From Streptomyces plumbidurans (GTDB taxonomy: Bacteria; Actinomycetota; Actinomycetes; Streptomycetales; Streptomycetaceae): a stretch of DNA of 64,000 bases. Shown here piece by piece: positions 1 through 64,000 of the stretch. The position numbers were made by a program, and so were the translations under genes. Where the stretch lies: positions 1 through 64,000 of the forward strand of contig NZ_JAFJSY010000013.1 of the NCBI RefSeq assembly GCF_019857225.1, read 5' to 3'. The notes below the pieces were generated by a model, which was not told the origin of the DNA, did not search any database, and saw only the letters and a program-made list of their open reading frames with translations. Within the stretch, counting starts at the first letter, position 1, and each line of letters opens with the position of its first letter.

Positions 1-470
1 GGGACGTCGTCGAACTTGGCGGTGTCCTCGGCCCGTACGACGACGTGCTTGACGCGGCCCCGGTCGACGCGGTCGCGCAGATCGGCGGGGCCGAGCAGCG
101 GGGTGGCCGGGATGACGACGGCGCGCAGCTTCATCGCGGCGAGCGCGGTCTCCCACAGCTCGACCTGGTTGCCGAGCATGACCAGGACCCGGTCCTCGGG
201 GCCGACGCCCAGGTCGCGCAGCCAGTTGGCCACCCGGGCGGAGCGCTCGGACATCTCCGCGAAGGAGACGCGGACCTCGCCGCCGTCCTCCTCGACGATG
301 TGCAGGGCGGTGCGGTCATTGCCCTCGGCGATGACGTCGAACCAGTCGAGCGCCCAGTTGAAGTGTGCGGGCCGGGGCCAGCTGAACCCTTCGTACGCGT
401 TCGCATAGTTCTCGCGGTGCTCCAGCAGGAAGTCCCGCGCGCTGCGGAAGAGCTCCGTCGCCGTCGTCAT
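1..470 (-). CDS. AMP-dependent acyl-CoA synthetase/ligase, N-terminal part (cut by window edge)
   Basis: Reads leftwards off the window edge; 156 residues are visible. The start ATG at 468-470 follows a GAGGAGAG ribosome site. The visible protein begins MTTATELFRSARDFLLEHRE and runs through SWPRPAHFNWALDWFD, typical of the N-terminal lobe of the AMP-binding (ANL) family, which adenylates a carboxylic acid and transfers it to CoA. The ATP-binding signature and the C-terminal lid lie outside the window, so the substrate (benzoate-like, medium-chain or other acid) cannot be judged. It is divergent from the GAF-LuxR regulator at 584-1411, with a perfect dyad between them, so that regulator probably controls it (inference). 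Confidence 0.85.
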   Translation of the reverse strand, partial: MTTATELFRSARDFLLEHRENYANAYEGFSWPRPAHFNWALDWFDVIAEGNDRTALHIVEEDGGEVRVSFAEMSERSARVANWLRDLGVGPEDRVLVMLGNQVELWETALAAMKLRAVVIPATPLLGPADLRDRVDRGRVKHVVVRAEDTAKFDDV

Positions 471-541
471 CTCTCCTCCTCGTGCCGGACCATTGCCGGG
501 CGCCTGTCTGTCATCGTGTAATCCGTGATGCAGGTCTCACT

Positions 542-557
542 ACCCCCGAACGGGGGT
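542..557. promoter_or_regulatory. Perfect dyad ACCCCCGAACGGGGGT, candidate LuxR-family operator
   Basis: A 16-bp sequence with 6-bp arms ACCCCC/GGGGGT (perfectly symmetrical apart from the central AA) lies 26 bp before the GTG start of the GAF-LuxR gene and 71 bp before the divergent ligase start. Position and symmetry suit a binding site for the encoded LuxR-type dimer. Not proven. Confidence 0.55.
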
Positions 558-583
558 GTGTGCTGCAAGGAAAGGGCAAGCAG

Positions 584-1411
584 GTGACAGCAGACGCGGC
601 CGCGGGCATCGAGATTCGCAGTGCGCTGGCACGGCTGCGGCGCACGACCCGGCTTCCGGTCGCCTTCGGCGGTCTGGTGGAGCCGGGGCGGCAGCAGGTG
701 CGCATCAGCGAACTGAGCGGCACGGCCACGCTCGCGCTGAGCGGGCTGCCGGTGAGTTCCGGCAACGGCCTGGGCGGCCGGGCGGTCGCGCTGGCCAGGC
801 CGTGCGCCGTGACGGACTACTCCTCGTCGCGGCAGATCAGCCATGAGTACGACATCCCGGTCGCCACGGAGGGGCTGCGGTCGATCCTCGCGGTGCCGGT
901 GGTGGTACGACGCCGGGTGCGGGGTGTGCTGTACGGCGCCCTGCGCACCGCCCAGCCGCTCGGCGACCGCACGCTGGACGCGGCGATGGAGGCCGCGCGG
1001 GACGTGGAGCAGGCGCTGGCCGTCGGGGACGAGGCGCGGAGCCTGGCGGCGGCCGCCCAGGCGGGACCGGCTCTCGCGTCGGGCGCCGCCTGGGAGCAGG
1101 TGCGGGAGGCGCATGCGGCGCTGCGGGCGCTGGCCCCGCGGATCGCGGACCCTGGGCTGCGGGCGGAGCTGCTCGACGCGTGCGAGCTGCTGACGCCGGA
1201 CGCGCCCGGCGGGGCGGTGCGGCTGGCGCCCCGGGAGCTGGATGTGCTCGCCTGTGTGGCGGCCGGGGCCACCAACTCCGCGGCGTCGGAGCGGCTGGGT
1301 CTGCGGCCTGAGACGGTGAAGAGCTATCTGCGGTCGGCGATGCGCAAACTGGGCGCCCACACCCGGGGAGAGGCGGTCGCCACGGCGCGGCGCACCGGGC
1401 TGCTTCCGTAG
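584..1411 (+). CDS. GAF-domain LuxR-family transcriptional regulator
   Basis: 275 aa from a GTG start at 584 preceded by AAGGAAAGG; an upstream in-frame extension would swallow the operator-like dyad, so the GTG is preferred. Residues about 15-150 resemble a GAF sensor (GGLVEPGRQQVRISEL, then the SSRQISHEYDIPVATEGLRS stretch). The C-terminal 60 residues are a LuxR/NarL helix-turn-helix (LAPRELDVLACVAAGATNSA, ETVKSYLRSAMRKLGAHTRG). No receiver domain is visible, so it is not a standard response regulator; the GAF domain probably senses a small ligand. Divergent from the acyl-CoA ligase, suggesting ligand-controlled expression of acid activation (inference). Confidence 0.85.
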   Translation: MTADAAAGIEIRSALARLRRTTRLPVAFGGLVEPGRQQVRISELSGTATLALSGLPVSSGNGLGGRAVALARPCAVTDYSSSRQISHEYDIPVATEGLRSILAVPVVVRRRVRGVLYGALRTAQPLGDRTLDAAMEAARDVEQALAVGDEARSLAAAAQAGPALASGAAWEQVREAHAALRALAPRIADPGLRAELLDACELLTPDAPGGAVRLAPRELDVLACVAAGATNSAASERLGLRPETVKSYLRSAMRKLGAHTRGEAVATARRTGLLP

Positions 1412-1573
1412 CCCGCGGCAACCTGCTGCCCGGGTCGGTTTTTCATTCGGCCGGGCTTTGAATTGGCATATGCTGCACCATTGTTATATCCCTCACCGTA
1501 CAGTCCGTCCGAATTTCAAAGAGACATTGCCTAGAATTTGGCCCGGACACGACACGTGGAGGGGAGCGGACCC

Positions 1574-4375
1574 GTGCGAGGGGACTTCAAGGAGCCTGCC
1601 GGTCGCCGCTCCGACCTGGTCATCGGCAGACAGGAGCTGCTCGGCGCGGCGCGTGAGCAGCTCGGCCGCGGCGGGAGTGTGCTGCTGCACGGCCCCGCCG
1701 GAATAGGAAAGTCGACCGCTCTGCGGGCATTGGCCTCCGAATACGGGACAGCCGGCCGCACCGTGTTGCGCTGTTCGGCCACCGAGTCCGAATCCCATCT
1801 CCCGTTCCTGGCCCTGGCGGACCTGTTCGGCCTGGTGGCGGACGAGGTGTCCGGACGGCTGCCCGCCGCCCAGCGCACCGCCCTGGAGTCGGCCCTCACC
1901 GGCCGGGGAGAATCGACCCTGCAGCGGGACGGACTGGCCCTGCGCCTGGCCGTGCTCTCCGTCCTGCGCGCGCTGGCCGCCGAGGGCCCCGTCCTGGTCG
2001 TCGCCGACGATCTGCAGTGGCTGGACTCCGCGAGCGCCGAACTCCTCGGCTTCGCCGCCCGCCGCCTGGGCGACACCCCGGTCCAACTGCTGTGCGCGGT
2101 ACGGACGGATGGCCAGGAGTACGACCAGCACCTGAGCGCATCGCCCCCGGACACCCTGGCCGTACGGCTCGGCCCGCTCTCCCGCGCCCAGGTCTCCACC
2201 CTCCTCGACCACCGCGGCTACACCGGCCTGCCCCGCTCCACGGTCCGCGACATCCACCGCACCAGCGGCGGCAATCCGCTCTTCGCCCTCGAACTGGGCC
2301 GCGCCCTGGCCGAGAACCCCACCCCGCCGCGCCCCGGCGAACCGCTGCCCGTGCCCACCTCGCTGCGCGCCCTGGTGCTCAACCGGCTGGAGATGCTCTC
2401 CGCCGAGGCCCGCCGCACCCTCCTGGTGGCCAGCGCCGGCGCCCGCCCCACGCTGGCCCTGCTGCACGCGGCGGGCCGCGACAACGCCGAGGCGGAGACG
2501 GCCCGGGCGGCCGAACTGGGGCTGCTGGCAACGGAGTCGGAGGGCCCCGCCGTACGCTTCGCGCATCCGCTGGTCTCGGCCGCGCTGTACGCGGAGGCGC
2601 CCGTGCAGGACCGGCGTGCCGCGCACGCGGCGCTGTCCACGGCGGCCTCCGACCCGATCGAGCGCGCCCGGCATCTCGCCCTCGCGACCACCGGCACCGA
2701 CCCGGAGGCCGCGGCCCGGCTCGCCGAGGCCGCCGCGCTCGCCCGGGACCGCGGGGCGCCCTCGGTCGCCGCGACGCTCGGGCTGCTCGCCGCCCGGCAC
2801 ACCCCGCCCGAGGGCGAAGTCGATCCCGACGAGCGCCGGTTGCAGGCCGCGGAGGACGCGATCACCGCCGGCGAGGTGGACCTGGCCCGAGACATCGCCC
2901 GGGACGTGCTGACCCGGGCCACCGCGCCCGCGGACCGGGTGCGGGCCTGGATGGTGGTCATCGAGGCGGCCGGGCAGGCCCTCGGCGACGTCGACACCGT
3001 CTACCCGCAGGCCCTCGCCGACGCCGGCGACGACCCGGCGCTGCTGGCCCAGGTCCACTACCAGCTGGCCTGGCGCGGACTGGTCGTGGAGGGCGACTTC
3101 GCGGAGGGCCGGGAGGAGGCCGCGCACGCGGCGGAGCTGGCCGCGCGGGCCGGAGACCGCCGTACCGAACTGCTCGCGCTCGCCTTCCAGGCGCAGACCG
3201 AGACCCTGATGGGCCACCCGGACGCCCCCGCGACCATCAAGCGCGCGCTGAAGGAGCCCCAGGACCCGCAGGTGGCCTGCCATCACAACGGCGCGGGCGC
3301 CACCCGCTACCGCTGGCTGATCATGAGCGACCAGCTGCCCGAGGCCCGCAGCACCGTCAACGCGCTGCTGCGCGAGGTGCGCAGGCGCGGCATGGTCGAG
3401 AGCGAGGTGCACTTCGTGCGGCTGCTCGCCGAGACCGAACTGCGCTCCGGGCACTGCGGACGCGCCCTGGACCTGGCGCACGAGAGCATGCGGCTGGCCC
3501 GCGACTCCGGGATCGGCGAGATACCGTCCGCCGTGCTCGACTCCCTCGCCGAGGCCTCGGGCGGCGACCCGGACCGGGCGCTCGCGCTCGCCCGGGAGGC
3601 GGTCGAGCAGGCCGAGCAGGTCGGCGACCAGATGTACGTCTCCCGGGGACTGACCGCGCTCGGGCACGCCCAACTCGTCGCCGGGGACGCCGAGGGCGCG
3701 GTGCGCTCGCTGCGCCGGGTGCGCGATCTGGAGCACGGGCTCGGCATCAACGACCCGGCACGCGGCCGCTGGCACGGCGACCTCGCCGAGGCCCTCGTGC
3801 GGATCGGCGAGATCGACGAGGCGCAGCAACTCCTCGACGGGGCGCGCGCCCACGCGCTGCGGCTCGGGCGCGAGAGCGTGCTGGGGGTGCTCGACCGGGC
3901 CGAGGCACTGGTACGGGCCGCGCGCGGCGAGCACGACGCCGCGCTCGCCCAGCTGACGTCGGCACAGGACCGGCTGGCCAAGCTCGGGTACGGCCTCGAG
4001 GAGGCGCGCGCCGCGTTCGCGATGGCCTCGCTGCGCCCCGGCCGCCCCGGCCCGACGTCGTACGACGAGGCGGCCCGGCTCTTCCGCCGCTGCCGGGCGC
4101 TGCCCTGGGTGCGTCAGGTGGAGGCGGCCGCCGCGGCGAGCCTGACGGAACCGATCGCCCCCACCGGTGCGTCGGAGGGTCTGGAAGGGCTGGCCGCGAT
4201 GGAACGGCAGGTCGCCGCGCTCGTCATGGAGGGCGCGACCAACCGGGAGATCGCCGCGCGCCTGTTCATCAGCGTCAAGACGGTCGAGGCGACCCTGACC
4301 CGGGTCTACCGCAAGCTGGGGATCCGCTCGCGCGTGGACATCGTCCGTTTGGCGGCTGCACGGCGCGCGAAGTGA
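1574..4375 (+). CDS. Large ATP-binding LuxR-family (LAL) transcriptional regulator
   Basis: 933 aa from GTG 1574, chosen because GGAGGGG lies 8-9 nt upstream. The N-terminal AAA/STAND-type ATPase carries Walker A GPAGIGKST (about residues 40-48) and Walker B LVVADDLQWLD. The middle (about 300-840) is alpha-helical, with repeated Ala/Glu/Leu-rich helices as in TPR/MalT-type sensor regions. The C-terminus is a LuxR HTH (EGATNREIAARLFISVKTVE). LAL proteins are usually activators of pathway-specific genes, often secondary metabolism or carbohydrate use. The next gene is a secreted trypsin on the same strand 203 bp away; a perfect palindrome in that gap could be its target. The upstream gap (1412-1573) is relatively AT-rich and probably carries its promoter. 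Confidence 0.85.
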   Translation: MRGDFKEPAGRRSDLVIGRQELLGAAREQLGRGGSVLLHGPAGIGKSTALRALASEYGTAGRTVLRCSATESESHLPFLALADLFGLVADEVSGRLPAAQRTALESALTGRGESTLQRDGLALRLAVLSVLRALAAEGPVLVVADDLQWLDSASAELLGFAARRLGDTPVQLLCAVRTDGQEYDQHLSASPPDTLAVRLGPLSRAQVSTLLDHRGYTGLPRSTVRDIHRTSGGNPLFALELGRALAENPTPPRPGEPLPVPTSLRALVLNRLEMLSAEARRTLLVASAGARPTLALLHAAGRDNAEAETARAAELGLLATESEGPAVRFAHPLVSAALYAEAPVQDRRAAHAALSTAASDPIERARHLALATTGTDPEAAARLAEAAALARDRGAPSVAATLGLLAARHTPPEGEVDPDERRLQAAEDAITAGEVDLARDIARDVLTRATAPADRVRAWMVVIEAAGQALGDVDTVYPQALADAGDDPALLAQVHYQLAWRGLVVEGDFAEGREEAAHAAELAARAGDRRTELLALAFQAQTETLMGHPDAPATIKRALKEPQDPQVACHHNGAGATRYRWLIMSDQLPEARSTVNALLREVRRRGMVESEVHFVRLLAETELRSGHCGRALDLAHESMRLARDSGIGEIPSAVLDSLAEASGGDPDRALALAREAVEQAEQVGDQMYVSRGLTALGHAQLVAGDAEGAVRSLRRVRDLEHGLGINDPARGRWHGDLAEALVRIGEIDEAQQLLDGARAHALRLGRESVLGVLDRAEALVRAARGEHDAALAQLTSAQDRLAKLGYGLEEARAAFAMASLRPGRPGPTSYDEAARLFRRCRALPWVRQVEAAAAASLTEPIAPTGASEGLEGLAAMERQVAALVMEGATNREIAARLFISVKTVEATLTRVYRKLGIRSRVDIVRLAAARRAK

Positions 4376-4421
4376 CGACGCGCCAGGTTAACTGAGGCGG
4401 ACCGAGGGTTTTCCCTCACCC

Positions 4422-4437
4422 AACCCCCTAGGGGGTT
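4422..4437. promoter_or_regulatory. Perfect 16-bp palindrome AACCCCCTAGGGGGTT
   Basis: Lies between the LAL regulator stop and the trypsin start, about 140 bp before the trypsin ATG. The ACCCCC/GGGGGT arms are the same as those of the dyad at 542-557, but the spacer is 2 bp instead of 4. It may be a LuxR-family operator; a short terminator is the alternative. Confidence 0.4.
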
Positions 4438-4578
4438 CCCTCATTGGGGGCCGGGGGCTGCGGGTCCTAGCGTGATGGGCGTGCCGCTCGCCCGGGCATA
4501 CGGGGGTCGGTCCCGCGACCCCCGTGCTAAACCCCCACCCGCGCGACCCCCCACCGGCAACCCCCACTGAGGAGACTC

Positions 4579-5370
4579 ATGTCCGGGTCCAACCGTGCCA
4601 GAAAGACCGCAGCGGTCGCTGCGGCGGCCGCGACGGCGGCCGTCACCGCACTGCTCTGCGCGCCTTCCGCGGCAGCCGCGCCCCAGCCCATCGTGGGCGG
4701 CACCACAACCACCACAACGGCCTACCCGTTCGTCATGCAGATCACCGACGCCTCGCAGAACCAGTTCTGCGGCGGCACCCTCGTCTCGGCCACCAAGGTG
4801 GTCACGGCCGCCCACTGCATGGCCGGCGAGAGCCCGAGCGGTGTGCGGGTCGTCGGCGGCCGCACCTATCTGAACGGCACGAACGGCACGGTCGGCAAGG
4901 TCAGCAACATCTGGGTGAACCCGGACTACACGGACGCCACCAACGGGGACGACGTGGCCGTCCTGACGCTGTCGTCGCCGATGCCCTACACGCCGGCGTC
5001 GTACGTCAGGTCGTCGGACACCTCCGTCTACGCGTCCGGCACCAGCGCCCGCATCCTCGGCTGGGGCACCACCTCGGAGAACGGCAGCTCCTCCAACCAG
5101 CTGCGGACCGCGACCGTGCCGATCGTGGCCGACTCCAGCTGCCAGAACTCCTACGGTTCGGACTTCGTCCAGTCCGACATGGTTTGCGCCGGATACTCCT
5201 CCGGCGGCGTAGACACCTGCCAGGGCGACAGCGGCGGTCCCCTGCTCATCGGGGGCGTCCTGGCAGGGATCACTTCCTGGGGCGAAGGGTGCGCGGAGGC
5301 GGGTTACCCGGGTGTCTACACCCGGCTGACCACCTTCTCGGATCTGGTGGCCGAGCAGATCGGCTCGTGA
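4579..5370 (+). CDS. Secreted trypsin-like serine protease (S1 family)
   Basis: 263 aa; ATG preceded by GAGGAGACTC. Residues 1-34 form a signal peptide (basic N-terminus, Ala/Val core, APSAAAA). A very short pro-segment precedes the activation junction IVGG at 38-41, so mature trypsin begins at Ile38. The catalytic triad is visible: His79 in TAAHC, Asp125 in GDDVAVL, Ser218 in CQGDSGGP. Asp212, six residues before the serine, predicts cleavage after Arg/Lys. Six consecutive threonines follow IVGG. Six cysteines can form the usual three disulfides of bacterial trypsins. Streptomyces trypsins act on extracellular protein and on inhibitor degradation around sporulation (family knowledge). It follows the LAL regulator gene. 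Confidence 0.93.
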   Translation: MSGSNRARKTAAVAAAAATAAVTALLCAPSAAAAPQPIVGGTTTTTTAYPFVMQITDASQNQFCGGTLVSATKVVTAAHCMAGESPSGVRVVGGRTYLNGTNGTVGKVSNIWVNPDYTDATNGDDVAVLTLSSPMPYTPASYVRSSDTSVYASGTSARILGWGTTSENGSSSNQLRTATVPIVADSSCQNSYGSDFVQSDMVCAGYSSGGVDTCQGDSGGPLLIGGVLAGITSWGEGCAEAGYPGVYTRLTTFSDLVAEQIGS

Positions 5371-5407
5371 TCCGCCAGACCTCCTGAGCACCCCTCAGGT
5401 GAGAGAC

Positions 5408-5452
5408 AAGGGGGCGTTGCGGGCTTCCACGAGCAGCCCGCAGCGCCCCCTT
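5408..5452. terminator. Strong hairpin terminator, trypsin/LysR junction
   Basis: Arms of GGGGGCG-T-TGCGGGCT and AGCCCGCA-G-CGCCCCC pair over 16 positions with one T-G pair and a 9-nt loop, followed by TTT on the plus strand and bracketed by AA/TTT. It sits between the convergent trypsin and LysR genes and should work in both directions. The rest of 5453-5625 shows nothing recognisable. Confidence 0.75.
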
Positions 5453-5625
5453 TCCATGTGGTCCGCCCACCCGGGGAGCGCCACTACCAACGCCTTCGTC
5501 GACACGTATCGCATCTAGGCATGACTGAACTCCCCTGAGCGCGGAGCCCGTTCGGCTTCTTCCCGGTGCGACCAGTCCACCGCGCCGGACGTCCGCGACC
5601 AAGAGGCAGACCGCGACCGCAGCGA

Positions 5626-6492
5626 TCAGTTCCCGTGATCGCGGCAGGCCAGCAGCAGGGTTCGCAGATGCGGCGGCGGGTCGGCGGTGGGCACGGCGAG
5701 GCCTGTCGGCAGGGCGAGGCCGGGGGCGGTGAACCGTACGAAGGCGACGCGGGGGCTGCGCAGCACGCGCGCGTGGGAGGCGTAGACGACGGTCCACAGC
5801 GGCCGGACGCCGATGGCGGCGAGGGTGTCCTGCAGGGAGCCGCTCACCGGTCCCGGCAGCGGCTCGAAGCCGGCCTCGCGGCAGGCGCCGACGACTAGGT
5901 CGACCAGGGGCGGGTTGTTGCGGCGCTCGGTCAGGCTCAGGGGCAGCCGGGCCAGTTCCGCCAGAGCGACCTCCTCGCGCGCGGCGAGCGGATGCCCGGC
6001 CGGGAGCGCCGCCACCAGGGGGTCGGGCCACAGCGGCAGTACCCGTACGCCCGGCACCGGGTCGACCGCCCGGACGAACGCGGCGTCCAGCTGACCGCCC
6101 GCGACCCGGGCCAGGCGCTCGCCGGCCGGCAGCGAGAACAGCTCGATCGGCACGTCCGGCGCACGGCGCGCGAACGCGGCGAGCACCCGGTCGAGATGCG
6201 TGCCGAGCCCCGTACTGGTGCCGATTCTCAGGCCCGGCGGCGGGGCGACGGCGGCCCGTGCCTCCTCGGCCGCGGCCAGCACCGCCCGCGCCTTGGGCAA
6301 CAGCCGCTCCCCGGCCGCCGTGAGCCGTACCCGACGCGGGGTGCGGTCGAACAGCTCGGCCCCCAGCTCCCGTTCCAGGCGCTGTATCTGCATGCTCACC
6401 GCCGACTGCACGATGTGCAGCCGCTCGGCCGCCCGCCCGAAGTGCAGCTCCTCGGCCACCGCGACGAAGTAGCCGAGCTGCCTCAGTTCCAT
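5626..6492 (-). CDS. LysR-family transcriptional regulator
   Basis: 288 aa beginning MELRQLGYFVAVAEELHFGR, the standard LysR winged-HTH (residues 1-60, with AAERLHIVQSAVSMQIQRLE as the HTH). The rest is a two-lobed LysR substrate-binding domain. It is divergent from the LysE-type exporter with only about 65 bp between starts, an arrangement in which the LysR protein typically activates export of its inducer, often an amino acid (family knowledge). The start codon has no ribosome site but a TAGAGT hexamer 7 nt upstream, so the mRNA may be leaderless. Confidence 0.9.
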   Translation of the reverse strand: MELRQLGYFVAVAEELHFGRAAERLHIVQSAVSMQIQRLERELGAELFDRTPRRVRLTAAGERLLPKARAVLAAAEEARAAVAPPPGLRIGTSTGLGTHLDRVLAAFARRAPDVPIELFSLPAGERLARVAGGQLDAAFVRAVDPVPGVRVLPLWPDPLVAALPAGHPLAAREEVALAELARLPLSLTERRNNPPLVDLVVGACREAGFEPLPGPVSGSLQDTLAAIGVRPLWTVVYASHARVLRSPRVAFVRFTAPGLALPTGLAVPTADPPPHLRTLLLACRDHGN

Positions 6493-6499
6493 GGGTCCG

Positions 6500-6505
6500 A
6501 CTCTA
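6500..6505 (-). promoter_or_regulatory. -10 hexamer TAGAGT, leaderless start of LysR gene
   Basis: TANNNT hexamer (read on the minus strand) ends 7 nt before the ATG, placing the transcript start at or near the initiation codon. Confidence 0.5.
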
Positions 6506-6557
6506 GAGGGGACGGGCCGGCGGCTGTTTCAATGAGCGGCCGATGGGAGTGATGAGC

Positions 6558-7205
6558 ATGGTGTCCACGGACCGTTTCCTCGCCTTCGCCGCGATGTCCC
6601 TGCTGGTGATCGTGATCCCGGGGCCCAGCGTGCTCTTCGTCATCGGCCGGGCGCTCGCGCACGGCCGCCGCACCGCCGTGGCGACCGCGATCGGCAATGT
6701 CTTCGGCTCGTACCTGCTGGTGGTGGCGGTCGCGGTCGGCATCGGCTCGCTGGTGGAGCGCTCCGTGACGGTCTACCTGGCGGTGAAGCTGGCGGGCGCG
6801 GCCTATCTCGTGTACCTGGGCGTGCAGGCGTTCCGGCACCGCAAGGAGCTGAAGGCGTCGATGATCGCCACCCGCCCGGTCCGGCCCGCGCGCGGCGATC
6901 TGCGGACCGTCCTCGACGGGATTCTGGTGGGCCTCACCAACCCGAAGGGGGTCGTGTTCTTCGCCGCCGTGCTGCCCCAGTTCGTCGACCACCCGGCGGG
7001 CCATGTCCCGGTGCAGATGCTCCTGCTGGGTCTGATCCCCATCTCCATCGGCCTGGTCACGGACACCCTCTGGGGCCTGACGGCCTCGGCGGCCCGCGCC
7101 TGGTTCGCCCGCTCCGACCGCCGTCTGTCACTGATCGGCGGCGCGGGCGGCTTCACCATGATCGGGCTGGGGCTGACGGTGGCGGTGACGGGGCGCGCGG
7201 ACTGA
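6558..7205 (+). CDS. LysE-family amino-acid exporter
   Basis: 215 aa from ATG 6558; in-frame ATGs also exist at 6543 and 6552, but GGGAG at 6546-6550 is correctly spaced only for 6558. Six hydrophobic segments and the family hallmark IPGPSVLFVIGRALAHG at the N-terminus identify an RhtB/LysE-type translocator, an inner-membrane proton-driven exporter of amino acids or derivatives. LTNPKGVVFFAAVLPQFVD in the middle is also typical. Divergent partner of the LysR regulator. The substrate cannot be read from sequence. Confidence 0.9.
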   Translation: MVSTDRFLAFAAMSLLVIVIPGPSVLFVIGRALAHGRRTAVATAIGNVFGSYLLVVAVAVGIGSLVERSVTVYLAVKLAGAAYLVYLGVQAFRHRKELKASMIATRPVRPARGDLRTVLDGILVGLTNPKGVVFFAAVLPQFVDHPAGHVPVQMLLLGLIPISIGLVTDTLWGLTASAARAWFARSDRRLSLIGGAGGFTMIGLGLTVAVTGRAD

Positions 7206-7214
7206 GAGGCAACC

Positions 7215-7282
7215 GCGGAGCGGGAGTCGCACGCGGACCGGGAGTCGCACGCGGACCGGGAGTCATGCGGACCGGGAGTCAG
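7215..7282. repeat. Four-copy 18/16-bp tandem repeat at convergent junction
   Basis: Units at 7215-7232, 7233-7250 (18 bp each), 7251-7266 and 7267-7282 (16 bp each) share the core GCGGACCGGGAGTC. The array starts 10 bp after the LysE stop and runs into the stop codon of the convergent AlkZ-like gene (7279-7281). Confidence 0.9.
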
Positions 7283-8430
7283 GTGATCACCGTCCCGAAC
7301 CGGATGTCGTACGACGACTGCGGATGCATGGCCGTCAGCATCCGCTCGCCCTCCCGCACCAGCTCCTCCCGCACCAACTCCTCCCGCGCGCCCTTGCCGA
7401 GCGCGCCGAAGGGCTCGATGAGCAGGGCGTCGTCGGTCAGCCTCCACACCCCGGCCAGGAAGCCGTCGACGAGGAAGGTGCGGTGGACCGTGTTGCCCAC
7501 CCAGCTGCGGCCCCGGTACTCGGCGGGCACGACGCGGGTGCGGTCGGCGTGGGAGAGGAGCAGGTTGTCGAACTCGGGCAGGAAGCGCGGCGGGGCCGGG
7601 GTGTCCGCATCAGGGCGGGGCGCGTCGGGCAGGTCGAAGAGCTCGGCGCCGTTCTCGTCGCGGAAGGTGACGAGTTCGGGGCGCAGCCGCTCGAAGGCCT
7701 CGCGCAGCCGGGTCAGTCCGGCCCAGGTCTGCATGTCCTTGACGGAGGCGGGGCCGAACGCGGCCAGATAGCGCAGCACGGTCGCGTCAAGGCTGGGTGC
7801 CGGCCGGGCCGCGCGGCCCAGCCAGTGCTCGGCGGTGGTCAGGGCGACCTGCCCGCTTCTGCCCCACAGCCCGCGCGGGGTGACCTGGACCAGCGGCAGC
7901 CGGCAGCGCGCGGCGATGCCGAGGGACTGCGGGTCGGCGTCCGGCCACTCGGCGAGCAGGGCCTCGCGCAGTTCCTTCATCGTGCGCGGCTCGGCCTCGA
8001 CCAGCTCCCGCGCGAGCCGGGCGAGCCGGTCCAGGTCGACGCCCTCAAGTCCCTTGCGGAAGGCGCTCAGTTCACGGTCGCGGGCCGGCTGGACGAGCGG
8101 GCGCAGGGTGAGGCAGTCGTCGGCGGTGTGGGTGTGGATGGTCGAGCGCATGGTGACGATACGGACGACGTTCCGGTCCGCCATCAGCGTGGACAGATCC
8201 TCGGGCCGGAAGCCGTCGAGGCGGGCGGTGAGCGCGTAGTAGGGCGGTTTGACGTTCTGCGCCTGGAGCCCGAGCAGATGCCCGACGGCGGCCTCTGCGC
8301 CGAGCGGGGACCGGCGCAGCAGCAACTGCCGTGCGAGGGTGGCGCGGTTGAGCTCGCGCCTGCCGAGCACGGGGCTCGCCGCGCTCGTCGTCCTCTGCAT
8401 GGTCCGCTTCGTCGTGCTCCGCTTCGTCAT
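7279..8430 (-). CDS. Winged-helix DNA-binding protein of the AlkZ-like (HTH_42) family
   Basis: 383 aa; begins MTKRSTTKRTMQRTTSAASP, then LNRATLARQLLLRRS and VGHLLGLQAQNVKPPYYAL. These are hallmarks of the family that includes AlkZ, the Streptomyces glycosylase that unhooks azinomycin interstrand crosslinks. The AlkZ catalytic motif is QxQ; LGLQAQN matches that pattern, so glycosylase activity on bulky N-alkyl lesions is plausible (inference from family). The ARLDGFRPEDL, RSTIHTHTADD and HRTFLVDGFLAGVW stretches are also family-typical. A housekeeping paralogue without a known cluster nearby. The start may lie at one of the early methionines; a TAGCTT hexamer 6 nt upstream supports the first. 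Confidence 0.82.
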   Translation of the reverse strand: MTKRSTTKRTMQRTTSAASPVLGRRELNRATLARQLLLRRSPLGAEAAVGHLLGLQAQNVKPPYYALTARLDGFRPEDLSTLMADRNVVRIVTMRSTIHTHTADDCLTLRPLVQPARDRELSAFRKGLEGVDLDRLARLARELVEAEPRTMKELREALLAEWPDADPQSLGIAARCRLPLVQVTPRGLWGRSGQVALTTAEHWLGRAARPAPSLDATVLRYLAAFGPASVKDMQTWAGLTRLREAFERLRPELVTFRDENGAELFDLPDAPRPDADTPAPPRFLPEFDNLLLSHADRTRVVPAEYRGRSWVGNTVHRTFLVDGFLAGVWRLTDDALLIEPFGALGKGAREELVREELVREGERMLTAMHPQSSYDIRFGTVIT

Positions 8431-8436
8431 GCTCCG

Positions 8437-8442
8437 AAGCTA
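8437..8442 (-). promoter_or_regulatory. -10 hexamer TAGCTT, leaderless start of AlkZ-like gene
   Basis: Minus-strand TAGCTT with a 6-nt spacer before the ATG at 8428-8430; no ribosome site is present. Confidence 0.5.
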
Positions 8443-8617
8443 GCGGCGCTTGCGGACACCTGCTGTCCGCAACGCTCACCGCGCTCCGGAGCAGCGGCTC
8501 CTCCGGCCGTCATTCGCCCCGTATATCCTGCCCCCGATCACGCCAGCCCCAGGTACGACCCGGGAGGCGGCCGCACGCCGAGGCGATGCGCCCTCCCCCC
8601 TGAGCGGGAGGTGCCCC

Positions 8618-9757
8618 ATGGCCGCCGACAACGCGCGCAAGTCCGTCTGGCGCCGCGCACTGACCCCGCCGCAGCCGCCCTCGCCGCCGACGACCGGGCA
8701 GCCGACCGATCCGGCACCCGCGGAGCCGACGGAGGTGGCCAGCGTCGTCCAGGCGGCGCTGTACCGCGACGGCGTGCGCGTCTCCTCCCCGGCCACCCTC
8801 GCCGACACCTTCCGCGAACTGCGCGAGGAGCCCTCGGGTATGGCGTGGATCGGCCTGGCCCGCCCCACCGAGGGTGAACTCCTCTCCCTGGCCGCGGAGT
8901 TCGATCTGCACCCGCTGGCGGTCGAGGACGCCATGGAGGCGCATCAGCGCCCGAAGCTGGAGCGCTACGGCGACACCCTGTTCGTCGTGCTGCGGGCGGC
9001 CCGCTACCTCGACGCCCTGGAGGAGGTCGACTTCGGCGAGCTGCATGTGTTCGTCGGGCCCGACTTCGTCATCACGGTCCGCCATGGAGCGGCCCCCGAT
9101 CTCTCCGCGGTCCGCCACCGCATGGAGGAGTCCACGGAGTTGCTGAAACTGGGCCCGGAGGCGGTGCTGTACGCCATCCTCGACGCGGTCGTCGACGGGT
9201 ACGCCCCGGTCGTCGCCGGCGTGCAGAACGACATCGACGAGATCGAGACCGAGGTCTTCCGCGGCGACCCCGAGGTCTCCCGCCGCATCTACGAACTCTC
9301 GCGCGAGATGGTCGAGTTCCAGCGCGCCACCCGCCCCCTGGTCGGCATGTTGCACGGTCTGATCGCCGGGTTCTCCAAGTACGGCACGGACGACGAACTC
9401 CAGCGCTATCTGCGGGACGTGGCCGACCATGTCACGCACACCAGCGAGCGCGTCGACGGCTTCCGGCAGGCCCTCACCGACATCCTCACGGTGAACGCGA
9501 CCCTGGTCACCCAGCAGCAGAACGCGGAGATGCGGGCGCTGGCACAGGCGGGCTTCGAGCAGAACGAGGAGATCAAACGGATCTCGTCGTGGGCGGCCAT
9601 TCTGTTCGCGCCGACGCTGGTGGGCACGATCTACGGGATGAACTTCCAGCACATGCCCGAGCTGAGCTGGACCTTCGGCTATCCCTTCGCCATCGGCCTG
9701 ATGGGCGTGGTCTGCTTCAGCCTGTACCTGATCTTCAAACGGCGCGGCTGGCTGTGA
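8618..9757 (+). CDS. corA: CorA-family magnesium/cobalt transporter
   Basis: 379 aa from ATG 8618, preceded by GGGAGGTG. A long soluble N-terminal domain (about 1-310, beta/alpha with the long helix containing VAGVQNDIDEIETEVF and EMVEFQRATRPL) is followed by two C-terminal membrane segments. The selectivity motif GMN lies at about residues 340-342 in TIYGMNFQHMPEL between the two segments. CorA forms a homopentameric channel for Mg2+ influx gated by cytosolic Mg2+. The first 60 residues are Pro/Ala rich and not conserved. It stands alone, divergent from the AlkZ-like gene. Confidence 0.93.
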   Translation: MAADNARKSVWRRALTPPQPPSPPTTGQPTDPAPAEPTEVASVVQAALYRDGVRVSSPATLADTFRELREEPSGMAWIGLARPTEGELLSLAAEFDLHPLAVEDAMEAHQRPKLERYGDTLFVVLRAARYLDALEEVDFGELHVFVGPDFVITVRHGAAPDLSAVRHRMEESTELLKLGPEAVLYAILDAVVDGYAPVVAGVQNDIDEIETEVFRGDPEVSRRIYELSREMVEFQRATRPLVGMLHGLIAGFSKYGTDDELQRYLRDVADHVTHTSERVDGFRQALTDILTVNATLVTQQQNAEMRALAQAGFEQNEEIKRISSWAAILFAPTLVGTIYGMNFQHMPELSWTFGYPFAIGLMGVVCFSLYLIFKRRGWL

Positions 9758-9921
9758 GCGCCCGGTGCGGCGGGCGCCCAGGTGGCCGCCATCCGCGGTG
9801 ACGCACGGCACGGTCCTCGTGAGGGTGCCGTAGCCGTCCTTTCTACGCAGTCTGGCGCGCGCCGCGCTGGTCCAAGTGCGTGACGCGCGACTGAACCCCC
9901 CTGTGAGCAGCTCGGATTACT

Positions 9922-9927
9922 TACGAT
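9922..9927 (+). promoter_or_regulatory. -10 hexamer TACGAT, leaderless start of SRPBCC gene
   Basis: TACGAT with a 6-nt spacer before GTG 9934 and no ribosome site. Confidence 0.5.
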
Positions 9928-9933
9928 CGTCTC

Positions 9934-10374
9934 GTGGTCAACTTCCTTCTCCAGCGCACGGCTCCGCTCCCCCTCGACGAGGCGTGGCGCCGTCTCACCG
10001 CATGGCCCCGCCACGGCGACGTGGTCCCGCTGACCCGGGTCAGGGTGGTCACGCCCGCGCCGACGGACGTGGGTACGGTCTTCGTCGCCCGGTCCGGGCT
10101 GTGGCCGCTCGTCTTCGAGGACCCGATGGAGGTCACGGTGTGGCGGCCGCCGACGGAGACCGAGGCGGGGCTGTGCCGGCTGGAGAAGCGGGGGCGGGTG
10201 ATCGCGGGCTGGGCGGAGATCGAGGTCGGGCCGGGGCCGGGGGGCCGTAGCCGGGTGGTCTGGCGCGAGGAGCTGGACGTGCGCTTCCTTCCCGGCTTCC
10301 TCGACGCGCTCGTCGCACCCGTCGCCCGGTGGATGTTCGGACGGGCGGCCAACCGCCTGCTGAGAACGCCGTGA
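9934..10374 (+). CDS. SRPBCC (START/Bet v1-like) family protein
   Basis: 146 aa from GTG 9934. Starts MVNFLLQRTAPLPLDEAWRR, with the strand-helix opening typical of polyketide-cyclase/SRPBCC proteins, which form a hydrophobic cavity for a small ligand. Later segments (EDPMEVTVWRPPT, WAEIEVGPGPGGRSRVVWRE) fit the antiparallel sheet, and the C-terminal helix ends FGRAANRLLRTP. Members of this Streptomyces subgroup are usually unlinked to polyketide clusters and of unknown ligand. Convergent with the purine permease across a (GGCC)n tract. Confidence 0.75.
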   Translation: MVNFLLQRTAPLPLDEAWRRLTAWPRHGDVVPLTRVRVVTPAPTDVGTVFVARSGLWPLVFEDPMEVTVWRPPTETEAGLCRLEKRGRVIAGWAEIEVGPGPGGRSRVVWREELDVRFLPGFLDALVAPVARWMFGRAANRLLRTP

Positions 10375-10422
10375 GGCCGGCCGGCCGGCCGGCCGGCGGG
10401 GTCACCGCCGGCCGGGCCGCGG
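10374..10422. repeat. (CCGG)n tetranucleotide tract and inverted repeat at convergent junction
   Basis: Directly after the SRPBCC stop lie about five tandem GGCC units (10378-10398), then GGTCACCGCCGGCCGGGCC. The tract can fold back on itself and lies between convergent genes, so it may stop transcription both ways. Confidence 0.6.
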
Positions 10423-11880
10423 TCAGTGCACGCCCATCCAGCTCTCGATCGGGTTGAGGGAGAAGTAGACCAGGAAGATCACCGTCAGGCCCCACATGAA
10501 GGCGCCGATCTCCCGCGCCTTGCTCTGGGCGATCTTGATGGCGACGTAGGAGACGACTCCGGCCGCGACGCCCGCGGTGATGGAGTAGGTGAACGGCATG
10601 ATCACGACGGTGAGGAAGACCGGGATCGCGGTGGCGCGGTCGGCCCAGTCGACGTGGCGGGCGTTCATCATCATCATGGCGCCGATGACCACCAGGGCCG
10701 CGGCCGCGACCTCGCCGGGGACGATCGCCGTCAGCGGGGTGAAGAACAGACAGGCCGCGAAGAACAGGCCGGTGACCACCGAGGACAGGCCGGTGCGGGC
10801 GCCCTCTCCGACGCCGGTCGCGGACTCCACGAACACGGTCTGACCGGAGGCGCCCGCGACGCCGCCGATCGCGCCGCCCGCGCCGTCGATGAACAGCGCC
10901 TTGGACAGGCCCGGCATCCGGCCCTGCTCGTCGGCCAGCTTGGCCTCGGTGCCGACGCCGATGATGGTGGCCATGGCGTCGAAGAAGCCCGCCAGCACCA
11001 GCGTGAAGACGATCATGCCGACGGTCATCGCGCCGACGCTGCCCCAGCCCCCGAACTCCACCTTGCCGAAGAGCGAGAAGTCCGGCATGGAGACCGCGCT
11101 GCCGTGCAGTTCGGGAGCGCCGCTCGCCCACTGCTTCGGGTCGATGACACCGAGGGCGTTGAGGACGACGGCGGCGACGGTGCCGCCGACGATGCCGATC
11201 AGGATCGCGCCGGGGGTGCCGCGGGCCTGCAGCATGAAGATCGCGAGCAGGGTGAGGGCGAACAACAGCACGGGCCAGCCCGCGAGTTCACCGGTCGCCC
11301 CGAGGGTGACGGGGGTCGCCTTGCCCTGGTGCACGAACCCGGCTTTCACCAGGCCGATCAGCGCGATGAACAGCCCGATGCCCATGGTGATCGCGTGCTT
11401 GAGCGCGAGCGGGATCGCGTTCATGATCATCTCGCGCAGGCCGGTGACGACCAGCAGCATGATGACCACGCCGTACATCACGCACATGCCCATGGCCTGC
11501 GGCCAGGTCATCTGCGGGGCCACCTGCGAGGACAGCACGCCGGAGACGGACAGTCCGGCGGCGAGGGCGAGCGGCACCTTGCCGAAGAAGCCCATGAGCA
11601 GCGTGGTGAAGGCCGCTCCGAACGCCGTCGCGGTGATCAGGGCCTTCTGGCCGAGCGTGTCCCCCGCCGCGTCCTTGCCGGACAGGATCAGGGGGTTGAG
11701 CAGGAGGATGTACGCCATCGCCATGAAGGTGGTGACGCCACCGCGCACTTCGCGCGCGACGGAGGATCCGCGCTTGGTTATGTGGAAGTAACGGTCGAGC
11801 CAGGACCGGCCGGCCGGGACGCGGGTTCCTTCACCCGCGTCGGCGGCGGCGGTCGCCGGCTTCAGGGACTGCTGGGTCAT
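10423..11880 (-). CDS. NCS2-family (AzgA-type) purine permease
   Basis: 485 aa. I take ATG 11880 (MTQQSLKP) with GGGAG upstream; a longer frame starts 13 codons earlier. About 12-14 membrane segments are evident. The N-terminal EVRGGVTTFMAMAYILLLNP and the central FTLVLAGFFDAMATIIGVGTE are diagnostic of the AzgA branch, which imports hypoxanthine, guanine and adenine by proton symport. It is 169 bp downstream of the xanthine dehydrogenase operon on the same strand, so uptake and oxidation of purines are linked. The gap 11881-12049 shows no obvious terminator. Confidence 0.9.
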   Translation of the reverse strand: MTQQSLKPATAAADAGEGTRVPAGRSWLDRYFHITKRGSSVAREVRGGVTTFMAMAYILLLNPLILSGKDAAGDTLGQKALITATAFGAAFTTLLMGFFGKVPLALAAGLSVSGVLSSQVAPQMTWPQAMGMCVMYGVVIMLLVVTGLREMIMNAIPLALKHAITMGIGLFIALIGLVKAGFVHQGKATPVTLGATGELAGWPVLLFALTLLAIFMLQARGTPGAILIGIVGGTVAAVVLNALGVIDPKQWASGAPELHGSAVSMPDFSLFGKVEFGGWGSVGAMTVGMIVFTLVLAGFFDAMATIIGVGTEAKLADEQGRMPGLSKALFIDGAGGAIGGVAGASGQTVFVESATGVGEGARTGLSSVVTGLFFAACLFFTPLTAIVPGEVAAAALVVIGAMMMMNARHVDWADRATAIPVFLTVVIMPFTYSITAGVAAGVVSYVAIKIAQSKAREIGAFMWGLTVIFLVYFSLNPIESWMGVH

Positions 11881-12049
11881 GTGGGGCCTACTCCCAAGGT
11901 TCACAGGGGCACCCGTCAACGCCTGCGGCGTATGCGGGATTTGGGATGGTGCTGCGGCCGCACGACCCGGGGGACGGCCCGAGACGAACGAACTGGGGTT
12001 TCCGGGCGGCGCGGAGTGTGTGACGTTCCGTGCGCCGCCCGGAGGTCTT

Positions 12050-14434
12050 TCACACGGTTCCGGTGAGGTGCTCGGGCCGGACCGGGGTCCTGTTCAGTTC
12101 GAGCCCGGTCGCGTCGCGGATCGCCGCGAGCACGGCCGGGGTCGACGACAGGGTCGGTGCCTCGCCGACGCCGCGCAGCCCGTACGGCGCGTGGTCGTCG
12201 GCGAGTTCGAGCACGTCGACGGGGATGGTCGGCGTGTCGAGAATCGTGGGGATCAGATAGTCCGTGAAGGAGGGGTTGTTGACCTTCGCGGTCGCGGGGT
12301 CGACGACGATCTCCTCCATCACCGCCATGCCCAGGCCCTGGACGGTGCCGCCCTGGATCTGGCCGAGGACGGAGAGCGGGTTGAGCGCCTTGCCGACGTC
12401 CTGCGCGCAGGCCAGTTCGATGACCTTGACCAGGCCGAGCGCGGTGTCGACCTCGACGACGGCGCGGTGCGCGGCGAAGGAGTACTGGACGTGGCCGTTG
12501 CCCTGGCCGGTGCGCAGGTCGAAGGGCTCGGTCGGGCGGTGGCGCCACTCCTGCTCCACCTCGACGGCCTCGCCCTCCAGGACGTCCACCAGGTCGGCGA
12601 GGACCTCGCCGCCGTCGGTGACCACCTTGCCGCCCTCCAGGCGCAGTTCGGCGGTGGCCCAGGCCGGGTGGTAGCTGCCGAACTTGCGCCGGCCGATCTC
12701 CAGCACCCGCTCGCGCACCAGCTCGCAGGCGTTCTTCACGGCGCCACCGGTGACGTAGGTCTGCCGGGAGGCCGAGGTCGAACCGGCCGAGCCCACCTGG
12801 GTGTCGGCGGGGCGGATGGTCACCTGCGCGACGCCCAGTTCGGTGCGGGCGATCTGCGCGTGGACGGTGACACCGCCCTGGCCGACCTCCGCCATCGCCG
12901 TGTGCACGGTGGCGACGGGCTCGCCGCCGACGACCTCCATGCGCACCCTGGCGGTGGAGTAGTCGTCGAAGCCCTCGGAGAAGCCGACGTTCTTGATGCC
13001 GACGGCGTAGCCGACGCCGCGTACGACGTCCTCGCCGTGGGTGGTGTTGGACAGACCGCCGGGCAGCTGCCGTACGTCCGCGCCCTCGCTGGACTCCCAC
13101 TGGCGCTCCGGCGGCATCGGCATCGCCTTGACGCGGCGCAGCAGTTCGGCGACCGGGGCCGGGGAGTCGACCGGCTGCCCGGTCGGCATGAGGGTGCCCT
13201 GCTCCATGGCGTTCAGCTGCCGGAACTCCACCGGGTCCAGGCCCAGTTCCCTGGCCAGTTTGTCCATCTGTGCCTCGTAGGCGAAGCACGCCTGGACCGC
13301 GCCGAAGCCGCGCATGGCGCCGCAGGGCGGGTTGTTGGTGTAGAGGGCGAGGGCCTCGATGTCGACGTCGTCGATCACGTACGGGCCTGCCGACAGGGAG
13401 GCGGCGTTGCCGACGACGGCCGGGGAGGCGGAGGCGTAGGCGCCGCCGTCCAGGACGATCCGGCACTTCATATGGGTCAACTTGCCGTCGCGCGTGGCCC
13501 CGTGCTCGTAGTGCAGCGTGGCCGGGTGGCGGTGGACGTGCCCGAAGAAGGACTCGAAGCGGTTGTAGACGATCTTGACGGGCCGGCCGGTGCGCAGGGC
13601 GAGCAGACAGGCGTGGATCTGCATCGACAGGTCCTCGCGCCCGCCGAACGCGCCGCCGACGCCGGACAGCGTCATGCGCACCTTGTCCTCGGGCAGGCCG
13701 AGCACGGGCGCCATCTGGCGCAGGTCGGAGTGGAGCCACTGGGTGGCGATGTAGAGGTGGACGCCGCCGTCCTCCTCCGGGACCGCGAGACCGGACTCGG
13801 GGCCGAGGAACGCCTGGTCCTGCATGCCGAAGGTGTAGTCGCCCGTGACGATCACGTCGGCGCGCCTGGCCGCTGCGGCCGCGTCGCCGCGGACGATGGG
13901 CTGGCGGTGGACGATGTTCGGGTGCGGGACGTGTCCGGCGTGGTGGTCGTGGCGGTTCTCGTGGACGAGGACGGCGTCGGGCGCGGTCGCGGAGGCCTCG
14001 TCGGTGATGAGGGGCAGTTCGCGGTACTCGACCCTGATTTTCGCGGCGGCGCGGCGCGCGGTCTCCGGGTGGTCGGCGGCGACGATCGCGACCGGTTCGC
14101 CGTGGTGGCGCACCTTGCCGTGCGCGAGGACCGGGGTGTCGCGGATCTCCAGGCCGTAGTGGCGCACCTCGGTCGGCAGGTCGTCGTAGGTCATGACGGC
14201 GTGGACGCCCGGGGTGGCCAGGGCCTCGCCGGTGTCGATGGAGACGATCTCGGCGTGCGCGACGGTGGAGCGCAGGATCTGGCCCCACAGCATGTCCTCG
14301 TGCCACATGTCGGACGAGTACGCGAACTCGCCGGTGACCTTCAGGGTGCCGTCCGGGCGGAGCGTGGACTCGCCGATGCCGCCCTCGGCCCGCGAGCCCT
14401 GGGTGATCGTGGTGGGAGCCTTGTCGGAGGGCAT
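12050..14434 (-). CDS. Xanthine dehydrogenase, molybdopterin-binding large subunit
   Basis: 794 aa from ATG 14434; an in-frame GTG three codons upstream overlaps the previous stop (GTGA) and is a real alternative. It catalyses oxidation of hypoxanthine/xanthine towards urate at a Mo-pterin centre. Visible features: the a/b-hammerhead opening (RPDGTLKVTGEFAYSSD), GVGGAFGGREDLS, the NPPCGAMRGFGAVQ loop, and near the C-terminus LRGVGEAPTLSS, whose Glu is the catalytic base of the family. Third gene of the FAD, 2Fe-2S, Mo order (transcribed right to left). Divergent PucR regulator and downstream purine permease support purine catabolism. Confidence 0.9.
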   Translation of the reverse strand: MPSDKAPTTITQGSRAEGGIGESTLRPDGTLKVTGEFAYSSDMWHEDMLWGQILRSTVAHAEIVSIDTGEALATPGVHAVMTYDDLPTEVRHYGLEIRDTPVLAHGKVRHHGEPVAIVAADHPETARRAAAKIRVEYRELPLITDEASATAPDAVLVHENRHDHHAGHVPHPNIVHRQPIVRGDAAAAARRADVIVTGDYTFGMQDQAFLGPESGLAVPEEDGGVHLYIATQWLHSDLRQMAPVLGLPEDKVRMTLSGVGGAFGGREDLSMQIHACLLALRTGRPVKIVYNRFESFFGHVHRHPATLHYEHGATRDGKLTHMKCRIVLDGGAYASASPAVVGNAASLSAGPYVIDDVDIEALALYTNNPPCGAMRGFGAVQACFAYEAQMDKLARELGLDPVEFRQLNAMEQGTLMPTGQPVDSPAPVAELLRRVKAMPMPPERQWESSEGADVRQLPGGLSNTTHGEDVVRGVGYAVGIKNVGFSEGFDDYSTARVRMEVVGGEPVATVHTAMAEVGQGGVTVHAQIARTELGVAQVTIRPADTQVGSAGSTSASRQTYVTGGAVKNACELVRERVLEIGRRKFGSYHPAWATAELRLEGGKVVTDGGEVLADLVDVLEGEAVEVEQEWRHRPTEPFDLRTGQGNGHVQYSFAAHRAVVEVDTALGLVKVIELACAQDVGKALNPLSVLGQIQGGTVQGLGMAVMEEIVVDPATAKVNNPSFTDYLIPTILDTPTIPVDVLELADDHAPYGLRGVGEAPTLSSTPAVLAAIRDATGLELNRTPVRPEHLTGTV

Positions 14435-14439
14435 GCGGG

Positions 14440-14937
14440 TCACACCGCCTCCTGCTGCCGGGCGGCCGCGAGGCGCACCGCGTCCATGATCTTCTCGTAG
14501 CCCGTGCAGCGGCACAGATTGCCCGACAGGGCCTCGCGGATGTCCTCGTCGCTCGGGTTCGGGTTGCGCTCCAGCATCTCGTCGGCGGCGACCAGCAGAC
14601 CGGGTGTGCAGAAGCCGCACTGGACGGCGCCGGCGTCGATGAACGCCTGCTGGACGGGGGCGAGTTCGCCGTCCTCGGTGCGCCGCCCGGCGAGCTGCGC
14701 GAGGCCCTCGACGGTGACGACCTCGCGGCCCTCGGCCTGGCCTGCCGCGACCAGGCAGGAACACACCGGCACCCCGTCGAGGCGGACCGTGCAGGAGCCG
14801 CACTCGCCCTGCTCGCAGGCGTTCTTGGAGCCGGGCAGGCCCAGGCGCTCGCGCAGGACGTAGAGCAGGCTCTCGCCCTCCCAGACGTCGTCGGCCTGCT
14901 GCGGGCGTCCGTTGACGGTGACGTTGACGCGCATCAT
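14440..14937 (-). CDS. Xanthine dehydrogenase, 2Fe-2S subunit
   Basis: 165 aa, MMRVNVTVNG start overlapping the stop of the FAD subunit gene by ATGA. The N-terminal plant-type ferredoxin fold shows NACEQGECGSCTV and a further Cys pair VCSC. The C-terminal four-helix domain shows QCGFCTPG and GNLCRCTGYEKI. Together they bind two 2Fe-2S clusters that carry electrons from the Mo centre to FAD. Length is normal for the separate small subunit. Translationally coupled to both neighbours. Confidence 0.93.
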   Translation of the reverse strand: MMRVNVTVNGRPQQADDVWEGESLLYVLRERLGLPGSKNACEQGECGSCTVRLDGVPVCSCLVAAGQAEGREVVTVEGLAQLAGRRTEDGELAPVQQAFIDAGAVQCGFCTPGLLVAADEMLERNPNPSDEDIREALSGNLCRCTGYEKIMDAVRLAAARQQEAV

Positions 14938-15824
14938 GCGGCTCCCTCCGTGAGGCGGCGGGCGCCGCGGTACGACTCCCACGTCCAGGTGAGCGTGCGG
15001 CGGGCCATGACGCCGACCGCGTGGCGCCGGTAGGCCGCCGTGCCCCGGACGTCGTCGATCGGGTTGCAGGCGCCGGAGCAGAGCTGCGCGAACTGCTTCA
15101 CGACCGACGGAGGGACAATCCGTCCGTTGTCCCAGAAGCCGCCCTCGTCGAGCGCCGCGTTCAGGAACTCCTCCGCGGCCCCGGCCCGCACGGGCGTGGG
15201 CGCGGCCGAGCCGATGCCGGTGCGGACGGTGCGGGTCGCCGGGTGCAGCGCGAGACCGAAGGCGCACACGGCGATCACCATGGCGTTGCGGGTGCCGACC
15301 TTGGAGAACTGCTGCGGCCCGTCGGCCTTCTCGATGTGCACCCACTTGATCAGCTCGTCCGCGGCGAGCGCGTTGCGCTTGACGCCGGTGAAGAACGCGT
15401 CGATCGGGATACGGCGGCTGCCGCGCACCGACTCGACCTCGACCTCGGCGCCGGCCGCCAGCAGGGCGGGGTGGGCGTCGCCGGCCGGGGAGGCGGTGCC
15501 GAGGTTGCCGCCGACGCCGCCGCGGTTGCGGATCTGCGGGGAGGCGACGGTGTGGGACGCGAGGGCGAGCCCCGGCAGCTCGGCGCGCAGGTTCTCCATG
15601 ATCTTCGTGTACGGGACGGAGGCACCGAGCCGTACGCTCCGCTCGCCGACCTCCCATTCGTAGAGGTCGGCGATGCGGGTCAGATCGAGCAGGTGCTCGG
15701 GCCGGCGGTGGTCGAAGTTGATCTCGACCATCACGTCGGTGCCTCCGGCGATCGGCACAGCGGCGGGGTGCTCCGCCTTCGCGGCGAGCGCCTCCTGCCA
15801 GCTGGCGGGGCGAAGGAAGTCCAT
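14934..15824 (-). CDS. Xanthine dehydrogenase, FAD-binding subunit
   Basis: 296 aa, first gene of the operon; the ATG has an AGAGAG ribosome site. CO-dehydrogenase-flavoprotein fold: MDFLRPASWQEALA, AVPIAGGTDVMVEINFDHRR and SPQIRNRGGVGGNLGTASPA, the two glycine-rich FAD loops. It passes electrons from the Fe-S clusters to NAD+ or another acceptor. Downstream genes overlap it by 4 bp. Confidence 0.92.
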   Translation of the reverse strand: MDFLRPASWQEALAAKAEHPAAVPIAGGTDVMVEINFDHRRPEHLLDLTRIADLYEWEVGERSVRLGASVPYTKIMENLRAELPGLALASHTVASPQIRNRGGVGGNLGTASPAGDAHPALLAAGAEVEVESVRGSRRIPIDAFFTGVKRNALAADELIKWVHIEKADGPQQFSKVGTRNAMVIAVCAFGLALHPATRTVRTGIGSAAPTPVRAGAAEEFLNAALDEGGFWDNGRIVPPSVVKQFAQLCSGACNPIDDVRGTAAYRRHAVGVMARRTLTWTWESYRGARRLTEGAA

Positions 15825-16169
15825 GGCCGGCTCTCTTCTGCGTCTCGTGGTCGTACGGATCGAGCCAGATCCTGTTCGGCGGGCGGTCCGGCTCGTTCAC
15901 GTGCTGTTCACGCGGAACGCAGTCAGTACACAGCGCCGTGCTCCGCCCGGGTCAGTCACGGAAACCATGAAGGAGTTGGCTGGCCAGGCCGGGCATCTTG
16001 TAGATTCGTATGAACGGAGGTCCTCAGCTACCTCTTCGTTCTCCTGTAAAAACGCAGGAAACAACCAGGCGATCGAGGGATGCGCCGCGCGCAGCGGTCG
16101 CCGGGCTCCTTCCACCGCACCTCCTCACCATCATCGTAGATTTCGAGACAAAGAACGGCGGCGACGAGA
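15825..16169. promoter_or_regulatory. Divergent control region between xanthine dehydrogenase operon and pucR-like gene
   Basis: 345 bp without a convincing gene, with an AT-richer core around 16000-16070. Visible elements: an inverted repeat TCCTG-N8-CAGGA (16042-16059) and a TAGATT hexamer at 16137-16142 positioned as a -10 for the regulator gene. The region is the natural target of the PucR protein; no known PucR box was recognised. Confidence 0.5.
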
Positions 16170-17843
16170 ATGCGGCTGCGCGCACTGCTGGACACCGACG
16201 CGCTGGGCCTGCGGCTGCTCGGCGGCGAGGACGAGCTGGACCGCACCGTGCGCGGGGTGATGACCACCGACCTGAGGGACCCCAGCCGGTATCTGTCGGG
16301 CGGCGAGCTGGTCCTGACGGGGCTGGCCTGGCGCCGCGACGCCGACGACTCCGAGCCGTTCGTACGGATCCTGGCGCAGGCCCAGGTGGCGGCCCTGGCC
16401 GCCGGTGAGGCGGAGCTCAGGGGCATCCCGGACGATCTCGTCGCGGCCTGCGTACGGCACCGGCTGCCGCTGTTCGCGGTGGACGAGTCGGTGGCGTTCG
16501 CGACGATCACCGAGCATGTGGTGCGGCAGGTGTCCGGGGAGCGCGCCGGGGACCTCGCGGCCGTCGTCGACCGGCACCGGCGGATGATGACCTCGGGTCC
16601 CGCGGGTGGCGGCCCGGACGTGGTCCTCGACCTGCTCGGCTCGGACCTGGACCTGCGGGCCTGGGTGCTCTCCCCCACCGGCCGCCTCATCGCGGGCCCC
16701 AAGGCCGCGGGGCCGGGGATGCCCGCCGACCGCTGCGCCAAGCTGGCCGCGGAGCACCTGGCCGCCGCCCGCACGGGCCGGCGCGGACCGCACCGGGTGA
16801 CGCTCGGCCCGGCCACGTACAGCCTCTTCCCGATCCGCTCCAGCGGACGGTCCGCGCAGGCCTCGCGGGACGTGCGCGAGACGGTGCTGTCGGACTGGCT
16901 GCTGGCCGTCGAGGCGGACGCCGGGGACTGGCCCGCGGAGCGGCTCGACCTGCTGCAGGGCGTCACCCAGCTGATCTCGGTCGAGCGGGACCGCAGGGAC
17001 GCGGCGCGCACGGTGCGCAGACGGCTGGCGCAGGAGGTCCTGGAGCTGGTGCAGACGGGCGCGGCGCCCGCCGAGATCGCCGCCCGGCTGCGGGTGGCCG
17101 CGCCCGTACTGCTGCCGGGTCTGGGGGCCGCCCCGCACTGGCAGGTGATCGTGGCCCGCGTGGACTGGGCGGACTCGGACATCGAGGCCGGGCCGGTCGC
17201 GCAGTCGCTGCTGGAGGAGATCCTCGTCGACCCGCAGGCGACGGGCCCCGAGCCCTCCGACCGGATCGCCGTGGCCCACACCGGCGACGAGGCCGTCGCC
17301 CTCGTACCGCTTCCGGCCGTCTCGGCGGAGCACGACGGCTCCGAGACCGGCATCCTCGCCGACGTGCTGCTGGAGACCGTACGGGACCCGCTGTCGGCGG
17401 GCCTGGACGACGACGGGCAGGTCACGCTCGGCGTCAGCGCGGCCGTGCACTCGGCGGAGGGGCTGCGCGGGGCGCTGGAGGAGGCACGGCACGCCCGGCG
17501 GGTGGCCGCGGCGCGGCCCGGACGGGTGTGCGCGGCGGGGCATCAGGAGCTGGCCTCGCACGTGCTGCTGCTGCCGTTCGTGCCGGACGACGTCCGCCGC
17601 GCCTTCACCGCCCGGCTGCTCGATCCGCTGCGCGACTACGACCGCCGTCACCGCGCCGAACTGATCCCGACGCTGGAGGCCTTCCTCGACTGCGACGGCT
17701 CCTGGACGCGCTGCGCGACCCGGCTCCACCTGCACGTCAACACGCTGCGCTACCGCGTAGGGCGAATCGAGCAGTTGACGAGCCGTGATCTCTCGCGGCT
17801 GGAGGACAAGCTCGATTTCTTCCTGGCACTGCGGATGAGCTGA
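16170..17843 (+). CDS. PucR-family purine catabolism regulator
   Basis: 557 aa. The N-terminal PucR domain (about 1-125: RALLDTDALGLRLLGGEDEL, MTTDLRDPSRYLSGGELVLT, GIPDDLVAACVRHRLPLFAV) probably senses purine intermediates. A central GGDEF-like/CdaR region follows. The C-terminal HTH_30 domain contains HLHVNTLRYRVGRIEQLTSR. PucR-type proteins activate purine-degradation genes; this one is divergent from the xanthine dehydrogenase operon. In S. coelicolor the xdhABC operon has been reported to be under a TetR protein (XdhR), so PucR control would be a different wiring (inference). Confidence 0.9.
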   Translation: MRLRALLDTDALGLRLLGGEDELDRTVRGVMTTDLRDPSRYLSGGELVLTGLAWRRDADDSEPFVRILAQAQVAALAAGEAELRGIPDDLVAACVRHRLPLFAVDESVAFATITEHVVRQVSGERAGDLAAVVDRHRRMMTSGPAGGGPDVVLDLLGSDLDLRAWVLSPTGRLIAGPKAAGPGMPADRCAKLAAEHLAAARTGRRGPHRVTLGPATYSLFPIRSSGRSAQASRDVRETVLSDWLLAVEADAGDWPAERLDLLQGVTQLISVERDRRDAARTVRRRLAQEVLELVQTGAAPAEIAARLRVAAPVLLPGLGAAPHWQVIVARVDWADSDIEAGPVAQSLLEEILVDPQATGPEPSDRIAVAHTGDEAVALVPLPAVSAEHDGSETGILADVLLETVRDPLSAGLDDDGQVTLGVSAAVHSAEGLRGALEEARHARRVAAARPGRVCAAGHQELASHVLLLPFVPDDVRRAFTARLLDPLRDYDRRHRAELIPTLEAFLDCDGSWTRCATRLHLHVNTLRYRVGRIEQLTSRDLSRLEDKLDFFLALRMS

Positions 17844-17855
17844 GGTCACCGGCAC

Positions 17856-17884
17856 GTGACGGAGGTGGCACCAAGTGCCGTCAC
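17856..17884. terminator. Hairpin after the PucR gene
   Basis: GTGACGG (17856-17862) pairs with CCGTCAC (17878-17884), and an inner GGCAC-CAA-GTGCC can form a competing stem. It lies 13 bp after the stop codon and most likely terminates the regulator transcript. Confidence 0.5.
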
Positions 17885-17994
17885 CGTCCCACGACTTTGT
17901 GAAATCCTTCACCCACCCCCTTGGCCGGGCCCCGGAATTCGTGCTGAGATGCCGCCACCACTCATAGCTCGATGGCGTGCTCGGGGAGGGCAAC

Positions 17995-18777
17995 GTGGCG
18001 CATACCGCCATGTCTGGTAACGGAACGACCGCTGGTGACGATCCCCTCCAGACCGCGGTATGGCGGCTGCGCTCACGCGCCTGCTGGGCCGACGCGGCCG
18101 CGCTGCTCCAACCCGGTACCGCGGATGCCGCGTTGCAGCGGGCCGCGCTGCTGGTCGAACGGTGTCTGTACACCGAGCAGGGCTGGGAGGAGGCCGAGGA
18201 CGCGCTGCGCACGGCCGAGGCGCTGGCCCACACCGACGACGAGCGGGGCGCGGCCGCTTGTGAAAGAGGGCACCTTGCGTACGCGGCAACACTGCACGGA
18301 GTGCGCGACCGGGTGGACGAAGCGCGCTCGGCGCTGGGCCGGGCGGCGGCGCTGATCGCTCCGGGCGCGGCGGGCCGCGCGATGCTGGACTTCCGGCGGG
18401 GCCTGCTCGCGGAGAACCTCACGGGATCGCCGCAGGCCGCCCGGGCGGCGTTCCGGCGGGCCCACGCGGCCGCCACCGCGCACTCCGACCCGCTGCTGCT
18501 GTCGTTCACCTGGCGCCATCTCGCCGGACTCGCCCTGCGGGAGGGCGAACTGGCCGAGGCCCGCCACGGCTTCGCCGAATCCCTGCGCATCCGCGAGGAG
18601 TTGGGCTACCTGGTCGGCACGGCCCCGGCCCTGGTGTCCCTGGCCGACACCGAGGCGGAACCGGAGGCCTCACGCCTGCGCGAGGAGGCGCGACGGCTGT
18701 TCCGACTCCTCGGGGGCGTACCGACCTGGCTGGCCCGGCAGTTGGCCCCACCGACGCCGGGGGCGGCCACGGCCTGA
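17995..18777 (+). CDS. TPR-like helical-repeat protein, unknown function
   Basis: 260 aa from GTG 17995, chosen for the GGGGAGGGC ribosome site. It consists of Ala/Arg-rich helix pairs (GWEEAEDALRTAEALAHTDD, EARSALGRAAALIAPG, FRRAHAAATAHSDPLLLSFT) resembling tetratricopeptide repeats, with no signal peptide, membrane segment or catalytic motif. Likely a cytosolic protein-protein adaptor; the partner is unknown. The 3' end runs straight into a long 20-bp minisatellite. Confidence 0.7.
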   Translation: MAHTAMSGNGTTAGDDPLQTAVWRLRSRACWADAAALLQPGTADAALQRAALLVERCLYTEQGWEEAEDALRTAEALAHTDDERGAAACERGHLAYAATLHGVRDRVDEARSALGRAAALIAPGAAGRAMLDFRRGLLAENLTGSPQAARAAFRRAHAAATAHSDPLLLSFTWRHLAGLALREGELAEARHGFAESLRIREELGYLVGTAPALVSLADTEAEPEASRLREEARRLFRLLGGVPTWLARQLAPPTPGAATA

Positions 18778-18784
18778 CCGGCCG

Positions 18785-19377
18785 GGCGGCGGGCTGAGCT
18801 GACCGGCAGCGAGCTCGAGTTGCCCGGCAGCGGCCTGACCGGCCGGGCGGCGGCCTGACCTGCCGGCGGCTAGCTTGAGTTGCCTGGCCACGGCCTGAGT
18901 TGCCCGGCGGCGGCCTGACCTGCCCAGCCACGGCCTGACTGCCCGGCGGCGGACCTGAGCTGCCCGGCGGCGACCTGACCTGGGGCAGCGGCCTGACCGG
19001 ACCGGCGGCGGGCCTAAGCTGCCCCGCCACGGCCTGACTGCCCGGCGGCGACCTGAGCTGCCCGGCAGCGAGCTTGACTTGCCCGGCAGCGACCTGACCT
19101 GGGGCGGCGGCCTGAGCTGTCCGGCCACAGCCTGACCGACCCGGCGGCGGGCCTGAGCTGCCCAGCCACCGCCTGACCGGCCCGGCCACAGCCCGACCGG
19201 CCCGGCCGCGAGCTTGAGCTGCCCGGCCACAGCCTGACCTGCCCGGCAGCGGCCTGACCTGCCCGGCGGCGGACCTGAGCTGCCCAGCCACGGCCTGACC
19301 GGCCCGGCGGCGGGCCTGAGCTGCCCCGCCACAGCCTGACCGACCCGGCAGCGGCCTGACCTGCCCGGCGGCGGCTC
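18785..19377. repeat. Degenerate 20-bp minisatellite, about 28 units
   Basis: The anchor CCTGA (or CTTGA) recurs at 18836, 18856, 18876, 18896, 18916, 18936, 18956, 18976 and onward to 19357 with 20-21 bp steps (two of 18). Consensus CGGCCTGACCTGCCCGGCGG. The period is not a multiple of three, so the long open frames on the minus strand (Gly/Arg/Pro/Ala repeats in every frame) are compositional, not genes. It fills the gap between the convergent TPR-like and small membrane protein genes. Confidence 0.92.
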
Positions 19378-19523
19378 GGCGGCCTTGGCGGCTGCGGGTC
19401 TTCACCAGCGGCTGCGAGCCTGCCGCAGCCGCTGCGCGACGGCCGGCCGGCGGCCACGGACCTGCCCCAGCTGCTGCGCGCCTGCCCCAGCGGTCGCGGA
19501 CCTGCGGCGGCAGGTGCCTGGAG

Positions 19524-19688
19524 CTAGCCCAGCACCCAGTCGCGCACTGCGGTGTCGCGGGCGAGGACGACGACCACGACGACCAGCAGGAGGAACGGCA
19601 CGAGGCCGCCGCCACGGCCCCGGTGCCCGGCGGGAACCGCCCCCGGCGCCGGCGACGGCCTGACCGGCCCCAGGTTCTGTACCCGCAC
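19524..19688 (-). CDS. Small single-span membrane protein (about 54 aa)
   Basis: GTG start at 19686-19688 with GAGGAG 5 nt upstream, and a TAG stop at 19524-19526. The product has a Pro/Gly-rich N-terminus (PSPAPGAVPAGHRG), one hydrophobic span LVPFLLLVVVVVLA and a short tail ARDTAVRDWVLG. Third positions are G/C-rich. The ribosome site plus a clean membrane helix make it a credible small protein; no family is recognised. It lies between the minisatellite and the GntR gene end, on the same strand as GntR. Confidence 0.6.
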   Translation of the reverse strand: MRVQNLGPVRPSPAPGAVPAGHRGRGGGLVPFLLLVVVVVVLARDTAVRDWVLG

Positions 19689-19749
19689 CGGGGCTCCTCA
19701 ACGGGCGCACCGAGCGGCCCGCCTGCCGCTGAGCGGCGGTCTCAGTCGG

Positions 19750-20643
19750 TCACAACGCCCCGGTGAAATGCTCCCCCACCAGTCCCCGCACCACGTCGAG
19801 ATCGCGGGCGATCAGCGCGTCGAGCAGGGAGGTGTGTTCGGCCGCGTCCGCGACGAGGTCGGCGCGGCCGCGGGTGGCGGGGGCGCCGACCAGGGGCCAC
19901 TGGGCGCGGCGGTGGAGGTCGTCGGCGATCCGGACGAGTTGTTCGTTGCCGCAGAAGGACAGCAGTGCGCGGTGGAAGGTGCGGTCGGACTCGGCGTAGG
20001 TGGCGCGGCAGCCGGAGGATGCGGCGCGGACCGTCGCGTCGGCCAGCGGCCGCAGCTCCACCCAGCGTTCGGCCGGGACCGTACGGGCCAGGCGCAGCAC
20101 CACCGGGACCTCGATCAGCGCCCGGACCTCGGCCAGTTCGGCCAGTTCGCGGGTGCCGCGCTCGATCACCCGGAAGCCCCGGTTGGGGATCACCTCGACC
20201 GCCCCTTCGAGCGCGAGCTGCTGCATCGCCTCCCGGACGGGCGTCGCGGAGACCCCGAACCGCTCGCCCAGGACCGGCGCCGAGTACACCTCCCCCGGCG
20301 TCAGCTCGCCCGCGACCAGCGCGGTGCGCAGCGCGTCGAGGATCTGACCGCGCACCGAGGACCGCTGCACGGGGCGGGGGCGGGGGTAGGGCTGCTCGCT
20401 GTGGGTGTGCTCGCCGCGAGTGGCGGCGGCGACTTCCGCGCCCCGGTCGCGCCGGTCCCGGTCGCGCCTGTCCCGGTCACGCCGGTCCCGGTCACGCCGG
20501 TCCCGGTCGACGTCCGCCGCGGCGGGTTGCTGCGGCACCCTGGGCGCGGCGGCCGTCCAGCCGTCCGGAATCCCCGTCACCGCCGAGCCCGGCGTACTCC
20601 GCCTCACGGGTCCTCCTCCGGACGTGTCGGTACTTGGGGTCAT
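19750..20643 (-). CDS. GntR-family (FCD) regulator with a DRDRR-repeat N-terminus
   Basis: 297 aa. Residues about 45-70 are a charged repeat of DRDRR units encoded by 15-bp tandem repeats. The wHTH follows (SSVRGQILDALRTALVAGEL, PVREAMQQLALEGAVEVIPN) and then an all-helical FCD ligand domain (ELAEVRALIEVPVVLRLART, SDRTFHRALLSFCGN, AAEHTSLLDALIARDLD). FCD regulators typically repress genes for organic or amino acid catabolism. The disordered basic/acidic repeat is extra to the family. A later start near the wHTH is possible. No obvious target operon adjoins; the FhuF-like gene is divergent. Confidence 0.85.
   Translation of the reverse strand: MTPSTDTSGGGPVRRSTPGSAVTGIPDGWTAAAPRVPQQPAAADVDRDRRDRDRRDRDRRDRDRRDRGAEVAAATRGEHTHSEQPYPRPRPVQRSSVRGQILDALRTALVAGELTPGEVYSAPVLGERFGVSATPVREAMQQLALEGAVEVIPNRGFRVIERGTRELAELAEVRALIEVPVVLRLARTVPAERWVELRPLADATVRAASSGCRATYAESDRTFHRALLSFCGNEQLVRIADDLHRRAQWPLVGAPATRGRADLVADAAEHTSLLDALIARDLDVVRGLVGEHFTGAL
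20446..20510. repeat. 15-bp tandem repeat inside GntR gene (encodes DRDRR units)
   Basis: About four and a half units of a 15-bp sequence built on CGGTCCCGGTCACGC (or GCGC variants). It is in frame, so copy-number change would not break the protein. Confidence 0.85.
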
Positions 20644-20717
20644 TACGACGGGTTGTTACTCGTCCGTCAAGCACCATAAGCGCACGAGCCGTCAGTTCAA
20701 ACCTCCACGATCTTGGG

Positions 20718-20736
20718 TAAGGTAAGGCTCACCTAT
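20718..20736. promoter_or_regulatory. Iron box (DmdR/IdeR-type) TAAGGTAAGGCTCACCTAT
   Basis: Matches the Streptomyces iron-box consensus TTAGGTTAGGCTCACCTAA at 16 of 19 positions. It overlaps the ATG of the FhuF-like gene (20735-20737) and contains the only plausible ribosome site (AAGG). Predicts repression by Fe2+-loaded DmdR1. Confidence 0.85.
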
Positions 20737-21655
20737 GAACGACCTCGATCGGCGGTCCCGCATGCCCGTGCACCCACCCGTGCCCCGCTCGGCGCTCACG
20801 GACGCGTACACCCGGCTGACCGAGGCTTTTCCGGCCCTGGGGATCACGGAACTCGGAGCGGAGGACCCGACGCCGCGGTCCGGCGGCTGGATCACCACCG
20901 CCTCGCTCGCCGAGGGCGGCACGGCCCTCGACGCCTTCCTGGAATGGGACGACGCACAGGTACGGCGCGACTACGGAACGCGGGCGCGGCCGGACGTCGT
21001 GGCGAGCTTCGGACTGCACCGGTACGCCTGGCCGGCCTGCCTGCTGATCACCGTGCCGTGGTTCCTGCAGCGCCGGGTGCCGCGCCTGCCGGTGGCCCGA
21101 GTGTCCTACGACCGCACCGCGCCCGGCCTCCCCATGGGCCGCATGGCGGTGCGGCCGGCCGGCCTCGCCTGTCTGCCCGGCGACCCGGCCGCCGCGCTGC
21201 CCGGCGCGTACGTCGTCGCCGACGAGGAGGCGCTGCGCACGCAGGTGCGCTCCGCCGTGGCCGAGCACCTGGAACCCGTCCTCGCCGCGTTCGGACCGCG
21301 GATGCGCAGGCGCGGGCGGGCCCTGTGGGGCATGGCGACCGACGAAATCGTCGAGGGCCTGTGGTACGTCGCCCATCTGCTGGGCGAGGAGCGGCGGGCG
21401 ATGCGCGAACTGGAGGCGCTGCTGCCGGGCGCCACCGAGCCGTACGCCGGCTCCGCCGCCTTCCGGGAGCTGACCGGACCGGACGGCGAGACTCCCCCGG
21501 TGCCGGACAAGGCATGGGGGGACCCCGGGCTCACCCGGGACCGCACGAGCTGCTGCATGTTCTACACGGTGCGCCCCGAGGACACCTGCGCCACCTGCCC
21601 GCGCACGTGCAACGTTAGCCGAGCCACCAAGTCGCTGGCCGCCGCCGCGAGTTGA
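20735..21655 (+). CDS. FhuF-like 2Fe-2S protein, probable siderophore ferric reductase
   Basis: 306 aa. The C-terminus carries Cys273, Cys274, Cys285 and Cys288 in CCMFYTVRPEDTCATC, exactly the C-C-x10-C-x2-C motif of FhuF proteins, which bind an unusual 2Fe-2S cluster and reduce iron in imported ferric siderophores. An extra Cys292 follows. The N-terminal 250 residues are the helical/beta FhuF-type domain (SFGLHRYAWPACLLITVPWF). No signal peptide: cytosolic. The iron box overlapping the start codon supports iron repression. No siderophore transporter is adjacent. Confidence 0.85.
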   Translation: MNDLDRRSRMPVHPPVPRSALTDAYTRLTEAFPALGITELGAEDPTPRSGGWITTASLAEGGTALDAFLEWDDAQVRRDYGTRARPDVVASFGLHRYAWPACLLITVPWFLQRRVPRLPVARVSYDRTAPGLPMGRMAVRPAGLACLPGDPAAALPGAYVVADEEALRTQVRSAVAEHLEPVLAAFGPRMRRRGRALWGMATDEIVEGLWYVAHLLGEERRAMRELEALLPGATEPYAGSAAFRELTGPDGETPPVPDKAWGDPGLTRDRTSCCMFYTVRPEDTCATCPRTCNVSRATKSLAAAAS

Positions 21656-21958
21656 GGCCCCCTCAGGCAGGTCCGGCGCCCGCCGTCCCGTAAGATCAAC
21701 GACGCACGAGGCACCCTCCGGGTTACAGGTAATTCACAACTTCCTCACTTGCCGCAGGAACTTTCCGTGGAACCACCCGTACGGGTAGTCTTATTCGAAC
21801 TCAACTCCCGCCCCTCAAGCGGCAGTTCGAGCAGAACGCTGCCATGGGCATCCCCTTGCACTTCCTTGGCGGCCTCTTGCCCCGAAACCCCCTGAGGGCC
21901 GGAGGGATTGGGCCACTATGGCGGGCGTTACGCCCTATCCCAATGCAAGGGACCCCAG
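21656..21958. promoter_or_regulatory. Leader region of the DUF2637 gene with nested hairpin
   Basis: About 300 bp without a supported gene. Just before the start codon, GGGCG-TTA-CGCCC (21922-21934) is nested inside ATTGGG/CCCAAT arms (21906-21911 and 21938-21943), 15 bp upstream of the ATG. Further up, TCGAACT (21795-21802 region) and AGTTCGA (21823-21830 region) form another inverted repeat. The nested structure could mask or regulate translation. Confidence 0.5.
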
Positions 21959-23002
21959 ATGAGACTGACCGACATATCGCTGAACTGGCTGCTTCCGGGC
22001 GCCGTCTTGCTCCTGGGCATGCTGGCGGCGGTGGCGGTGCTCGCGCGCAGCAAACGGTCGGGGGAGCACGCGAAGACGGACGACTCGTGGGAGCGCAGCG
22101 AGGAGCGCCGCAGGCGCAAGGAAGCCGTATACGGCACCGCCTCCTATGTCCTGCTGTTCTGCTGTGCGGCGGTCGCCGCGGCACTCTCCTTCCACGGTCT
22201 GGTCGGCTTCGGCCAGCAGAACCTCGGCCTCGCCAACGGCTGGGAGTACCTGGTGCCGTTCGGCCTGGACGGCGCGGCCATGTTCTGCTCCGTGCTCGCG
22301 GTGCGCGAGGCCAGCCACGGTGACGCCGCCCTCGGCTCCCGGATACTGGTGTGGACGTTCGCGGGCGCCGCGGCCTGGTTCAACTGGGTGCACGCACCCA
22401 GGGGCGTCGATCACGCGGGCGCCCCGCAGTTCTTCGCCGGCATGTCGCTCTCGGCGGCCGTGCTGTTCGACCGCGCGCTGAAGCAGACCCGCCGCGCCGC
22501 ACTGCGCGAGCAGGGCCTGGTCCCGCGTCCGCTGCCGCAGATCCGTATCGTCCGCTGGCTGCGGGCCCCCCGCGAGACCTACAAGGCCTGGTCGCTGATG
22601 CTCCTGGAGGGCGTGCGCAGCCTGGACGAGGCGGTCGACGAGGTGCGCGAGGACCAGCGCCAGAAGGAGGCCAACCGGCTGCGCCGGCGCGAGCACGACC
22701 GTCTGGAGCGCGCCCAGCTGAAGGCGATCAGCCGGGGCCACCGCGGGCTCATCGGCCGCGGCGGCGGCCGCCAGGCCGAGCCCCAGGCGCTGGAGCGCGC
22801 CTCCGCCTCGGTCACCGCGGAGCCTGCCATATCGACCCCGGAACCGCTGCCCGTACGCTCTCGTCCGTCCCTGCAGCCGGTCCGCAAAGGAGCCGCTGAG
22901 CCGGTGACCGTCGACCTCACCGCGGAGGACGACACCCAGGCGCTGCCGCGCCTGGACTCCCTGGAGCGCAAGCTCAAGGACCTGGAGCAGCAGTTCGGCT
23001 AG
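21959..23002 (+). CDS. DUF2637 multi-span membrane protein
   Basis: 347 aa from ATG 21959 with AAGGGA upstream. Five membrane segments in the first 190 residues (LNWLLPGAVLLLGMLAAVAV; SYVLLFCCAAVAAALSFHGL; FGLDGAAMFCSVLAV; ILVWTFAGAAAWFNWV; FFAGMSLSAAVLF), then a charged cytosolic tail with likely coiled coil (VDEVREDQRQKEANRLRRRE) and a final helix LDSLERKLKDLEQQFG. DUF2637 proteins are common in Streptomyces, both on chromosomes and near plasmid transfer (Spd) genes; function unknown. No transfer genes are nearby, so this is the chromosomal type. Ends at a perfect 40-bp palindrome. Confidence 0.8.
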   Translation: MRLTDISLNWLLPGAVLLLGMLAAVAVLARSKRSGEHAKTDDSWERSEERRRRKEAVYGTASYVLLFCCAAVAAALSFHGLVGFGQQNLGLANGWEYLVPFGLDGAAMFCSVLAVREASHGDAALGSRILVWTFAGAAAWFNWVHAPRGVDHAGAPQFFAGMSLSAAVLFDRALKQTRRAALREQGLVPRPLPQIRIVRWLRAPRETYKAWSLMLLEGVRSLDEAVDEVREDQRQKEANRLRRREHDRLERAQLKAISRGHRGLIGRGGGRQAEPQALERASASVTAEPAISTPEPLPVRSRPSLQPVRKGAAEPVTVDLTAEDDTQALPRLDSLERKLKDLEQQFG

Positions 23003-23013
23003 GAACGGCCGAC

Positions 23014-23053
23014 ACGGGAAGGGGCGTGACCCGCGGGTCACGCCCCTTCCCGT
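23014..23053. terminator. Perfect 40-bp palindromic terminator
   Basis: Arms ACGGGAAGGGGCGTGACCCG and its exact reverse complement meet with no spacer. It lies between the convergent DUF2637 and HATPase genes and should terminate in both directions. Confidence 0.85.
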
Positions 23054-23116
23054 TGCCCGGGGAGTCCACGCCCTTCCCGTTGCCCGGGGGTGTCAGGTGC
23101 CCCGGGCAACGGGACG
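23041..23116. repeat. Reused CCCTTCCCGTTGCCCGGGG module in direct and inverted copies
   Basis: The right arm of the palindrome continues as CCCTTCCCGTTGCCCGGGG, repeated directly about 28 bp later, then inverted as CCCCGGGCAACGGG. Three copies in 76 bp allow alternative hairpins. Confidence 0.75.
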
Positions 23117-23126
23117 TTCAGGCCGC

Positions 23127-23576
23127 TCAGGCCGCCCCGGCGTCCAGTTCGAACCACACGGCCTTGCCCACCCCGTGCGCCCGGACCCCCCATGCGTCCG
23201 CGAGGGACTGCACCAGCACCAGGCCTCTGCCGTGCGTGCCGTCGTCGGAGTTCGCCATGCGCAGCCTGGGTCTGCGGGCCACGAAGTCCCTTACCTCCAC
23301 CCTGAGTCCACGGGGTGAGACCGTGGCCGTCAGGATCGCGTCGGTGTCGGTGTGGATGAGTGCGTTGGTGACGAGTTCGCTGGTGAGCAGCTCCGCCACG
23401 TCGGACCTGCCGGGCCTGCCCCACTGCCGCAGCAGGTGGCGCAGCGCCCTGCGCGCCTCCGGTACCGCCCTGAGGTCCGCCCGTTCGAGTCTCTGCCGCA
23501 GCTGGGCCGTTCGCGCCTGCCCCGTGCCGTCTGCCGTTTCCTCCGCCGTTTCCGCCGAGAAGGCCCCGATCGCCAT
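23127..23576 (-). CDS. HATPase (anti-sigma/serine-kinase-like) ATP-binding protein
   Basis: 149 aa from ATG 23576 (MAIGAFSAET), which has AGGGGG upstream; the frame stays open to 23798 and a start at 23606 is also possible. HATPase_c-like fold of the RsbW/SpoIIAB type: VAELLTSELVTNALIHTDTD (N-box), VEVRDFVARRPRL (G1 variant) and GTHGRGLVLVQSLADAWGVR (G2). These small proteins bind or phosphorylate anti-anti-sigma partners or act as orphans; Streptomyces has dozens. No antagonist or sigma factor is adjacent. N-box DxxxN is partly altered (Asn in VTNALIHT retained). Confidence 0.82.
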   Translation of the reverse strand: MAIGAFSAETAEETADGTGQARTAQLRQRLERADLRAVPEARRALRHLLRQWGRPGRSDVAELLTSELVTNALIHTDTDAILTATVSPRGLRVEVRDFVARRPRLRMANSDDGTHGRGLVLVQSLADAWGVRAHGVGKAVWFELDAGAA

Positions 23577-23745
23577 GGGACCGCCCCCTCGCGCCTGCCT
23601 CTTCATGACCCCCGCCCGCGTGCCGATGTCGGTCCCCTCCGTGTCGAACACGTTCACGAGGATGCTTGCCCCTCTGAGCGCGCGGCAGTCATGTCGAACG
23701 CTGAACGACCAGGCGTTCGGCCACGGATGCGCCGATTCCGGCCGG

Positions 23746-23913
23746 GTGACCGACAGTGTGGGCACTCCTGTCCGAGCGTCGAGCGGGCCGCCGTACACGA
23801 AGGGACTGCCCTACGACGCCCCGGACGTGCCGTTGAAAGGCCTCTTCGGCTGCACCGCCGCCTTCCCGCAGCTCGCGAAACTGGCCGGAATCCGTTGGTG
23901 GAAGGGCAGCTGA
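23746..23913 (+). CDS. Possible small ORF (55 aa), unknown
   Basis: GTG at 23746 to TGA at 23911-23913. The third codon positions are mostly G/C and the product is compositionally protein-like (YTKGLPYDAPDVPLKGLFGC, then FPQLAKLAGIRWWKGS), but there is no clear ribosome site and no family is recognised. It may be a real small gene or the tail of a decayed one. It is convergent with poxB and divergent from the HATPase gene. Confidence 0.3.
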   Translation: MTDSVGTPVRASSGPPYTKGLPYDAPDVPLKGLFGCTAAFPQLAKLAGIRWWKGS

Positions 23914-23920
23914 GGCACCG

Positions 23921-25663
23921 TCATGGCCGGGGCATGTTGCGGATGTTGCTGCGGGCCATCTGCACCATGCGGCCCACGCCGCCGTCGAGGACGATCTTGG
24001 AGGCGGAGAGCGCGAAGCCGGTCACCATCTCGGCGCTGATCTTCGGCGGGATGGACAGGGCGTTGGGGTCGGTGACGATGTCGACGAGGGCCGGACCCTT
24101 GTGCTTGAAGGCGTCCTTGAGGGCGCCGGGCAGGTCCTTGGGCTTCTCCACCCGCACGCCGTGCGCCCCGCAGGCGCGGGCCACGGCCGCGAAGTCGGGG
24201 TTCTTGTTGGTGGTGCCGTAGGAGGGAAGACCGGCGACCAGCATCTCCAACTCGACCATGCCGAGGGAGGAGTTGTTGAAGAGGACGACCTTGACCGGGA
24301 GGTCGTACTGCACCAGGGTCAGGAAGTCACCCATCAGCATGGAGAATCCGCCGTCCCCGGACATCGACACGACCTGCCGCTCACGGTCGGTGAACTGGGC
24401 GCCGATCGCCATCGGCAGCGCGTTCGCCATCGAGCCGTGGGAGAAGGAACCGATGATGCGGCGGCTGCCGTTGGGCGAGATGTAGCGCGCGGCCCAGACA
24501 TTGCACATGCCCGTGTCGACGGTGAACACCGCGTCGTCGTCGGCCAGTTCGTCCAGCACGGAGGCCACGTACTCGGGATGGATGGGCACGTGCTTGTCGA
24601 CCTTGCGCGTGTACGCCTTCACCACCCCCTCCAGCGCGTCCGCGTGCTTCTTGAGCATCCGGTCGAGGAAGCGCCGGTTGCCCTTCGGCTTCACCCGCGG
24701 GATCAGACAGCGCAGCGTCTCCCGTACGTCTCCCCACACGGCCAGGTCGAGCTTGGAGCGGCGTCCCAGGTGCTCGGGCCTGACGTCGACCTGGGCGATC
24801 CTGACGTCGTCGGGGAGGAACGCGTTGTACGGGAAGTCGGTGCCGAGCAGGATCAACAGGTCGCATTCATGGGTGGCTTCGTATGCGGCGCCGTAGCCGA
24901 GCAGGCCGCTCATGCCGACGTCGTAGGGGTTGTCGTACTGGATCCACTCCTTGCCCCGCAGCGCGTGTCCCACCGGTGACTTGATCTTCCCGGCGAACTC
25001 CATCACCTCGGCGTGCGCACCCGCCGTGCCACTGCCGCAGAACAGAGTGACCTTCTGGGCCTCGTCGATCATCTCGACGAGGCGGTCGATCTCGCTGTCG
25101 CCGGGGCGCACGCTGGGCCGTGCGGTGACGAGCGCGGTCTCGGCGGACTTCTCGGGGGCGGGCCGGCCCGCGATGTCGCCGGGCAGGGACACCACGCTGA
25201 CGCCGCCGAGCCCGACGGCGTTCTGGATGGCGGTGTTCAGCAGTCGCGGCATCTGCTGCGGGTTGGAGATGAGTTCGCTGTAGTGACTGCACTCCCGGAA
25301 CAGCTGGTCGGGGTGGGTCTCCTGGAAGTAGCCGAGGCCGATCTCGCTGGACGGGATGTGCGAGGCCAGGGCGAGGACCGGCGCCATGGAGCGGTGGGCG
25401 TCGTAGAGGCCGTTGATGAGGTGGAGGTTGCCGGGGCCGCACGAGCCCGCGCAGGCGGCGAGCTTCCCGGTGATCTGGGCCTCCGCACCGGCAGCGAAGG
25501 CGGCGGTCTCCTCGTGGCGGACGTGCACCCAGTCGATGGCGGAGTTGCGGCGTACCGCGTCCACCACCGGGTTGAGGCTGTCGCCGACGACGCCGTAGAG
25601 TCGCTGGACTCCGGCGCGGGCGAGGATGTCGACGAACTGCTCGGCGACGTTCTGCTTGGCCAT
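23921..25663 (-). CDS. poxB: Thiamine-diphosphate pyruvate oxidase/dehydrogenase (PoxB type)
   Basis: 580 aa. Acetohydroxyacid-synthase fold: Glu51 in HVRHEETAAFAAG activates the thiamine; GDGGFSMLMGDFLTLVQYDL with VVLFNNSSLGMVELE is the TPP/Mg2+ motif; a central FAD-binding domain lies between. Decarboxylates pyruvate to acetate + CO2, passing electrons to quinone. The C-terminal tail (DGGVGRMVQMARSNIRNMP) resembles the lipid-binding peptide through which E. coli PoxB attaches to the membrane. YGVVGDSLNPVVDAVRR opens the protein. Single gene, convergent with what lies to its left. Confidence 0.9.
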   Translation of the reverse strand: MAKQNVAEQFVDILARAGVQRLYGVVGDSLNPVVDAVRRNSAIDWVHVRHEETAAFAAGAEAQITGKLAACAGSCGPGNLHLINGLYDAHRSMAPVLALASHIPSSEIGLGYFQETHPDQLFRECSHYSELISNPQQMPRLLNTAIQNAVGLGGVSVVSLPGDIAGRPAPEKSAETALVTARPSVRPGDSEIDRLVEMIDEAQKVTLFCGSGTAGAHAEVMEFAGKIKSPVGHALRGKEWIQYDNPYDVGMSGLLGYGAAYEATHECDLLILLGTDFPYNAFLPDDVRIAQVDVRPEHLGRRSKLDLAVWGDVRETLRCLIPRVKPKGNRRFLDRMLKKHADALEGVVKAYTRKVDKHVPIHPEYVASVLDELADDDAVFTVDTGMCNVWAARYISPNGSRRIIGSFSHGSMANALPMAIGAQFTDRERQVVSMSGDGGFSMLMGDFLTLVQYDLPVKVVLFNNSSLGMVELEMLVAGLPSYGTTNKNPDFAAVARACGAHGVRVEKPKDLPGALKDAFKHKGPALVDIVTDPNALSIPPKISAEMVTGFALSASKIVLDGGVGRMVQMARSNIRNMPRP

Positions 25664-25738
25664 GGCTGTCTGTGCCCTTCGGTCTCCGCGGTCCGACTTT
25701 CGGATCCCTCCGGGTCCATCAATCCACAGCGCGGGCGC

Positions 25739-27226
25739 TCACGCCTCCCAAACGGCGGCAGCCGTACGGTCGTCCGAGTAACCCTTGACCCTGACTTGGG
25801 TGTCGGCGAGGAACGTGGCCAGTCCGGGCGGGGTGGGGCCGCACCACCGGGTCGCCAGGTGGCGGCACAGGTCGGGCTCGCCGCGCAGCGGCTCCGCGAG
25901 ACCTCCGGTGCACATCAGCAGCACATCACCCGGGTGGGCCACGGAGGCACGGAACCGGAAGGGCTCGTGGGGCGGTTCGGGCGCGGGCTCGTAGGGGCTG
26001 GGCGGTGTCGGGATGCCCAGGTCCATGGTGAGACGGTCGCCCTCGGGCGTCTCGGGGGGCAGTGAGCCGAAGCCGACCACGGGGTCGCCGGTGGCCTCGG
26101 AGACCCGCGGCTCGATGTCCTGCCAGTCGCCGTCCCGCAGCCGGAACAGTCCGCCCGCGCCCACCCCGAAGAACACGCGGGTACGGCACTGCGGATCGGC
26201 GGGCAGCAGCAGGCAGCGCAGGGTGGCGGCGTACTCCTCCGGCTCGATGCCCTGCTCGGCGGCGCTGGCGCGCAGCTTGCCGAGGCTGCGGTCGGTCAGC
26301 CGGTGCAGACCCGACTTGAGGTCGCCGCGCCTGGCCGCCCCGATGTCCTCCGCGAGCCGCGCGTGACTGCGGCCGACGGCCCGGCCGATCCAGTGGCAGG
26401 CCTCGGCGGCGGCCCGGTGCGCGCCCGGTGTGGCGCGGGCGCCGGTGGCCATCGCGACGAGGATCAGCGCCTGGTCGCCGGTGCCGAAGCGGGCGGTGAG
26501 CAGGGAGTCGCGGCGTGGCTCGCCGCGGTAGCGCGCGGAGTCGCCGCGCACGGAGGCGGCGCGCACGGTGCAGGCGCCGTAGCGGGCGCCGTCGAGAACG
26601 GTGTCGGCGACCAGGTCGTCGAGGTCGTCCGGGTCGGCGGGCGGCAGCGCGGTGGGTTCGGCCTCGTAGGTGGGCGGGCCCGAGCCGACGTAGTCCACCG
26701 GGTCCGGCGGGAGGGCGGGCAGGTCGACGCGGGTGGCGGTACGGGGGGTGTGCGGTGCGGGGGCGGGGGCGTCGAGCAGGTCGTCCTCGGCGCGTTGTGT
26801 CGTCGGGGTGCCCGGGGCGGCGTCCGTCGTCGATGTGGCGGGCGGGGCCGTCGCGGCGGGGGTCTCCCTGGACGTGTGGCCGTCGGCCGGGGCGGCGAAC
26901 GTCGTCGGGCCGGTGGGGGCGGCCGGTGCGGGCTCGTCCACGGTCATGGCCGGCGAGGGCTCCCACGGTGTGCGCTGCGGGACGATGCCGGCACGGGGCG
27001 GCGGCGAGGTCGCCTCGGCCCTGCCGTTGTCAGGCAGGTCGTAGTCATCCCCGCTGTTGTTGATCCCGCCGTTGTCCGCCCCGCCCACGGCTCCCGCCGC
27101 CGAGGCGAAGCGGTCGTCCAGGGTGTCGGGCACGGGTGTGGGGCCCGTGTCCTCGGTGGTCTCGTCGTACAACTGCCCCCACCAGTCGTCCTCGTGACCC
27201 GTGGGACTTCCCCCCTGCTGGCTCAT
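25739..27226 (-). CDS. PP2C-like protein with disordered N-terminus, probable pseudophosphatase
   Basis: 495 aa. Residues 1-200 are Pro/Ala/Thr/Asp rich and probably disordered. The C-terminal half follows the PP2C fold (CTVRAASVRGDSARYRGEPR, FFGVGAGGLFRLRDGDWQDI, final SDDRTAAAVWEA). Two metal-ligand motifs are changed: the usual VADGMGG is ILVAMATGAR, and the usual LLCSDGL is LLMCTGGLAEPL. Only the late Asp pair in YSDDRTA remains. Loss of the Asp ligands suggests a binding or signalling role instead of Mn2+-dependent Ser/Thr phosphatase activity (inference). Downstream of an unusual triple-hairpin leader. Confidence 0.8.
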   Translation of the reverse strand: MSQQGGSPTGHEDDWWGQLYDETTEDTGPTPVPDTLDDRFASAAGAVGGADNGGINNSGDDYDLPDNGRAEATSPPPRAGIVPQRTPWEPSPAMTVDEPAPAAPTGPTTFAAPADGHTSRETPAATAPPATSTTDAAPGTPTTQRAEDDLLDAPAPAPHTPRTATRVDLPALPPDPVDYVGSGPPTYEAEPTALPPADPDDLDDLVADTVLDGARYGACTVRAASVRGDSARYRGEPRRDSLLTARFGTGDQALILVAMATGARATPGAHRAAAEACHWIGRAVGRSHARLAEDIGAARRGDLKSGLHRLTDRSLGKLRASAAEQGIEPEEYAATLRCLLLPADPQCRTRVFFGVGAGGLFRLRDGDWQDIEPRVSEATGDPVVGFGSLPPETPEGDRLTMDLGIPTPPSPYEPAPEPPHEPFRFRASVAHPGDVLLMCTGGLAEPLRGEPDLCRHLATRWCGPTPPGLATFLADTQVRVKGYSDDRTAAAVWEA

Positions 27227-27670
27227 GCCCCCAATTGTCCACCGCGCGGGCCGGATGAAAACGGGGCATCAGGAAAATCCAGGAGTGAGTGGTCGAACTG
27301 CGGTGCGTCAAGGCCGCCGGGCGGTTCCACCCCCCACGGGAGAACCGCCCGGCGACGCCGAGTGATCCGGGCCCGGATCCCCTTCGCGCCGACGGAGCGC
27401 GTCGGCACGTCTCGGGCCCGGATCACGTCCGGGGGTGACCGGATCGCGCCAAGAACGCGATCGATCCGGCTCCGAGCGTGACCGAAGTCCCTGGAGATCA
27501 GCTGTGCGTCGCCGTCCCGTCCCCCGTCGGACACAGACGCTGATCAACACAGGCGTGACCCCACCTTGGCAGAGTGCCGGGTGATACGGCGATGATGTGC
27601 CGAGGCGGGTTTGCGCCGTGGCTGTTTTCCGCCACGGCGGTGCACCGAGGACGTGGGAGGGCGGCGGCCG
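27227..27670. other. Divergent intergenic region with three consecutive hairpins
   Basis: Between the divergent PP2C-like and TrmB/LuxR-like genes. Hairpin 1: CGCCGGGCGGTT (27315-27326) with AACCGCCCGGCG (27343-27354). Hairpin 2: GTGATCCGGGCCCG (27362-27375) with CGGGCCCGGATCAC (27413-27426), enclosing GCCGACG-5-CGTCGGC (27388-27106 side arms at 27388-27394 and 27400-27406). Hairpin 3: GATCGCG (27442-27448) with CGCGATC (27456-27462). All arms are perfect. Could be an untranslated leader, a small RNA or operator array. Confidence 0.75.
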
Positions 27671-28660
27671 ATGCTGGGCGTGCTGGGGCTGGACAAGACA
27701 CACGAGTCGGCGTACCGGGCACTGGTGTCCGTGGGCGCGGCGGATCTGCCCGATCTCGCCCGGCGGCTGGCCCTCGGCGAACCGGACACCGAGCGCGCGC
27801 TGCGCCGCCTGGAGCGGCACGGCCTCGCCGCCCAGTCCTCGGCCCGGCCGGGACGCTGGGTCGCGGCCCCGCCCGGGGTGGCGCTCGGCGCACTTCTGAC
27901 CCAGCAGCGGCACGAGCTGGAGAAGGCGGAGCTGGCGGCGGCCCTGCTCGCCGAGGAGTACCGGGCGGCGGCGGCCGAGCCCGCGGTGCACGACCTGGTC
28001 GAGGTGGTGACCGGCGCCGCCGCTGTCGGCCGGCGTTTTCTGCAGCTGCAGCTCGGGGCGAGCGAGGAGGTCTGCGCCCTGGTCACCGGCGCCCCGGCCG
28101 TCGTCACCGGGGCGGACAACGACGCGGAGGAGCAGGCGGCCGGGCGCGGGGTCCGCTACCGCGTGGTCGTCGAGCGCTCGGTGCTCGACCTGCCGGACGG
28201 CATCACCGAGCTGTCCGCCGCGCTCGGCCGGGACGAGCAGGTGCGCGTGGTGGACACGGTGCCGACCAAGCTGGTGGTGGCGGACCGGACGCTCGCCCTG
28301 GTGCCGCTCAGCACGCACACGGCGGAGCCCGCGGCGCTCGTCGTCCACGAGAGCGGGCTGCTGGAGCTGCTGTCCGGGCTGTTCGAGTCGGTGTGGCGGG
28401 ACGCGCTGCCGCTGCGGATCGGCGCCACCGGTGTCACCGAGCAGGAGCCCGACGGCCCCGACGCCACGGATCTGGAGGTGCTGTCCCTGCTGCTGGCCGG
28501 GCTGACGGACGCGAGCGTGGCGAAACAGCTCGACCTGGGCCTGCGGACCGTGCAGCGCCGGGTGAAGCGGCTGATGGAGCTGACCGGGGTGACGACCCGG
28601 CTGCAGCTGGGCTGGCACGCGTACGAACGGGGGTGGGTGGCCCGCGACCGGGAGGCGTGA
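27671..28660 (+). CDS. TrmB/LuxR-like helix-turn-helix regulator
   Basis: 329 aa from ATG 27671 (GGGAGGG upstream). The N-terminal winged helix resembles TrmB (LGLDKTHESAYRALVSVGAA, ALRRLERHGLAA). A helical linker (ALLTQQRHELEKAELAAALL) and an effector-like middle domain follow. The C-terminal LuxR HTH is LLAGLTDASVAKQLDLGLRT, then VQRRVKRLMELTG. This two-HTH class is common in Streptomyces and often sits beside biosynthetic genes, but none is here. Ligand unknown. Divergent from the pseudo-PP2C gene. Confidence 0.8.
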   Translation: MLGVLGLDKTHESAYRALVSVGAADLPDLARRLALGEPDTERALRRLERHGLAAQSSARPGRWVAAPPGVALGALLTQQRHELEKAELAAALLAEEYRAAAAEPAVHDLVEVVTGAAAVGRRFLQLQLGASEEVCALVTGAPAVVTGADNDAEEQAAGRGVRYRVVVERSVLDLPDGITELSAALGRDEQVRVVDTVPTKLVVADRTLALVPLSTHTAEPAALVVHESGLLELLSGLFESVWRDALPLRIGATGVTEQEPDGPDATDLEVLSLLLAGLTDASVAKQLDLGLRTVQRRVKRLMELTGVTTRLQLGWHAYERGWVARDREA

Positions 28661-28719
28661 GTCACCGGGTGCGGCCTTGTTGAACTGCGGCTTCTCCCAG
28701 TCTCCTGCACCCTGGTCAG

Positions 28720-29202
28720 ATGGGACTGTGGGACCTCCTCCTGGTCGGCCTGGTCCTCCTGCTCGGCCTGTGCGGAGTGCTGGTGCCCGGGTTGCCGGGG
28801 TCGTGGCTCGTGTGGGCCGCGGTGATGTGGTGGGCCCTGAAGGATCCGCAGCCGGTGGCGTGGTGGGTGCTGGTGGGGGCCACCGTCGCGCTGTTCGTCT
28901 CCCAGGTGGTGCGGTGGGCGCTGCCGCCCAGACGGCTGCGCGCGGGCGGTGCCACGCCCCGCATGGCGGTGTTCGCGGGGGTCGGGGCGTTTGCGGGGTT
29001 CTTCCTGATACCGGTCCTCGGCGCGATCCCGGGCTTCCTGGGCGGCATCTACCTGTGCGAACGCCTCCGCCTCGGCCGCCACGGCGAGGCCATGGCCGCG
29101 CTGCGGACCGCGATGCGCTCGGGCGGCTCCAGTGTGCTGGCGGAGCTGTTCACCTGCCTGCTCGTCGCCGGGGCGTGGCTGGGGGCGGTGATCTGGGGGT
29201 GA
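28720..29202 (+). CDS. DUF456 membrane protein
   Basis: 160 aa with four hydrophobic segments (LWDLLLVGLVLLLGLCGVLV, WLVWAAVMWWAL, VFAGVGAFAGFFLIPVLGAI, SVLAELFTCLLVAGAWLGAV). The glycine-rich PGLPGSWLVW and IPGFLGGIYLCERLR stretches match the DUF456 pattern of two glycine-rich hairpins in the membrane. Function unknown; usually a single gene. The stop codon lies in the first unit of a 17-bp tandem repeat. Confidence 0.85.
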   Translation: MGLWDLLLVGLVLLLGLCGVLVPGLPGSWLVWAAVMWWALKDPQPVAWWVLVGATVALFVSQVVRWALPPRRLRAGGATPRMAVFAGVGAFAGFFLIPVLGAIPGFLGGIYLCERLRLGRHGEAMAALRTAMRSGGSSVLAELFTCLLVAGAWLGAVIWG

Positions 29203-29264
29203 CGTAGGGCAGTGTGTGACATAGGACTGTGCGTGGCGTGGGGCAGTGTGTGACGTAGGACAGA
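29197..29264. repeat. Four-copy 17-bp tandem repeat at DUF456 3' end
   Basis: Units 29197-29213, 29214-29230, 29231-29247 and 29248-29264, consensus GTGTGACGTAGGGCAGT. The first unit contains the DUF456 stop codon. Confidence 0.85.
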
Positions 29265-29319
29265 GGAACCATGGCGTGGGCCCGATGTGCTTGCGGGGCG
29301 GGCGTGTTTGGGTGGGGGC

Positions 29320-29688
29320 ATGAGCGGATTCAGCGAGGCCGAGCGCGCGTATCTGAAGTCGCAGCGGCTGGGGCGGCTGGCCACCGTCGACCCGCACGGA
29401 CAGCCGCAGGCCAACCCGGTCGGCTTCTTCCCGCAGGACGACGGCACCATCCTGATCGGCGGTGTGGCGATGGGCCGCACCAAGAAGTGGCGCAACCTGC
29501 GGCAGAACCCCAAGGTGGCCCTGGTCGTCGACGACATCGTCAGCCTGCGCCCCTGGAGGGTGCGCGGTATTGAGATCCGTGGTGAGGCCGAACTCCTCGT
29601 CGGGCCGCACGAGTTGGGCCCGCACTTCAGCGAGGAGGTGATCCGCGTCCACCCGCGGCGGATCCACAGCTGGGGCCTGGAGGACTGA
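29320..29688 (+). CDS. PPOX-class F420-dependent oxidoreductase family protein
   Basis: 122 aa from ATG 29320 (GGTGGGGG upstream). Split beta-barrel flavin/deazaflavin fold: YLKSQRLGRLATVDPHGQPQ, VAMGRTKKWRNLRQNPKVAL, then VVDDIVSLRPWRVRGIEIRG. Proteins of this group in actinomycetes bind coenzyme F420 or FMN and reduce small organic substrates. Compact length is normal. Its stop codon is followed at once by a terminator hairpin shared with the convergent ogt gene. Confidence 0.88.
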   Translation: MSGFSEAERAYLKSQRLGRLATVDPHGQPQANPVGFFPQDDGTILIGGVAMGRTKKWRNLRQNPKVALVVDDIVSLRPWRVRGIEIRGEAELLVGPHELGPHFSEEVIRVHPRRIHSWGLED

Positions 29689-29708
29689 CCCCCCGGGGCG
29701 CCGGGGGG
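29689..29708. terminator. Hairpin CCCCCCGG-GGCG-CCGGGGGG
   Basis: Perfect 8-bp GC arms starting directly after the PPOX stop codon, 20 bp before the end of convergent ogt. Likely bidirectional. Confidence 0.65.
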
Positions 29709-29728
29709 CGGGACCCCGGGCGCGGGCT

Positions 29729-30235
29729 TCAGAGCACGTCAGGCACGCCCTGGAGGCTCCCCTCCAGCGTCAGCAGCCGTACCTTCCGTTCGAGTCCGCC
29801 CGCGTAACCGGTCAGCGAGCCGTTCGCGCCGATCACCCGGTGGCACGGGCGGACGATCAGCAGCGGGTTGGCGCCGATCGCACCGCCGACCGCGCGTACG
29901 GCGGCCCGGGAGGCGCCGATACGGGCGGCGATCTCGCCGTACGTCGTGGTCGCCCCGTAGGGAACGGAGTCCAGGGCGGCCCAGACCTGCTCGCGGAACT
30001 CGCTGCCCGCGGTGCTGAACTCCAGCCGGAATTCCTTCAGTTCACCGGCGAAGTAGGCCGCCAGTTGTTGCTCGGCGGCGGCGAAGGGCGCGGGTTCTTG
30101 GCGCCAACCGTCCTGCACCGTACGGCCGTTCTTCTGTCCGGGCACGGAGACTGAGGTCAGGGCGCCGTCGGGGTCGGCGGTCAGGAGCAGGGGGCCGACG
30201 GGGCTGTCGACTCGGGTCCAGAGCGTGGTCGTCAC
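29729..30235 (-). CDS. ogt: Methylated-DNA--protein-cysteine methyltransferase (Ogt)
   Basis: 168 aa from GTG 30235. The acceptor-cysteine motif is RPCHRVIG, preceded by VGGAIGANPLLIV; the HTH is GATTTYGEIAARIGASRAAV. It removes O6-alkyl groups from guanine to its own cysteine, a one-shot repair. It starts 3 bp after the Ada-AlkA stop codon, so the two are one alkylation-repair operon. Confidence 0.95.
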   Translation of the reverse strand: MTTTLWTRVDSPVGPLLLTADPDGALTSVSVPGQKNGRTVQDGWRQEPAPFAAAEQQLAAYFAGELKEFRLEFSTAGSEFREQVWAALDSVPYGATTTYGEIAARIGASRAAVRAVGGAIGANPLLIVRPCHRVIGANGSLTGYAGGLERKVRLLTLEGSLQGVPDVL

Positions 30236-30238
30236 AGG

Positions 30239-31636
30239 TCAGTCCAACTCTCCTGCTGCGCGCAGGTGTTGCAGGGCGTACGAGCGCCAGGGGCGCCAGC
30301 TGTCGGGTACGTCGAGGCCGGGCGGGGCGACGTCGGGGTCGGCTAGGGCACGGGCACGGATGACGGCGAGCGTCTCCGCGTCCATCCCGGGCAGTGCCGA
30401 CAGCGCCGCCTGCGCGTCCTCGCGGTCGGCGCCCGGGTCGAGCCGCAGGGCGCCGTCGGCCAGGGCGGCGGTGAGGGCGCCGAGCACGCCGTGGGGTTCG
30501 GCGCCGGCGAGGACCGCCGGTTCCGGGAAGAGATGGGTGAGGCTGCCGGAGGGCGCGTCCAGCGCCTTGCCGTAGCGGGCCACCAGCCGCTGCGCCCCCG
30601 CCGTCCCCGTCATGGCCCGGACCGCCACCTCCTCGGCGTCGGCGGCGCCGGGCGAGCGCAGCCCGGGGCGGGCGGCGACCAGCGGGGCGAGCCGTTCGTC
30701 GGCGCCGAGCCGCTCGTCGACGGCGTACGGGTCGGCGTCGAGGTCGAAGAGGCGCCGCAGCCGGCCGACGGCGGTGGTCAGGTCGCGCGGGTCGGTGAGG
30801 TGCAGGCGGGCGTCCAGCCAGCCGCCGGGATGCGAGCCGGAGGCGGACTTCACGGTCCCGGCCCGCTCGTCGACGGCGACGATGCCGGTGCCGTGCGGCA
30901 GCCGGAGCGTACGGCGGTAGGTGCGGCGCCCCCGCTCGCCGCTGACCTCTTCGACGCCGGGCACCGCCTCGTCCGCCAGCAGGTCGAAGACCGTGCCGGA
31001 CTGGTACGGCCCCCGGAAGGCGAGCCGCAGCGGGATCTCCGCGCTCGGGGCGGCGGCGCGCCGGCCGCCGCGCCCTCCGTTCGGTGCGGTGGCCCGCAGT
31101 TCGCTGGGCGTCGCCGCGTACACCTCGCGGATGGTGTCGTTGAACTGCCGCACGCTGGCGAACCCGGACGCGAACGCGATCTCGGTGATCGGCAGGTCGG
31201 TCGTCTGCACCAGCACGCGCGCGGTGTGCGCCCGCTGGGCCCGCGCGAGGGCGACGGGCCCGGCGCCGAGCTCGGCGGTGAGCTGGCGCTGCACCTGGCG
31301 GGCGCTGTAGCCGAGGCGGGCCGCGAGCCCGGCCACACCCTCTCGGTCGACGATTCCGTCCCCGATCAGCCGCATGGCCCGGCCCACGACATCCGCACGC
31401 ACGTTCCAGTCGGCCGACCCGGGCACGGCATCCGGACGGCACCGCCGACAGGCCCGGAACCCCGAGCCCTGCGCAGCGGCGGCCGTCGCGAAGAACCGCA
31501 CATTACGACGCTTCGGCGTCACCGCCGGACAACTGGGCCGACAGTAGATCCCGGTCGTCTCGACGGCAAAGAAAAACTCCCCGTCGAACCGACCATCCCG
31601 GCTCCGCACGGCTTCGTACCTGGCGTCTTCGTCCAT
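30239..31636 (-). CDS. Ada-AlkA fusion: alkylation-responsive activator and 3-methyladenine glycosylase
   Basis: 465 aa from ATG 31636. Domain order: Ada zinc domain (about 10-75) with CRPSC and CRRC ligands, one of which accepts methyl from phosphotriesters; AraC-type HTH pair (about 85-190, FASGFASVRQFNDTIREVYA); then an AlkA-like glycosylase (about 200-465). The final helix-hairpin-helix reads LSALPGMDAETLAVIRARAL and is followed quickly by DSWRPWRSYALQHL. The segment that normally holds the catalytic Asp is shortened compared with E. coli AlkA, so glycosylase activity is uncertain. Coupled to ogt. Confidence 0.88.
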   Translation of the reverse strand: MDEDARYEAVRSRDGRFDGEFFFAVETTGIYCRPSCPAVTPKRRNVRFFATAAAAQGSGFRACRRCRPDAVPGSADWNVRADVVGRAMRLIGDGIVDREGVAGLAARLGYSARQVQRQLTAELGAGPVALARAQRAHTARVLVQTTDLPITEIAFASGFASVRQFNDTIREVYAATPSELRATAPNGGRGGRRAAAPSAEIPLRLAFRGPYQSGTVFDLLADEAVPGVEEVSGERGRRTYRRTLRLPHGTGIVAVDERAGTVKSASGSHPGGWLDARLHLTDPRDLTTAVGRLRRLFDLDADPYAVDERLGADERLAPLVAARPGLRSPGAADAEEVAVRAMTGTAGAQRLVARYGKALDAPSGSLTHLFPEPAVLAGAEPHGVLGALTAALADGALRLDPGADREDAQAALSALPGMDAETLAVIRARALADPDVAPPGLDVPDSWRPWRSYALQHLRAAGELD

Positions 31637-31779
31637 CACACGTCCAGTCTCCGTCAGCCCGCCACCGCGAGCTGGCGGAAATCGGACACGACGGTGCGGG
31701 GGCACGGGACGTGGCCTTGCCGGGCGGGACGGCAGTCCTCCCCGGCCATAGCCCCGCAGGGATCCCCCCTGGGGGCCCG

Positions 31780-32904
31780 TCAGCGGCGCCCCCGTTTGGC
31801 TTCCATTGCCGCCCTGCCCTCCGCCCCCTTGCGCTTCCAGTCCCGTCGGAGTTCTGCGCGGGCGCGGGCGTCGGTCTTGGCGACGATCCACTGGTTCTCG
31901 CGCAGGAGTTTGCGGTAGCTCTCCAGGCGGCGGACAGGGAGCTCTCCCGAGTCGACCGCGGCGAGCACCGCGCAGCCCGGTTCCGCGCCGTGGGCGCAGT
32001 CGTGGAAGCGGCACTGGGCGGCGAGCTCCTCGATCTCGGCGAAGACCTGGCCGACGCCGGTCTCGGCGTCCCACAGGCCCACGCCCCTGAGCCCGGGGGT
32101 GTCGATGAGGACGCCGCCGCCCGGCAGGGCGAGCAGGTTGCGGGTGGTCGTCGTATGGCGGCCCTTGCCGTCGACGTCCCGAGTGGCCTGCACGTCCATC
32201 ACGTCCTCGCCGAGCAGGGCGTTGGCGAGGGTGGACTTGCCCGCGCCGGACTGGCCGAGCAGCACGGACGTACCCGCGCAGACGAGCGCGGCGAGGGTGT
32301 CGAGCCCGTCGCCGTCGACGGCGCTGACCGACAGCACGCTCACCCCGGGCGCCGAAAGCTCCACGTCCCGCACCAGATGCGCGCACGTGACCGGGTCGGG
32401 CACCAAATCGGCCTTGGTGAGCACGACGAGCGGCTGCGCACCCGACTCCCAGGCCAGGGCGAGGAAGCGCTCGATACGGCCGAGGTCGAGCTCGGCGGCG
32501 AGGGACACGGCCACGATCGCGTGGTCGACGTTGGCGGCGAGGATCTGCCCCTCGGACCGCTTGGAGGAGGTGGAACGCACGAAGGCGGTACGGCGCGGCA
32601 GATACGTCCGTACGTAGCGGGGGTTGCCCGCGGGTTCGACGGCGACCCAGTCGCCGGTGCACACCACCCGCATCGGGTCGTGCGGGGTGACGAACGCGGT
32701 GTCGGCGCGTACGAGCCCGTCGGCGGTGACCACGTCGCACTGGCCGCGATCGACCCGGATCACCCGCCCCGGCAACAGGCCTTCGGCGCCGTAGGGGGCG
32801 AACTCGTCCGCCCACGCGTCGTCCCAGCCGTAGGGCACGAGCGCGGAGTAGGCGGAGAAAGCTGAAGTGGTGGAGCTGGAGCTGGAGTTGGAGCTGGAAG
32901 TCAA
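31780..32904 (-). CDS. rsgA: Ribosome small-subunit-dependent GTPase A (RsgA)
   Basis: 374 aa from TTG 32904, supported by GAAGGG 6-7 nt upstream. The first 15 residues are a Ser/Asn/Thr repeat. Circularly permuted GTPase: G4 TKAD (about 165), G1 GQSGAGKS (about 217), G3 DTPG (about 263), then a zinc site CRFHDCAHGAEPGC. RsgA checks the decoding centre during late 30S assembly and is released on GTP hydrolysis. A 22-codon peptide ORF lies just upstream on the same strand. Confidence 0.92.
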   Translation of the reverse strand: MTSSSNSSSSSTTSAFSAYSALVPYGWDDAWADEFAPYGAEGLLPGRVIRVDRGQCDVVTADGLVRADTAFVTPHDPMRVVCTGDWVAVEPAGNPRYVRTYLPRRTAFVRSTSSKRSEGQILAANVDHAIVAVSLAAELDLGRIERFLALAWESGAQPLVVLTKADLVPDPVTCAHLVRDVELSAPGVSVLSVSAVDGDGLDTLAALVCAGTSVLLGQSGAGKSTLANALLGEDVMDVQATRDVDGKGRHTTTTRNLLALPGGGVLIDTPGLRGVGLWDAETGVGQVFAEIEELAAQCRFHDCAHGAEPGCAVLAAVDSGELPVRRLESYRKLLRENQWIVAKTDARARAELRRDWKRKGAEGRAAMEAKRGRR

Positions 32905-32949
32905 GACAGACCCTTCACAGGGGCGGCCCCGGCACAGCGGTCTACGGAG

Positions 32950-33018
32950 TCAGCCGGCGGCCACGGAGGTGGACTTGATGAACTGGATGCGGGCACTGCT
33001 CATCGCCATGACAGCCAT
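32950..33018 (-). CDS. 22-aa peptide ORF upstream of rsgA
   Basis: ATG at 33016-33018 with GAGGAGG 9 nt upstream, stop at 32950-32952. The peptide reads MAVMAMSSARIQFIKSTSVA plus AG. The ribosome site is stronger than that of rsgA, 45 bp downstream. It might be a leader peptide coupling translation to rsgA, or a small secreted or modified peptide. No known family. Confidence 0.45.
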   Translation of the reverse strand: MAVMAMSSARIQFIKSTSVAAG

Positions 33019-33070
33019 CGGTCGACACCTCCTCGCGTCGTTGAGTTCCCGGTTCAATTCCGGTCGTCGA

Positions 33071-33100
33071 GCCGTCGCAACGGTATCCCGTCGCGACGGC
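33071..33100. terminator. Hairpin after the CBM2 fusion gene
   Basis: GCCGTCGC (33071-33078) pairs with GCGACGGC (33093-33100), 7 bp after the stop of the gene at 33107-34597 (minus strand). Probable terminator separating it from the peptide ORF and rsgA. Confidence 0.55.
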
Positions 33101-33106
33101 AGCGCG

Positions 33107-34597
33107 TCAACCGGTTTTCGTGCAGGCGTGGCCGTTCAGCGTGAAGCCGTACGGCGGGGAGTTCTTGCTCTGCCAGGACGCCAGGAAGCCGAAGGTGAGG
33201 GTGCCGCCGGCGGAGACGGAGCTGTTGTAGTCGGCGGCGGTGGCGGTGACCCGGGAGCCGGTCTGGGCGACGGTCGCGTCCCACATCTGGCCGACCTGCT
33301 GGCCGTCCGGGAAGGACCACGCCACCCGCCAGGTGTCGAGGGCGTCGGTGGTGGTGACGGAGACGGTGGCCTGGAATCCGTCGGGCCACTGGCTGTCCAG
33401 CCGGTACGCGACCGTGCAGGCGGCCGGTTCGCTGCGGTCGGGGACCGGCTTGCCCGTGGCCGTCGAGGAAGTCGAGGAAGTGGTGCCCTGGGGTTCCGGG
33501 TCGGAGTTCCTCGCGCCCGAGGCGGTCTTCGGCTCGGCGCGCGTGGTGGACGGTGACGGGGTGACGGACGGCGACGCGGTGACGGAGGGCAGGGACGGCC
33601 GGGGAGCCGCCACAGGGGAGCTGTCGGCCGGCGAGTCCCCCGCCGCATCGTCGTCGCCGGAGCCGAACGGCATCAGCGACACGGCCAGCGCGAGCAGTGA
33701 CACGGCGACGGCGGCGGCGAGCAGGCCGCCGCGCAGGACGCGCACTCGGTTCGTACCGTTCTTCGGCTCGCCGCCCTCGCCGTCGGCCGGTTCCGGGCGC
33801 CCGGCGCCGAGCCGCACCTCGGCCGCGCGGCGGCGGCGCTCCAGATAGGCGAGCGCGCCCCAGCCGATGACCCCGCCGGCGAGGGCGGCGGACAGTCCGC
33901 CGCCCTGCGGGCGCAGACCGGCGGCGGTCTCCGCGCAGTCCACGCAGGTGGCCAGGTGCCGCGAGAGGTCGGCCGGGACGTCGGCGGCGGGTGAGCGGGT
34001 GACCGCGTCGAGGAGCCGGGCGTAGCTGCGGCACTCCGTGTCCATCGGTGTGTCGCGCTGGGCGCGGCGACAGCGGTCGCGGAACAGGCCGCGCACCTGG
34101 GTGAGTTCGTCGGCCACGGAGGCGGGGTCGAGGCCGAGCCTGCGGGCCGCCACGGGCAGCGGCAGCGCCTCCACCTCGGCCAGCCACAGCAGCGCCGCGT
34201 CCGGTTCCTGCAGATCGCGCAGCGCGCGCAGGGCGAGCGGGCGGCGCAACGGGAGTCCGGTGTAGCGCGCGGGCTTGTCCGAGTTGAGCCACAGGCGCAG
34301 GTCGGGGTCGAGGTCGTGTCCTCGTCCGCCGGCCTCCCAGGCCGCCGCCGTGGTGCGTACGGCGGTCAGCAGCAGGGGTATCGCGGGCAGGCGGGGCGAG
34401 CGGCGGCCGCCGCTGCGGGCGCCGCTCGCCCCGGTGGCGCGGACCTCGCCGATGCCGAGCGCGAACGCCTCGGTGGCGAGTTGGGTGGCCGGGGCCGAGC
34501 CCGCGGTGCACAGGTCGGCGTAGGAAAGGACCGCGTCCCAGCACTCGGAGAACAGCGCGGCCTCGGCGGCGTCCTTCGGGGTCGGCAGGTCGGGCAT
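33107..34597 (-). CDS. Sigma-like / zinc-finger anti-sigma-like / membrane / CBM2 fusion protein
   Basis: 496 aa. Residues 1-80 and 120-185 look like sigma-70 regions 2 and 4 (ATEAFALGIGEVRATG; LALRALRDLQEPDAALLWLA; LPLPVAARRLGLDPASVADE). Residues 185-230 hold a zf-HC2 anti-sigma motif: Cys189, then His214-x3-Cys218-x2-Cys221. Hydrophobic spans occur at 233-252 and 290-309. A Ser/Thr/Pro linker (320-390) leads to a CBM2 cellulose-binding domain (392-496) with flanking Cys394 and Cys492 for the usual disulfide and aromatic residues (Trp404, Trp423, Trp439, Trp475). A cytosolic regulator with an extracellular polysaccharide sensor is implied, but the topology depends on whether the first span is real. 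Promoter DNA contacts are not verified. Confidence 0.72.
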   Translation of the reverse strand: MPDLPTPKDAAEAALFSECWDAVLSYADLCTAGSAPATQLATEAFALGIGEVRATGASGARSGGRRSPRLPAIPLLLTAVRTTAAAWEAGGRGHDLDPDLRLWLNSDKPARYTGLPLRRPLALRALRDLQEPDAALLWLAEVEALPLPVAARRLGLDPASVADELTQVRGLFRDRCRRAQRDTPMDTECRSYARLLDAVTRSPAADVPADLSRHLATCVDCAETAAGLRPQGGGLSAALAGGVIGWGALAYLERRRRAAEVRLGAGRPEPADGEGGEPKNGTNRVRVLRGGLLAAAVAVSLLALAVSLMPFGSGDDDAAGDSPADSSPVAAPRPSLPSVTASPSVTPSPSTTRAEPKTASGARNSDPEPQGTTSSTSSTATGKPVPDRSEPAACTVAYRLDSQWPDGFQATVSVTTTDALDTWRVAWSFPDGQQVGQMWDATVAQTGSRVTATAADYNSSVSAGGTLTFGFLASWQSKNSPPYGFTLNGHACTKTG

Positions 34598-34814
34598 GGG
34601 TCTCCTGCATTCACAAGCGAGGTCAACTCACCATGTCGGCAAAGGAGTTGGGGGGAACCTCGCGGCAGGCAGGAGCCTTGCACGTATCTCTCGCGACTGA
34701 CAAGCGCTGTGTTCGGTTGTCCCGGCAGACACCTGCGCGGCCCGTGGCGCGGCCCAACTCCAGCCTCACGTACGCAAGGAGACCATGTTTTGACTCACCG
34801 TGCCCAGGGGTCGC
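34598..34814. other. Intergenic region before the CBM2 fusion gene
   Basis: 217 bp. The plus strand contains a good ribosome site (AAGGAG) followed by ATG-TTT-TGA, a two-codon start-stop element at 34785-34793, pointing away from both neighbouring minus-strand genes. Nothing else recognised. Confidence 0.4.
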
Positions 34815-36152
34815 TCAGACCTCCGCCGCCTTCGCCGACTCCACCTCGTCCCGGGCCGGAAGGCTGTCCATGAAGGAGCTGACGGAGAAGACGGCGCGGC
34901 CGGGTCCGGGCGGGCCGTAGCCGGGGGGCGAGGACAGGCCGAAGTCCTCCATGGTCTGGCGGTAGGCCTGCAGCAGCCGGATGTGGTACTCCAGCGGGGC
35001 GCCGTCGGGGTTGGTCTTGCCGAGCGGGGTGGTGGGCTCGGGGCACCAGGTGGTGAAGCGGGGCGTGATGCCGTGCGACATGAAGAACCGCAGTCCCTCG
35101 GTGGTGGAGGCGATGGCCTCGTCGACGGTCTTGAAGCCGAAGGGTTCGGCCATCTCCACGCCCGCGACGAAGTTGGGGATGACGTTGCGCGCGCCGAAGA
35201 CGTCGGCGGAGTCGAGGATGCGCTTGTGCCACTCGTCCCGGCCGACGTACCGCTCCTTGCCGGGGCAGTACATCTTGAACAGATACTCGTCCCACACCTC
35301 GAAGTTGGGGTGGTAGATCTGCACACCGTAGTCCTTGAACCGCTGCACGTCGTCCTTGGGCAGCGCCTGTGCGACGACCTTGCCGATCCAGCGGCCCGGG
35401 AAGCGCTCCTCGATGGCCTTGGCGTAGTGCCCGTAGAAGTCGGCCTCGTCCCGTCCGGAGACGGTCTTGGTGATCGCGCCGCCGGTCAGCGTGTAGGCGG
35501 TGGACGCCTTGGCGGTGTCGTACCGGTCGATGATCTCCAGCGCCTCCAGGACCTCTTCCACGTCCTTGACGCCGGTGTACGGCCGCCCGGCCGCCTTGTG
35601 CTGGCGCCAGTTGTGGTTGATGTCGCAGTACTGGCACTCCTCCTTGGCGCCGAAGTACTGGCAGACGCGGAAGACGGTGAGGTAGATGAGGTAGCCCCAC
35701 TGGATGGTGGGGGCCACCTCCATCACGGACTTCCCGTTGGAGAGGGTGTGCCGGTAGTACTCGGGCATGGGCGGCACGCCGACGTCCGAGATCCGCTTGC
35801 CGTCCAGGTAGAGGCCGAGCACGCCGTGCTCGTCGGCGGCGACGCGGTAGGGCGAGGCCGGGTTCACGCGCACGGAGACGACGGTACGGCGCAGGTCGTA
35901 CGGTCCGCCGGTGAGGATGATCTCCTCCGGCGGGCGCCGCAGAGCGGCCTCGCCCAGCTCCGGCAGTGTCTGGTGGTCGAAGGAGAAGATGAAGTAGGAC
36001 TTCGGCTTGACCTCGCCGGACTCGTTGTCGCTCAGCGCGGACGGGTCGAAGGCCACGCCTCCTCGCAGCAGGTCCTCCTTGAAGACGGCTTCCCGCGGTA
36101 CATGCGGGAACCGCTCCATCAGATCCTCGACCAGTGCGGTACGGCTGCCCAT
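34815..36152 (-). CDS. Radical SAM protein with atypical CX8CX2C cluster motif
   Basis: 445 aa from ATG 36152 (GGGAGGAG upstream). Cys164, Cys173 and Cys176 lie in CQYFGAKEECQYC, i.e. CX8CX2C instead of the canonical CX3CX2C. Beyond it a TIM-barrel pattern follows (TLTGGAITKTVSGRDEADFY, WIGKVVAQALPKD, FGARNVIPNFVAGVEMAE, then TPRFTTWCPEPTTPLGKTNP). It should use a [4Fe-4S] cluster and S-adenosylmethionine to form a 5'-deoxyadenosyl radical. The first 110 residues form an extra N-terminal domain. No partner enzymes or precursor peptide adjoin, so the substrate is unknown. Independent gene, 217 bp upstream of the CBM2 fusion. Confidence 0.82.
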   Translation of the reverse strand: MGSRTALVEDLMERFPHVPREAVFKEDLLRGGVAFDPSALSDNESGEVKPKSYFIFSFDHQTLPELGEAALRRPPEEIILTGGPYDLRRTVVSVRVNPASPYRVAADEHGVLGLYLDGKRISDVGVPPMPEYYRHTLSNGKSVMEVAPTIQWGYLIYLTVFRVCQYFGAKEECQYCDINHNWRQHKAAGRPYTGVKDVEEVLEALEIIDRYDTAKASTAYTLTGGAITKTVSGRDEADFYGHYAKAIEERFPGRWIGKVVAQALPKDDVQRFKDYGVQIYHPNFEVWDEYLFKMYCPGKERYVGRDEWHKRILDSADVFGARNVIPNFVAGVEMAEPFGFKTVDEAIASTTEGLRFFMSHGITPRFTTWCPEPTTPLGKTNPDGAPLEYHIRLLQAYRQTMEDFGLSSPPGYGPPGPGRAVFSVSSFMDSLPARDEVESAKAAEV

Positions 36153-36320
36153 CCCCACGCTCCTCCCGGTTCGGACGTACGACTCCTCACGGTATGCCCT
36201 CGCCCGTGCGTCAGCCGTGGCGGGGCCCCCGACGGTGCGCAACATGTCCCGGTACGGGAGGTTTGGCGGGAGCAGCGGGCCGGGCACGGGGGTGCCTCAG
36301 GCCCAGGTGAGTGGCAGGGC

Positions 36321-37328
36321 TCACGCCTCCCGCTCCAGCGCCTCCGGATTCACCGCGTACGCCAGCTCCTCGCCCCGCACGAAGCGTGCCGCCTCCTCGG
36401 CGACCACGCGGCCGAGGCGGGCGACCTCGTTGCCGAGGGAGCCGGCGAGGTGCGGGGTGACGAAGGCGTTCGGGAGGGTGTGGAGGGGGGAGTCGGCGGG
36501 GAGCGGCTCGGGGTCGGTGACGTCGAGGATCGCCGCGAGGCGGCCAATGCGCAGTTCCGCGGTGAGCGCCTCGTGGTCGACCAGGGCGCCGCGGGCCGTG
36601 TTGATCAGGACCGCGCCGTCGGGCATCAGGGCCAACTCGCGGCGGCCGATCATGTGCCGGGTCTCGGGGGTCGCGGGTGCGTGCAGCGTCACGATGTCCG
36701 AGGTGCGCAGGAGGTCGTCCAGGGCGAGCAGGGGGACGCCGAGGGCGGCGGCCCCGGCCTCGTCCACGTACGGGTCGGTCAGGCTCGGGCGCAGGTCGAA
36801 GGGGCGGAGCAGCTCCAGCAGGCGGCGGCCGACGCGGGAGGCGCCGACGACGCCCACCCGGCGGCCGTGGTTGCCGATGCCCCGCACGAGCTCCCAGCCG
36901 GGGTGGGCGCCCCCTGTCCGCAGCCGCTCCCGGGAGGCGAAGGCGTCCTTGCCCGCCAGCAGGATCATGGCGAGGGTGTACTCGGCGACCGGGACCGCGT
37001 TGGCGGCGGCCGCCGAGGAGACCGCGATGCCGCGCCGCCACACGTCGGGGGTCGTGAAGCCCTTGACCGAGCCGGCCGAGTGCAGGATGGCCCGCAGCTT
37101 CGGTGCCGCGTCGAGGACGGCGGTGTCCAGGCGGGGGCAGCCCCAGCCGGTGACCAGGATCTCGGTGCGGGCCAGGACCGCCCGGACGCTGGGGTCGCCG
37201 AAGTCGCGGACCACCGTGTCCGGGTCGATGTCCACGCTCTCCCGGAGCTGTGCGAGCACCTCCGGCGGGAAGACCTGCGGGACGTTCTCGGCGGTCATCG
37301 CGAACAGCGCCTGGGGACGCTCGGGCAA
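36321..37328 (-). CDS. D-2-hydroxyacid dehydrogenase
   Basis: 335 aa from TTG 37328, chosen because GGAAGG lies 8 nt upstream and MPERPQALFAMTAENVP suits the family; a downstream ATG (MTAENVP) is the alternative. NAD-binding Rossmann motif VGVVGASRVGRRLLELL; catalytic-domain signature LINTARGALVDHEAL (Arg) and a His in FVTPHLAGSLGNEV. Reduces 2-keto acids or oxidises D-2-hydroxyacids such as glycerate. Divergent from aldO; a LacI-like half site lies between. The two may serve a common sugar-acid/polyol route (inference). Confidence 0.88.
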   Translation of the reverse strand: MPERPQALFAMTAENVPQVFPPEVLAQLRESVDIDPDTVVRDFGDPSVRAVLARTEILVTGWGCPRLDTAVLDAAPKLRAILHSAGSVKGFTTPDVWRRGIAVSSAAAANAVPVAEYTLAMILLAGKDAFASRERLRTGGAHPGWELVRGIGNHGRRVGVVGASRVGRRLLELLRPFDLRPSLTDPYVDEAGAAALGVPLLALDDLLRTSDIVTLHAPATPETRHMIGRRELALMPDGAVLINTARGALVDHEALTAELRIGRLAAILDVTDPEPLPADSPLHTLPNAFVTPHLAGSLGNEVARLGRVVAEEAARFVRGEELAYAVNPEALEREA

Positions 37329-37376
37329 CGGAGTGGCCTTCCCGCTGGGCGGCCCATGGACCACGGCACGTGAGCC

Positions 37377-37398
37377 ATGGGGAAAACGCTCTCTAAAG
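37377..37398. promoter_or_regulatory. Possible LacI-type operator before hydroxyacid dehydrogenase/aldO
   Basis: GGGGAAAACGCTCTCTAAAG contains the AAAACG/CTCT core seen in LacI-family operators, but the second half is imperfect. It lies in the divergent gap 37329-37455. Confidence 0.3.
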
Positions 37399-37401
37399 TA
37401 G

Positions 37402-38709
<1,308 letters not shown>

Positions 38710-38792
38710 ACTCCGGTGATCCGGCGGTGATCTCGGGCGACTTCGCGCAGGCCGCGCTGTCCGGCGGCCGGGAAGCGGACTTCCTCGCACCC

Positions 38793-38815
38793 CTTTCGTA
38801 AACCCTTGTCGAAAG
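38793..38815. promoter_or_regulatory. ROK operator candidate 1 (CTTTCG-N11-CGAAAG)
   Basis: Perfect 6-bp arms CTTTCG/CGAAAG around TAAACCCTTGT, 60 bp upstream of the ROK gene. The same sequence pattern recurs before the sugar operon at 40230-40254. Confidence 0.65.
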
Positions 38816-38875
38816 TCTCCCGCAGAACATAGCCTTGCGCAGCGCCGGAGGAGTGCCGGCGGGGAGGGGAGTTCG

Positions 38876-40123
38876 ATGAGGCGCGGCACATCGCGTGACA
38901 TCCGTACGGCGAACCGCTACGAGGTGCTGCGCCAGATCATCGCCCAGTCTCCCACCTCACGGCAGGAGTTGGCGGCCGCCACCGGGCTGAGCCTGGCCAC
39001 GGTCGCCACGCTCGTCGGCGAGCTGCTCGACCTGCGGATGATCACCGAGGTGGGCTTCGAGGACTCGGCGGGCGGCCGCCCCCGCGGCCTGGTCGCCGTC
39101 AACGCCTCGGGGGGCGCGCTGATCGGCGTCGACATCGCGGAGACGTACGTCCATGTCGAGCTGTTCGACCTGGCGCTCAACGTCCTGGCCCGCGCCGACG
39201 AGGACGTACGCCCCGGCGAGAGCCTGCCCGAGCAGGTGGTCGGCCATGTCGCCGCCGCCGTCGGCTCGGTGGTGGCGCAGGCCGGGATCGAGGGCGCCCG
39301 GGTGCTCGGTGTCGGGGTGAGCGTTCCGGGGCAGGTCGACCGGGCGACGGGCATCTCGGAGTACGCGCCGAACTGGAACTGGCACGACGTGCCACTGCTG
39401 GAACTGCTCACCGAGCACATCGCCTACCCGCTGTATCTGGACAACCCGCTGCGCGCCTCCGCGGTGGCGGAGCTGTGGTTCGGCGCGGTGCGCGGGCGCG
39501 GGGACGCCGTGGTGGTCAACCTCGGCACCGGCGTGGGCGCCGGACTGGTTCTCGGCGGCGCGCTGCACCGGGGCGTCAGCAACAGTGCCGGCGAGTGGGG
39601 CCACACCACGATCGTGCTGGACGGCAGGCTGTGCCGCTGCGGCAAGAACGGCTGCGTGGAGGCGTACGTCGGCGCGTCCGGGATCATGCTGACGCTGCGG
39701 GAGCTGAGCCCCGACAGCCCCCTGCTGCACACCGAGGACCAGACGGCCACCATCGACGCGCTGGGGCGGGGGCTGCGCGCGAACGACCCGGTGGCGCTCA
39801 AGGTGGTCCGCGAGACCGTCAAGTACCTCGGTGCCGGCATCGCCGACCTGGTCAATCTGTTCAACCCCGAACTGGTGGTGCTCAGCAGCTGGGTCGCGAG
39901 CGCGCTCGGCGAACCCCTGGTCGCCGAGGTGCGCGAGGGCGTGGCCCGGCATGCGCTGCCGCGGCCGATGGCGGCCACCGAGATCGTCCTGTCCCCCATC
40001 CCCACCGACCCGGTGTGCCTGGGCGCCGCCACGTTCGCGCTGGAGGGCGCGCTGCAGTCCGTGGGGCAGCGCCCCGCGCCGCAGCGGGCACGGCCCGGCA
40101 GGAACCGCACCGTGGCGTCGTAG
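38876..40123 (+). CDS. ROK-family transcriptional regulator
   Basis: 415 aa, ATG after GGGGAGGGGAG. The N-terminal winged helix (NRYEVLRQIIAQSPTSRQEL, AAATGLSLATVATLVGELLD) is fused to a ROK sugar-kinase-like domain. The zinc motif CRCGKNGCVEAYVG (CXCG...GC.E) and VVNLGTGVGAGLVLGGALHR are intact. ROK regulators bind sugars and control nearby uptake genes. The sugar ABC genes and GH2 follow on the same strand. Likely autoregulated through the shared dyad. Confidence 0.92.
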   Translation: MRRGTSRDIRTANRYEVLRQIIAQSPTSRQELAAATGLSLATVATLVGELLDLRMITEVGFEDSAGGRPRGLVAVNASGGALIGVDIAETYVHVELFDLALNVLARADEDVRPGESLPEQVVGHVAAAVGSVVAQAGIEGARVLGVGVSVPGQVDRATGISEYAPNWNWHDVPLLELLTEHIAYPLYLDNPLRASAVAELWFGAVRGRGDAVVVNLGTGVGAGLVLGGALHRGVSNSAGEWGHTTIVLDGRLCRCGKNGCVEAYVGASGIMLTLRELSPDSPLLHTEDQTATIDALGRGLRANDPVALKVVRETVKYLGAGIADLVNLFNPELVVLSSWVASALGEPLVAEVREGVARHALPRPMAATEIVLSPIPTDPVCLGAATFALEGALQSVGQRPAPQRARPGRNRTVAS

Positions 40124-40229
40124 CACCCGCGAACCGAGGGCCGCCGTCCGCAACCGATCCGGCGGCCCTCAACCCCCTTGCGTCACTGCCGTGTTCGGCA
40201 TCCCGAACCGCAGACAACGCTTCATGCAG

Positions 40230-40254
40230 CCTTCGTCCAACCCCTTGCCGAAGG
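40230..40254. promoter_or_regulatory. ROK operator candidate 2 (CCTTCG-N13-CGAAGG)
   Basis: Arms CCTTCG/CGAAGG around TCCAACCCCTTGC; aligns with site 38793-38815 over nearly all positions with a 2-bp length difference. It is about 107 bp before the binding-protein gene. The motif TTGGCCGAAGG just downstream repeats the right half. Confidence 0.65.
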
Positions 40255-40360
40255 ATTGGCCGAAGGCTAACGTCCCGGCACCGCACAGCACGTCGCGCCC
40301 CATGGCGCCGTAGCGCTGAAGGCGTGGAGCCGCAGCAGCACTCGAGACAAGGACGTCAGC

Positions 40361-41626
40361 ATGTCGGCAATGAGCAACAGCAACTTCTCCCGCCGATCCC
40401 TCTTCAGGGCCGCCGCGGGCATGGCGGCCGCCGGCACGCTGGCCGCGTGCGGCAGCAACAACGGGCGCGGGGGCGGATCGGGGTCGGGCAAGCAGCTGGT
40501 CCAGTACTTCCACGCCTACGGCGAGGCGGGCACGGAGCAGGCCATCAAGCGGTACGCGGCCGCGTACAAGGACGCCCACGTGCGCACCAGTTGGATCACC
40601 GGCAGCAACTTCGAGGCGAAGCTCTTCGCCGCCCTGCTCACCAAGCAGGCGCCCGACGTCTTCGAGTTCCACCCGCAGATCCAGCTCGTCAAGAGCGGGC
40701 AGGTGGCCGACCTCAGCGACCTCATCGACCCGGTCAAGTCCGACTTCAACCAGGCCGACATCACCTCGCACACCGTGGACGGGAAGATCTACGGCGTCCG
40801 CATGATCGACGACCCGCAGTTCTTCTTCTACCGCAAGTCGATGCTGGCCAAAGCGAAGGTCGAGGTGCCGACCACGCTCGACGAGCTGATCGAGGCGGCG
40901 GCCAAGCTCACCACGGACAAGGTCAAGGGCGTCTACCTCGGCAACGACCTCACCGCGGTCATCAATCCGCTCATCTGGTCGGCCGGCGCCGACACCCTGA
41001 CCGCCGACAACAAGCCCGCCTTCCACACGGACGCGGTCGTCGCCGGCATGAAGCAGCTGCGCCAACTGTTCACCAGCGGCCACCTGCTGCTGGACGCCCC
41101 GGCCGACTACTGGGACCCGTCCGCGATCGACCAGGGCCTGTGCGCCATCCAGTTCAGCGGCATGTGGGCGATGCCCGCCATGCAGAAGGCGCTCGGCGAC
41201 GACCTCGGCATCTTCCCGTTCCCCAAGGTGGGCAGCGCCGGCAAGCTCTCGGTCTACAACGGCGGTTGGTCGATGTTCGTCAACGCCAAGGGAAAGAACG
41301 TCGACGCGGCCAAGGAGTACGTCAAGTGGCTGTGGATCGAGCAGAAAAAGTACCAGGAGGATTGGGCGACTTCGTACGGCTTCCACATCCCGCCGCGCAC
41401 CTCCATCGCCCAGTCCGCCACCAAGCTCCACTCGGGTCTGCCCGCTGAGGGCGTCAAACTCTTCAACACCTACGGGCACTTCGACAACATCGGCTGGACC
41501 CAGGCCATGATCACGGCGGTCCAGGACGCCTTCGCCAACAGCGTCCGCAAGAACGGCGATCCGGACGCCGCGCTGACCACCGCGGAGAAGAAGGTCGACG
41601 CCGAGCTCAAGAAGCTGTTCGGCTAG
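40361..41626 (+). CDS. Sugar ABC transporter solute-binding lipoprotein
   Basis: 421 aa. The signal has a twin-arginine pair (SRRSLFRAAAG) and lipobox LAAC with Cys30, so it is probably exported by Tat and lipid-anchored. The rest is a cluster-B type (MalE-like) binding protein: LVQYFHAYGEAGTEQAIKRY, APDVFEFHPQIQLVKSGQVA, GMWAMPAMQKALGDD, WSMFVNAKGKNVDAAKEYVK. First gene of the importer operon, followed 20 bp later by the permease genes. Ligand probably the oligosaccharide or disaccharide hydrolysed by the GH2. Confidence 0.92.
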   Translation: MSAMSNSNFSRRSLFRAAAGMAAAGTLAACGSNNGRGGGSGSGKQLVQYFHAYGEAGTEQAIKRYAAAYKDAHVRTSWITGSNFEAKLFAALLTKQAPDVFEFHPQIQLVKSGQVADLSDLIDPVKSDFNQADITSHTVDGKIYGVRMIDDPQFFFYRKSMLAKAKVEVPTTLDELIEAAAKLTTDKVKGVYLGNDLTAVINPLIWSAGADTLTADNKPAFHTDAVVAGMKQLRQLFTSGHLLLDAPADYWDPSAIDQGLCAIQFSGMWAMPAMQKALGDDLGIFPFPKVGSAGKLSVYNGGWSMFVNAKGKNVDAAKEYVKWLWIEQKKYQEDWATSYGFHIPPRTSIAQSATKLHSGLPAEGVKLFNTYGHFDNIGWTQAMITAVQDAFANSVRKNGDPDAALTTAEKKVDAELKKLFG

Positions 41627-41646
41627 GCCGGCCCGGAGACGACGCC

Positions 41647-42611
41647 ATGTCGACCACGACCACGCGCGGGGTCTCCCGCCCCGCCCCGGCCAAGGCCCAG
41701 CGGGCCCGGCCGCGGCGGGCCCTGCGGGGCAGCCCGACCTTCAACTTCTGGCTCTTCACCGGGCCGTTCCTCATTGGCCTGGTGATCTTCGTCTTCGTGC
41801 CGATCGGCTGGAGCATCTGGCTCAGCTTCTTCGACGCCCGCTTCACCGTCACGCCGAGCAAGTTCATCGGCTTCGACAACTACACGAGCATGCTGGAGAA
41901 CTCCAACTTCACCGGTTCGCTGGTGACGTTCACGGTGTTCGCCGCGCTCATCGTGCCGCTCACCTGGGCGCTGTCGCTGGGGCTCGCGCTGCTGGTGCAC
42001 CGGCTGCGGTTCATGCGGGCGTTCTTCCGGTCGGTGTTCTTCCTGCCCACCGCGGTCTCCTACGTCGCCGCCGCGCTGATCTGGAAGATGTCCGTCTTCA
42101 CCGGCGTCCGCTTCGGTCTGATGAACACGGTGCTCGGCTGGTTCGGCGTCGACAACATCGCCTATCTGTCCGACCCGAACCCGCCCTGGTACTGGCTGGT
42201 CATCGTGACCGTACGCCTGTGGCTGCAGGCCGGGTTCTACATGATCCTGTTCCTCGCGGCCCTGCAGAACATCCCGCCGGAGCTGTACGAGGCGGCCGCG
42301 ATCGACGGTGCCCGGCCCGGCTGGCAGACCTTCCGGTACATCACCCTGCCCCAGCTGCGCGCCACCTCGACCGCGGTGATCCTGCTGCTGCTCATCGCCG
42401 CCTACCAGGCGTTCGACGAGTTCTTCAACATCATCACGACCAGGGCGACCTGGGGTCAGACACCGCTCATGGTCCTGTACAAGACAGCCCTCGGCGAGAA
42501 CCAGGACTACGGCGCCGGCAGCGCGGGCGCCGTCATCCTCACGCTGCTGATCTGCGTCGTCACGCTCTTCCAGGGCAAGATCATGGGCTTCGGAAGAGGG
42601 GAGGAGTCCCA

Positions 42612-42615
<4 letters not shown>
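41647..42615 (+). CDS. Sugar ABC transporter permease (MalF type)
   Basis: 322 aa with six membrane spans; the EAA loop is YEAAAIDGARPGWQTFRYIT followed by LPQL, the site that touches the ATPase. The stop overlaps the next start by GTGA. No ATPase gene is present in the locus; Streptomyces sugar importers of this class commonly share the MsiK ATPase. Confidence 0.93.
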
Positions 42616-47667
<5,052 letters not shown>

Positions 47668-47671
<4 letters not shown>

Positions 47672-49023
47672 ACACTCCTCCGCTCCCCGTCGGCACCCGC
47701 CAGCCCACCGGCCACCTTACGCCCGCGCCCGACCTCCTCCTGGGCTGCTGCGGACGGCAGTTGATCCAGGGAACGCAGGCGGGGCACGGGCGAAGGCAGC
47801 AGCCACAACAGGGACAGCACGCCGCCGCCCGCGGCGACGACAAAGGTCGCCCTGAGGCCGACGGTCTCGGCGAGCGCGCCGCCCGCGAGGGCACCGAGAG
47901 GCCGTACGCCGTAGTTGACCGTGCTGTAGGCACCGGCGACACGGGCGCGTAGGCCGTCCGGGATCACCGCGGCCTTGAGGGAGTTGAGGCCGACGTCGAA
48001 AAGCATCACGCCGAGGCCCATCAGGAACTCGGCACCGCCGAGCACTCCGACGCGCACCCAGACGGGCCCGCCGGCCAGGGCCATGGCGGCGAAGGGCGCG
48101 GGAAAGAGCACCGCGCCCACCATCACGACGCGTCCCACACCGATGCTCCGGGCGAGCCGGGGTGCCGCCAGCGCGCCGACGAGGGATCCACTCGCGCCCA
48201 CGCCCAGGGCCAGTCCGATGACGCCCGGGGACAGCCTCAGGTCGCGGTCCGCGAACAGCACGACCAGGCCGGTGCCCGTAAGGAAGGTGAAGAAGTTGAG
48301 GGTCGTCGCACAGCCGAGGCCGGCGCGCACCACCGGCTGACGGGCGACGAAGGCGAACCCCTCGCGCGCTCCGGGCAGCAACGAGCCCCGCACGGAGCCG
48401 CGTTGGCCGGTCGGCTTCGGCGCGTCCGCCGTGATGCGGCGGAGCAGCAGGGCGGACCCGAGGAAGGACAGGGCGTCGGCGGCGACCGCGACCGGTGCGG
48501 TCAGGGCCTGCACCAGCCCGCCGCCGAGCGCGGGCCCGGCGACGAACGAGAACGAACGGGCGGCGCTGAAGCGGCTGTTGGCGTCCACGTACGCCGCGCG
48601 CGGCACCAGATGAGCGAAGAAGGGCGCCCAGGCGCAGCTCGCCGGCACGCCCGCGAGACCGACCAGCAGAGTCACCGCGTATAACTGACCGAGCGTCAGA
48701 ACGCCGCACCAATAGGTCACGGGCACCGTCAGCAGGACGCCCGCGCGAACGAGATCCGTGACGATCAGCAGCCGCCGCTTGCCCGGCAGGCCGTCGACCC
48801 AGACGCCGAGCACCGTCGCGAGGAGGTTCGGCGCCCAGGCGAGGGCGGTCAGCCACGAGACCTGGGCAGCCGAGGCGTGCAGCAGGCCCACGGCGATCAG
48901 CGGCACCGCCACCTCGGAGACCCGGTCGCCCATCTGCGAGACGGCGCTGCCCGCCCAGCAGCGGACGAACTGCGGATCACGCCACAGGGACGCCGGGGCA
49001 GGCCCTTTCGGCCGCCACCTCAC
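47668..49023 (-). CDS. MFS transporter (first of the operon)
   Basis: 451 aa from GTG 49023, which overlaps the ArsR stop (GTGA); the frame is open further upstream but coupling fixes the start. About 12 spans, same MFS_3-like branch (FVRCWAGSAVSQMGDRVSEV, VDANSRFSAARSFSFVAGPA, LLPGAREGFAFVARQPVVRA). Two related exporters in one operon suggest duplication or heteromeric use; substrate unknown. Confidence 0.9.
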
Positions 49024-49616
49024 GCGTCGGCGCCGGGCTCGTCGAACGCCTCCGGAAGCAGGTAGCGCAGCAGCCGTACACCCCGGGCGCCCGGCGGTCG
49101 CTGCGCCGGATCCCGGGTGACGTACGGAGCGAGCACCGCCTCCACCGCGTCCTCGATCGCGGCGAGTTCGTCGGCCGAGACCACGATCCGGGTATTGGCG
49201 AGCCCCGCCGTTCGTCGCCACGACGGGTCGAGTTCCGGTTCTGTCTCGGTCGCCCAGCGTTCCGGAAGCTCGGCGGCACGGGCGAACATCTCCCAGGACA
49301 GCGCCCGCGCGGCCGAGGCCCCGTCCTCGTCCTCCGGCGACCGGAACCGGAAGCCACGCGCAACCGCCTCCCACCGCCGCTCCCTGCGGTCCGTCCCGCC
49401 CTCGGCGTCACGGACCAGCCCGAAGCCCGCGAGATGACGCAGATGCCAGCTGGCGACGGACGGGGTGGCGCCGACATGAGGCGAGAGCTGGGTGGCGGTG
49501 GCGGGCCCGTACCGCTGCAGCCGCTCCAGGACAGCGAGCCGCACGGGGTGCGCGAGCGCCCGTATGGCCTTCGGATCGGTGATCTCCAGGTCGCCGAGAC
49601 GGTTGCCGGAATCCAT
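49020..49616 (-). CDS. ArsR-family HTH regulator of the MFS operon
   Basis: 198 aa from ATG 49616; ATG 49637 seven codons upstream is the alternative and would fall inside the operator. Winged HTH: PKAIRALAHPVRLAVLERLQ, TATQLSPHVGATPSVASWHL, RHLAGFGLVRDAEGG. C-terminal region is longer than in metal sensors and lacks clustered Cys, so it is probably a drug or metabolite sensor. Leads the three-gene operon. Two dyads at 49619-49659 are its likely operators. Confidence 0.88.
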   Translation of the reverse strand: MDSGNRLGDLEITDPKAIRALAHPVRLAVLERLQRYGPATATQLSPHVGATPSVASWHLRHLAGFGLVRDAEGGTDRRERRWEAVARGFRFRSPEDEDGASAARALSWEMFARAAELPERWATETEPELDPSWRRTAGLANTRIVVSADELAAIEDAVEAVLAPYVTRDPAQRPPGARGVRLLRYLLPEAFDEPGADA

Positions 49617-49618
49617 GG

Positions 49619-49638
49619 TGTGAGAGTGTCCTCTCACA
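49619..49638. promoter_or_regulatory. ArsR operator 1: TGTGAGAG-4-CTCTCACA
   Basis: Perfect 8-bp arms, 3 bp upstream of the ArsR ATG. Confidence 0.75.
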
Positions 49639-49643
49639 TTTTG

Positions 49644-49659
49644 TGAGAGTCAACTCTCA
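49644..49659. promoter_or_regulatory. ArsR operator 2: TGAGAGT-2-ACTCTCA
   Basis: Perfect 7-bp arms with the same TGAGAG core as operator 1; dyad centres are about 23 bp apart, roughly two helical turns. Confidence 0.75.
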
Positions 49660-49895
49660 TACCTGCCCTGGATAGTTGTACTCGCACGTGAGGAGCTTGC
49701 AGGATCTGCGGACTCGGATGGCGCTGCTTGCCGGGGGTGAGAGGATCGAGCGGATTGCCGTGGCTGTGGCCGGGGCGGTATGCCACGATGCAGACCCGTG
49801 CCGATCAGGCCCTCGTGGTCGACTCCCCGGTCATGCGCCGCACCGCCGAGATCACCTCTCGCTCGAGCACTGGCCTCGTGAGGAGACCGACCACG

Positions 49896-50714
49896 ATGAC
49901 TGACCTTCACTACGACGTGCGCGGCACCGGGCCCGTGCTTCTCGTCCTTCCCGGTGGTGCCGGGCATCCCATGGGGCTTGACGCAATGACCGACGTGCTC
50001 TGCGATCGGTTCACCGTCGTCACCTGCGACCCCCTCGGGCTCGACCACGGGCGGCTCGGTGAGCCCGTGGGCGATCAGCGGGTGGAGGACTGGAGCGACG
50101 GGGCGGACCGGGTGCTCGACGAGGTGCTGCCCGGGGGTGAGAGTGCGTACGTCCTCGGTGCGAGTTCCGGTGCCATCGCCGCTCTCGACCTGCTCGCCCG
50201 GCATCCCGAGCGGCTGCGCCACGTCGTGGCGCACGAGCCGCCGTGCGTGGGGGTGTTGCCGGACGGGGCGCAGCAGCAGGCCGCGTTCCGGGAGGTGTAC
50301 GACGTCTATCGCGCGGCCGGGCCGCGGGCGGCCGGTGCGCGGCTGGGCGCCGTACTGACCGGGGCGGAGACCGTGGCGGAGTCGAGCGAGCCCCAACCCC
50401 TTTCCCGCGAGCAGGAGTTGGGCAGTCCGATGGCTCTCTTCCTCGCCCATGTGCTGCGGCCCTTCACCACCTACGTGCCCGACCTGACCGCGCTGACCGG
50501 CTCCTCCGCGCGTCTCACGCTCGCCGCCGGCGTCGATTCCCGTGCTCAACTCCTCCATCGCACCGCGCACTTCCTCTCCAGGCACACCGGAAGCAGTTTC
50601 GTCGAGTTCCCCGGCGGGCATGTCGGCGTGGCCGAACATCCCGCGGACTTCGCCGGGCTGCTCGCGGAGACACTCGTTCCGGTCGGCGACTCACCGGCCC
50701 CGTGGACCACTTAG
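49896..50714 (+). CDS. Alpha/beta hydrolase
   Basis: 272 aa from ATG 49896, with AGGAG 11 nt upstream (long spacing). Nucleophile elbow GASSGA (G-x-S-x-G) at about 90, oxyanion region VLPGGAGHPMG near the N-terminus, a catalytic Asp candidate in AGVDSRAQ and His in FPGGHVGVAEHP. Cytosolic esterase/lactonase-like protein of unknown substrate. It is 50 bp upstream of the toroid membrane protein on the same strand. Confidence 0.85.
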   Translation: MTDLHYDVRGTGPVLLVLPGGAGHPMGLDAMTDVLCDRFTVVTCDPLGLDHGRLGEPVGDQRVEDWSDGADRVLDEVLPGGESAYVLGASSGAIAALDLLARHPERLRHVVAHEPPCVGVLPDGAQQQAAFREVYDVYRAAGPRAAGARLGAVLTGAETVAESSEPQPLSREQELGSPMALFLAHVLRPFTTYVPDLTALTGSSARLTLAAGVDSRAQLLHRTAHFLSRHTGSSFVEFPGGHVGVAEHPADFAGLLAETLVPVGDSPAPWTT

Positions 50715-50764
50715 ACTGGAATCTTCGCGGAAGTCACGTGCCGCCCCGGGGGAGGGAGCACGCC

Positions 50765-52153
50765 TTGTCTCAACAGCAGCTGGGACGCCGTCCCTTGAGA
50801 TCCGACCACCCGGCACCACCGGAACCCGGCGGGCCCGGCGAGACCGCACGCTTCGTCGGCTGGCTGGGCAGTCTCGGGTGCGCCGCTGCCGGGTACGGCG
50901 TGTTCCAGTTCCTGTTCGGAGTGCTGCCGCAGTCCCTGGGCGGGGAGGCCGCCCGGTATCTGATCTCCGGGGTCAGCGGGATCGGGACGGGAGTCGCCGC
51001 CTGGCTGGCGGCGGCCCTGGTCCGGGCCCGCGCGGCGGCCGGTCCGGACCGGCCCGGCATCCCCGCCCCCCGCGCCGCCGGCCGTGTCTCGCCCGGTCCG
51101 CTCCCCGATGTCTTCGCGTCCGCGTACACCACGCTCGTCGAGAAGTTGGCCGTCGTCGACGACCCGAACCGCGGCCGCCTCACCGGCTGGTCGCACTCGC
51201 TGAGCGAGTCCGGCCCCGTCCGGCCCACCTCGGTCGGCACCGCGTACGGCCTGCACATCGTGCTCGACCTCGGCATGCCGGACGGCCGGCTGCACGGCGG
51301 GGACCTGGTGGACACCCTGTGGCGGCTCAGGCTGCCGGAAGGGGGCTGGTCCGCGCGGTCGCAAGGGGCAGAGGCCCGGCCGGAGGTCACGGCACTCGTG
51401 CTGGGCGCGCTCGGCCGGGCCGGTGTGTCCCGCGAGCGGCTGGCGCAGGAGGTGGAGCGGTGCACGGCCGCTTTCACGCATGAACTCGACCGCGCCGGGC
51501 GGCAGTCGACCCATGTCGTGACGACCGTGCTGCGCGGGCTGCTGCGCGCCGCGCCCGACGCCGCCGTACTGCCCCAGCTGCGCGAGGCCCTCGCCGAGGG
51601 CTCGATCGGCGACGCCGGCCGTGAGCATCTGCGCTGCTGGGGCTACCGCCTCGACCCGCCGCGCGGCCTGCCGTCCTCCCTGCACACCGCGCAGGCCGTG
51701 GTGGCCCTGGACCGGGCCGCCCGGGTGCTGGGCGAGGACGAGTCGGTGCGCGCCCTGCGGGAGGACGCCGTCCGCTGGCTGCTGACCTGCCCGGACGGGT
51801 CTCATCACCAGTGCCGGGACCTGCGCAACCTGCACGAGGAGGTGCGCCGCCCGCGCACCGACGACCCCTCGCGCCACGAGGTGCTGAACGTACGGCACTT
51901 CACCGCCTCCTGGGTGGTCCGCGCCCTGATGACGCCCGGAGCCCGGGAGGTCGCCGCGCAGGACGGGCTGCAGGAGGCGTGGCGGGAGCGGCTGGACGGT
52001 GCGGCCACCGCGGTGTGGGCCGGGCAGACCGGCGGCATCTGGTCCTGGGGCGTTCCCGACGGCGGTGAGCTGCGGCAGCCCATCTGGATGACCTATCAAG
52101 GTCTTTCGGCGCTGCGGGCCCATGCCGTATGGATGTATGAGCCAGAAGACTGA
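50765..52153 (+). CDS. Membrane-anchored alpha-toroid (squalene-cyclase/prenyltransferase-like repeat) protein
   Basis: 462 aa from TTG 50765, supported by GGAGGGAG. Two N-terminal spans (FVGWLGSLGCAAAGYGVFQF, YLISGVSGIGTGVAAWLAAA) precede a soluble part of repeated helix pairs resembling an alpha/alpha toroid: LPEGGWSARSQGAEARPEVT, then TQAVVALDRAAR-like and VLNVRHFTASWVVRALM segments, and IWSWGVPDGGELRQPIWMTY. The GGW and Q..W elements recall QW repeats, but the DXDD acid of squalene-hopene cyclase is not seen, so it may bind rather than cyclise. First of a probable two-gene unit with the cupin-like gene 42 bp downstream. Confidence 0.65.
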   Translation: MSQQQLGRRPLRSDHPAPPEPGGPGETARFVGWLGSLGCAAAGYGVFQFLFGVLPQSLGGEAARYLISGVSGIGTGVAAWLAAALVRARAAAGPDRPGIPAPRAAGRVSPGPLPDVFASAYTTLVEKLAVVDDPNRGRLTGWSHSLSESGPVRPTSVGTAYGLHIVLDLGMPDGRLHGGDLVDTLWRLRLPEGGWSARSQGAEARPEVTALVLGALGRAGVSRERLAQEVERCTAAFTHELDRAGRQSTHVVTTVLRGLLRAAPDAAVLPQLREALAEGSIGDAGREHLRCWGYRLDPPRGLPSSLHTAQAVVALDRAARVLGEDESVRALREDAVRWLLTCPDGSHHQCRDLRNLHEEVRRPRTDDPSRHEVLNVRHFTASWVVRALMTPGAREVAAQDGLQEAWRERLDGAATAVWAGQTGGIWSWGVPDGGELRQPIWMTYQGLSALRAHAVWMYEPED

Positions 52154-52195
52154 ACCAGGCCCCCGGTGACGGGGACCGGAAGTGGGAGCACGTGC

Positions 52196-52921
52196 ATGGG
52201 CGGTCGTCAGGTTCTGGAGGCACGGCGGCTGCTGGCCAGGACGCTGGACGGTGATCCTCCCGAACACGAACTGGCCGCCGCGGCCCGCTCCGTCGTCGCC
52301 GAACTGGGTTCCCCCGAGCGGCTGTTGGAGCTGATCGACGAACTCGTCTCCGGCGAGGGCGATCCGGAGGGCTGCGCACGGCTGTCGTACCGCCATGTCC
52401 TCGGCTTCGACAAACTGCTGCTCGTCGACGCCGGACCACGCCATATGCTCCGCGCCCACCTGTGGCACCGGCGCTCCGGCGCGATCGGCGAGGAGGACAT
52501 CCACAACCACCGCTCCGCTCTCGCCTCGTACATCGTCCGCGGGCGGATCGCGATGGAGTTGTACGAGGTCCGCGACGAGGGCGGGATCGGCACCGCCCGG
52601 TACCAGGAGTCGCTGGCACGGCAGTCGGCCGACTGGCTGCTGGAGCCGGCCGGTCCGGCCCGGCTGCGGATGACGCATGTGGGGCAGTACGCGGCCGGCA
52701 GCTCCTACGCCCTCCCGGCGCACACCCTGCATCGGGCCTGGTGCGACACGGACGCGCCGACGGTGACGCTGTTCCTGGAGACGGGGAGCGGGCGCCGTGC
52801 CCACACGGACGTGTTCACCCCGGCGGGCCCCCATCCGGGGGCGGTGGCGAAGGTGCCGCTGGACGTGGACGGCTATCTGGGTGCGCTGAGCGGGCTCGCC
52901 GAGCTGCTCAGGAACTCATGA
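52196..52921 (+). CDS. Cupin-like metal-binding protein
   Basis: 241 aa from ATG 52196 (GGGAG upstream). A helical N-terminal part (1-95) precedes a cupin-like barrel with His103 and His105 in DIHNHRS, Glu121 in MELYEV and His176/His179 in LPAHTLHRAW, consistent with an H-x-H...E...H metal site as in cysteine-dioxygenase-like cupins. Enzyme activity unknown. The last codons (AELLRNS) lie in the first unit of a 28-bp repeat. Downstream gene is a convergent NUDIX hydrolase. Confidence 0.7.
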   Translation: MGGRQVLEARRLLARTLDGDPPEHELAAAARSVVAELGSPERLLELIDELVSGEGDPEGCARLSYRHVLGFDKLLLVDAGPRHMLRAHLWHRRSGAIGEEDIHNHRSALASYIVRGRIAMELYEVRDEGGIGTARYQESLARQSADWLLEPAGPARLRMTHVGQYAAGSSYALPAHTLHRAWCDTDAPTVTLFLETGSGRRAHTDVFTPAGPHPGAVAKVPLDVDGYLGALSGLAELLRNS

Positions 52922-53009
52922 AGGCGCCGAGCTGCTCAGGAACCCATAAAGGCGCCGAGCCGCTCAGGAGCTCATGAAGGCGCCGGACTGCTCAGAGGCT
53001 CGTGAAGGC
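52901..53009. repeat. 28-bp tandem repeat spanning cupin and NUDIX gene ends
   Basis: Units 52901-52928, 52929-52956 and 52957-52984 plus a partial fourth from 52985, consensus GAGCTGCTCAGGAACTCATG then AAGGCGCC. The first encodes the last residues of the cupin-like protein; the last overlaps the C-terminus of the NUDIX gene (stop 52992-52994). Confidence 0.92.
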
Positions 53010-53417
53010 CTGGTCGACGATGTCGAGGTTGTAGTCGTCGATGTCGACCGTGGTCAGCTCGGAGCGCGTCAGCCAGATGTGGGCCTGGTCGGGCAGGGGC
53101 AGCGTGATCTGCCGGGTCAGCGGCCTGACCAGGAAGTTCTCCTGCCAGTTCTTGACCTCGTGGCCGCCGTACTCACTGACGAAGGACGACTCGCCGACCT
53201 TGCGGACGATCTCGCCGAGGAGCCCGGTCTCCTCCTTCAGCTCGCGCAGGGCGCCGTCGGGGGCGCTCTCGTCCGGTTCGAGCTTGCCGCACGGCACGCC
53301 CCACACGCGGGGCAGGAACCTCTCCGTCTCACTGCGGCGCACGAGCAGCACCCTGCCCGCCTCGTCCATCACGACCGCGGCCGCCAGTCGCTTGTCGCCG
53401 GGGATGTCCATGTCCAT
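52992..53417 (-). CDS. NUDIX hydrolase
   Basis: 141 aa from ATG 53417 (MDMD; a second ATG at 53411). The NUDIX box is perfect at 44-66: G-x5-E-x7-REL-x-EE-x-G-L in GKLEPDESAPDGALRELKEE then TGL. Hydrolyses a nucleoside diphosphate linked to another moiety; substrate unknown. It is convergent with the cupin-like gene across the 28-bp repeat. Confidence 0.92.
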   Translation of the reverse strand: MDMDIPGDKRLAAAVVMDEAGRVLLVRRSETERFLPRVWGVPCGKLEPDESAPDGALRELKEETGLLGEIVRKVGESSFVSEYGGHEVKNWQENFLVRPLTRQITLPLPDQAHIWLTRSELTTVDIDDYNLDIVDQAFTSL

Positions 53418-53493
53418 GGTTCCTCGGTCCCTCGCCGGAGATGAGTCCAAAGGGTCTGATACCCACGAAAGCACCCACCGTACCAAGGACTCG

Positions 53494-54270
53494 TCACCCG
53501 GCGCTGTGAACCGCATCGCACCGCCGGGCGAACGCATCGACGTCCGCGTACGAGGGCGCCGCGCCCCGTGGGCTCCGGCCTGCGCGGATGTCGGCGAGCG
53601 TCTCCAGGGCCGCCCCGAGGGCCCGGCGGTACAGCAGCGAGCCGAGGCTCACCCGTCGTACGCCGAGGTCGGTGAGGTGGGGGACGGTGGGACCGGTGGG
53701 CGAGTAGAGGATGTTGAGGGGCGTGTCACCCAAGTGACGTACGAGCGCGGCGATTTCGGCGGGATCGGTCAGGCCGGGCACGAACACGCCGTCGGCGCCC
53801 GCCTCCCGGTAGGCGTCGAGACGGTGCAGCGTGCCCTCGCCGTCGCCCAGCCAGTGGGTGTCGGTACGGGCGTTGACGAAGAGGTCCGGTGCCGCGGCCT
53901 TCACGGCGGCGATCTTCGCGGCGTGCCGTCCCACGGGGCCGAGGCCGTCCTCCAGGTTGATGCCCACCGCTCCGGCGGCCGCGACCTCGCGCGCGAACTC
54001 CCCCACCTCGTCCGGGTCTTCACTGAAGCCGCCCTCCGCGTCGACGGACAGCAGGAACGGTGCCGTGCCCAGGGCGCGGGCCAGCCGCAGGGTCTCCTCA
54101 CGGGTTGCCGAGTCGCCGTCGGGCAGACCGGCCGTCGCGGCGACACCGAGGCTGGTGGTCGCGACAGCGCGGAACCCCTCGGCGGACAGCGCCATGGCGG
54201 AGGCGTGGTCCCAGGCGTTGGGCAGGAGCAGCGGCTCGGCGGCGCGGTGCAGTTCGGCGAACCGCGTCAT
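53494..54270 (-). CDS. Isocitrate lyase/PEP-mutase superfamily protein
   Basis: 258 aa from ATG 54270. TIM-barrel superfamily: LLPNAWDHASAMALSAEGFR, FLLSVDAEGGFSEDPDEVGE (metal-binding Asp/Glu), VGINLEDG, LFVNARTDTHW and GADGVFVPGL. Catalyses C-C or C-P bond formation or cleavage on 2-oxo acids; the exact substrate is unclear. Overlaps the DinB-like gene by 4 bp (ATGA). Confidence 0.88.
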   Translation of the reverse strand: MTRFAELHRAAEPLLLPNAWDHASAMALSAEGFRAVATTSLGVAATAGLPDGDSATREETLRLARALGTAPFLLSVDAEGGFSEDPDEVGEFAREVAAAGAVGINLEDGLGPVGRHAAKIAAVKAAAPDLFVNARTDTHWLGDGEGTLHRLDAYREAGADGVFVPGLTDPAEIAALVRHLGDTPLNILYSPTGPTVPHLTDLGVRRVSLGSLLYRRALGAALETLADIRAGRSPRGAAPSYADVDAFARRCDAVHSAG

Positions 54271-54731
54271 GACAGATCGCCCACCGAGTCCGCGTAGTAC
54301 GTCGATCCCTTGAGGTGCAGGGCGAGTTCGCGGAAGGTCCAGCCCTCGCCCGGCGAGTGGTCGAGCTGTTCGGCGGTGAGGGCGTCGAGGCGGTTGGCCC
54401 AGATACGGGCGAGGCGGCTCAGACGGCTGCGGGCCTCGTCCAGGTCGGCCCGGGTGAAGGGCGCGAGATCGGCCTCGGTGGTCACCATGGACGCGTGCCA
54501 GTGGTCCGGCTGCGGCTCCTCGCCGGCCAGCCGGGCCTCCAGTTCGGCGAGGTGGTCGACGAGATGGTCGGCGACCCGGCGGATCGCCTTGTGCGGGGTG
54601 TAGACGCGGTCGTCGACATGGGCGAGCGTGCCGTCCCAGTTCAACCAGGTGGCGGCCAGTTCGAGAGTGTGATCCACCATGCCGGTGACGGCCTGGGCGG
54701 GGGTCTCCTGCGAGGTCTCGGTCTCGGTCAT
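54267..54731 (-). CDS. DinB-like / maleylpyruvate isomerase N-domain family protein
   Basis: 154 aa. A four-helix bundle of DinB-type: TGMVDHTLELAATWLNWDGT, KAIRRVADHLVDHLAELEAR, QLDHSPGEGWTFRELALHLK. Candidate metal His residues at VDHT, ADHL, VDHL and LHL. Such proteins often act as thiol-dependent (mycothiol) transferases. It is the first gene of a two-gene unit with the PEP-mutase-like gene; the TAG stop of the upstream DUF2264 gene overlaps its -10. Confidence 0.65.
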   Translation of the reverse strand: MTETETSQETPAQAVTGMVDHTLELAATWLNWDGTLAHVDDRVYTPHKAIRRVADHLVDHLAELEARLAGEEPQPDHWHASMVTTEADLAPFTRADLDEARSRLSRLARIWANRLDALTAEQLDHSPGEGWTFRELALHLKGSTYYADSVGDLS

Positions 54732-54737
54732 ACCGGC

Positions 54738-54743
54738 ACGCTA
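54738..54743 (-). promoter_or_regulatory. -10 hexamer TAGCGT, leaderless start of DinB-like gene
   Basis: 6-nt spacer to the ATG; the TAG is also the stop codon of the DUF2264 gene. Confidence 0.4.
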
Positions 54744-56531
54744 GAACCCTGTTGCTTCGGTCCCGGCCGAAGTGTCCCGTTCGGTCCCGGCCGAAGTGTC
54801 CCGTTCGGTCCCGGCCGAAGTTTCCCGGCCGACGTGTTCGAGCGACACACCGGAGTCCCCCCACCGGACCCGCACCTCGGGCCCCTCGCTCCAGCGCACG
54901 GTCAACTCCCGCTCTCCGTCGGCCCGTACACTCACCGTCTCCTCCAGCGGCACCGGGTCCGGCGCGCCGGTCAGCCGTGCCAGCGCGACGAACAGGGTGG
55001 CGCCGTCGCCGGTTTCGCCCTTGAGCGCGTCGGAAAGGCCCACGGCGGGCAGCAGTTCGGCCCGTAGGCCGTCCCGCGCCGCCCAGCCCGTCACTCGTAC
55101 CGGCGTCCCCGGTTCGGCGCCCTCGACCAGATGCGCCCGCACCTCCGCGGCGCCCTGTGCGAGCACCACGCCGGTCACCCGCGCTCCCCCGCCCGCAGTG
55201 TGCCGGGAGGCCGCCCAGCCCTCGCCGACGCCCAGCGGTTCGATCCCCGTACGGCTCGGATCGCCGCCGACGATCACGCTGTTGTCGGGCACGCTGTTGT
55301 CGTACGACGAGACCGGCTGCGTGACCGTGGAGTAGGCGAGGCGTGTGTAGTAGGGGTCGTAGCGGACGTCCTCGCTGCCGTGGTTGTGGAGGCGGACCAC
55401 GCCGTCCGAACTGGTTGACTGGAGCAGCCAGTTGGGGGCGGCGAGGGCCGTGAGCGCGTCGGAGCGCTCCGCCGGGCCCGCTTCCTCGGGCTCCGTCCAC
55501 ACCGGGTGGTCGTCGGGCAGGAGCAGGCCGAGGAAGCCCTTGCTCGCCCAGTACGGGGACGCGGGGCCCGAATAGCCTTGCAGGACCGCGGAGTCGGGGC
55601 CGTGCCAGCCGAGCGTGAGCAGGCCGCGGGAGTCCACCGCGCCGCGCTCCAGAAAGTACCTCAGCGCCCCGGAGGCCAGCCTGCGTGTCTGCCCCGGCGG
55701 CAGCGGGGTGTGCCCGGTCAGCGCTCCCAGCCACAGCGGGACCGTCGCCGCGAACCGGTAGGTCAACGAGCGGCCCTGGTGCATCGGGGCGCCGTCGGCG
55801 CCGAACAGGCGGGCGTAGTCCGCCAGATGGCGGGAGAGCCTGCCGCCGTAGAGGTCCAGCAGTTCCGCGTCGTCGGCGAGCCAGGCGTGCAGCACCGGGT
55901 AGAGATGCATCGCCCAGCCGTTGTAGTAGTCGAACTTGCGGCCGTCGCCGTCGGTGTACCAGCCCTCGCCGACGTACCACTCCTCGATCCGCCCCAGGCC
56001 GCGCTCGATCGCCTTGCGGGAGGCCTCCGGCTCGTACCCGACCTCCTGGAGGAAGCCGCCCACGGTGACGGGGAACAACTCCCAGTTGCACGGCCAGGCT
56101 TCGGCGGTGAGCGCGTCCGCGAGCCAAGCGGCCGCCCGCTGCCGCACGCCGTCGTCCAGTCGGTCCCAGAGCAGCGAGCGGGTCAGCCGCAGCGCCAGGG
56201 CGATCGACGCCGCCTCGACGAGGGGTTGGCTGCGGTCCTCGATGCGCGGCCAGACCCTGTCGACACCGGCCGCGAGTCCCTCGGCGTACCGCTCCAGCAC
56301 GGTCTCGTCCCGGCGGAAGGCCGCGGCGAGCAGCGTACGGGCGTAGCCCTCCAGGCCGTCGGAGAGGCGGCCGGACCAGCTCGTCCGGTCGCCGGGGAGG
56401 TGGTAGAGCGCGCCGCCCTGCGCGGCGTACGGCTCGACCGCGGCGAGCAGAGCGTCCGCCGCGGCCTCCCAGTGGGCGCGGGTGTATCCGGTGCGCGGGC
56501 TGAGGGCGCGGTCGTCGGGCGGCAGCTGCAT
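54741..56531 (-). CDS. DUF2264 family protein with repeat-coded C-terminal tail
   Basis: 596 aa from ATG 56531 (AAAGAGAG upstream). The N-terminal 370 residues form an alpha/alpha-barrel of the DUF2264 type (LSDGLEGYARTLLAAAFRRD, CNWELFPVTVGGFLQEVGYE, NGWAMHLYPVLHAWLADDAE, GYSGPASPYWASKGFLGLLL); DUF2264 proteins resemble polysaccharide lyases or unsaturated-uronidases. The C-terminal third is beta-rich. The last 24 residues (SAGTERDT twice, then SAGTEATGF) come from a 24-bp tandem repeat and look added on. Confidence 0.82.
   Translation of the reverse strand: MQLPPDDRALSPRTGYTRAHWEAAADALLAAVEPYAAQGGALYHLPGDRTSWSGRLSDGLEGYARTLLAAAFRRDETVLERYAEGLAAGVDRVWPRIEDRSQPLVEAASIALALRLTRSLLWDRLDDGVRQRAAAWLADALTAEAWPCNWELFPVTVGGFLQEVGYEPEASRKAIERGLGRIEEWYVGEGWYTDGDGRKFDYYNGWAMHLYPVLHAWLADDAELLDLYGGRLSRHLADYARLFGADGAPMHQGRSLTYRFAATVPLWLGALTGHTPLPPGQTRRLASGALRYFLERGAVDSRGLLTLGWHGPDSAVLQGYSGPASPYWASKGFLGLLLPDDHPVWTEPEEAGPAERSDALTALAAPNWLLQSTSSDGVVRLHNHGSEDVRYDPYYTRLAYSTVTQPVSSYDNSVPDNSVIVGGDPSRTGIEPLGVGEGWAASRHTAGGGARVTGVVLAQGAAEVRAHLVEGAEPGTPVRVTGWAARDGLRAELLPAVGLSDALKGETGDGATLFVALARLTGAPDPVPLEETVSVRADGERELTVRWSEGPEVRVRWGDSGVSLEHVGRETSAGTERDTSAGTERDTSAGTEATGF
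54756..54827. repeat. Three-copy 24-bp palindromic repeat at DUF2264 3' end
   Basis: Units 54756-54779, 54780-54803 and 54804-54827; each contains TTCGG-TCCCGG-CCGAA, a potential hairpin. The first two are identical and the third differs by one base. Confidence 0.92.
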
Positions 56532-56857
56532 GGGCTCTCTTTCACGGCGTACGGCGGCCAACGAGCGGGCGGACCTGGGGCGCCCCGGTTCCGGTCGAGA
56601 CGCCCCAGGGGTTCATCCCGGATGACAGCAGGATGGTCCACACCGCGGCCGTTGACCAGCGGGCCGGGGTCGTTGCTTCTCCGGATTCCCCGATGCATCG
56701 CCTCGAACCCGGGCCGCCGGGCCGGATCACCGCCGCCGGCGAGCGATGAACATGCCGCCGCCTGACGCCGCAGTTCTCCTGCTCGTGGCCGTGCGAGACA
56801 GCGCTTTCCATCGGCGCGGGCCGCGCGCCCGGCACCGGCTCGACTACCGTCGATCGC
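56532..56857. other. Divergent intergenic region, DUF2264 / homocysteine methyltransferase
   Basis: 326 bp. CCTGGGGCG (56574-56582) and CGCCCCAGG (56601-56609) form a perfect 9-bp hairpin in the DUF2264 leader. A -10-like TACCGT lies just before the methyltransferase start. I see no riboswitch (SAM or cobalamin type) and no supported gene. Confidence 0.5.
56845..56850 (+). promoter_or_regulatory. -10 hexamer TACCGT, leaderless start of mmuM
   Basis: 7-nt spacer to ATG 56858 and no ribosome site. Confidence 0.5.
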
Positions 56858-57775
56858 ATGACCGGCACGAACACCCTCACCGCGGCCCTCGGCCGGGGGA
56901 CCGTGGTCCTCGACGGCGGCCTGTCCAACCAGTTGGCGGCGGGCGGGCACGACCTGAGCGACCGGTTGTGGTCGGCGCGGCTGCTCGCCGACCGGCCCGA
57001 GGCGGTCGCCGAGGCGCACCTCGCCTACTTCGAGGCGGGCGCCGACATGGCAATCACCGCCAGCTACCAGGCCACCTTCGAGGGCTTCGCCGAGCGGGGC
57101 ATCGGTCACGACCGGGCCGCCGAACTCCTCGCCCTCAGCGTGCGGTTGGCGCGCGAGGCGGCCGGGCGGGCGCATGCGAAGGGGGTCACGCGACCGCTGT
57201 GGGTGGCGGCGTCCGCCGGTCCGTACGGGGCGATGCTCGCGGACGGCTCCGAGTACCGGGGCCGGTACGGCCTGAGCGTGGCCGAACTCGAGCGTTTTCA
57301 CCGGCCCCGCCTGGAGGTGTTGGCGGCGGCCGGGCCCGACGTGCTGGCTCTGGAGACGGTGCCCGACACCGACGAGGCCGCGGCACTGCTGCGGGCGGTG
57401 CGCGGGCTCGGTGTACCGGCCTGGCTGTCGTACTCCGTCGCGGGCGACCGCACCCGCGCCGGTCAGCCCCTGGACCAGGCCTTCGCGCTCGCCGCCGACG
57501 CGGACGAGATCATCGCGATCGGCGTCAACTGCTGCGCCCCGGAGGACGTCGACGCCGCCGTCGAAACGGCCGCACGGGTCACGGACAAGCCGGTCGTCGT
57601 CTACCCCAACAGCGGCGAAACCTGGGACGCCGACGCCCGCACATGGAACGGCCGCTCCACCTTCACCCCGCAACAGGTCACAGGCTGGCGGGAGTCGGGG
57701 GCACGACTGATCGGGGGGTGCTGCCGGGTGGGGCCGGACACGATTGCGGGGATTGCGGGGGCGCTGAAGGGGTGA
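56858..57775 (+). CDS. mmuM: Homocysteine S-methyltransferase
   Basis: 305 aa. Betaine-homocysteine/MmuM-type barrel: VVLDGGLSNQLAAGGHDLSD, ADMAITASYQATFEGFAERG, then the zinc cysteines in IGVNCCAP and GGCCRVGP. Transfers a methyl group from S-methylmethionine (or SAM) to homocysteine, giving methionine. Length is normal for the cobalamin-independent short family. Stand-alone gene. Confidence 0.93.
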   Translation: MTGTNTLTAALGRGTVVLDGGLSNQLAAGGHDLSDRLWSARLLADRPEAVAEAHLAYFEAGADMAITASYQATFEGFAERGIGHDRAAELLALSVRLAREAAGRAHAKGVTRPLWVAASAGPYGAMLADGSEYRGRYGLSVAELERFHRPRLEVLAAAGPDVLALETVPDTDEAAALLRAVRGLGVPAWLSYSVAGDRTRAGQPLDQAFALAADADEIIAIGVNCCAPEDVDAAVETAARVTDKPVVVYPNSGETWDADARTWNGRSTFTPQQVTGWRESGARLIGGCCRVGPDTIAGIAGALKG

Positions 57776-57909
57776 CGGGAGGGGCGGCCGGGGTACCGGA
57801 ACTGGTCGCCGCGGCTACCGGAAGCACAACTCGGCGGCCGACTCGGCGAACTCCGCGGCGCGGGGGGCCCGACCGCAGCCCCGCCCGCCCAAAAACGCGC
57901 ACCCCCAGC

Positions 57910-59496
57910 TCACTGCCTCCGCACCGACCCCGGCAGCCGCAACCGCCGTACGACCGAGCGCAGCTCCGTGGCGCGTGAGGACGGGCTGCGGGGCGGGACC
58001 ATCGCGGGCACAGTCTGCAGCTCAGGGGGTGGGGCGGCGGTCCACAGGGCGAAGTCTGCGTCGCGGGGGCCGTAGGCGACGCGGGGTGGGTCCGCGTCGA
58101 AGATGCGTACGGGGTGTGTCTCGTCCCAGGGCTGCCAGCCCGGGTCGCCGTCGGTGGCGAAGCGGACCCAGGCCGAGTGCATCGCGTCGGCCAGGTGCTG
58201 GGGCCCGCCCTCGCCCGCCAGCTTGCGGGACTCCGGTACATCGCCGGTGTCGAACACGAAGCCGAGTTCCAGGGCGTGGCAGGCGCCGAGGCCGGGGAGG
58301 TTGGAGGGCCAGGCGAACTCGTAGACGTACGAGGTGCCGGGGTGCGCGTCGGCCAGCCGGTGCAGCGGGAGGCGCAGCAGGTGGTCGGTGACGATCTGCC
58401 CGACGATGTCGGCGGTGCCGGCCTCCGGGTGCAGGGTGCGGTAGCCGCGGGGCACCTCGGTGCCGCAGTGGCAGCGGGCCATGGCCCCCGCGAGGGCGAC
58501 GGCACCGAGCCGGTCGACGCGTTCCAGGAGGCCCCCGGGGACCAGCCACAGGCGGTACTCCTCGCTGGTCCAGCCCATCATCAGGTCGACGCCTCGGGCC
58601 GCGTCGCCCGTGGTCAGGGCCTCCAGCGGGTCGCTGGGTACGAGGTCGCCGTCGACGACGATCCCGAAGGAGGGCCCGCCGAGCACGGGGCTGCTGAGGC
58701 GGCCCACGTCGCCCTGGACGCGCAGCAGCAGGTCGCGGTCGACCTCGGCGAAGGCGGCGGCGGTCGCGGGGATCTTCAGGCGGGTCGCCATGCGGCGCAC
58801 CATCCGGCGCACCTTGTCCCGTTCGAACGCCTCGGGCGGCCCGCTCTGCAGGACCGCCCGGTGTATCAGCCCCTGCGCCTGCGGGGCGGCCAGCAGGGCG
58901 CCGATGCTGATCGCCCCCGCCGACTGGCCGAAAAGGGTGATCCGGTCCGGGTCGCCGCCGAAGGCCGCGATCGACTCGTGCACCCATTGCAGCGCGGCGA
59001 GCTGGTCGCGCAGACCCGCGTTGGCGGGGACGTCCGGGAAGAGCCCGTAGCCCTCGACGCCCAGCCGGTAGTTCACCGAGACCAGCACGACGCCGTCGCG
59101 GGCGAAGGTCGCTCCGTCGTACACCGGCACGGCGGAGGAACCCCTGGTCAGGGCGCCGCCGTGCAGCCAGACCATGACCGGGAGCCGGGCGGCGGGGCCG
59201 GGCTCCGGGGTCCACACGTTCAGGTTGAGGCAGTCGTCGCCGGGGACGACGGGGTCGGACAGGTACTTGTCGAAGGCCTCGGAATACGGCGGTTTCGGCG
59301 GTGTCGGCCCGAAGGAGCCCGCGTCGCGGACACCGTCCCAGGGCTCGGGCGGGACGGGCGGCCTGAACCGCCGGGGGCCGAAGGGGGGCGCCGCGTACGG
59401 GATGCCCCTGAACACCGCGATCCCGTGCTCGTACCGGCCGCGTACGGCTCCGTACGGCGTGCTCACCACGGGATCCGTCTGGACTGCTGCCGTCAT
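57910..59496 (-). CDS. Type-B carboxylesterase/lipase
   Basis: 528 aa from ATG 59496 (GAGGAGG 11 nt upstream, with a two-codon-plus ATG-GTC-GTA-TGA element between). Catalytic Ser in LFGQSAGAISIG; oxyanion loop VMVWLHGGALTRGSS; FRGIPYAAPPFGPRRFRPP and DDCLNLNVWTP are family hallmarks. Acid and His residues are expected near WTSEEYRLW and in the C-terminal third (CHALELGFVFDT). No signal peptide, so cytosolic. Substrate unknown. Confidence 0.92.
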   Translation of the reverse strand: MTAAVQTDPVVSTPYGAVRGRYEHGIAVFRGIPYAAPPFGPRRFRPPVPPEPWDGVRDAGSFGPTPPKPPYSEAFDKYLSDPVVPGDDCLNLNVWTPEPGPAARLPVMVWLHGGALTRGSSAVPVYDGATFARDGVVLVSVNYRLGVEGYGLFPDVPANAGLRDQLAALQWVHESIAAFGGDPDRITLFGQSAGAISIGALLAAPQAQGLIHRAVLQSGPPEAFERDKVRRMVRRMATRLKIPATAAAFAEVDRDLLLRVQGDVGRLSSPVLGGPSFGIVVDGDLVPSDPLEALTTGDAARGVDLMMGWTSEEYRLWLVPGGLLERVDRLGAVALAGAMARCHCGTEVPRGYRTLHPEAGTADIVGQIVTDHLLRLPLHRLADAHPGTSYVYEFAWPSNLPGLGACHALELGFVFDTGDVPESRKLAGEGGPQHLADAMHSAWVRFATDGDPGWQPWDETHPVRIFDADPPRVAYGPRDADFALWTAAPPPELQTVPAMVPPRSPSSRATELRSVVRRLRLPGSVRRQ

Positions 59497-59721
59497 ACGA
59501 CCATCAGCCTCCTCACCGCGCCATTGCACCGTGAACAACAGAGCACCACAGGCCGCGCCGGTATTCCGGCTCAGGGCGCGTTTCGGCCGCCGGCCGGGGG
59601 ACCCCGCCCGCCGATGGCCGGCCTCGGTGGCCGGCCTCGGCGATCCGCCCGTGGGTGGACGGGAAACGGCTCCCGGCCGGTCGTGTCCGATTCCTTCAAG
59701 ACCCGCCGCCGGGATGCTGCC

Positions 59722-59727
59722 TACGGT
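59722..59727 (+). promoter_or_regulatory. -10 hexamer TACGGT, leaderless start of VOC gene
   Basis: 6-nt spacer to ATG 59734. The upstream gap 59497-59733 also holds a 13-bp direct repeat TGGCCGGCCTCGG twice. Confidence 0.5.
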
Positions 59728-59733
59728 CGTCGC

Positions 59734-60129
59734 ATGACTCCACGAATCGATGCCGTAGGGATGGTCGTCTCCGACATGGCGGCCTCCGTCGCGTTCTACC
59801 GCCGGCTCGGCCTGGCGTTCCCCGAGGGGGCCGAGGGCGAGCCGCACTGCGAGGCCGCGCTCCCGGGCGGGCTGCGTCTGCTGCTCGACACCGAGGCCAC
59901 GGTCCGCTCCTTCCACGCCGGGTGGCAGCCACCCACTGGCGGCTACCGGTCCGCGCTCGCGTTCCGCTGCGACAGCCCGGCGGAGGTGGACTCGGTGTAC
60001 GCGGAACTGGTCGAGGCGGGACACCACGGGGAGCTGAAGCCGTGGGACGCCTTCTGGGGCCAGCGCTACGCGGTCGTGCAGGACCCGGACGGCAACGGCG
60101 TCGACCTGTTCGCCCCGCTAGCGCAGTAG
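59734..60129 (+). CDS. VOC (glyoxalase/bleomycin-resistance fold) protein
   Basis: 131 aa: [27 protein letters not shown] opening and [16 protein letters not shown] closing, the paired beta-alpha-beta units of the VOC fold. Metal residues Glu/His are incomplete (Glu in the final VDLF position is Asp), so it may bind a ligand without metal catalysis. Its 3' end overlaps the convergent AraC gene by 12 bp. Confidence 0.85.
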
Positions 60130-60798
60130 CTCGCGCAGCGGGACGCCCGCCAACTCCTTGACGTCCCGGGACAGATGGGCCTGATCGGCGAATCCGGTGC
60201 GGGCCGCGGTCTGCGCGAACGGCACCCCCTGCCGGGCCAGCCGCAGCGCCCGCTGCAGCCGCAGCACGCGGGCCAGCGTCTTGGGTCCGTAGCCGAAGGC
60301 GGCCAGCGAGCGGCGGTGCAACTGGCGGGCGCCGAGCCCGAGTTCGGCGGCGGCGGCCGCGACCGGGCGGCCCCGGTCGAGGGCGCCGACGAGGTGCCGC
60401 AGCAACGGGTCGGGCGGTCCGGTGCCGGCGGCCAGGCGCAGCGCCAACTCCTCCAGCGCGCCCGCCGGTTCGGCCGCGGCGCGCATCCGGTCGGTGAGGC
60501 GGCGGACCTCCGCGGCCGGCCGGAGTTCGGCGAGCGGGACGCGCCGGTCGCGCAGCTCGTGTGCGGGCACGCCGAGGAGTGCGGGAGCGGTTCCGGGAGC
60601 GAAGCGCACGCCGGTCCACACGCCGGGCGCGTTCTCGGTGACGTAGGCGCTTGTGTCGGGTCCCGCGACCAGCAGCCGGTCCTCGTGCCAGAGCAGGTCC
60701 ATGCAGCCGTCGGGCAGCACCCGCCCCACGCCGGCCTCGGCCGGGGTGTTGCGCCACACGACCGCTCCGGTCAGCCGGGACGGCCTCTCCGCGTACAC
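60118..60798 (-). CDS. AraC-family regulator (DUF6597-like N-domain)
   Basis: 226 aa from GTG 60798. N-terminal sensory part ([40 protein letters not shown]) and C-terminal double HTH ([60 protein letters not shown]). This subgroup often lies next to a VOC protein, as here. Probably controls the convergent VOC gene (inference). Confidence 0.9.
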
Positions 60799-60805
60799 GT
60801 CGGCC

Positions 60806-60811
60806 AGCCTA
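60806..60811 (-). promoter_or_regulatory. -10 hexamer TAGGCT, leaderless start of AraC gene 1
   Basis: 7-nt spacer to GTG 60798; the TAG doubles as stop codon of AraC gene 2. Confidence 0.4.
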
Positions 60812-61756
60812 CGCGCGCGCCTCGGCCGCCCGCCCCCGGTGCTCCTGCGGGCTGACGCCGTAGACCCTCTTGAACGCGCCGGACAGGGCGAACGCGCTGC
60901 CGTAGCCGACGCGGCGGGCGATCGCCTCCAGGGTGTCGTCGGTGTCGCGGAGGGCGTCCGCGGCCAGTTCCAGACGCCGGCCGGTCAGATACGTCATCGG
61001 GGGCTCGCCCACCAGCTCGGTGAAGCGGCGGGCGAGTGCGGCCCGGGACACCCCTGCTTTGCCCGCGAGCGAGGCCACTGTCCAGGGGTGCGCGGGGTCG
61101 CCCTCGACCAGCCGCAGCACCCGGCCCACCACGGGGTCCGCGAGCGCCCGGTACCAGGCCGGTGCCTCCGCGTCGGGGCGGGAGAACCAGGTCCTGAGCG
61201 CGGCGATGACGAGCAGGTCGAGGAGCCGGTCGAGGACCACCTCCTGGCCCGGTTCGTCCCGCACGATCTCCGCCATGAGGAGTGGGGTCAGCGGGCAGTC
61301 CCACATCTCCGACGTGAGGGTCAGCAGGGGCGGCAGGGCGTCCAGCAGGCGTCCGCCGACCTCGCCCTGCCACAGATAGGTGCCGATCAGCAGCACGGCG
61401 GAGCCGTCGAGCCGGTGCCCCCAGCTGCGTACACCCAGGTCCATGGAGCCGTTCAGCGACCGCCCGTCGGGGTAGCTGCACTCGGCGCCGGGCAGGATCA
61501 GCGCCTGCGGCTCGGTGCCGGGGTCGTCGGCGCAGGTGTAGGGGTCCGGGCCGCGCGCGACGGCCAGGTCGCCCGCCCGCAGCCGCACCGGCTCCCCCGC
61601 GTCCGGTACGACCCATGCCTCGCCGCGGACCATCAGCATGACGGTGAGGGGCGCACGGTCCTCGATGCGCACGGACCACGGCGGTTCGAAACACGCACGG
61701 ATCATGAAGGCGCCCCGCGCGCGGGGGCCTTCGAGGAGGCCTGCGAGAGCGTCCAT
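60809..61756 (-). CDS. AraC-family regulator with cupin-type sensor
   Basis: 315 aa from ATG 61756. N-terminal cupin-6-like domain ([40 protein letters not shown]), a helical middle, and C-terminal AraC HTH pair ([60 protein letters not shown]). Divergent from the NmrA-like reductase gene, so probably its regulator. Confidence 0.92.
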
Positions 61757-61762
61757 GGGCTC

Positions 61763-61768
61763 AGCGTA
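61763..61768 (-). promoter_or_regulatory. -10 hexamer TACGCT, leaderless start of AraC gene 2
   Basis: 6-nt spacer to ATG 61756. Confidence 0.45.
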
Positions 61769-61836
61769 GACGTCCGCGCATGGGAATGAGCCGTTCGGCC
61801 ATGGGGGCTTGGGGCGTTGGGCCGTTGACTTCAGGC

Positions 61837-62679
61837 ATGGCTGACAACACGGCGAAGACGCGGAACATGACGGTGGTGGTGACCGGTGCCTCGGGGCGTA
61901 CCGGGAGCCGGGTGGCACAGGCGGCACGGGCGGCGGGCCTGACGGTGCGGGCCGCGTCCCGCGCCCGGGGCTTCGACTGGGAGAACGCGGCGACCTGGGC
62001 ACGGACTCTGCGGGGCGCGGACGCGGCGTACCTCGTGCATCCGTCCGACGTCGGCGCCCCGGCGGCGACCGAGGCAGTCGGGGCTCTTGCGCGGGAGGCG
62101 GTCGGGCTCGGGGTGCGGCGGCTGGTGCTGCTGTCGGCGCGGGGCGAGGAGCAGGCGCGGCCGACCGAGGAGGCCCTGCGGGCCTCGGGCGCGGACTGGA
62201 CGATCGTACGGTCCGCGTGGTTCGCGCAGAACTTCAGCGAGGGGCCGCTGCCGGCCGAGCTGCGCCGGGGCGGGCTGGTCTTCCCGGCCGGTGAGGTGCG
62301 CGAGCCGTTCGTCGACGTACGGGACATCGCGGATGTCGTGGTGACCGCGCTGACCTCCGGGGACCGCTTTGCGCGGCGGGCGGTGGAGCTCACCGGGCCG
62401 CGGCTGCTGTCCTTCCGGGAGGCGGTCGCGGAGATCTCCCGGGCGACCGGCACGGAGCTCACGTACACACCGGTCCCGGCGCGCGCCTACGGCGAGGCGC
62501 TGACCGGGTTCGGCGTGCCACCGGAGGAGGCGGAGTTCCTGGTGGAGGTGTTCGAGGGGCTGCTCGACGGCCGCAACGCCCGTCTGACGGACGGCGTACG
62601 GCAGGTGCTGGGCCGTGCGCCGCGCGACTTCACGGACTTCGTACGGGAGGCGGCCGCGGCGGGCACCTGGAAGGCGTGA
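61837..62679 (+). CDS. NmrA-like NAD(P)-binding protein (atypical SDR)
   Basis: 280 aa from ATG 61837 (MADNTAKTRN); ATG 61867 (MTVVVTGASG) is equally possible because neither has a clear ribosome site. Rossmann motif VVVTGASGRTGSRVAQAARA, then YLVHPSDVGAPAATEAVGAL, WTIVRSAWFAQNFSEG and VDVRDIADVVVTALTSGDRF. These proteins bind NADP(H) and reduce quinones or act as redox sensors. Divergent from the cupin-AraC regulator. Confidence 0.88.
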   Translation: MADNTAKTRNMTVVVTGASGRTGSRVAQAARAAGLTVRAASRARGFDWENAATWARTLRGADAAYLVHPSDVGAPAATEAVGALAREAVGLGVRRLVLLSARGEEQARPTEEALRASGADWTIVRSAWFAQNFSEGPLPAELRRGGLVFPAGEVREPFVDVRDIADVVVTALTSGDRFARRAVELTGPRLLSFREAVAEISRATGTELTYTPVPARAYGEALTGFGVPPEEAEFLVEVFEGLLDGRNARLTDGVRQVLGRAPRDFTDFVREAAAAGTWKA

Positions 62680-62683
62680 GCCC

Positions 62684-63829
62684 TCAGGGGGTGTCCGGCT
62701 TGTGTCCCGTGTGCGGCGGGTGCGTGCTCTTCACATGGGTGCGCAGCCGGGAGGTGACGTCCTCCGGCGGCAGGAAGCGGGACCAGCGTTCGGGGAACTC
62801 GGAGGGCATGTCGGGGTCGTCGGGGTCGGGTTCGTGGCCCGCGGCGGCGCGGGCCACCTGCTCGGCCAGCTGTGCCTCGCGCAGGCGTTCGTTCGCGGCG
62901 CGGGCCGCGGCGGTCGCGGCGGCCGGCCAGACCCGGTCGATCGCGGCGTTGACGGCGGCCCCGACGAGCACGGCGAAGGCGGACACGCCGATCCACAGCA
63001 GCACGGCGACGGGCGCGGCGAGCGAGCCGTAGATGGAGGGGCCCTCGACCGTGCTGGTGAGGTAGATGCGCAGCAGGAAGCTGCCGAGCACCCACATCGC
63101 GAGGGCGACCAGGGCGCCGGGCACGTCCTCGATCCACGGGGAGCGGACGGGCACGGACACGTGGTACAGCGTGGTCAGGAAGACCACCGACAGCACGATG
63201 ACCACGGGCCAGTACAGCACTTGTACGACCGTCGTCGACCAGGGCACGACGTTGACCACCGCGTCCGGCCCGGCCACCATCAGCGGCAGCGCGATCGAGC
63301 CGATCAGCAGCGCCACGACGAAGAGCAGGAAGGCCAGCAGGCGGGTCTTCACGACGCCCCGGGCGCCGTCGAGGCCGTACATCACGGTGATGGTGTCGAT
63401 GAAGACGTTCACGGCGCGCGAGCCCGACCACAGGGCGAACACGAAGCCGATGGAGATGACGTCCGGTCTGCCGCCCTTCATCACGTCGTGCAGGATCGGC
63501 TGGGCGATCTCCGAGACGCCCTTGTCGGACAGGACGGTGCGGGACGCCTCCAGGATGTTGTTCTCCAGGCTGGCGATGGTGTCCGCGCCGGTCCAGTCGT
63601 CGACGTAGCCGAGCAGGCCGATCATGCTCAGCAGCAGCGGCGGCACGGACAGCAGCGTGAAGAACGCGGCCTCGGCCGCGAGGCCCAGGATGCGGTACTC
63701 CATGCAGGAGTTGAAGGTGTCCTTGAGCAGCAGCCAGGCGGTCCTTCGTTTCGAGACGTTCCGGTAGAGGGCACGCGCCCGGTGGAGACGCCCGGAAGGG
63801 CCCTGTGGGGATTCACTTGCTGGCTGCAC
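62684..63829 (-). CDS. YihY/BrkB-family membrane protein
   Basis: 381 aa from GTG 63829. Six spans: EAAFFTLLSVPPLLLSMIGL, FVFALWSGSRAVNVFIDTIT, LLAFLLFVVALLIGSIALPL, VVQVLYWPVVIVLSVVFLTT, GALVALAMWVLGSFLLRIYL, PVAVLLWIGVSAFAVLVGAA. YGSLAAPVAVLLWIG is the BrkB hallmark. Function unknown in Streptomyces; related proteins were misannotated as RNase BN. It ends 4 bp from the convergent NmrA-like gene. Confidence 0.92.
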   Translation of the reverse strand: MQPASESPQGPSGRLHRARALYRNVSKRRTAWLLLKDTFNSCMEYRILGLAAEAAFFTLLSVPPLLLSMIGLLGYVDDWTGADTIASLENNILEASRTVLSDKGVSEIAQPILHDVMKGGRPDVISIGFVFALWSGSRAVNVFIDTITVMYGLDGARGVVKTRLLAFLLFVVALLIGSIALPLMVAGPDAVVNVVPWSTTVVQVLYWPVVIVLSVVFLTTLYHVSVPVRSPWIEDVPGALVALAMWVLGSFLLRIYLTSTVEGPSIYGSLAAPVAVLLWIGVSAFAVLVGAAVNAAIDRVWPAAATAAARAANERLREAQLAEQVARAAAGHEPDPDDPDMPSEFPERWSRFLPPEDVTSRLRTHVKSTHPPHTGHKPDTP

Positions 63830-63835
63830 GACCTA

Positions 63836-63841
63836 AAGGTA
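63836..63841 (-). promoter_or_regulatory. -10 hexamer TACCTT, leaderless start of BrkB gene
   Basis: 6-nt spacer to GTG 63829. The rest of 63842-64000 shows nothing recognisable. Confidence 0.45.
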
Positions 63842-64000
63842 TCCGCCGTGGCGGGGTGCACTCACCCCCTGGCCCCACGGCCTGTCGGGATGCCCGGGAC
63901 GAAACGGGGCGGTAACGGCCCGGAGGCCGGTCGAGTGAATCCGACCCATTATTCTGTCATGTCCTCGATGGCCGGATTGTTCTGCCGTTCAACCGGAATC

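What the first reader, a model, noticed from the sequence alone, without database searches (positions are those of the whole stretch)
33107..34597. Single-chain sigma-like, anti-sigma zinc-finger, membrane and cellulose-binding protein
One 496-aa reading frame appears to join sigma-70 region 2/4-like helices, a zf-HC2 motif (His214-x3-Cys218-x2-Cys221), one or two membrane spans, and a CBM2 with Cys394/Cys492. A sigma and its anti-sigma in one polypeptide with an external polysaccharide-binding tail would be an unusual carbohydrate sensor. The zinc finger and CBM2 are seen directly; the sigma-like assignment is weaker. Whether 233-252 is a true span decides if the CBM2 is outside.
Basis: partly seen in the sequence, partly recalled or inferred. 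Interest (0 to 1): 0.7.

Follow-up and report, generated by a model that had tools for sequence, protein, structure and literature searches.

The report
Cellulose-binding receptor with mock sigma factor
This Streptomyces membrane protein carries a cellulose-binding domain outside the cell and, inside, a fused sigma-factor/anti-sigma-factor unit whose sigma half keeps its descent but has lost the residues it would need to run transcription, so it is probably a carbohydrate receptor that signals by another route.

Summary
The ORF is real. It lies on the minus strand (34597..33107, 496 aa), and 80 named Streptomyces orthologs were fetched (257 confirmed hits). Sigma2 and sigma4 homology, which Pfam misses, is supported by profile-profile alignment (95.8% against bona fide ECFs; decoys at most 0.2%). 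The anti-sigma zinc motif C189-H214-C218-C221 is invariant in 81/81. Segment 233-252 is helix 4 of the anti-sigma domain, not a span. The single span is about 290-312, so the CBM2 is outside. The CBM2 resembles C. fimi Cex CBM2a, and its three cellulose-contact aromatics are invariant.

The layout itself is known: ECF52 (SCO4117) and ECF53 are fused sigma/zinc-finger/membrane/sugar-binding proteins. What differs is the sigma part. On a tree built without the relevant columns, this protein falls in a 30-row clade (100/99) beside ECF52, with CBM2, ricin-type or laminin-G-type tails. The conserved acidic pair of sigma region 2.2 is absent in 28/30 of its members, against 0/28 in ECF52, a related intact group and ordinary ECFs. 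The -35 recognition helix has turned acidic, yet the domain is under purifying selection.

Best reading: a carbohydrate receptor whose sigma mimic acts by partner switching (PhyR-like) rather than as a sigma factor. The partner and output are unknown.

The parts
33107..34597 (-). whole CDS, 496 aa, ATG at 34597, stop at 33107-33109
   Evidence: ATG start in 80/80 named orthologs
34310..34576 (-). residues 8-96: sigma region 2-like domain, with the region 2.2 acidic motif and the basic region 2.4 surface lost
   Evidence: hhalign vs ECF profile; residue counts; dN/dS about 0.30
34049..34243 (-). residues 119-183: sigma region 4-like helix-turn-helix with an acidic recognition helix
   Evidence: Pfam Sigma70_r4_2 0.086; PDB profile hits to SigR, SigH, SigF, SigE; net charge counts
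33902..34048 (-). residues 184-232: zinc anti-sigma domain, helices 1-3, ligands C189, H214, C218, C221
   Evidence: invariant in 81/81; aligned to ECF52 zf-HC2
   Evidence: 97% mean column conservation; dN/dS about 0.10; sub-threshold hydropathy; homologous LAExVLGWGAxxYLESR in single-span ricin paralogs
33662..33730 (-). residues 290-312: the single transmembrane helix (N-in, C-out)
   Evidence: helix 285-307 in the AF2 model (low confidence there)
33425..33661 (-). residues 313-391: extracellular Ser/Thr/Pro-rich linker, hardly conserved
   Evidence: 52% mean column conservation; dN/dS about 0.95
33110..33424 (-). residues 392-496: CBM2, C394-C492 cysteine pair, aromatics W404, W439, Y457
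   Evidence: Pfam 1e-27; closest solved structures are C. fimi Cex CBM2a 6qfs and 1exg, E 3e-21 and 1e-20; aromatics invariant in 81/81; AF2 pLDDT about 79-90
34678..34705 (-). conserved upstream block GCTTGTCAGTTGTG-N7-CGTGAAA (window copy has 3 mismatches), probable promoter or operator
   Evidence: alignment of upstream regions; one match per genome in 10 of 37 genomes, each upstream of the ortholog
34598..34673 (-). conserved leader with inverted repeat GCGAGG..CAACTC / GAGTTG.CCTCGC reaching the Shine-Dalgarno
   Evidence: (fold z -3.4); no useful covariation, so RNA or DNA role unresolved

Best explanation
A single-pass membrane receptor (N-terminus in the cytosol, CBM2 outside) that descends from an ECF52-like fused sigma/anti-sigma receptor but whose sigma half has become a sigma mimic. 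At rest the mimic is presumably clasped by its own zinc anti-sigma domain (helices 1-3 on sigma4, helix 4 on sigma2). Binding of the external CBM2 to cellulose, or to a cellulose-like glycan including the hypha's own, is relayed through the span, most likely by cleavage as for membrane anti-sigma factors. It frees either the mimic or the anti-sigma domain, which then acts by exchanging protein partners (a real ECF sigma or its anti-sigma factor), as PhyR does, not by leading RNA polymerase to promoters. Shown here: descent, layout, topology, conserved zinc ligands and CBM2 aromatics, clade-wide loss of sigma contact residues, purifying selection. Inferred: cis-inhibition, ligand, cleavage. Pure inference: partner switching and its partner.
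For: Profile-profile match to ECFs (95.8%) and to ECF52 including the zinc domain (98.2%, 234 columns), decoys at most 0.2%. Direct hit of the ECF52 protein to this gene, E=4.3e-9. Region 2.2 acidic pair absent in 28/30 of the clade versus 0/28 elsewhere. Recognition-helix net charge -1.2 versus +0.9 to +2.4, and -2.3 in this family. Loss maps to one branch, 100/99, on a tree built without those columns. Yet dN/dS is 0.1-0.34 across the cytosolic part and zinc ligands are 81/81. One span, positive side inside. CBM2a-type aromatics 81/81. Published precedents: PhyR's degenerate sigma-like domain acts as an anti-anti-sigma (PMC8103513); class I anti-sigma helix 4 binds sigma regions 2.1/2.2 and helix 1 binds sigma4 (PMC7406223).
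Against: No partner, regulon or cellulase gene is linked to the locus. The conserved neighbour is a radical-SAM gene (80/80), with no CebR box in the window. ECF52 itself cannot be the obligatory partner: G027 (3 contigs, 99% complete) has the ortholog but no ECF52-level hit. Some functional-type ECF52s also lack the Lys/Arg of the -35 helix, so that residue alone is not diagnostic. AF2 models of the cytosolic part are of low confidence, and Foldseek hits, though mostly ECF sigmas at the top, are not significant (best E 0.13).
Confidence: 0.45

Rival explanations
1. It is a genuine though divergent ECF sigma factor of the ECF52/ECF53 type: binding of glycan outside triggers proteolysis, the zinc anti-sigma domain is removed and the sigma domain directs RNA polymerase to a small regulon.
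For: Common descent with ECF52 over sigma2, sigma4 and zinc domain. SCO4117 deletion and truncation phenotypes support this mechanism for ECF52 (PMC5826349). ECFs are diverse and the contact residues were judged by alignment only. A conserved block upstream of the gene could be an autoregulated promoter.
Against: Region 2.2 acidic pair lost (28/30 of the clade, both positions), basic region 2.4 and -35 helix surfaces neutral or acidic. Pfam finds no Sigma70_r2 here but does in ECF52 (9e-13). The conserved upstream block occurs only once per genome, so no regulon shares it.
Confidence: 0.25
2. The cytosolic half is only an anchor or assembly scaffold. The protein is a surface cellulose- or matrix-binding adhesin and does not signal.
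For: The CBM2 is well formed and its aromatics are invariant. No partner gene is conserved beside it apart from a radical-SAM gene. The external linker evolves freely.
Against: The cytosolic part, above all anti-sigma helix 4 (97% conserved, dN/dS about 0.10), is more constrained than the CBM2 (dN/dS about 0.66), which an inert anchor would not need. The same cytosolic module is paired with ricin-type and laminin-G-type lectins in paralogs, the pattern of a receptor series.
Confidence: 0.15
3. The fused unit acts mainly through its anti-sigma domain: the mimic plugs the domain in the resting state, and on ligand binding the domain is exposed and captures a real ECF sigma factor, so the receptor is a ligand-controlled anti-sigma factor.
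For: Zinc ligands and helix 4 are the most constrained features (81/81; [quoted passage not shown]
Against: No partner known; one ortholog (G003, L016) lacks residues about 187-231 with the zinc ligands although helix 4, span and CBM2 remain.
Confidence: 0.15

Closest known systems
ECF52 sigma factors (SCO4117 of S. coelicolor)
   Same: Same order of parts: sigma2-sigma4, zinc anti-sigma domain, one span, Pro-rich linker, external carbohydrate-binding domain. Homologous over the whole cytosolic part. An ECF52 copy lies in the same genome (L165).
   Different: ECF52 keeps the region 2.2 acidic motif, basic surfaces and a Pfam-detectable sigma2, and ends in NPCBM. The window protein lacks those and ends in CBM2. 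It falls in a sister clade, not inside ECF52.
ECF53 and ECF48 sigma factors with fused membrane anti-sigma domains
   Same: Published as C-terminal fusions with zinc finger and one or two spans, some with predicted glycosidase or carbohydrate-binding domains (PMC8999054, PMC10766802).
   Different: Reference sequences could not be retrieved, so membership was not tested. The intact group found here (L211-L217, L219, L224, L225) keeps the sigma motif.
PhyR of alphaproteobacteria
   Same: A sigma-like domain whose promoter- and RNAP-contact regions are degenerate and which acts as a sigma mimic (PMC8103513).
   Different: No receiver domain, no Pfam PhyR_sigma2 hit, different lineage. Here the anti-sigma domain is in the same chain and the sensor is a lectin.
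CBM2a of Cellulomonas fimi Cex
   Same: Closest solved structures (6qfs, 1exg; E 3e-21 and 1e-20). The Trp17/Trp54/Trp72 positions correspond to W404/W439/Y457 (numbering from own knowledge).
   Different: Attached to a membrane receptor, not to an enzyme; third aromatic is Tyr.
RsgI/sigma-I of Clostridium thermocellum
   Same: Extracellular polysaccharide-binding domain controls a sigma factor through a membrane anti-sigma protein (PMC10766802).
   Different: Two proteins, different anti-sigma fold, working sigma factor.

Membership tests
ECF52 (SCO4117 type) | ECF sigma2 and sigma4 recognised by family models | tested here: not met
   Window: no Sigma70_r2, r4_2 at 0.086 below cut-off. Control ECF52 L165: r2 9.3e-13.
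ECF52 (SCO4117 type) | zinc finger after sigma4 | tested here: met
   C189, H214, C218, C221 invariant 81/81; aligned with ECF52 zf
ECF52 (SCO4117 type) | transmembrane helix and Pro-rich extension | tested here: met
   one span 290-312; Ser/Thr/Pro-rich linker 313-391
ECF52 (SCO4117 type) | external carbohydrate-binding domain (NPCBM, smart00776, in SCO4117) | tested here: inconclusive
   a carbohydrate-binding domain is present but it is CBM2, not NPCBM
ECF52 (SCO4117 type) | falls within the ECF52 clade | tested here: not met
   ECF52 forms its own branch (90/87); window sits in the sister 30-row clade (100/99)
functional ECF sigma factor | region 2.2 acidic core-RNAP motif | tested here: not met
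   T38/Q39 in place of E/D-D; Q39 in 70/81 orthologs, D/E there in 7/81; 28/30 of clade have neither acidic residue
functional ECF sigma factor | basic -35 recognition helix | tested here: not met
   net charge 158-168 is -2.3 against +2.4 in ECFs
functional ECF sigma factor | binds RNAP core and initiates transcription | not testable with these tools
   needs biochemistry
class I (zinc) anti-sigma domain | Hx3Cx2C across helices 2 and 3, then helix 4 | tested here: met
   H214-x3-C218-x2-C221 and helix 233-262; definition from PMC7406223
class I (zinc) anti-sigma domain | binds a sigma domain | not testable with these tools
   in-cis contact inferred from family structures; AF2 model too uncertain
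CBM2 | Pfam CBM_2 above cut-off, terminal Cys pair, surface aromatics | tested here: met
   96.8 bits vs 24; C394, C492, W404, W439, Y457 81/81
PhyR | sigma-like domain plus receiver domain | tested here: not met
   only CBM_2 and a weak Sigma70_r4_2 are found at E up to 10
ECF53 | classification model of ECF53 | not tested
   model and reference sequence not available here; classification paper not held

The most novel reading that the evidence does not exclude
A whole clade of Streptomyces membrane receptors, sister to ECF52 and present in several copies per genome with CBM2, ricin-type or laminin-G-type sensors, has turned a fused sigma/anti-sigma unit into a sigma mimic clasped by its own anti-sigma domain. 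It signals extracellular carbohydrate by switching protein partners: a one-chain, lectin-gated counterpart of PhyR.
Probability: 0.35. Interest if true: 0.75.

Novelty: new variant of a known kind. Interest (0 to 1): 0.55.

Why it matters
Fused sigma/anti-sigma receptors were assumed to release a working sigma factor. A large, conserved sister clade in which the sigma half has lost its transcription contacts, while the anti-sigma half and a choice of lectins are kept, would be a second case of sigma mimicry outside the alphaproteobacterial PhyR system. It would give a direct entry to how Streptomyces senses plant or self-made polysaccharides. RefSeq names a plasmid relative only 'cellulose binding domain-containing protein', so the signalling half goes unseen in annotation.

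Tried and rejected
Second span at 233-252: rejected (hydropathy, homology to a cytosolic helix in single-span paralogs). Working sigma factor: demoted on residue evidence. ECF52 as obligatory partner: rejected by G027. Shared regulon through the conserved upstream block: pattern found once per genome only. Cellulase link: no CebR box in the window. The ortholog co-occurs with GH48 in 14/16 versus 6/21 Streptomyces genomes (Fisher p=0.0007), but kinship is not corrected for and the window's own genome has no GH48, so this is a hint only. Structured leader RNA: favourable fold (z -3.4) but RNAalifold finds almost no covariation and no Rfam match: unresolved. AlphaFold/Foldseek: too uncertain to decide.

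Full report
THE GENE. The finding's interval holds a 496-aa ORF on the minus strand, 34597 to 33107. It is not a chance frame. Fourteen genomes of the same genus hold full-length orthologs at 63-75% identity, and a fifteenth (G003) a shortened one. A scan of GTDB genomes confirmed 257 relatives, of which the best 80, all Streptomyces, were fetched; all 80 start with ATG. A radical-SAM gene (NCBIfam NF045502) lies directly upstream on the same strand in 80/80; other neighbours (RsgA GTPase, Ada/AlkA-type and Ogt-type DNA repair genes, a hydroxyacid dehydrogenase, an FAD oxidoreductase) are kept in about half to seven eighths of the loci.

THE PARTS. The CBM2 is unambiguous (Pfam 1e-27). Its nearest solved relatives are C. 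fimi Cex CBM2a (6qfs, 1exg), and the three aromatic contact positions (W404, W439, Y457) and the two cysteines are invariant in 81/81 sequences. The zinc motif has four candidate ligands, C189, H214, C218, C221, all 81/81. Pfam does not see a sigma region 2 and sees region 4 only at E=0.086. A profile of this family plus paralogs against 16 ECF sigmas of the same genome gives 95.8% (E 8e-9) across both sigma domains; against the ECF52 protein of this genome the orthologs alone give 98.2% across 234 columns including the zinc domain. Orthologs alone against the ECF profile give a weaker 39% (E 3e-4). Reversed and shuffled ECF profiles give at most 0.2%. The ECF52 protein also hits this gene directly at E=4.3e-9. 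The same profile against the PDB has ECF sigmas as its seven best hits, though at E 0.02-0.11.

TOPOLOGY. The 233-252 segment never reaches the usual hydropathy threshold in 81 orthologs, while 284-314 always does. It aligns with the LAExVLGWGAxxYLESR helix of ricin-tailed paralogs, most of which have one span further on. And it sits where class I anti-sigma domains carry helix 4 after the Hx3Cx2C motif (PMC7406223). Ten Lys/Arg precede and an acidic stretch follows the span, so the N-terminus is inside and the CBM2 outside.

WHAT IS KNOWN. SCO4117, the founding ECF52, has exactly this order of parts and is a pleiotropic activator of differentiation. Its authors and reviewers suggest release of the sigma domain by proteolysis (PMC5826349, PMC8999054). 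The layout is therefore not new. The ECF52 copy in this genome (L165) ends in an NPCBM domain.

WHAT DIFFERS. Aligned with ordinary ECFs, ECF52 and paralogs, this family lacks the acidic E/D-D pair and Gln of region 2.2, the Arg of region 2.4 present in 16/16 ECFs, and the GT(V)K/R-S motif of the recognition helix, whose net charge is -2.3 here against +2.4. A tree built without those columns puts the window protein with ricin-tailed, laminin-G-tailed and a second CBM2-tailed kind in one clade (30 rows, 100/99), sister to ECF52. In that clade 28/30 have neither acidic residue; in ECF52, the intact third group and ECFs 0/28 do. One caution: some ECF52s also lack the Lys/Arg of the -35 helix, so the region 2.2 motif and overall charge are the better signs. 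Some members of the clade (L220, L227, L228) are long branches and their place is less sure. The sigma-like part is not decaying: dN/dS is about 0.30 (sigma2), 0.31 (sigma4), 0.34 (zinc part) and 0.10 (helix 4), against 0.95 for the external linker. Loss of function residues with strong constraint means re-use.

HOW IT PROBABLY WORKS. The layout fixes the direction: glycan bound outside, message inside. PhyR shows that a sigma-like domain with degenerate RNAP and promoter contacts can work by capturing an anti-sigma factor (PMC8103513). By analogy the freed mimic, or the freed anti-sigma domain, exchanges partners with a real sigma/anti-sigma pair. No partner was identified. ECF52 cannot be indispensable, since G027 has the ortholog without an ECF52-level hit. 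The natural ligand may be plant cellulose or the hypha's own cellulose-like polymer. The locus offers no cellulase link, and the association with GH48 (14/16 versus 6/21 genomes, p=0.0007) is uncorrected for kinship and not met in the window's own genome.

UPSTREAM REGION. The 120 bases before the start are strikingly conserved: a block GCTTGTCAGTTGTG-N7-CGTGAAA, present once per genome in 10 of 37 genomes searched, each time before this gene (the window's copy has three mismatches), and an inverted repeat running into the Shine-Dalgarno. Whether it is a promoter with operator or an RNA leader is open.

LIMITS. AF2 models of the cytosolic part have mean pLDDT 66 or less. Foldseek's best hits are ECF sigmas and sigma/anti-sigma complexes but none is significant.

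Noticed in passing
window 34598-34720, minus strand: Highly conserved non-coding leader upstream of the gene: GCTTGTCAGTTGTG-N7-CGTGAAA block plus inverted repeat GCGAGG..CAACTC/GAGTTG.CCTCGC ending at the Shine-Dalgarno; the block was found only before this gene, once per genome in 10 of 37 genomes.
   Followed up: partly
L016 / L046 (G003:C1, about 698685-700148): An ortholog lacks residues about 187-231 (the whole zinc motif) but keeps helix 4, span and CBM2 in an open frame; its genome also has no match to the conserved upstream block.
   Followed up: partly
L031, L032, L033 (window's own genome C108, C132): Three paralogs in the same genome carry the same sigma-mimic/zinc/span module; ricin-type lectin tails are confirmed by Pfam in L031 and L033.
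   Followed up: yes
L220 and L227: More distant members of the clade: L220 has a laminin-G/concanavalin-like lectin tail; L227 has no recognised tail and keeps a Glu in the region 2.2 motif.
   Followed up: partly
L228:2542-4035 (Streptomyces cadmiisoli plasmid, NZ_CP030074.1): A plasmid-borne, far diverged relative with CBM2, annotated only as 'cellulose binding domain-containing protein'.
   Followed up: partly
L211-L217, L219, L224, L225: A further group of fused sigma/zinc/membrane proteins with intact sigma motif (AEDLVAEAHFRVWRR) and long Pro-rich tails; possibly ECF53.
   Followed up: partly
window 34815-36287, minus strand: Radical-SAM gene (variant_rSAM, NF045502) directly upstream of the gene in 80/80 orthologous loci; no functional link known.
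   Followed up: no
37 Streptomyces genomes: Presence of the ortholog co-occurs with GH48 cellulase (14/16 versus 6/21), not corrected for kinship; the window's own genome lacks GH48.
   Followed up: partly

Follow-up and report, generated by a model that had tools for sequence, protein, structure and literature searches.

Within the 64,000-nucleotide window of Streptomyces plumbidurans DNA that was analyzed, three adjacent genes spanning positions 50765–53417 encode a toroid protein, a cupin and a NUDIX hydrolase. Two questions are raised by this locus: whether the three genes belong together, and on what kind of molecule their products would act.

Organization of the Locus

The toroid gene (50765..52153, + strand) encodes 462 amino acids from a TTG start and is followed, after a gap of 42 bp, by the three-histidine cupin gene (52196..52921, + strand; 241 amino acids). 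The NUDIX hydrolase gene (52992..53417, − strand; 141 amino acids) is convergent with the cupin gene. The open reading frames matched the arrangement given in the sequence-only reading, where the toroid and cupin were also described as the only co-directional pair. A TTG start was found in 33 of 48 toroids, in which the start codon nearest to that of the window toroid was chosen; two further toroids were cut by a contig end. The promoter and terminator scan of the locus was uninformative.

Conservation of the Three Genes

The neighborhoods of cupin orthologues were compared in 68 distinct loci. The toroid gene was located upstream in 65 of them and a convergent NUDIX gene downstream in 65, and the order and orientation were kept in every case for each partner (65/65 and 65/65). 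Left out of this count were 17 loci with cupin identity below 45% or short matches, short duplicates of loci, and 12 rows whose cupin match was identical; the loci left out include L178 (44.9% cupin identity), which bears the full triad, and L167, where the gene is broken. In the 15 most divergent loci, the toroid was present in 14 and the NUDIX gene in 13, and the seven flanking genes tested were sighted only three times in total. An EEP phosphoesterase gene sits between the toroid and the cupin in the two divergent loci that lack the NUDIX gene (L046 and L047). At the level of sequence, this comparison demonstrates that the three genes form a real conserved unit. They had been proposed as a possible functional unit, with their conservation across Streptomyces as the check; the genes stayed together, with order and orientation unchanged, even where the tested flanks are hardly seen, and the refuting outcome, a lack of co-conservation, was not found.

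Co-occurrence of the triad in 101 Streptomyces genomes gave Fisher p values of 7e-15 to 2e-18, uncorrected for phylogeny. In the mirror-tree analysis, the distances of toroid, cupin and NUDIX correlated with one another at 0.77–0.90 and with those of two flanking genes at 0.56–0.81, and the ranges overlapped for the 16 loci that have all five genes. Hence, the mirror-tree values were not used as evidence, because the triad was not clearly above the flanking-gene correlations.

Properties of the Encoded Proteins

The AlphaFold model of the toroid (pLDDT 77) was composed of two long N-terminal helices and a subsequent alpha/alpha barrel. The predicted helices cover residues 24–53 (50834..50923, + strand) and 61–91 (50945..51037, + strand), with hydropathy peaks at approximately residues 36–54 and 66–84, respectively. 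Of 67 toroid sequences (duplicates counted), 65 showed two hydrophobic segments at the N-terminus. The DxDD motif is the catalytic acid motif of class II terpene cyclases and squalene-hopene cyclases. This pattern occurred in 4 of the 67 toroid sequences (duplicates counted), starting at positions 17, 23, 443 and 445 (0-based, own numbering), which lie in the N-terminal tail or close to the C-terminus and outside the barrel core. The structure prediction called for in the sequence-only reading gave a toroid, as described there, and the pattern scan likewise left the barrel core without the acid motif. Conserved polar residues in the orthologue sequences included R205, E207, H307, E358, R361, R362 and H378.

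The VIA-align Z value of the toroid model was 25 for cellobiose 2-epimerase, 22 for the terpene cyclase MstE and 21–22 for squalene-hopene cyclases. The family could not be decided by the fold alone, because the epimerases outscored the terpene cyclases. No Pfam family was matched at E values up to 1 (PF13243 and PF13249 were unmatched) and no NCBIfam family was matched; PDB sequence searches with the toroid gave nothing useful, and no toroid match was found in plasmids. A related Streptomyces toroid in locus L065 aligned with the window toroid at an hhalign E value of 1.4e-7 over 237 columns, compared with 0.0098 over 46 columns for the squalene-hopene cyclase of the same genome. The assignment of the L065 toroid N-terminus as a NUDIX domain was dropped (hhalign E 0.41, Pfam NUDIX match absent).

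For the window cupin, Pfam gave only a sub-threshold Cupin_2 match. The HxH motif H103/H105 (52502..52510, + strand; each histidine in 130/132 aligned family sequences) and the third histidine H179 (52730..52732, + strand; 131/132) were all present in 129 of the 132 sequences (duplicates counted), the three exceptions being two pieces of one broken gene and one sequence cut by a contig end. These three histidines probably act as the metal ligands of the cupin. The family has the HxH and the distal histidine with the conserved Glu ligand absent, as in the three-His cupins of the cysteine dioxygenase (CDO) type, thiol dioxygenases that have a three-His facial triad and carry out iron-dependent thiol oxygenation. 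No significant sequence match was obtained for the window cupin, and the profile search of the PDB returned no CDO chain; the distant cupin of L066 matched CDO_I below the threshold (E 0.054). The AlphaFold model of the cupin was poor (pLDDT 52) and unfit for structure search. No solved cupin of known function was matched in the PDB sequence and profile searches, and profile matches to ZDHHC17 were taken as chance. The cupin could be non-enzymatic.

The NUDIX protein matched Pfam PF00293 (4.6e-19). Its NUDIX box (residues 44–66; 53220..53288, − strand) was identified by pattern scan and was complete in 70 of the 72 orthologues scanned (duplicates counted), in accordance with the full box first noticed. 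The sole solved chain at ≤1e-8 in the profile search was the AP4A hydrolase 3i7u (1.6e-9 over 61 positions), a likeness that lies mainly over the box region. With regard to named subfamilies such as MutT or RNA pyrophosphohydrolase, all 25 NCBIfam equivalogs listed were below their cut-offs, and the best reached 43 bits against a cut-off of 245.

Neighbors of Distant Cupin Relatives and the Proposed Mechanism

Distant cupin relatives, which share only about 20–30% identity with the window cupin, often have NUDIX, EEP, NDK, adenosine deaminase, SAICAR synthetase, dTMP kinase and 2TM membrane proteins in their neighborhood. A NUDIX gene adjoins the cupin in L132, with an adenosine deaminase two genes on, and an EEP gene adjoins it in L144. 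In L068 an NDK gene, and in L070 a SAICAR synthetase gene, lies two genes away from the cupin. An NDK-like protein was found in 5 of 7 double-cupin loci (the L111 copy is a sub-cut-off NCBIfam match, 1.1e-5). According to the record annotations, a dTMP kinase gene overlaps the cupin gene on a Vibrio plasmid that also has two pyrF-annotated genes, and a deoxynucleoside kinase and a histidine phosphatase share a gene run with the cupin on a Pantoea plasmid. Of the 11 loci that have 2TM family c2, 10 show the 2TM-cupin-IMPase layout, and in L065 the toroid related to that of the window lies beside a cupin and an IMPase. The 2TM proteins c2 and c33 have soluble domains that matched no family, and PDB sequence searches with EEP gave nothing useful. 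Many cupin-family loci, L117, L131, L136 and L137 among them, have neighbors that give no nucleotide hint. The NDK-like proteins in L076 and L132 and the CYTH in L065 were eye impressions for which Pfam found nothing; the CYTH in L070 was just under the cut-off (21.4 vs 23.2 bits), and the L068 copy was unmatched.

The preferred reading, held at slightly less than even confidence, is that of a unit tethered to the membrane, where a nucleotide-type metabolite would be modified by the cupin and have its phosphoanhydride cleaved by the NUDIX enzyme. The three proteins would work as a single enzyme unit on a phosphorylated small molecule. The cupin would be a metal enzyme of the three-His type and most probably an oxygenase. 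A substrate of the nucleoside-phosphate type is proposed for it because several unrelated clusters have nucleotide kinases, deaminases and phosphohydrolases near its relatives. This substrate class was transferred from the distant cupins, since no recurring nucleotide kinase or other nucleotide gene was seen when the 11 divergent triad loci were read by eye. A phosphoanhydride or phosphoester of the cupin substrate or product would be hydrolyzed by the NUDIX enzyme, a task that would fall to EEP or IMPase in other subtypes; the exchange of NUDIX for EEP in the toroid-EEP-cupin loci L046 and L047 was counted for this reading. The toroid would be held at the inner membrane face by its helical hairpin and may bind or convert the substrate or a lipid partner through the conserved Arg, His and Glu residues. 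The product may be a signal, an antiviral nucleotide or a precursor. The sequence-only reading had suggested the modification of a lipid-linked nucleotide or a defense-type small-molecule signal. Its nucleotide part may be backed indirectly by the genes around the distant cupins and its defense part by the TIR-NACHT and viperin genes near relatives, whereas its lipid part was suggested by the toroid fold and membrane helices only.

Alternative Explanations

A defense or immune-signaling cassette was considered somewhat unlikely. In such a cassette, the 2TM toroid would serve in the membrane as sensor or effector for a nucleotide-derived signal that the cupin and phosphohydrolase produce or erase. 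In 9 of 11 c2 loci, the sister 2TM-cupin-IMPase genes have a TIR-NACHT-family protein nearby (cluster c4; Pfam was run on the L138 copy), and a TIR-type protein was read by eye in a Nonomuraea locus of this layout. On a Thiodictyon plasmid (L172), a relative of the L065 toroid lies beside an IMPase and a viperin (NF038283, 288.5 bits vs a cut-off of 180); this toroid matched the window toroid profile weakly (E 0.0011, second gene piece), and no cupin was found at the locus. Moreover, the cupin is beside family c21 in L122, L123 and L125, the L123 copy being CorA-like by PADLOC (1.6e-8), and the patchy distribution of the toroid (17/101 Streptomyces genomes) is consistent with this explanation. 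The radical SAM protein beside the cupin in L142 was rejected as a viperin (27 bits vs a cut-off of 180). A nucleotide cyclase gene is a feature of CBASS and Panoptes-type 2TM signaling. Against the cassette, no defense system was recognized by eye among the neighbors of the 11 divergent triads. No viperin was noticed there by eye either, a possible difference from prokaryotic viperin (pVip) loci, whose likeness to the present family comes from the one Thiodictyon locus. Among the PADLOC anti-phage systems, nothing was obtained for the toroid or cupin, and the NUDIX protein matched only the candidate model PDC-S07 (4.5e-13). Furthermore, no cupin or toroid relatives were found in the viral contigs searched, and no cupin relatives in the phage records searched. 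An immune role of the triad is possible.

An isoprenoid or lipid-carrier pathway, in which the toroid, as a divergent terpene-cyclase-like protein with a single domain, would act on a (poly)prenyl substrate, the NUDIX enzyme would hydrolyze a prenyl diphosphate and the cupin would oxidize the product, was considered unlikely. The toroid resembles the single-barrel class II terpene cyclases in its alpha/alpha barrel, with 15–18% identity to MstE (6sbb) and squalene-hopene cyclase (2sqc) over 277–288 residues, and identities of 15–19% to MstE, squalene-hopene cyclase and drimenyl diphosphate synthase exceed the 8–12% to sugar epimerases. The hydrophobic helices and the match of the L065 toroid to SQHop_cyclase_C (PF13243, 7.8e-22) point in the same direction. 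However, the window toroid differs from these cyclases in the absence of DxDD from the barrel core, in its N-terminal hydrophobic hairpin and in the absence of a family-model match. No prenyl synthase or terpene gene was seen recurring by eye beside the 11 divergent triads, and the neighbors of the cupin relatives favor nucleotides over terpenes.

It is improbable that the toroid and cupin alone constitute the unit and that the NUDIX protein is a separate house-cleaning enzyme fixed by its convergent 3′ end. The NUDIX gene is convergent rather than co-directional, its end and that of the cupin gene overlap in 30 of the 49 loci that were measured, and the toroid and cupin are kept where it is missing (L026) or where EEP is found instead. 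Nevertheless, 13 of the 15 divergent loci, in which few of the flanks are found, have it beside the cupin, and the remaining two have EEP between toroid and cupin. Furthermore, the cupin was found in 16 of 16 genomes that have the orthologous NUDIX. Chance or plain chromosomal synteny with no functional link is very improbable and was rejected as the sole cause, because the triad, with its unvarying order and orientation, outlasts the tested flanks in the divergent loci, although several flanks are also conserved in close relatives (the DUF2264-like gene in 37/53).

Relation to Known Systems and Implications

Among the systems closest to the triad are the 2TM-cupin-IMPase loci of Streptomyces and Nonomuraea, which may also bear transporter-like and TIR-NACHT genes. 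Like the triad, they combine a phosphohydrolase and a 2TM protein with a cupin from this family. These loci differ in that the 2TM protein has another soluble domain, the toroid is absent and IMPase replaces NUDIX. To our knowledge, this layout has no published name. The conservation of the triad across many species, and the fact that cupin relatives recur beside genes for nucleotide handling and immunity, suggest an undescribed system linked to nucleotides. More broadly, the triad may belong, as a single branch, to an undescribed family of modular membrane systems centered on the three-His cupin, which would be accompanied by a 2TM protein with an exchangeable soluble domain (toroid, c2/c33 domain or CorA-like) and an exchangeable phosphohydrolase (NUDIX, EEP or IMPase). 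Such systems would make or erase a modified nucleotide, some branches being linked to viperin and TIR-NACHT immunity; this broader proposal is tentative and on balance doubtful. In the portions of the literature searched, including parts of PMC13118837 and PMC10865869, no cassette of such composition was described, and a published description elsewhere is possible. The sequence-only reading had likewise placed the three proteins together in no known pathway.

If the preferred reading is true, a nucleotide-linked small-molecule cassette would be defined in a well-studied genus. It would open a first way into a three-His cupin family found repeatedly in nucleoside-type clusters and beside viperin and TIR-NACHT genes, and into the role of membrane-bound terpene-cyclase-fold proteins without the acid motif. 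The question is directly testable, as three adjacent genes encode soluble or tethered proteins and offer clear knock-outs.

Conservation of the Three-Gene Unit

The re-derived open reading frames placed the toroid gene (462 aa) at 50765-52153 and the cupin gene (241 aa) at 52196-52921, both on the plus strand with a 42-bp gap, and the NUDIX gene (141 aa) at 52992-53417 on the minus strand, matching the coordinates, gap and directions of the sequence-only reading. The host genome comprised 8.6 Mb in 189 contigs, and the nearest relative found was Streptomyces spinosisporus, with triad proteins 92-96% identical. A pattern-based cupin scan of 84,980 species genomes yielded 45 loci, all labelled Streptomyces; the toroid gene adjoined the cupin gene in 43 and the convergent NUDIX gene in 44. 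Scan loci and loci from other searches (80 rows before removal of identical cupin hits) gave a final set of 68 distinct cupin orthologues with at least 45% identity. The toroid gene was upstream on the same strand in 65/68 loci, the NUDIX gene downstream on the opposite strand in 65/68, and both were beside the cupin gene in 62/68, so the three genes, earlier proposed as a possible functional unit, were co-conserved in other genomes. The full triad was also present at L178, a locus outside this set (cupin 44.9% identical). Two toroid-less loci (L042, L119) were at contig ends, and the third (L040) had also lost the cupin part matching the first 34 residues. No NUDIX gene adjoined the cupin gene in L026, and L046 and L047 lacked it and carried an EEP phosphoesterase gene between toroid and cupin.

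Flanking genes of the window were also common in the 53 loci with cupins at least 70% identical (e.g., 33/53 and 37/53). Among the 15 divergent loci, the toroid was kept in 14 and the NUDIX gene in 13, with EEP in the other two. Seven tested flanks, labelled from translations (MFS, ArsR, alpha/beta hydrolase, PEP-mutase-like, DinB-like, DUF2264-like and homocysteine-methyltransferase-like), were seen three times in total there; a flank may sit farther out because the fetched stretches spanned about 3-6 kb on each side. Per-protein searches of 101 Streptomyces genomes found the toroid in 17, the cupin orthologue in 18 and the NUDIX protein in 16, with the loci shared among them (Fisher p = 7e-15 to 2e-18, genome relatedness ignored). 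The cupin cut of 50% identity was chosen after viewing the list, in which the next match was 34%, and the NUDIX cut of 1e-25 was fixed beforehand. In a correlation of distance matrices, the triad was not clearly distinguishable from flanking genes.

The ends of the cupin and NUDIX genes overlapped in 30/49 loci, by 14 bp in 24; at this 3' junction the window carried 28-nt tandem copies (52897-53008). Six loci (L007, L008, L012, L013, L015, L033) had about 1.1 kb extra between these genes, which by eye coded for a trypsin-like secreted protease in L013. A 2.1-kb insertion in the toroid/cupin gap of L036 held, by eye, a helix-turn-helix/TPR-like regulator gene.

Cupin and NUDIX Proteins

The sole family match of the cupin in Pfam and NCBIfam was a sub-threshold Cupin_2. 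Counting duplicates, 129 of the 132 aligned sequences of the family kept H103, H105 and H179 together; the remaining three were two pieces of one broken gene and one end-cut gene. The alignment had no conserved glutamate ligand (E121 in 79/132, E195 in 76/132). Judged by these residues, the metal site is a three-histidine site, and the cupin may act as an oxygenase. The NUDIX protein matched PF00293 at 4.6e-19 and was below every named-subfamily cut-off among the NCBIfam matches listed. It was the only triad protein with a PADLOC match (candidate model PDC-S07); neither cupin nor toroid matched.

Relatives of the Cupin

A broad cupin profile (A6) found members in 76/295 Streptomyces genomes and in 4/346 genomes sampled across the phylum, of which three belonged to the window's genus; distant members were possibly missed because the first look scored just 7-9 candidates per genome. 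Of 40 further loci fetched (L109-L148), L119 and L148 were window-type, and gene finding combined with the profile located the cupin in 36.

Several relatives were located among nucleotide enzymes. In nucleoside-type clusters, the cupin occurred with NUDIX and adenosine deaminase (L132), NDK (L068) or SAICAR synthetase (L070), and an NDK-like protein was present in 5/7 double-cupin loci. These loci (L109-L112, L145-L147) carried two adjacent family cupins in biosynthesis-like clusters with, by eye, a HAD-like phosphatase. A Pantoea plasmid cluster contained deoxynucleoside kinase and histidine phosphatase, and a Vibrio plasmid cluster contained dTMP kinase and two pyrF-annotated genes, its cupin being confirmed at 5e-25. 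The latter, on a Vibrio nigripulchritudo plasmid (L177:6821-14435), comprised cupin, dTMP kinase, a pyrF-annotated gene, and acyl carrier and adenylation genes, with the second pyrF directly upstream, and resembles a gene cluster for a natural product derived from a pyrimidine. EEP was near the cupin in L069, L114, L150 and L144. The NUDIX-box pattern occurred in 67/468 genes within two genes of a cupin versus 1/650 farther away, and the IMPase pattern in 11/468 versus 0/650; this enrichment is descriptive because most near matches were orthologous or duplicate copies. The cupin neighbours in L117, L131, L136 and L137 gave no hint.

An immune function of the triad is a serious rival, all of whose support came from sister layouts and single loci. 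The order 2TM protein (family c2), cupin, IMPase was found in 10/11 loci with c2. A c4 protein, in whose L138 copy Pfam identified TIR and NACHT, occurred together with a transporter-like gene in 9/11; Nonomuraea L175 had, by eye, the same five gene kinds. This neighbourhood (L126-L130, L138-L141 and L175, in Streptomyces and Nonomuraea) is possibly an undescribed immune-type locus; L143 showed its first three genes and no more.

On Methylobacterium and Rhodococcus plasmids, c2-like 2TM genes overlapped cupin genes, and a second 2TM protein (c33) adjoined the cupin in L066 and L116. In L122, L123, L125 and L072 the cupin adjoined a two-gene set, c21 (CorA-like by PADLOC in L123) and c20; a cas1-like gene, labelled by eye, was near in L072.

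Toroid Protein and Its Relatives

The toroid protein had no Pfam or NCBIfam family. Its model (pLDDT 77) comprised a barrel preceded by two long N-terminal helices. Two hydrophobic segments were present in 65/67 sequences, and the arginines flanking them suggest a cytoplasmic position of the barrel. The top structural matches were alpha/alpha barrels: sugar epimerases, with Z values reaching 25 at 8-12% identity, and terpene cyclases of the single-barrel type, with Z 21-22 at 15-18% identity. Foldseek gave the same fold class. A terpenoid or lipid-carrier pathway, the second rival, is based on this fold. The DxDD pattern occurred in just 4/67 sequences, near their ends; the barrel core lacked the squalene-cyclase acid motif, as had been read from the window.

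Among 199 Streptomyces genomes, L065 was the sole match at 1e-30 or better. Its order was cupin, toroid protein (4-bp overlap, hydrophobic segments C-terminal by eye) and an IMPase-family gene, whose best NCBIfam match was under its cut-off. The window toroid profile aligned with the L065 toroid over 237 columns (27% identity, hhalign E 1.4e-7); the squalene-hopene cyclase of that genome reached E 0.0098 over 46 columns, and another of its toroids E 0.047. A toroid 36% identical to that of L065 was encoded on a Candidatus Thiodictyon plasmid (L172:5569-10185), where the gene was split by IS630 and followed by IMPase and then by viperin, above its NCBIfam cut-off. The second toroid piece matched the window profile only weakly (E 0.0011), and the 14.3-kb stretch retrieved from this plasmid yielded no cupin. 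Among the plasmid-collection matches listed, the best non-self match of this IMPase was the IMPase of the Nonomuraea 2TM-cupin locus (35.5%).

Proposed Function

Sequence establishes the three-gene unit, the NUDIX box and the residues of the metal site; which class of substrate is used, in what order the reactions run and what the barrel does, we infer from relatives. No library entry or open-licence paper describing the combination was found, and a published description may exist elsewhere. The membrane-tethered barrel, the three-histidine metal enzyme and the diphosphate-type hydrolase would act on one phosphorylated small molecule, which, by analogy with these relatives, is most likely nucleotide-related.
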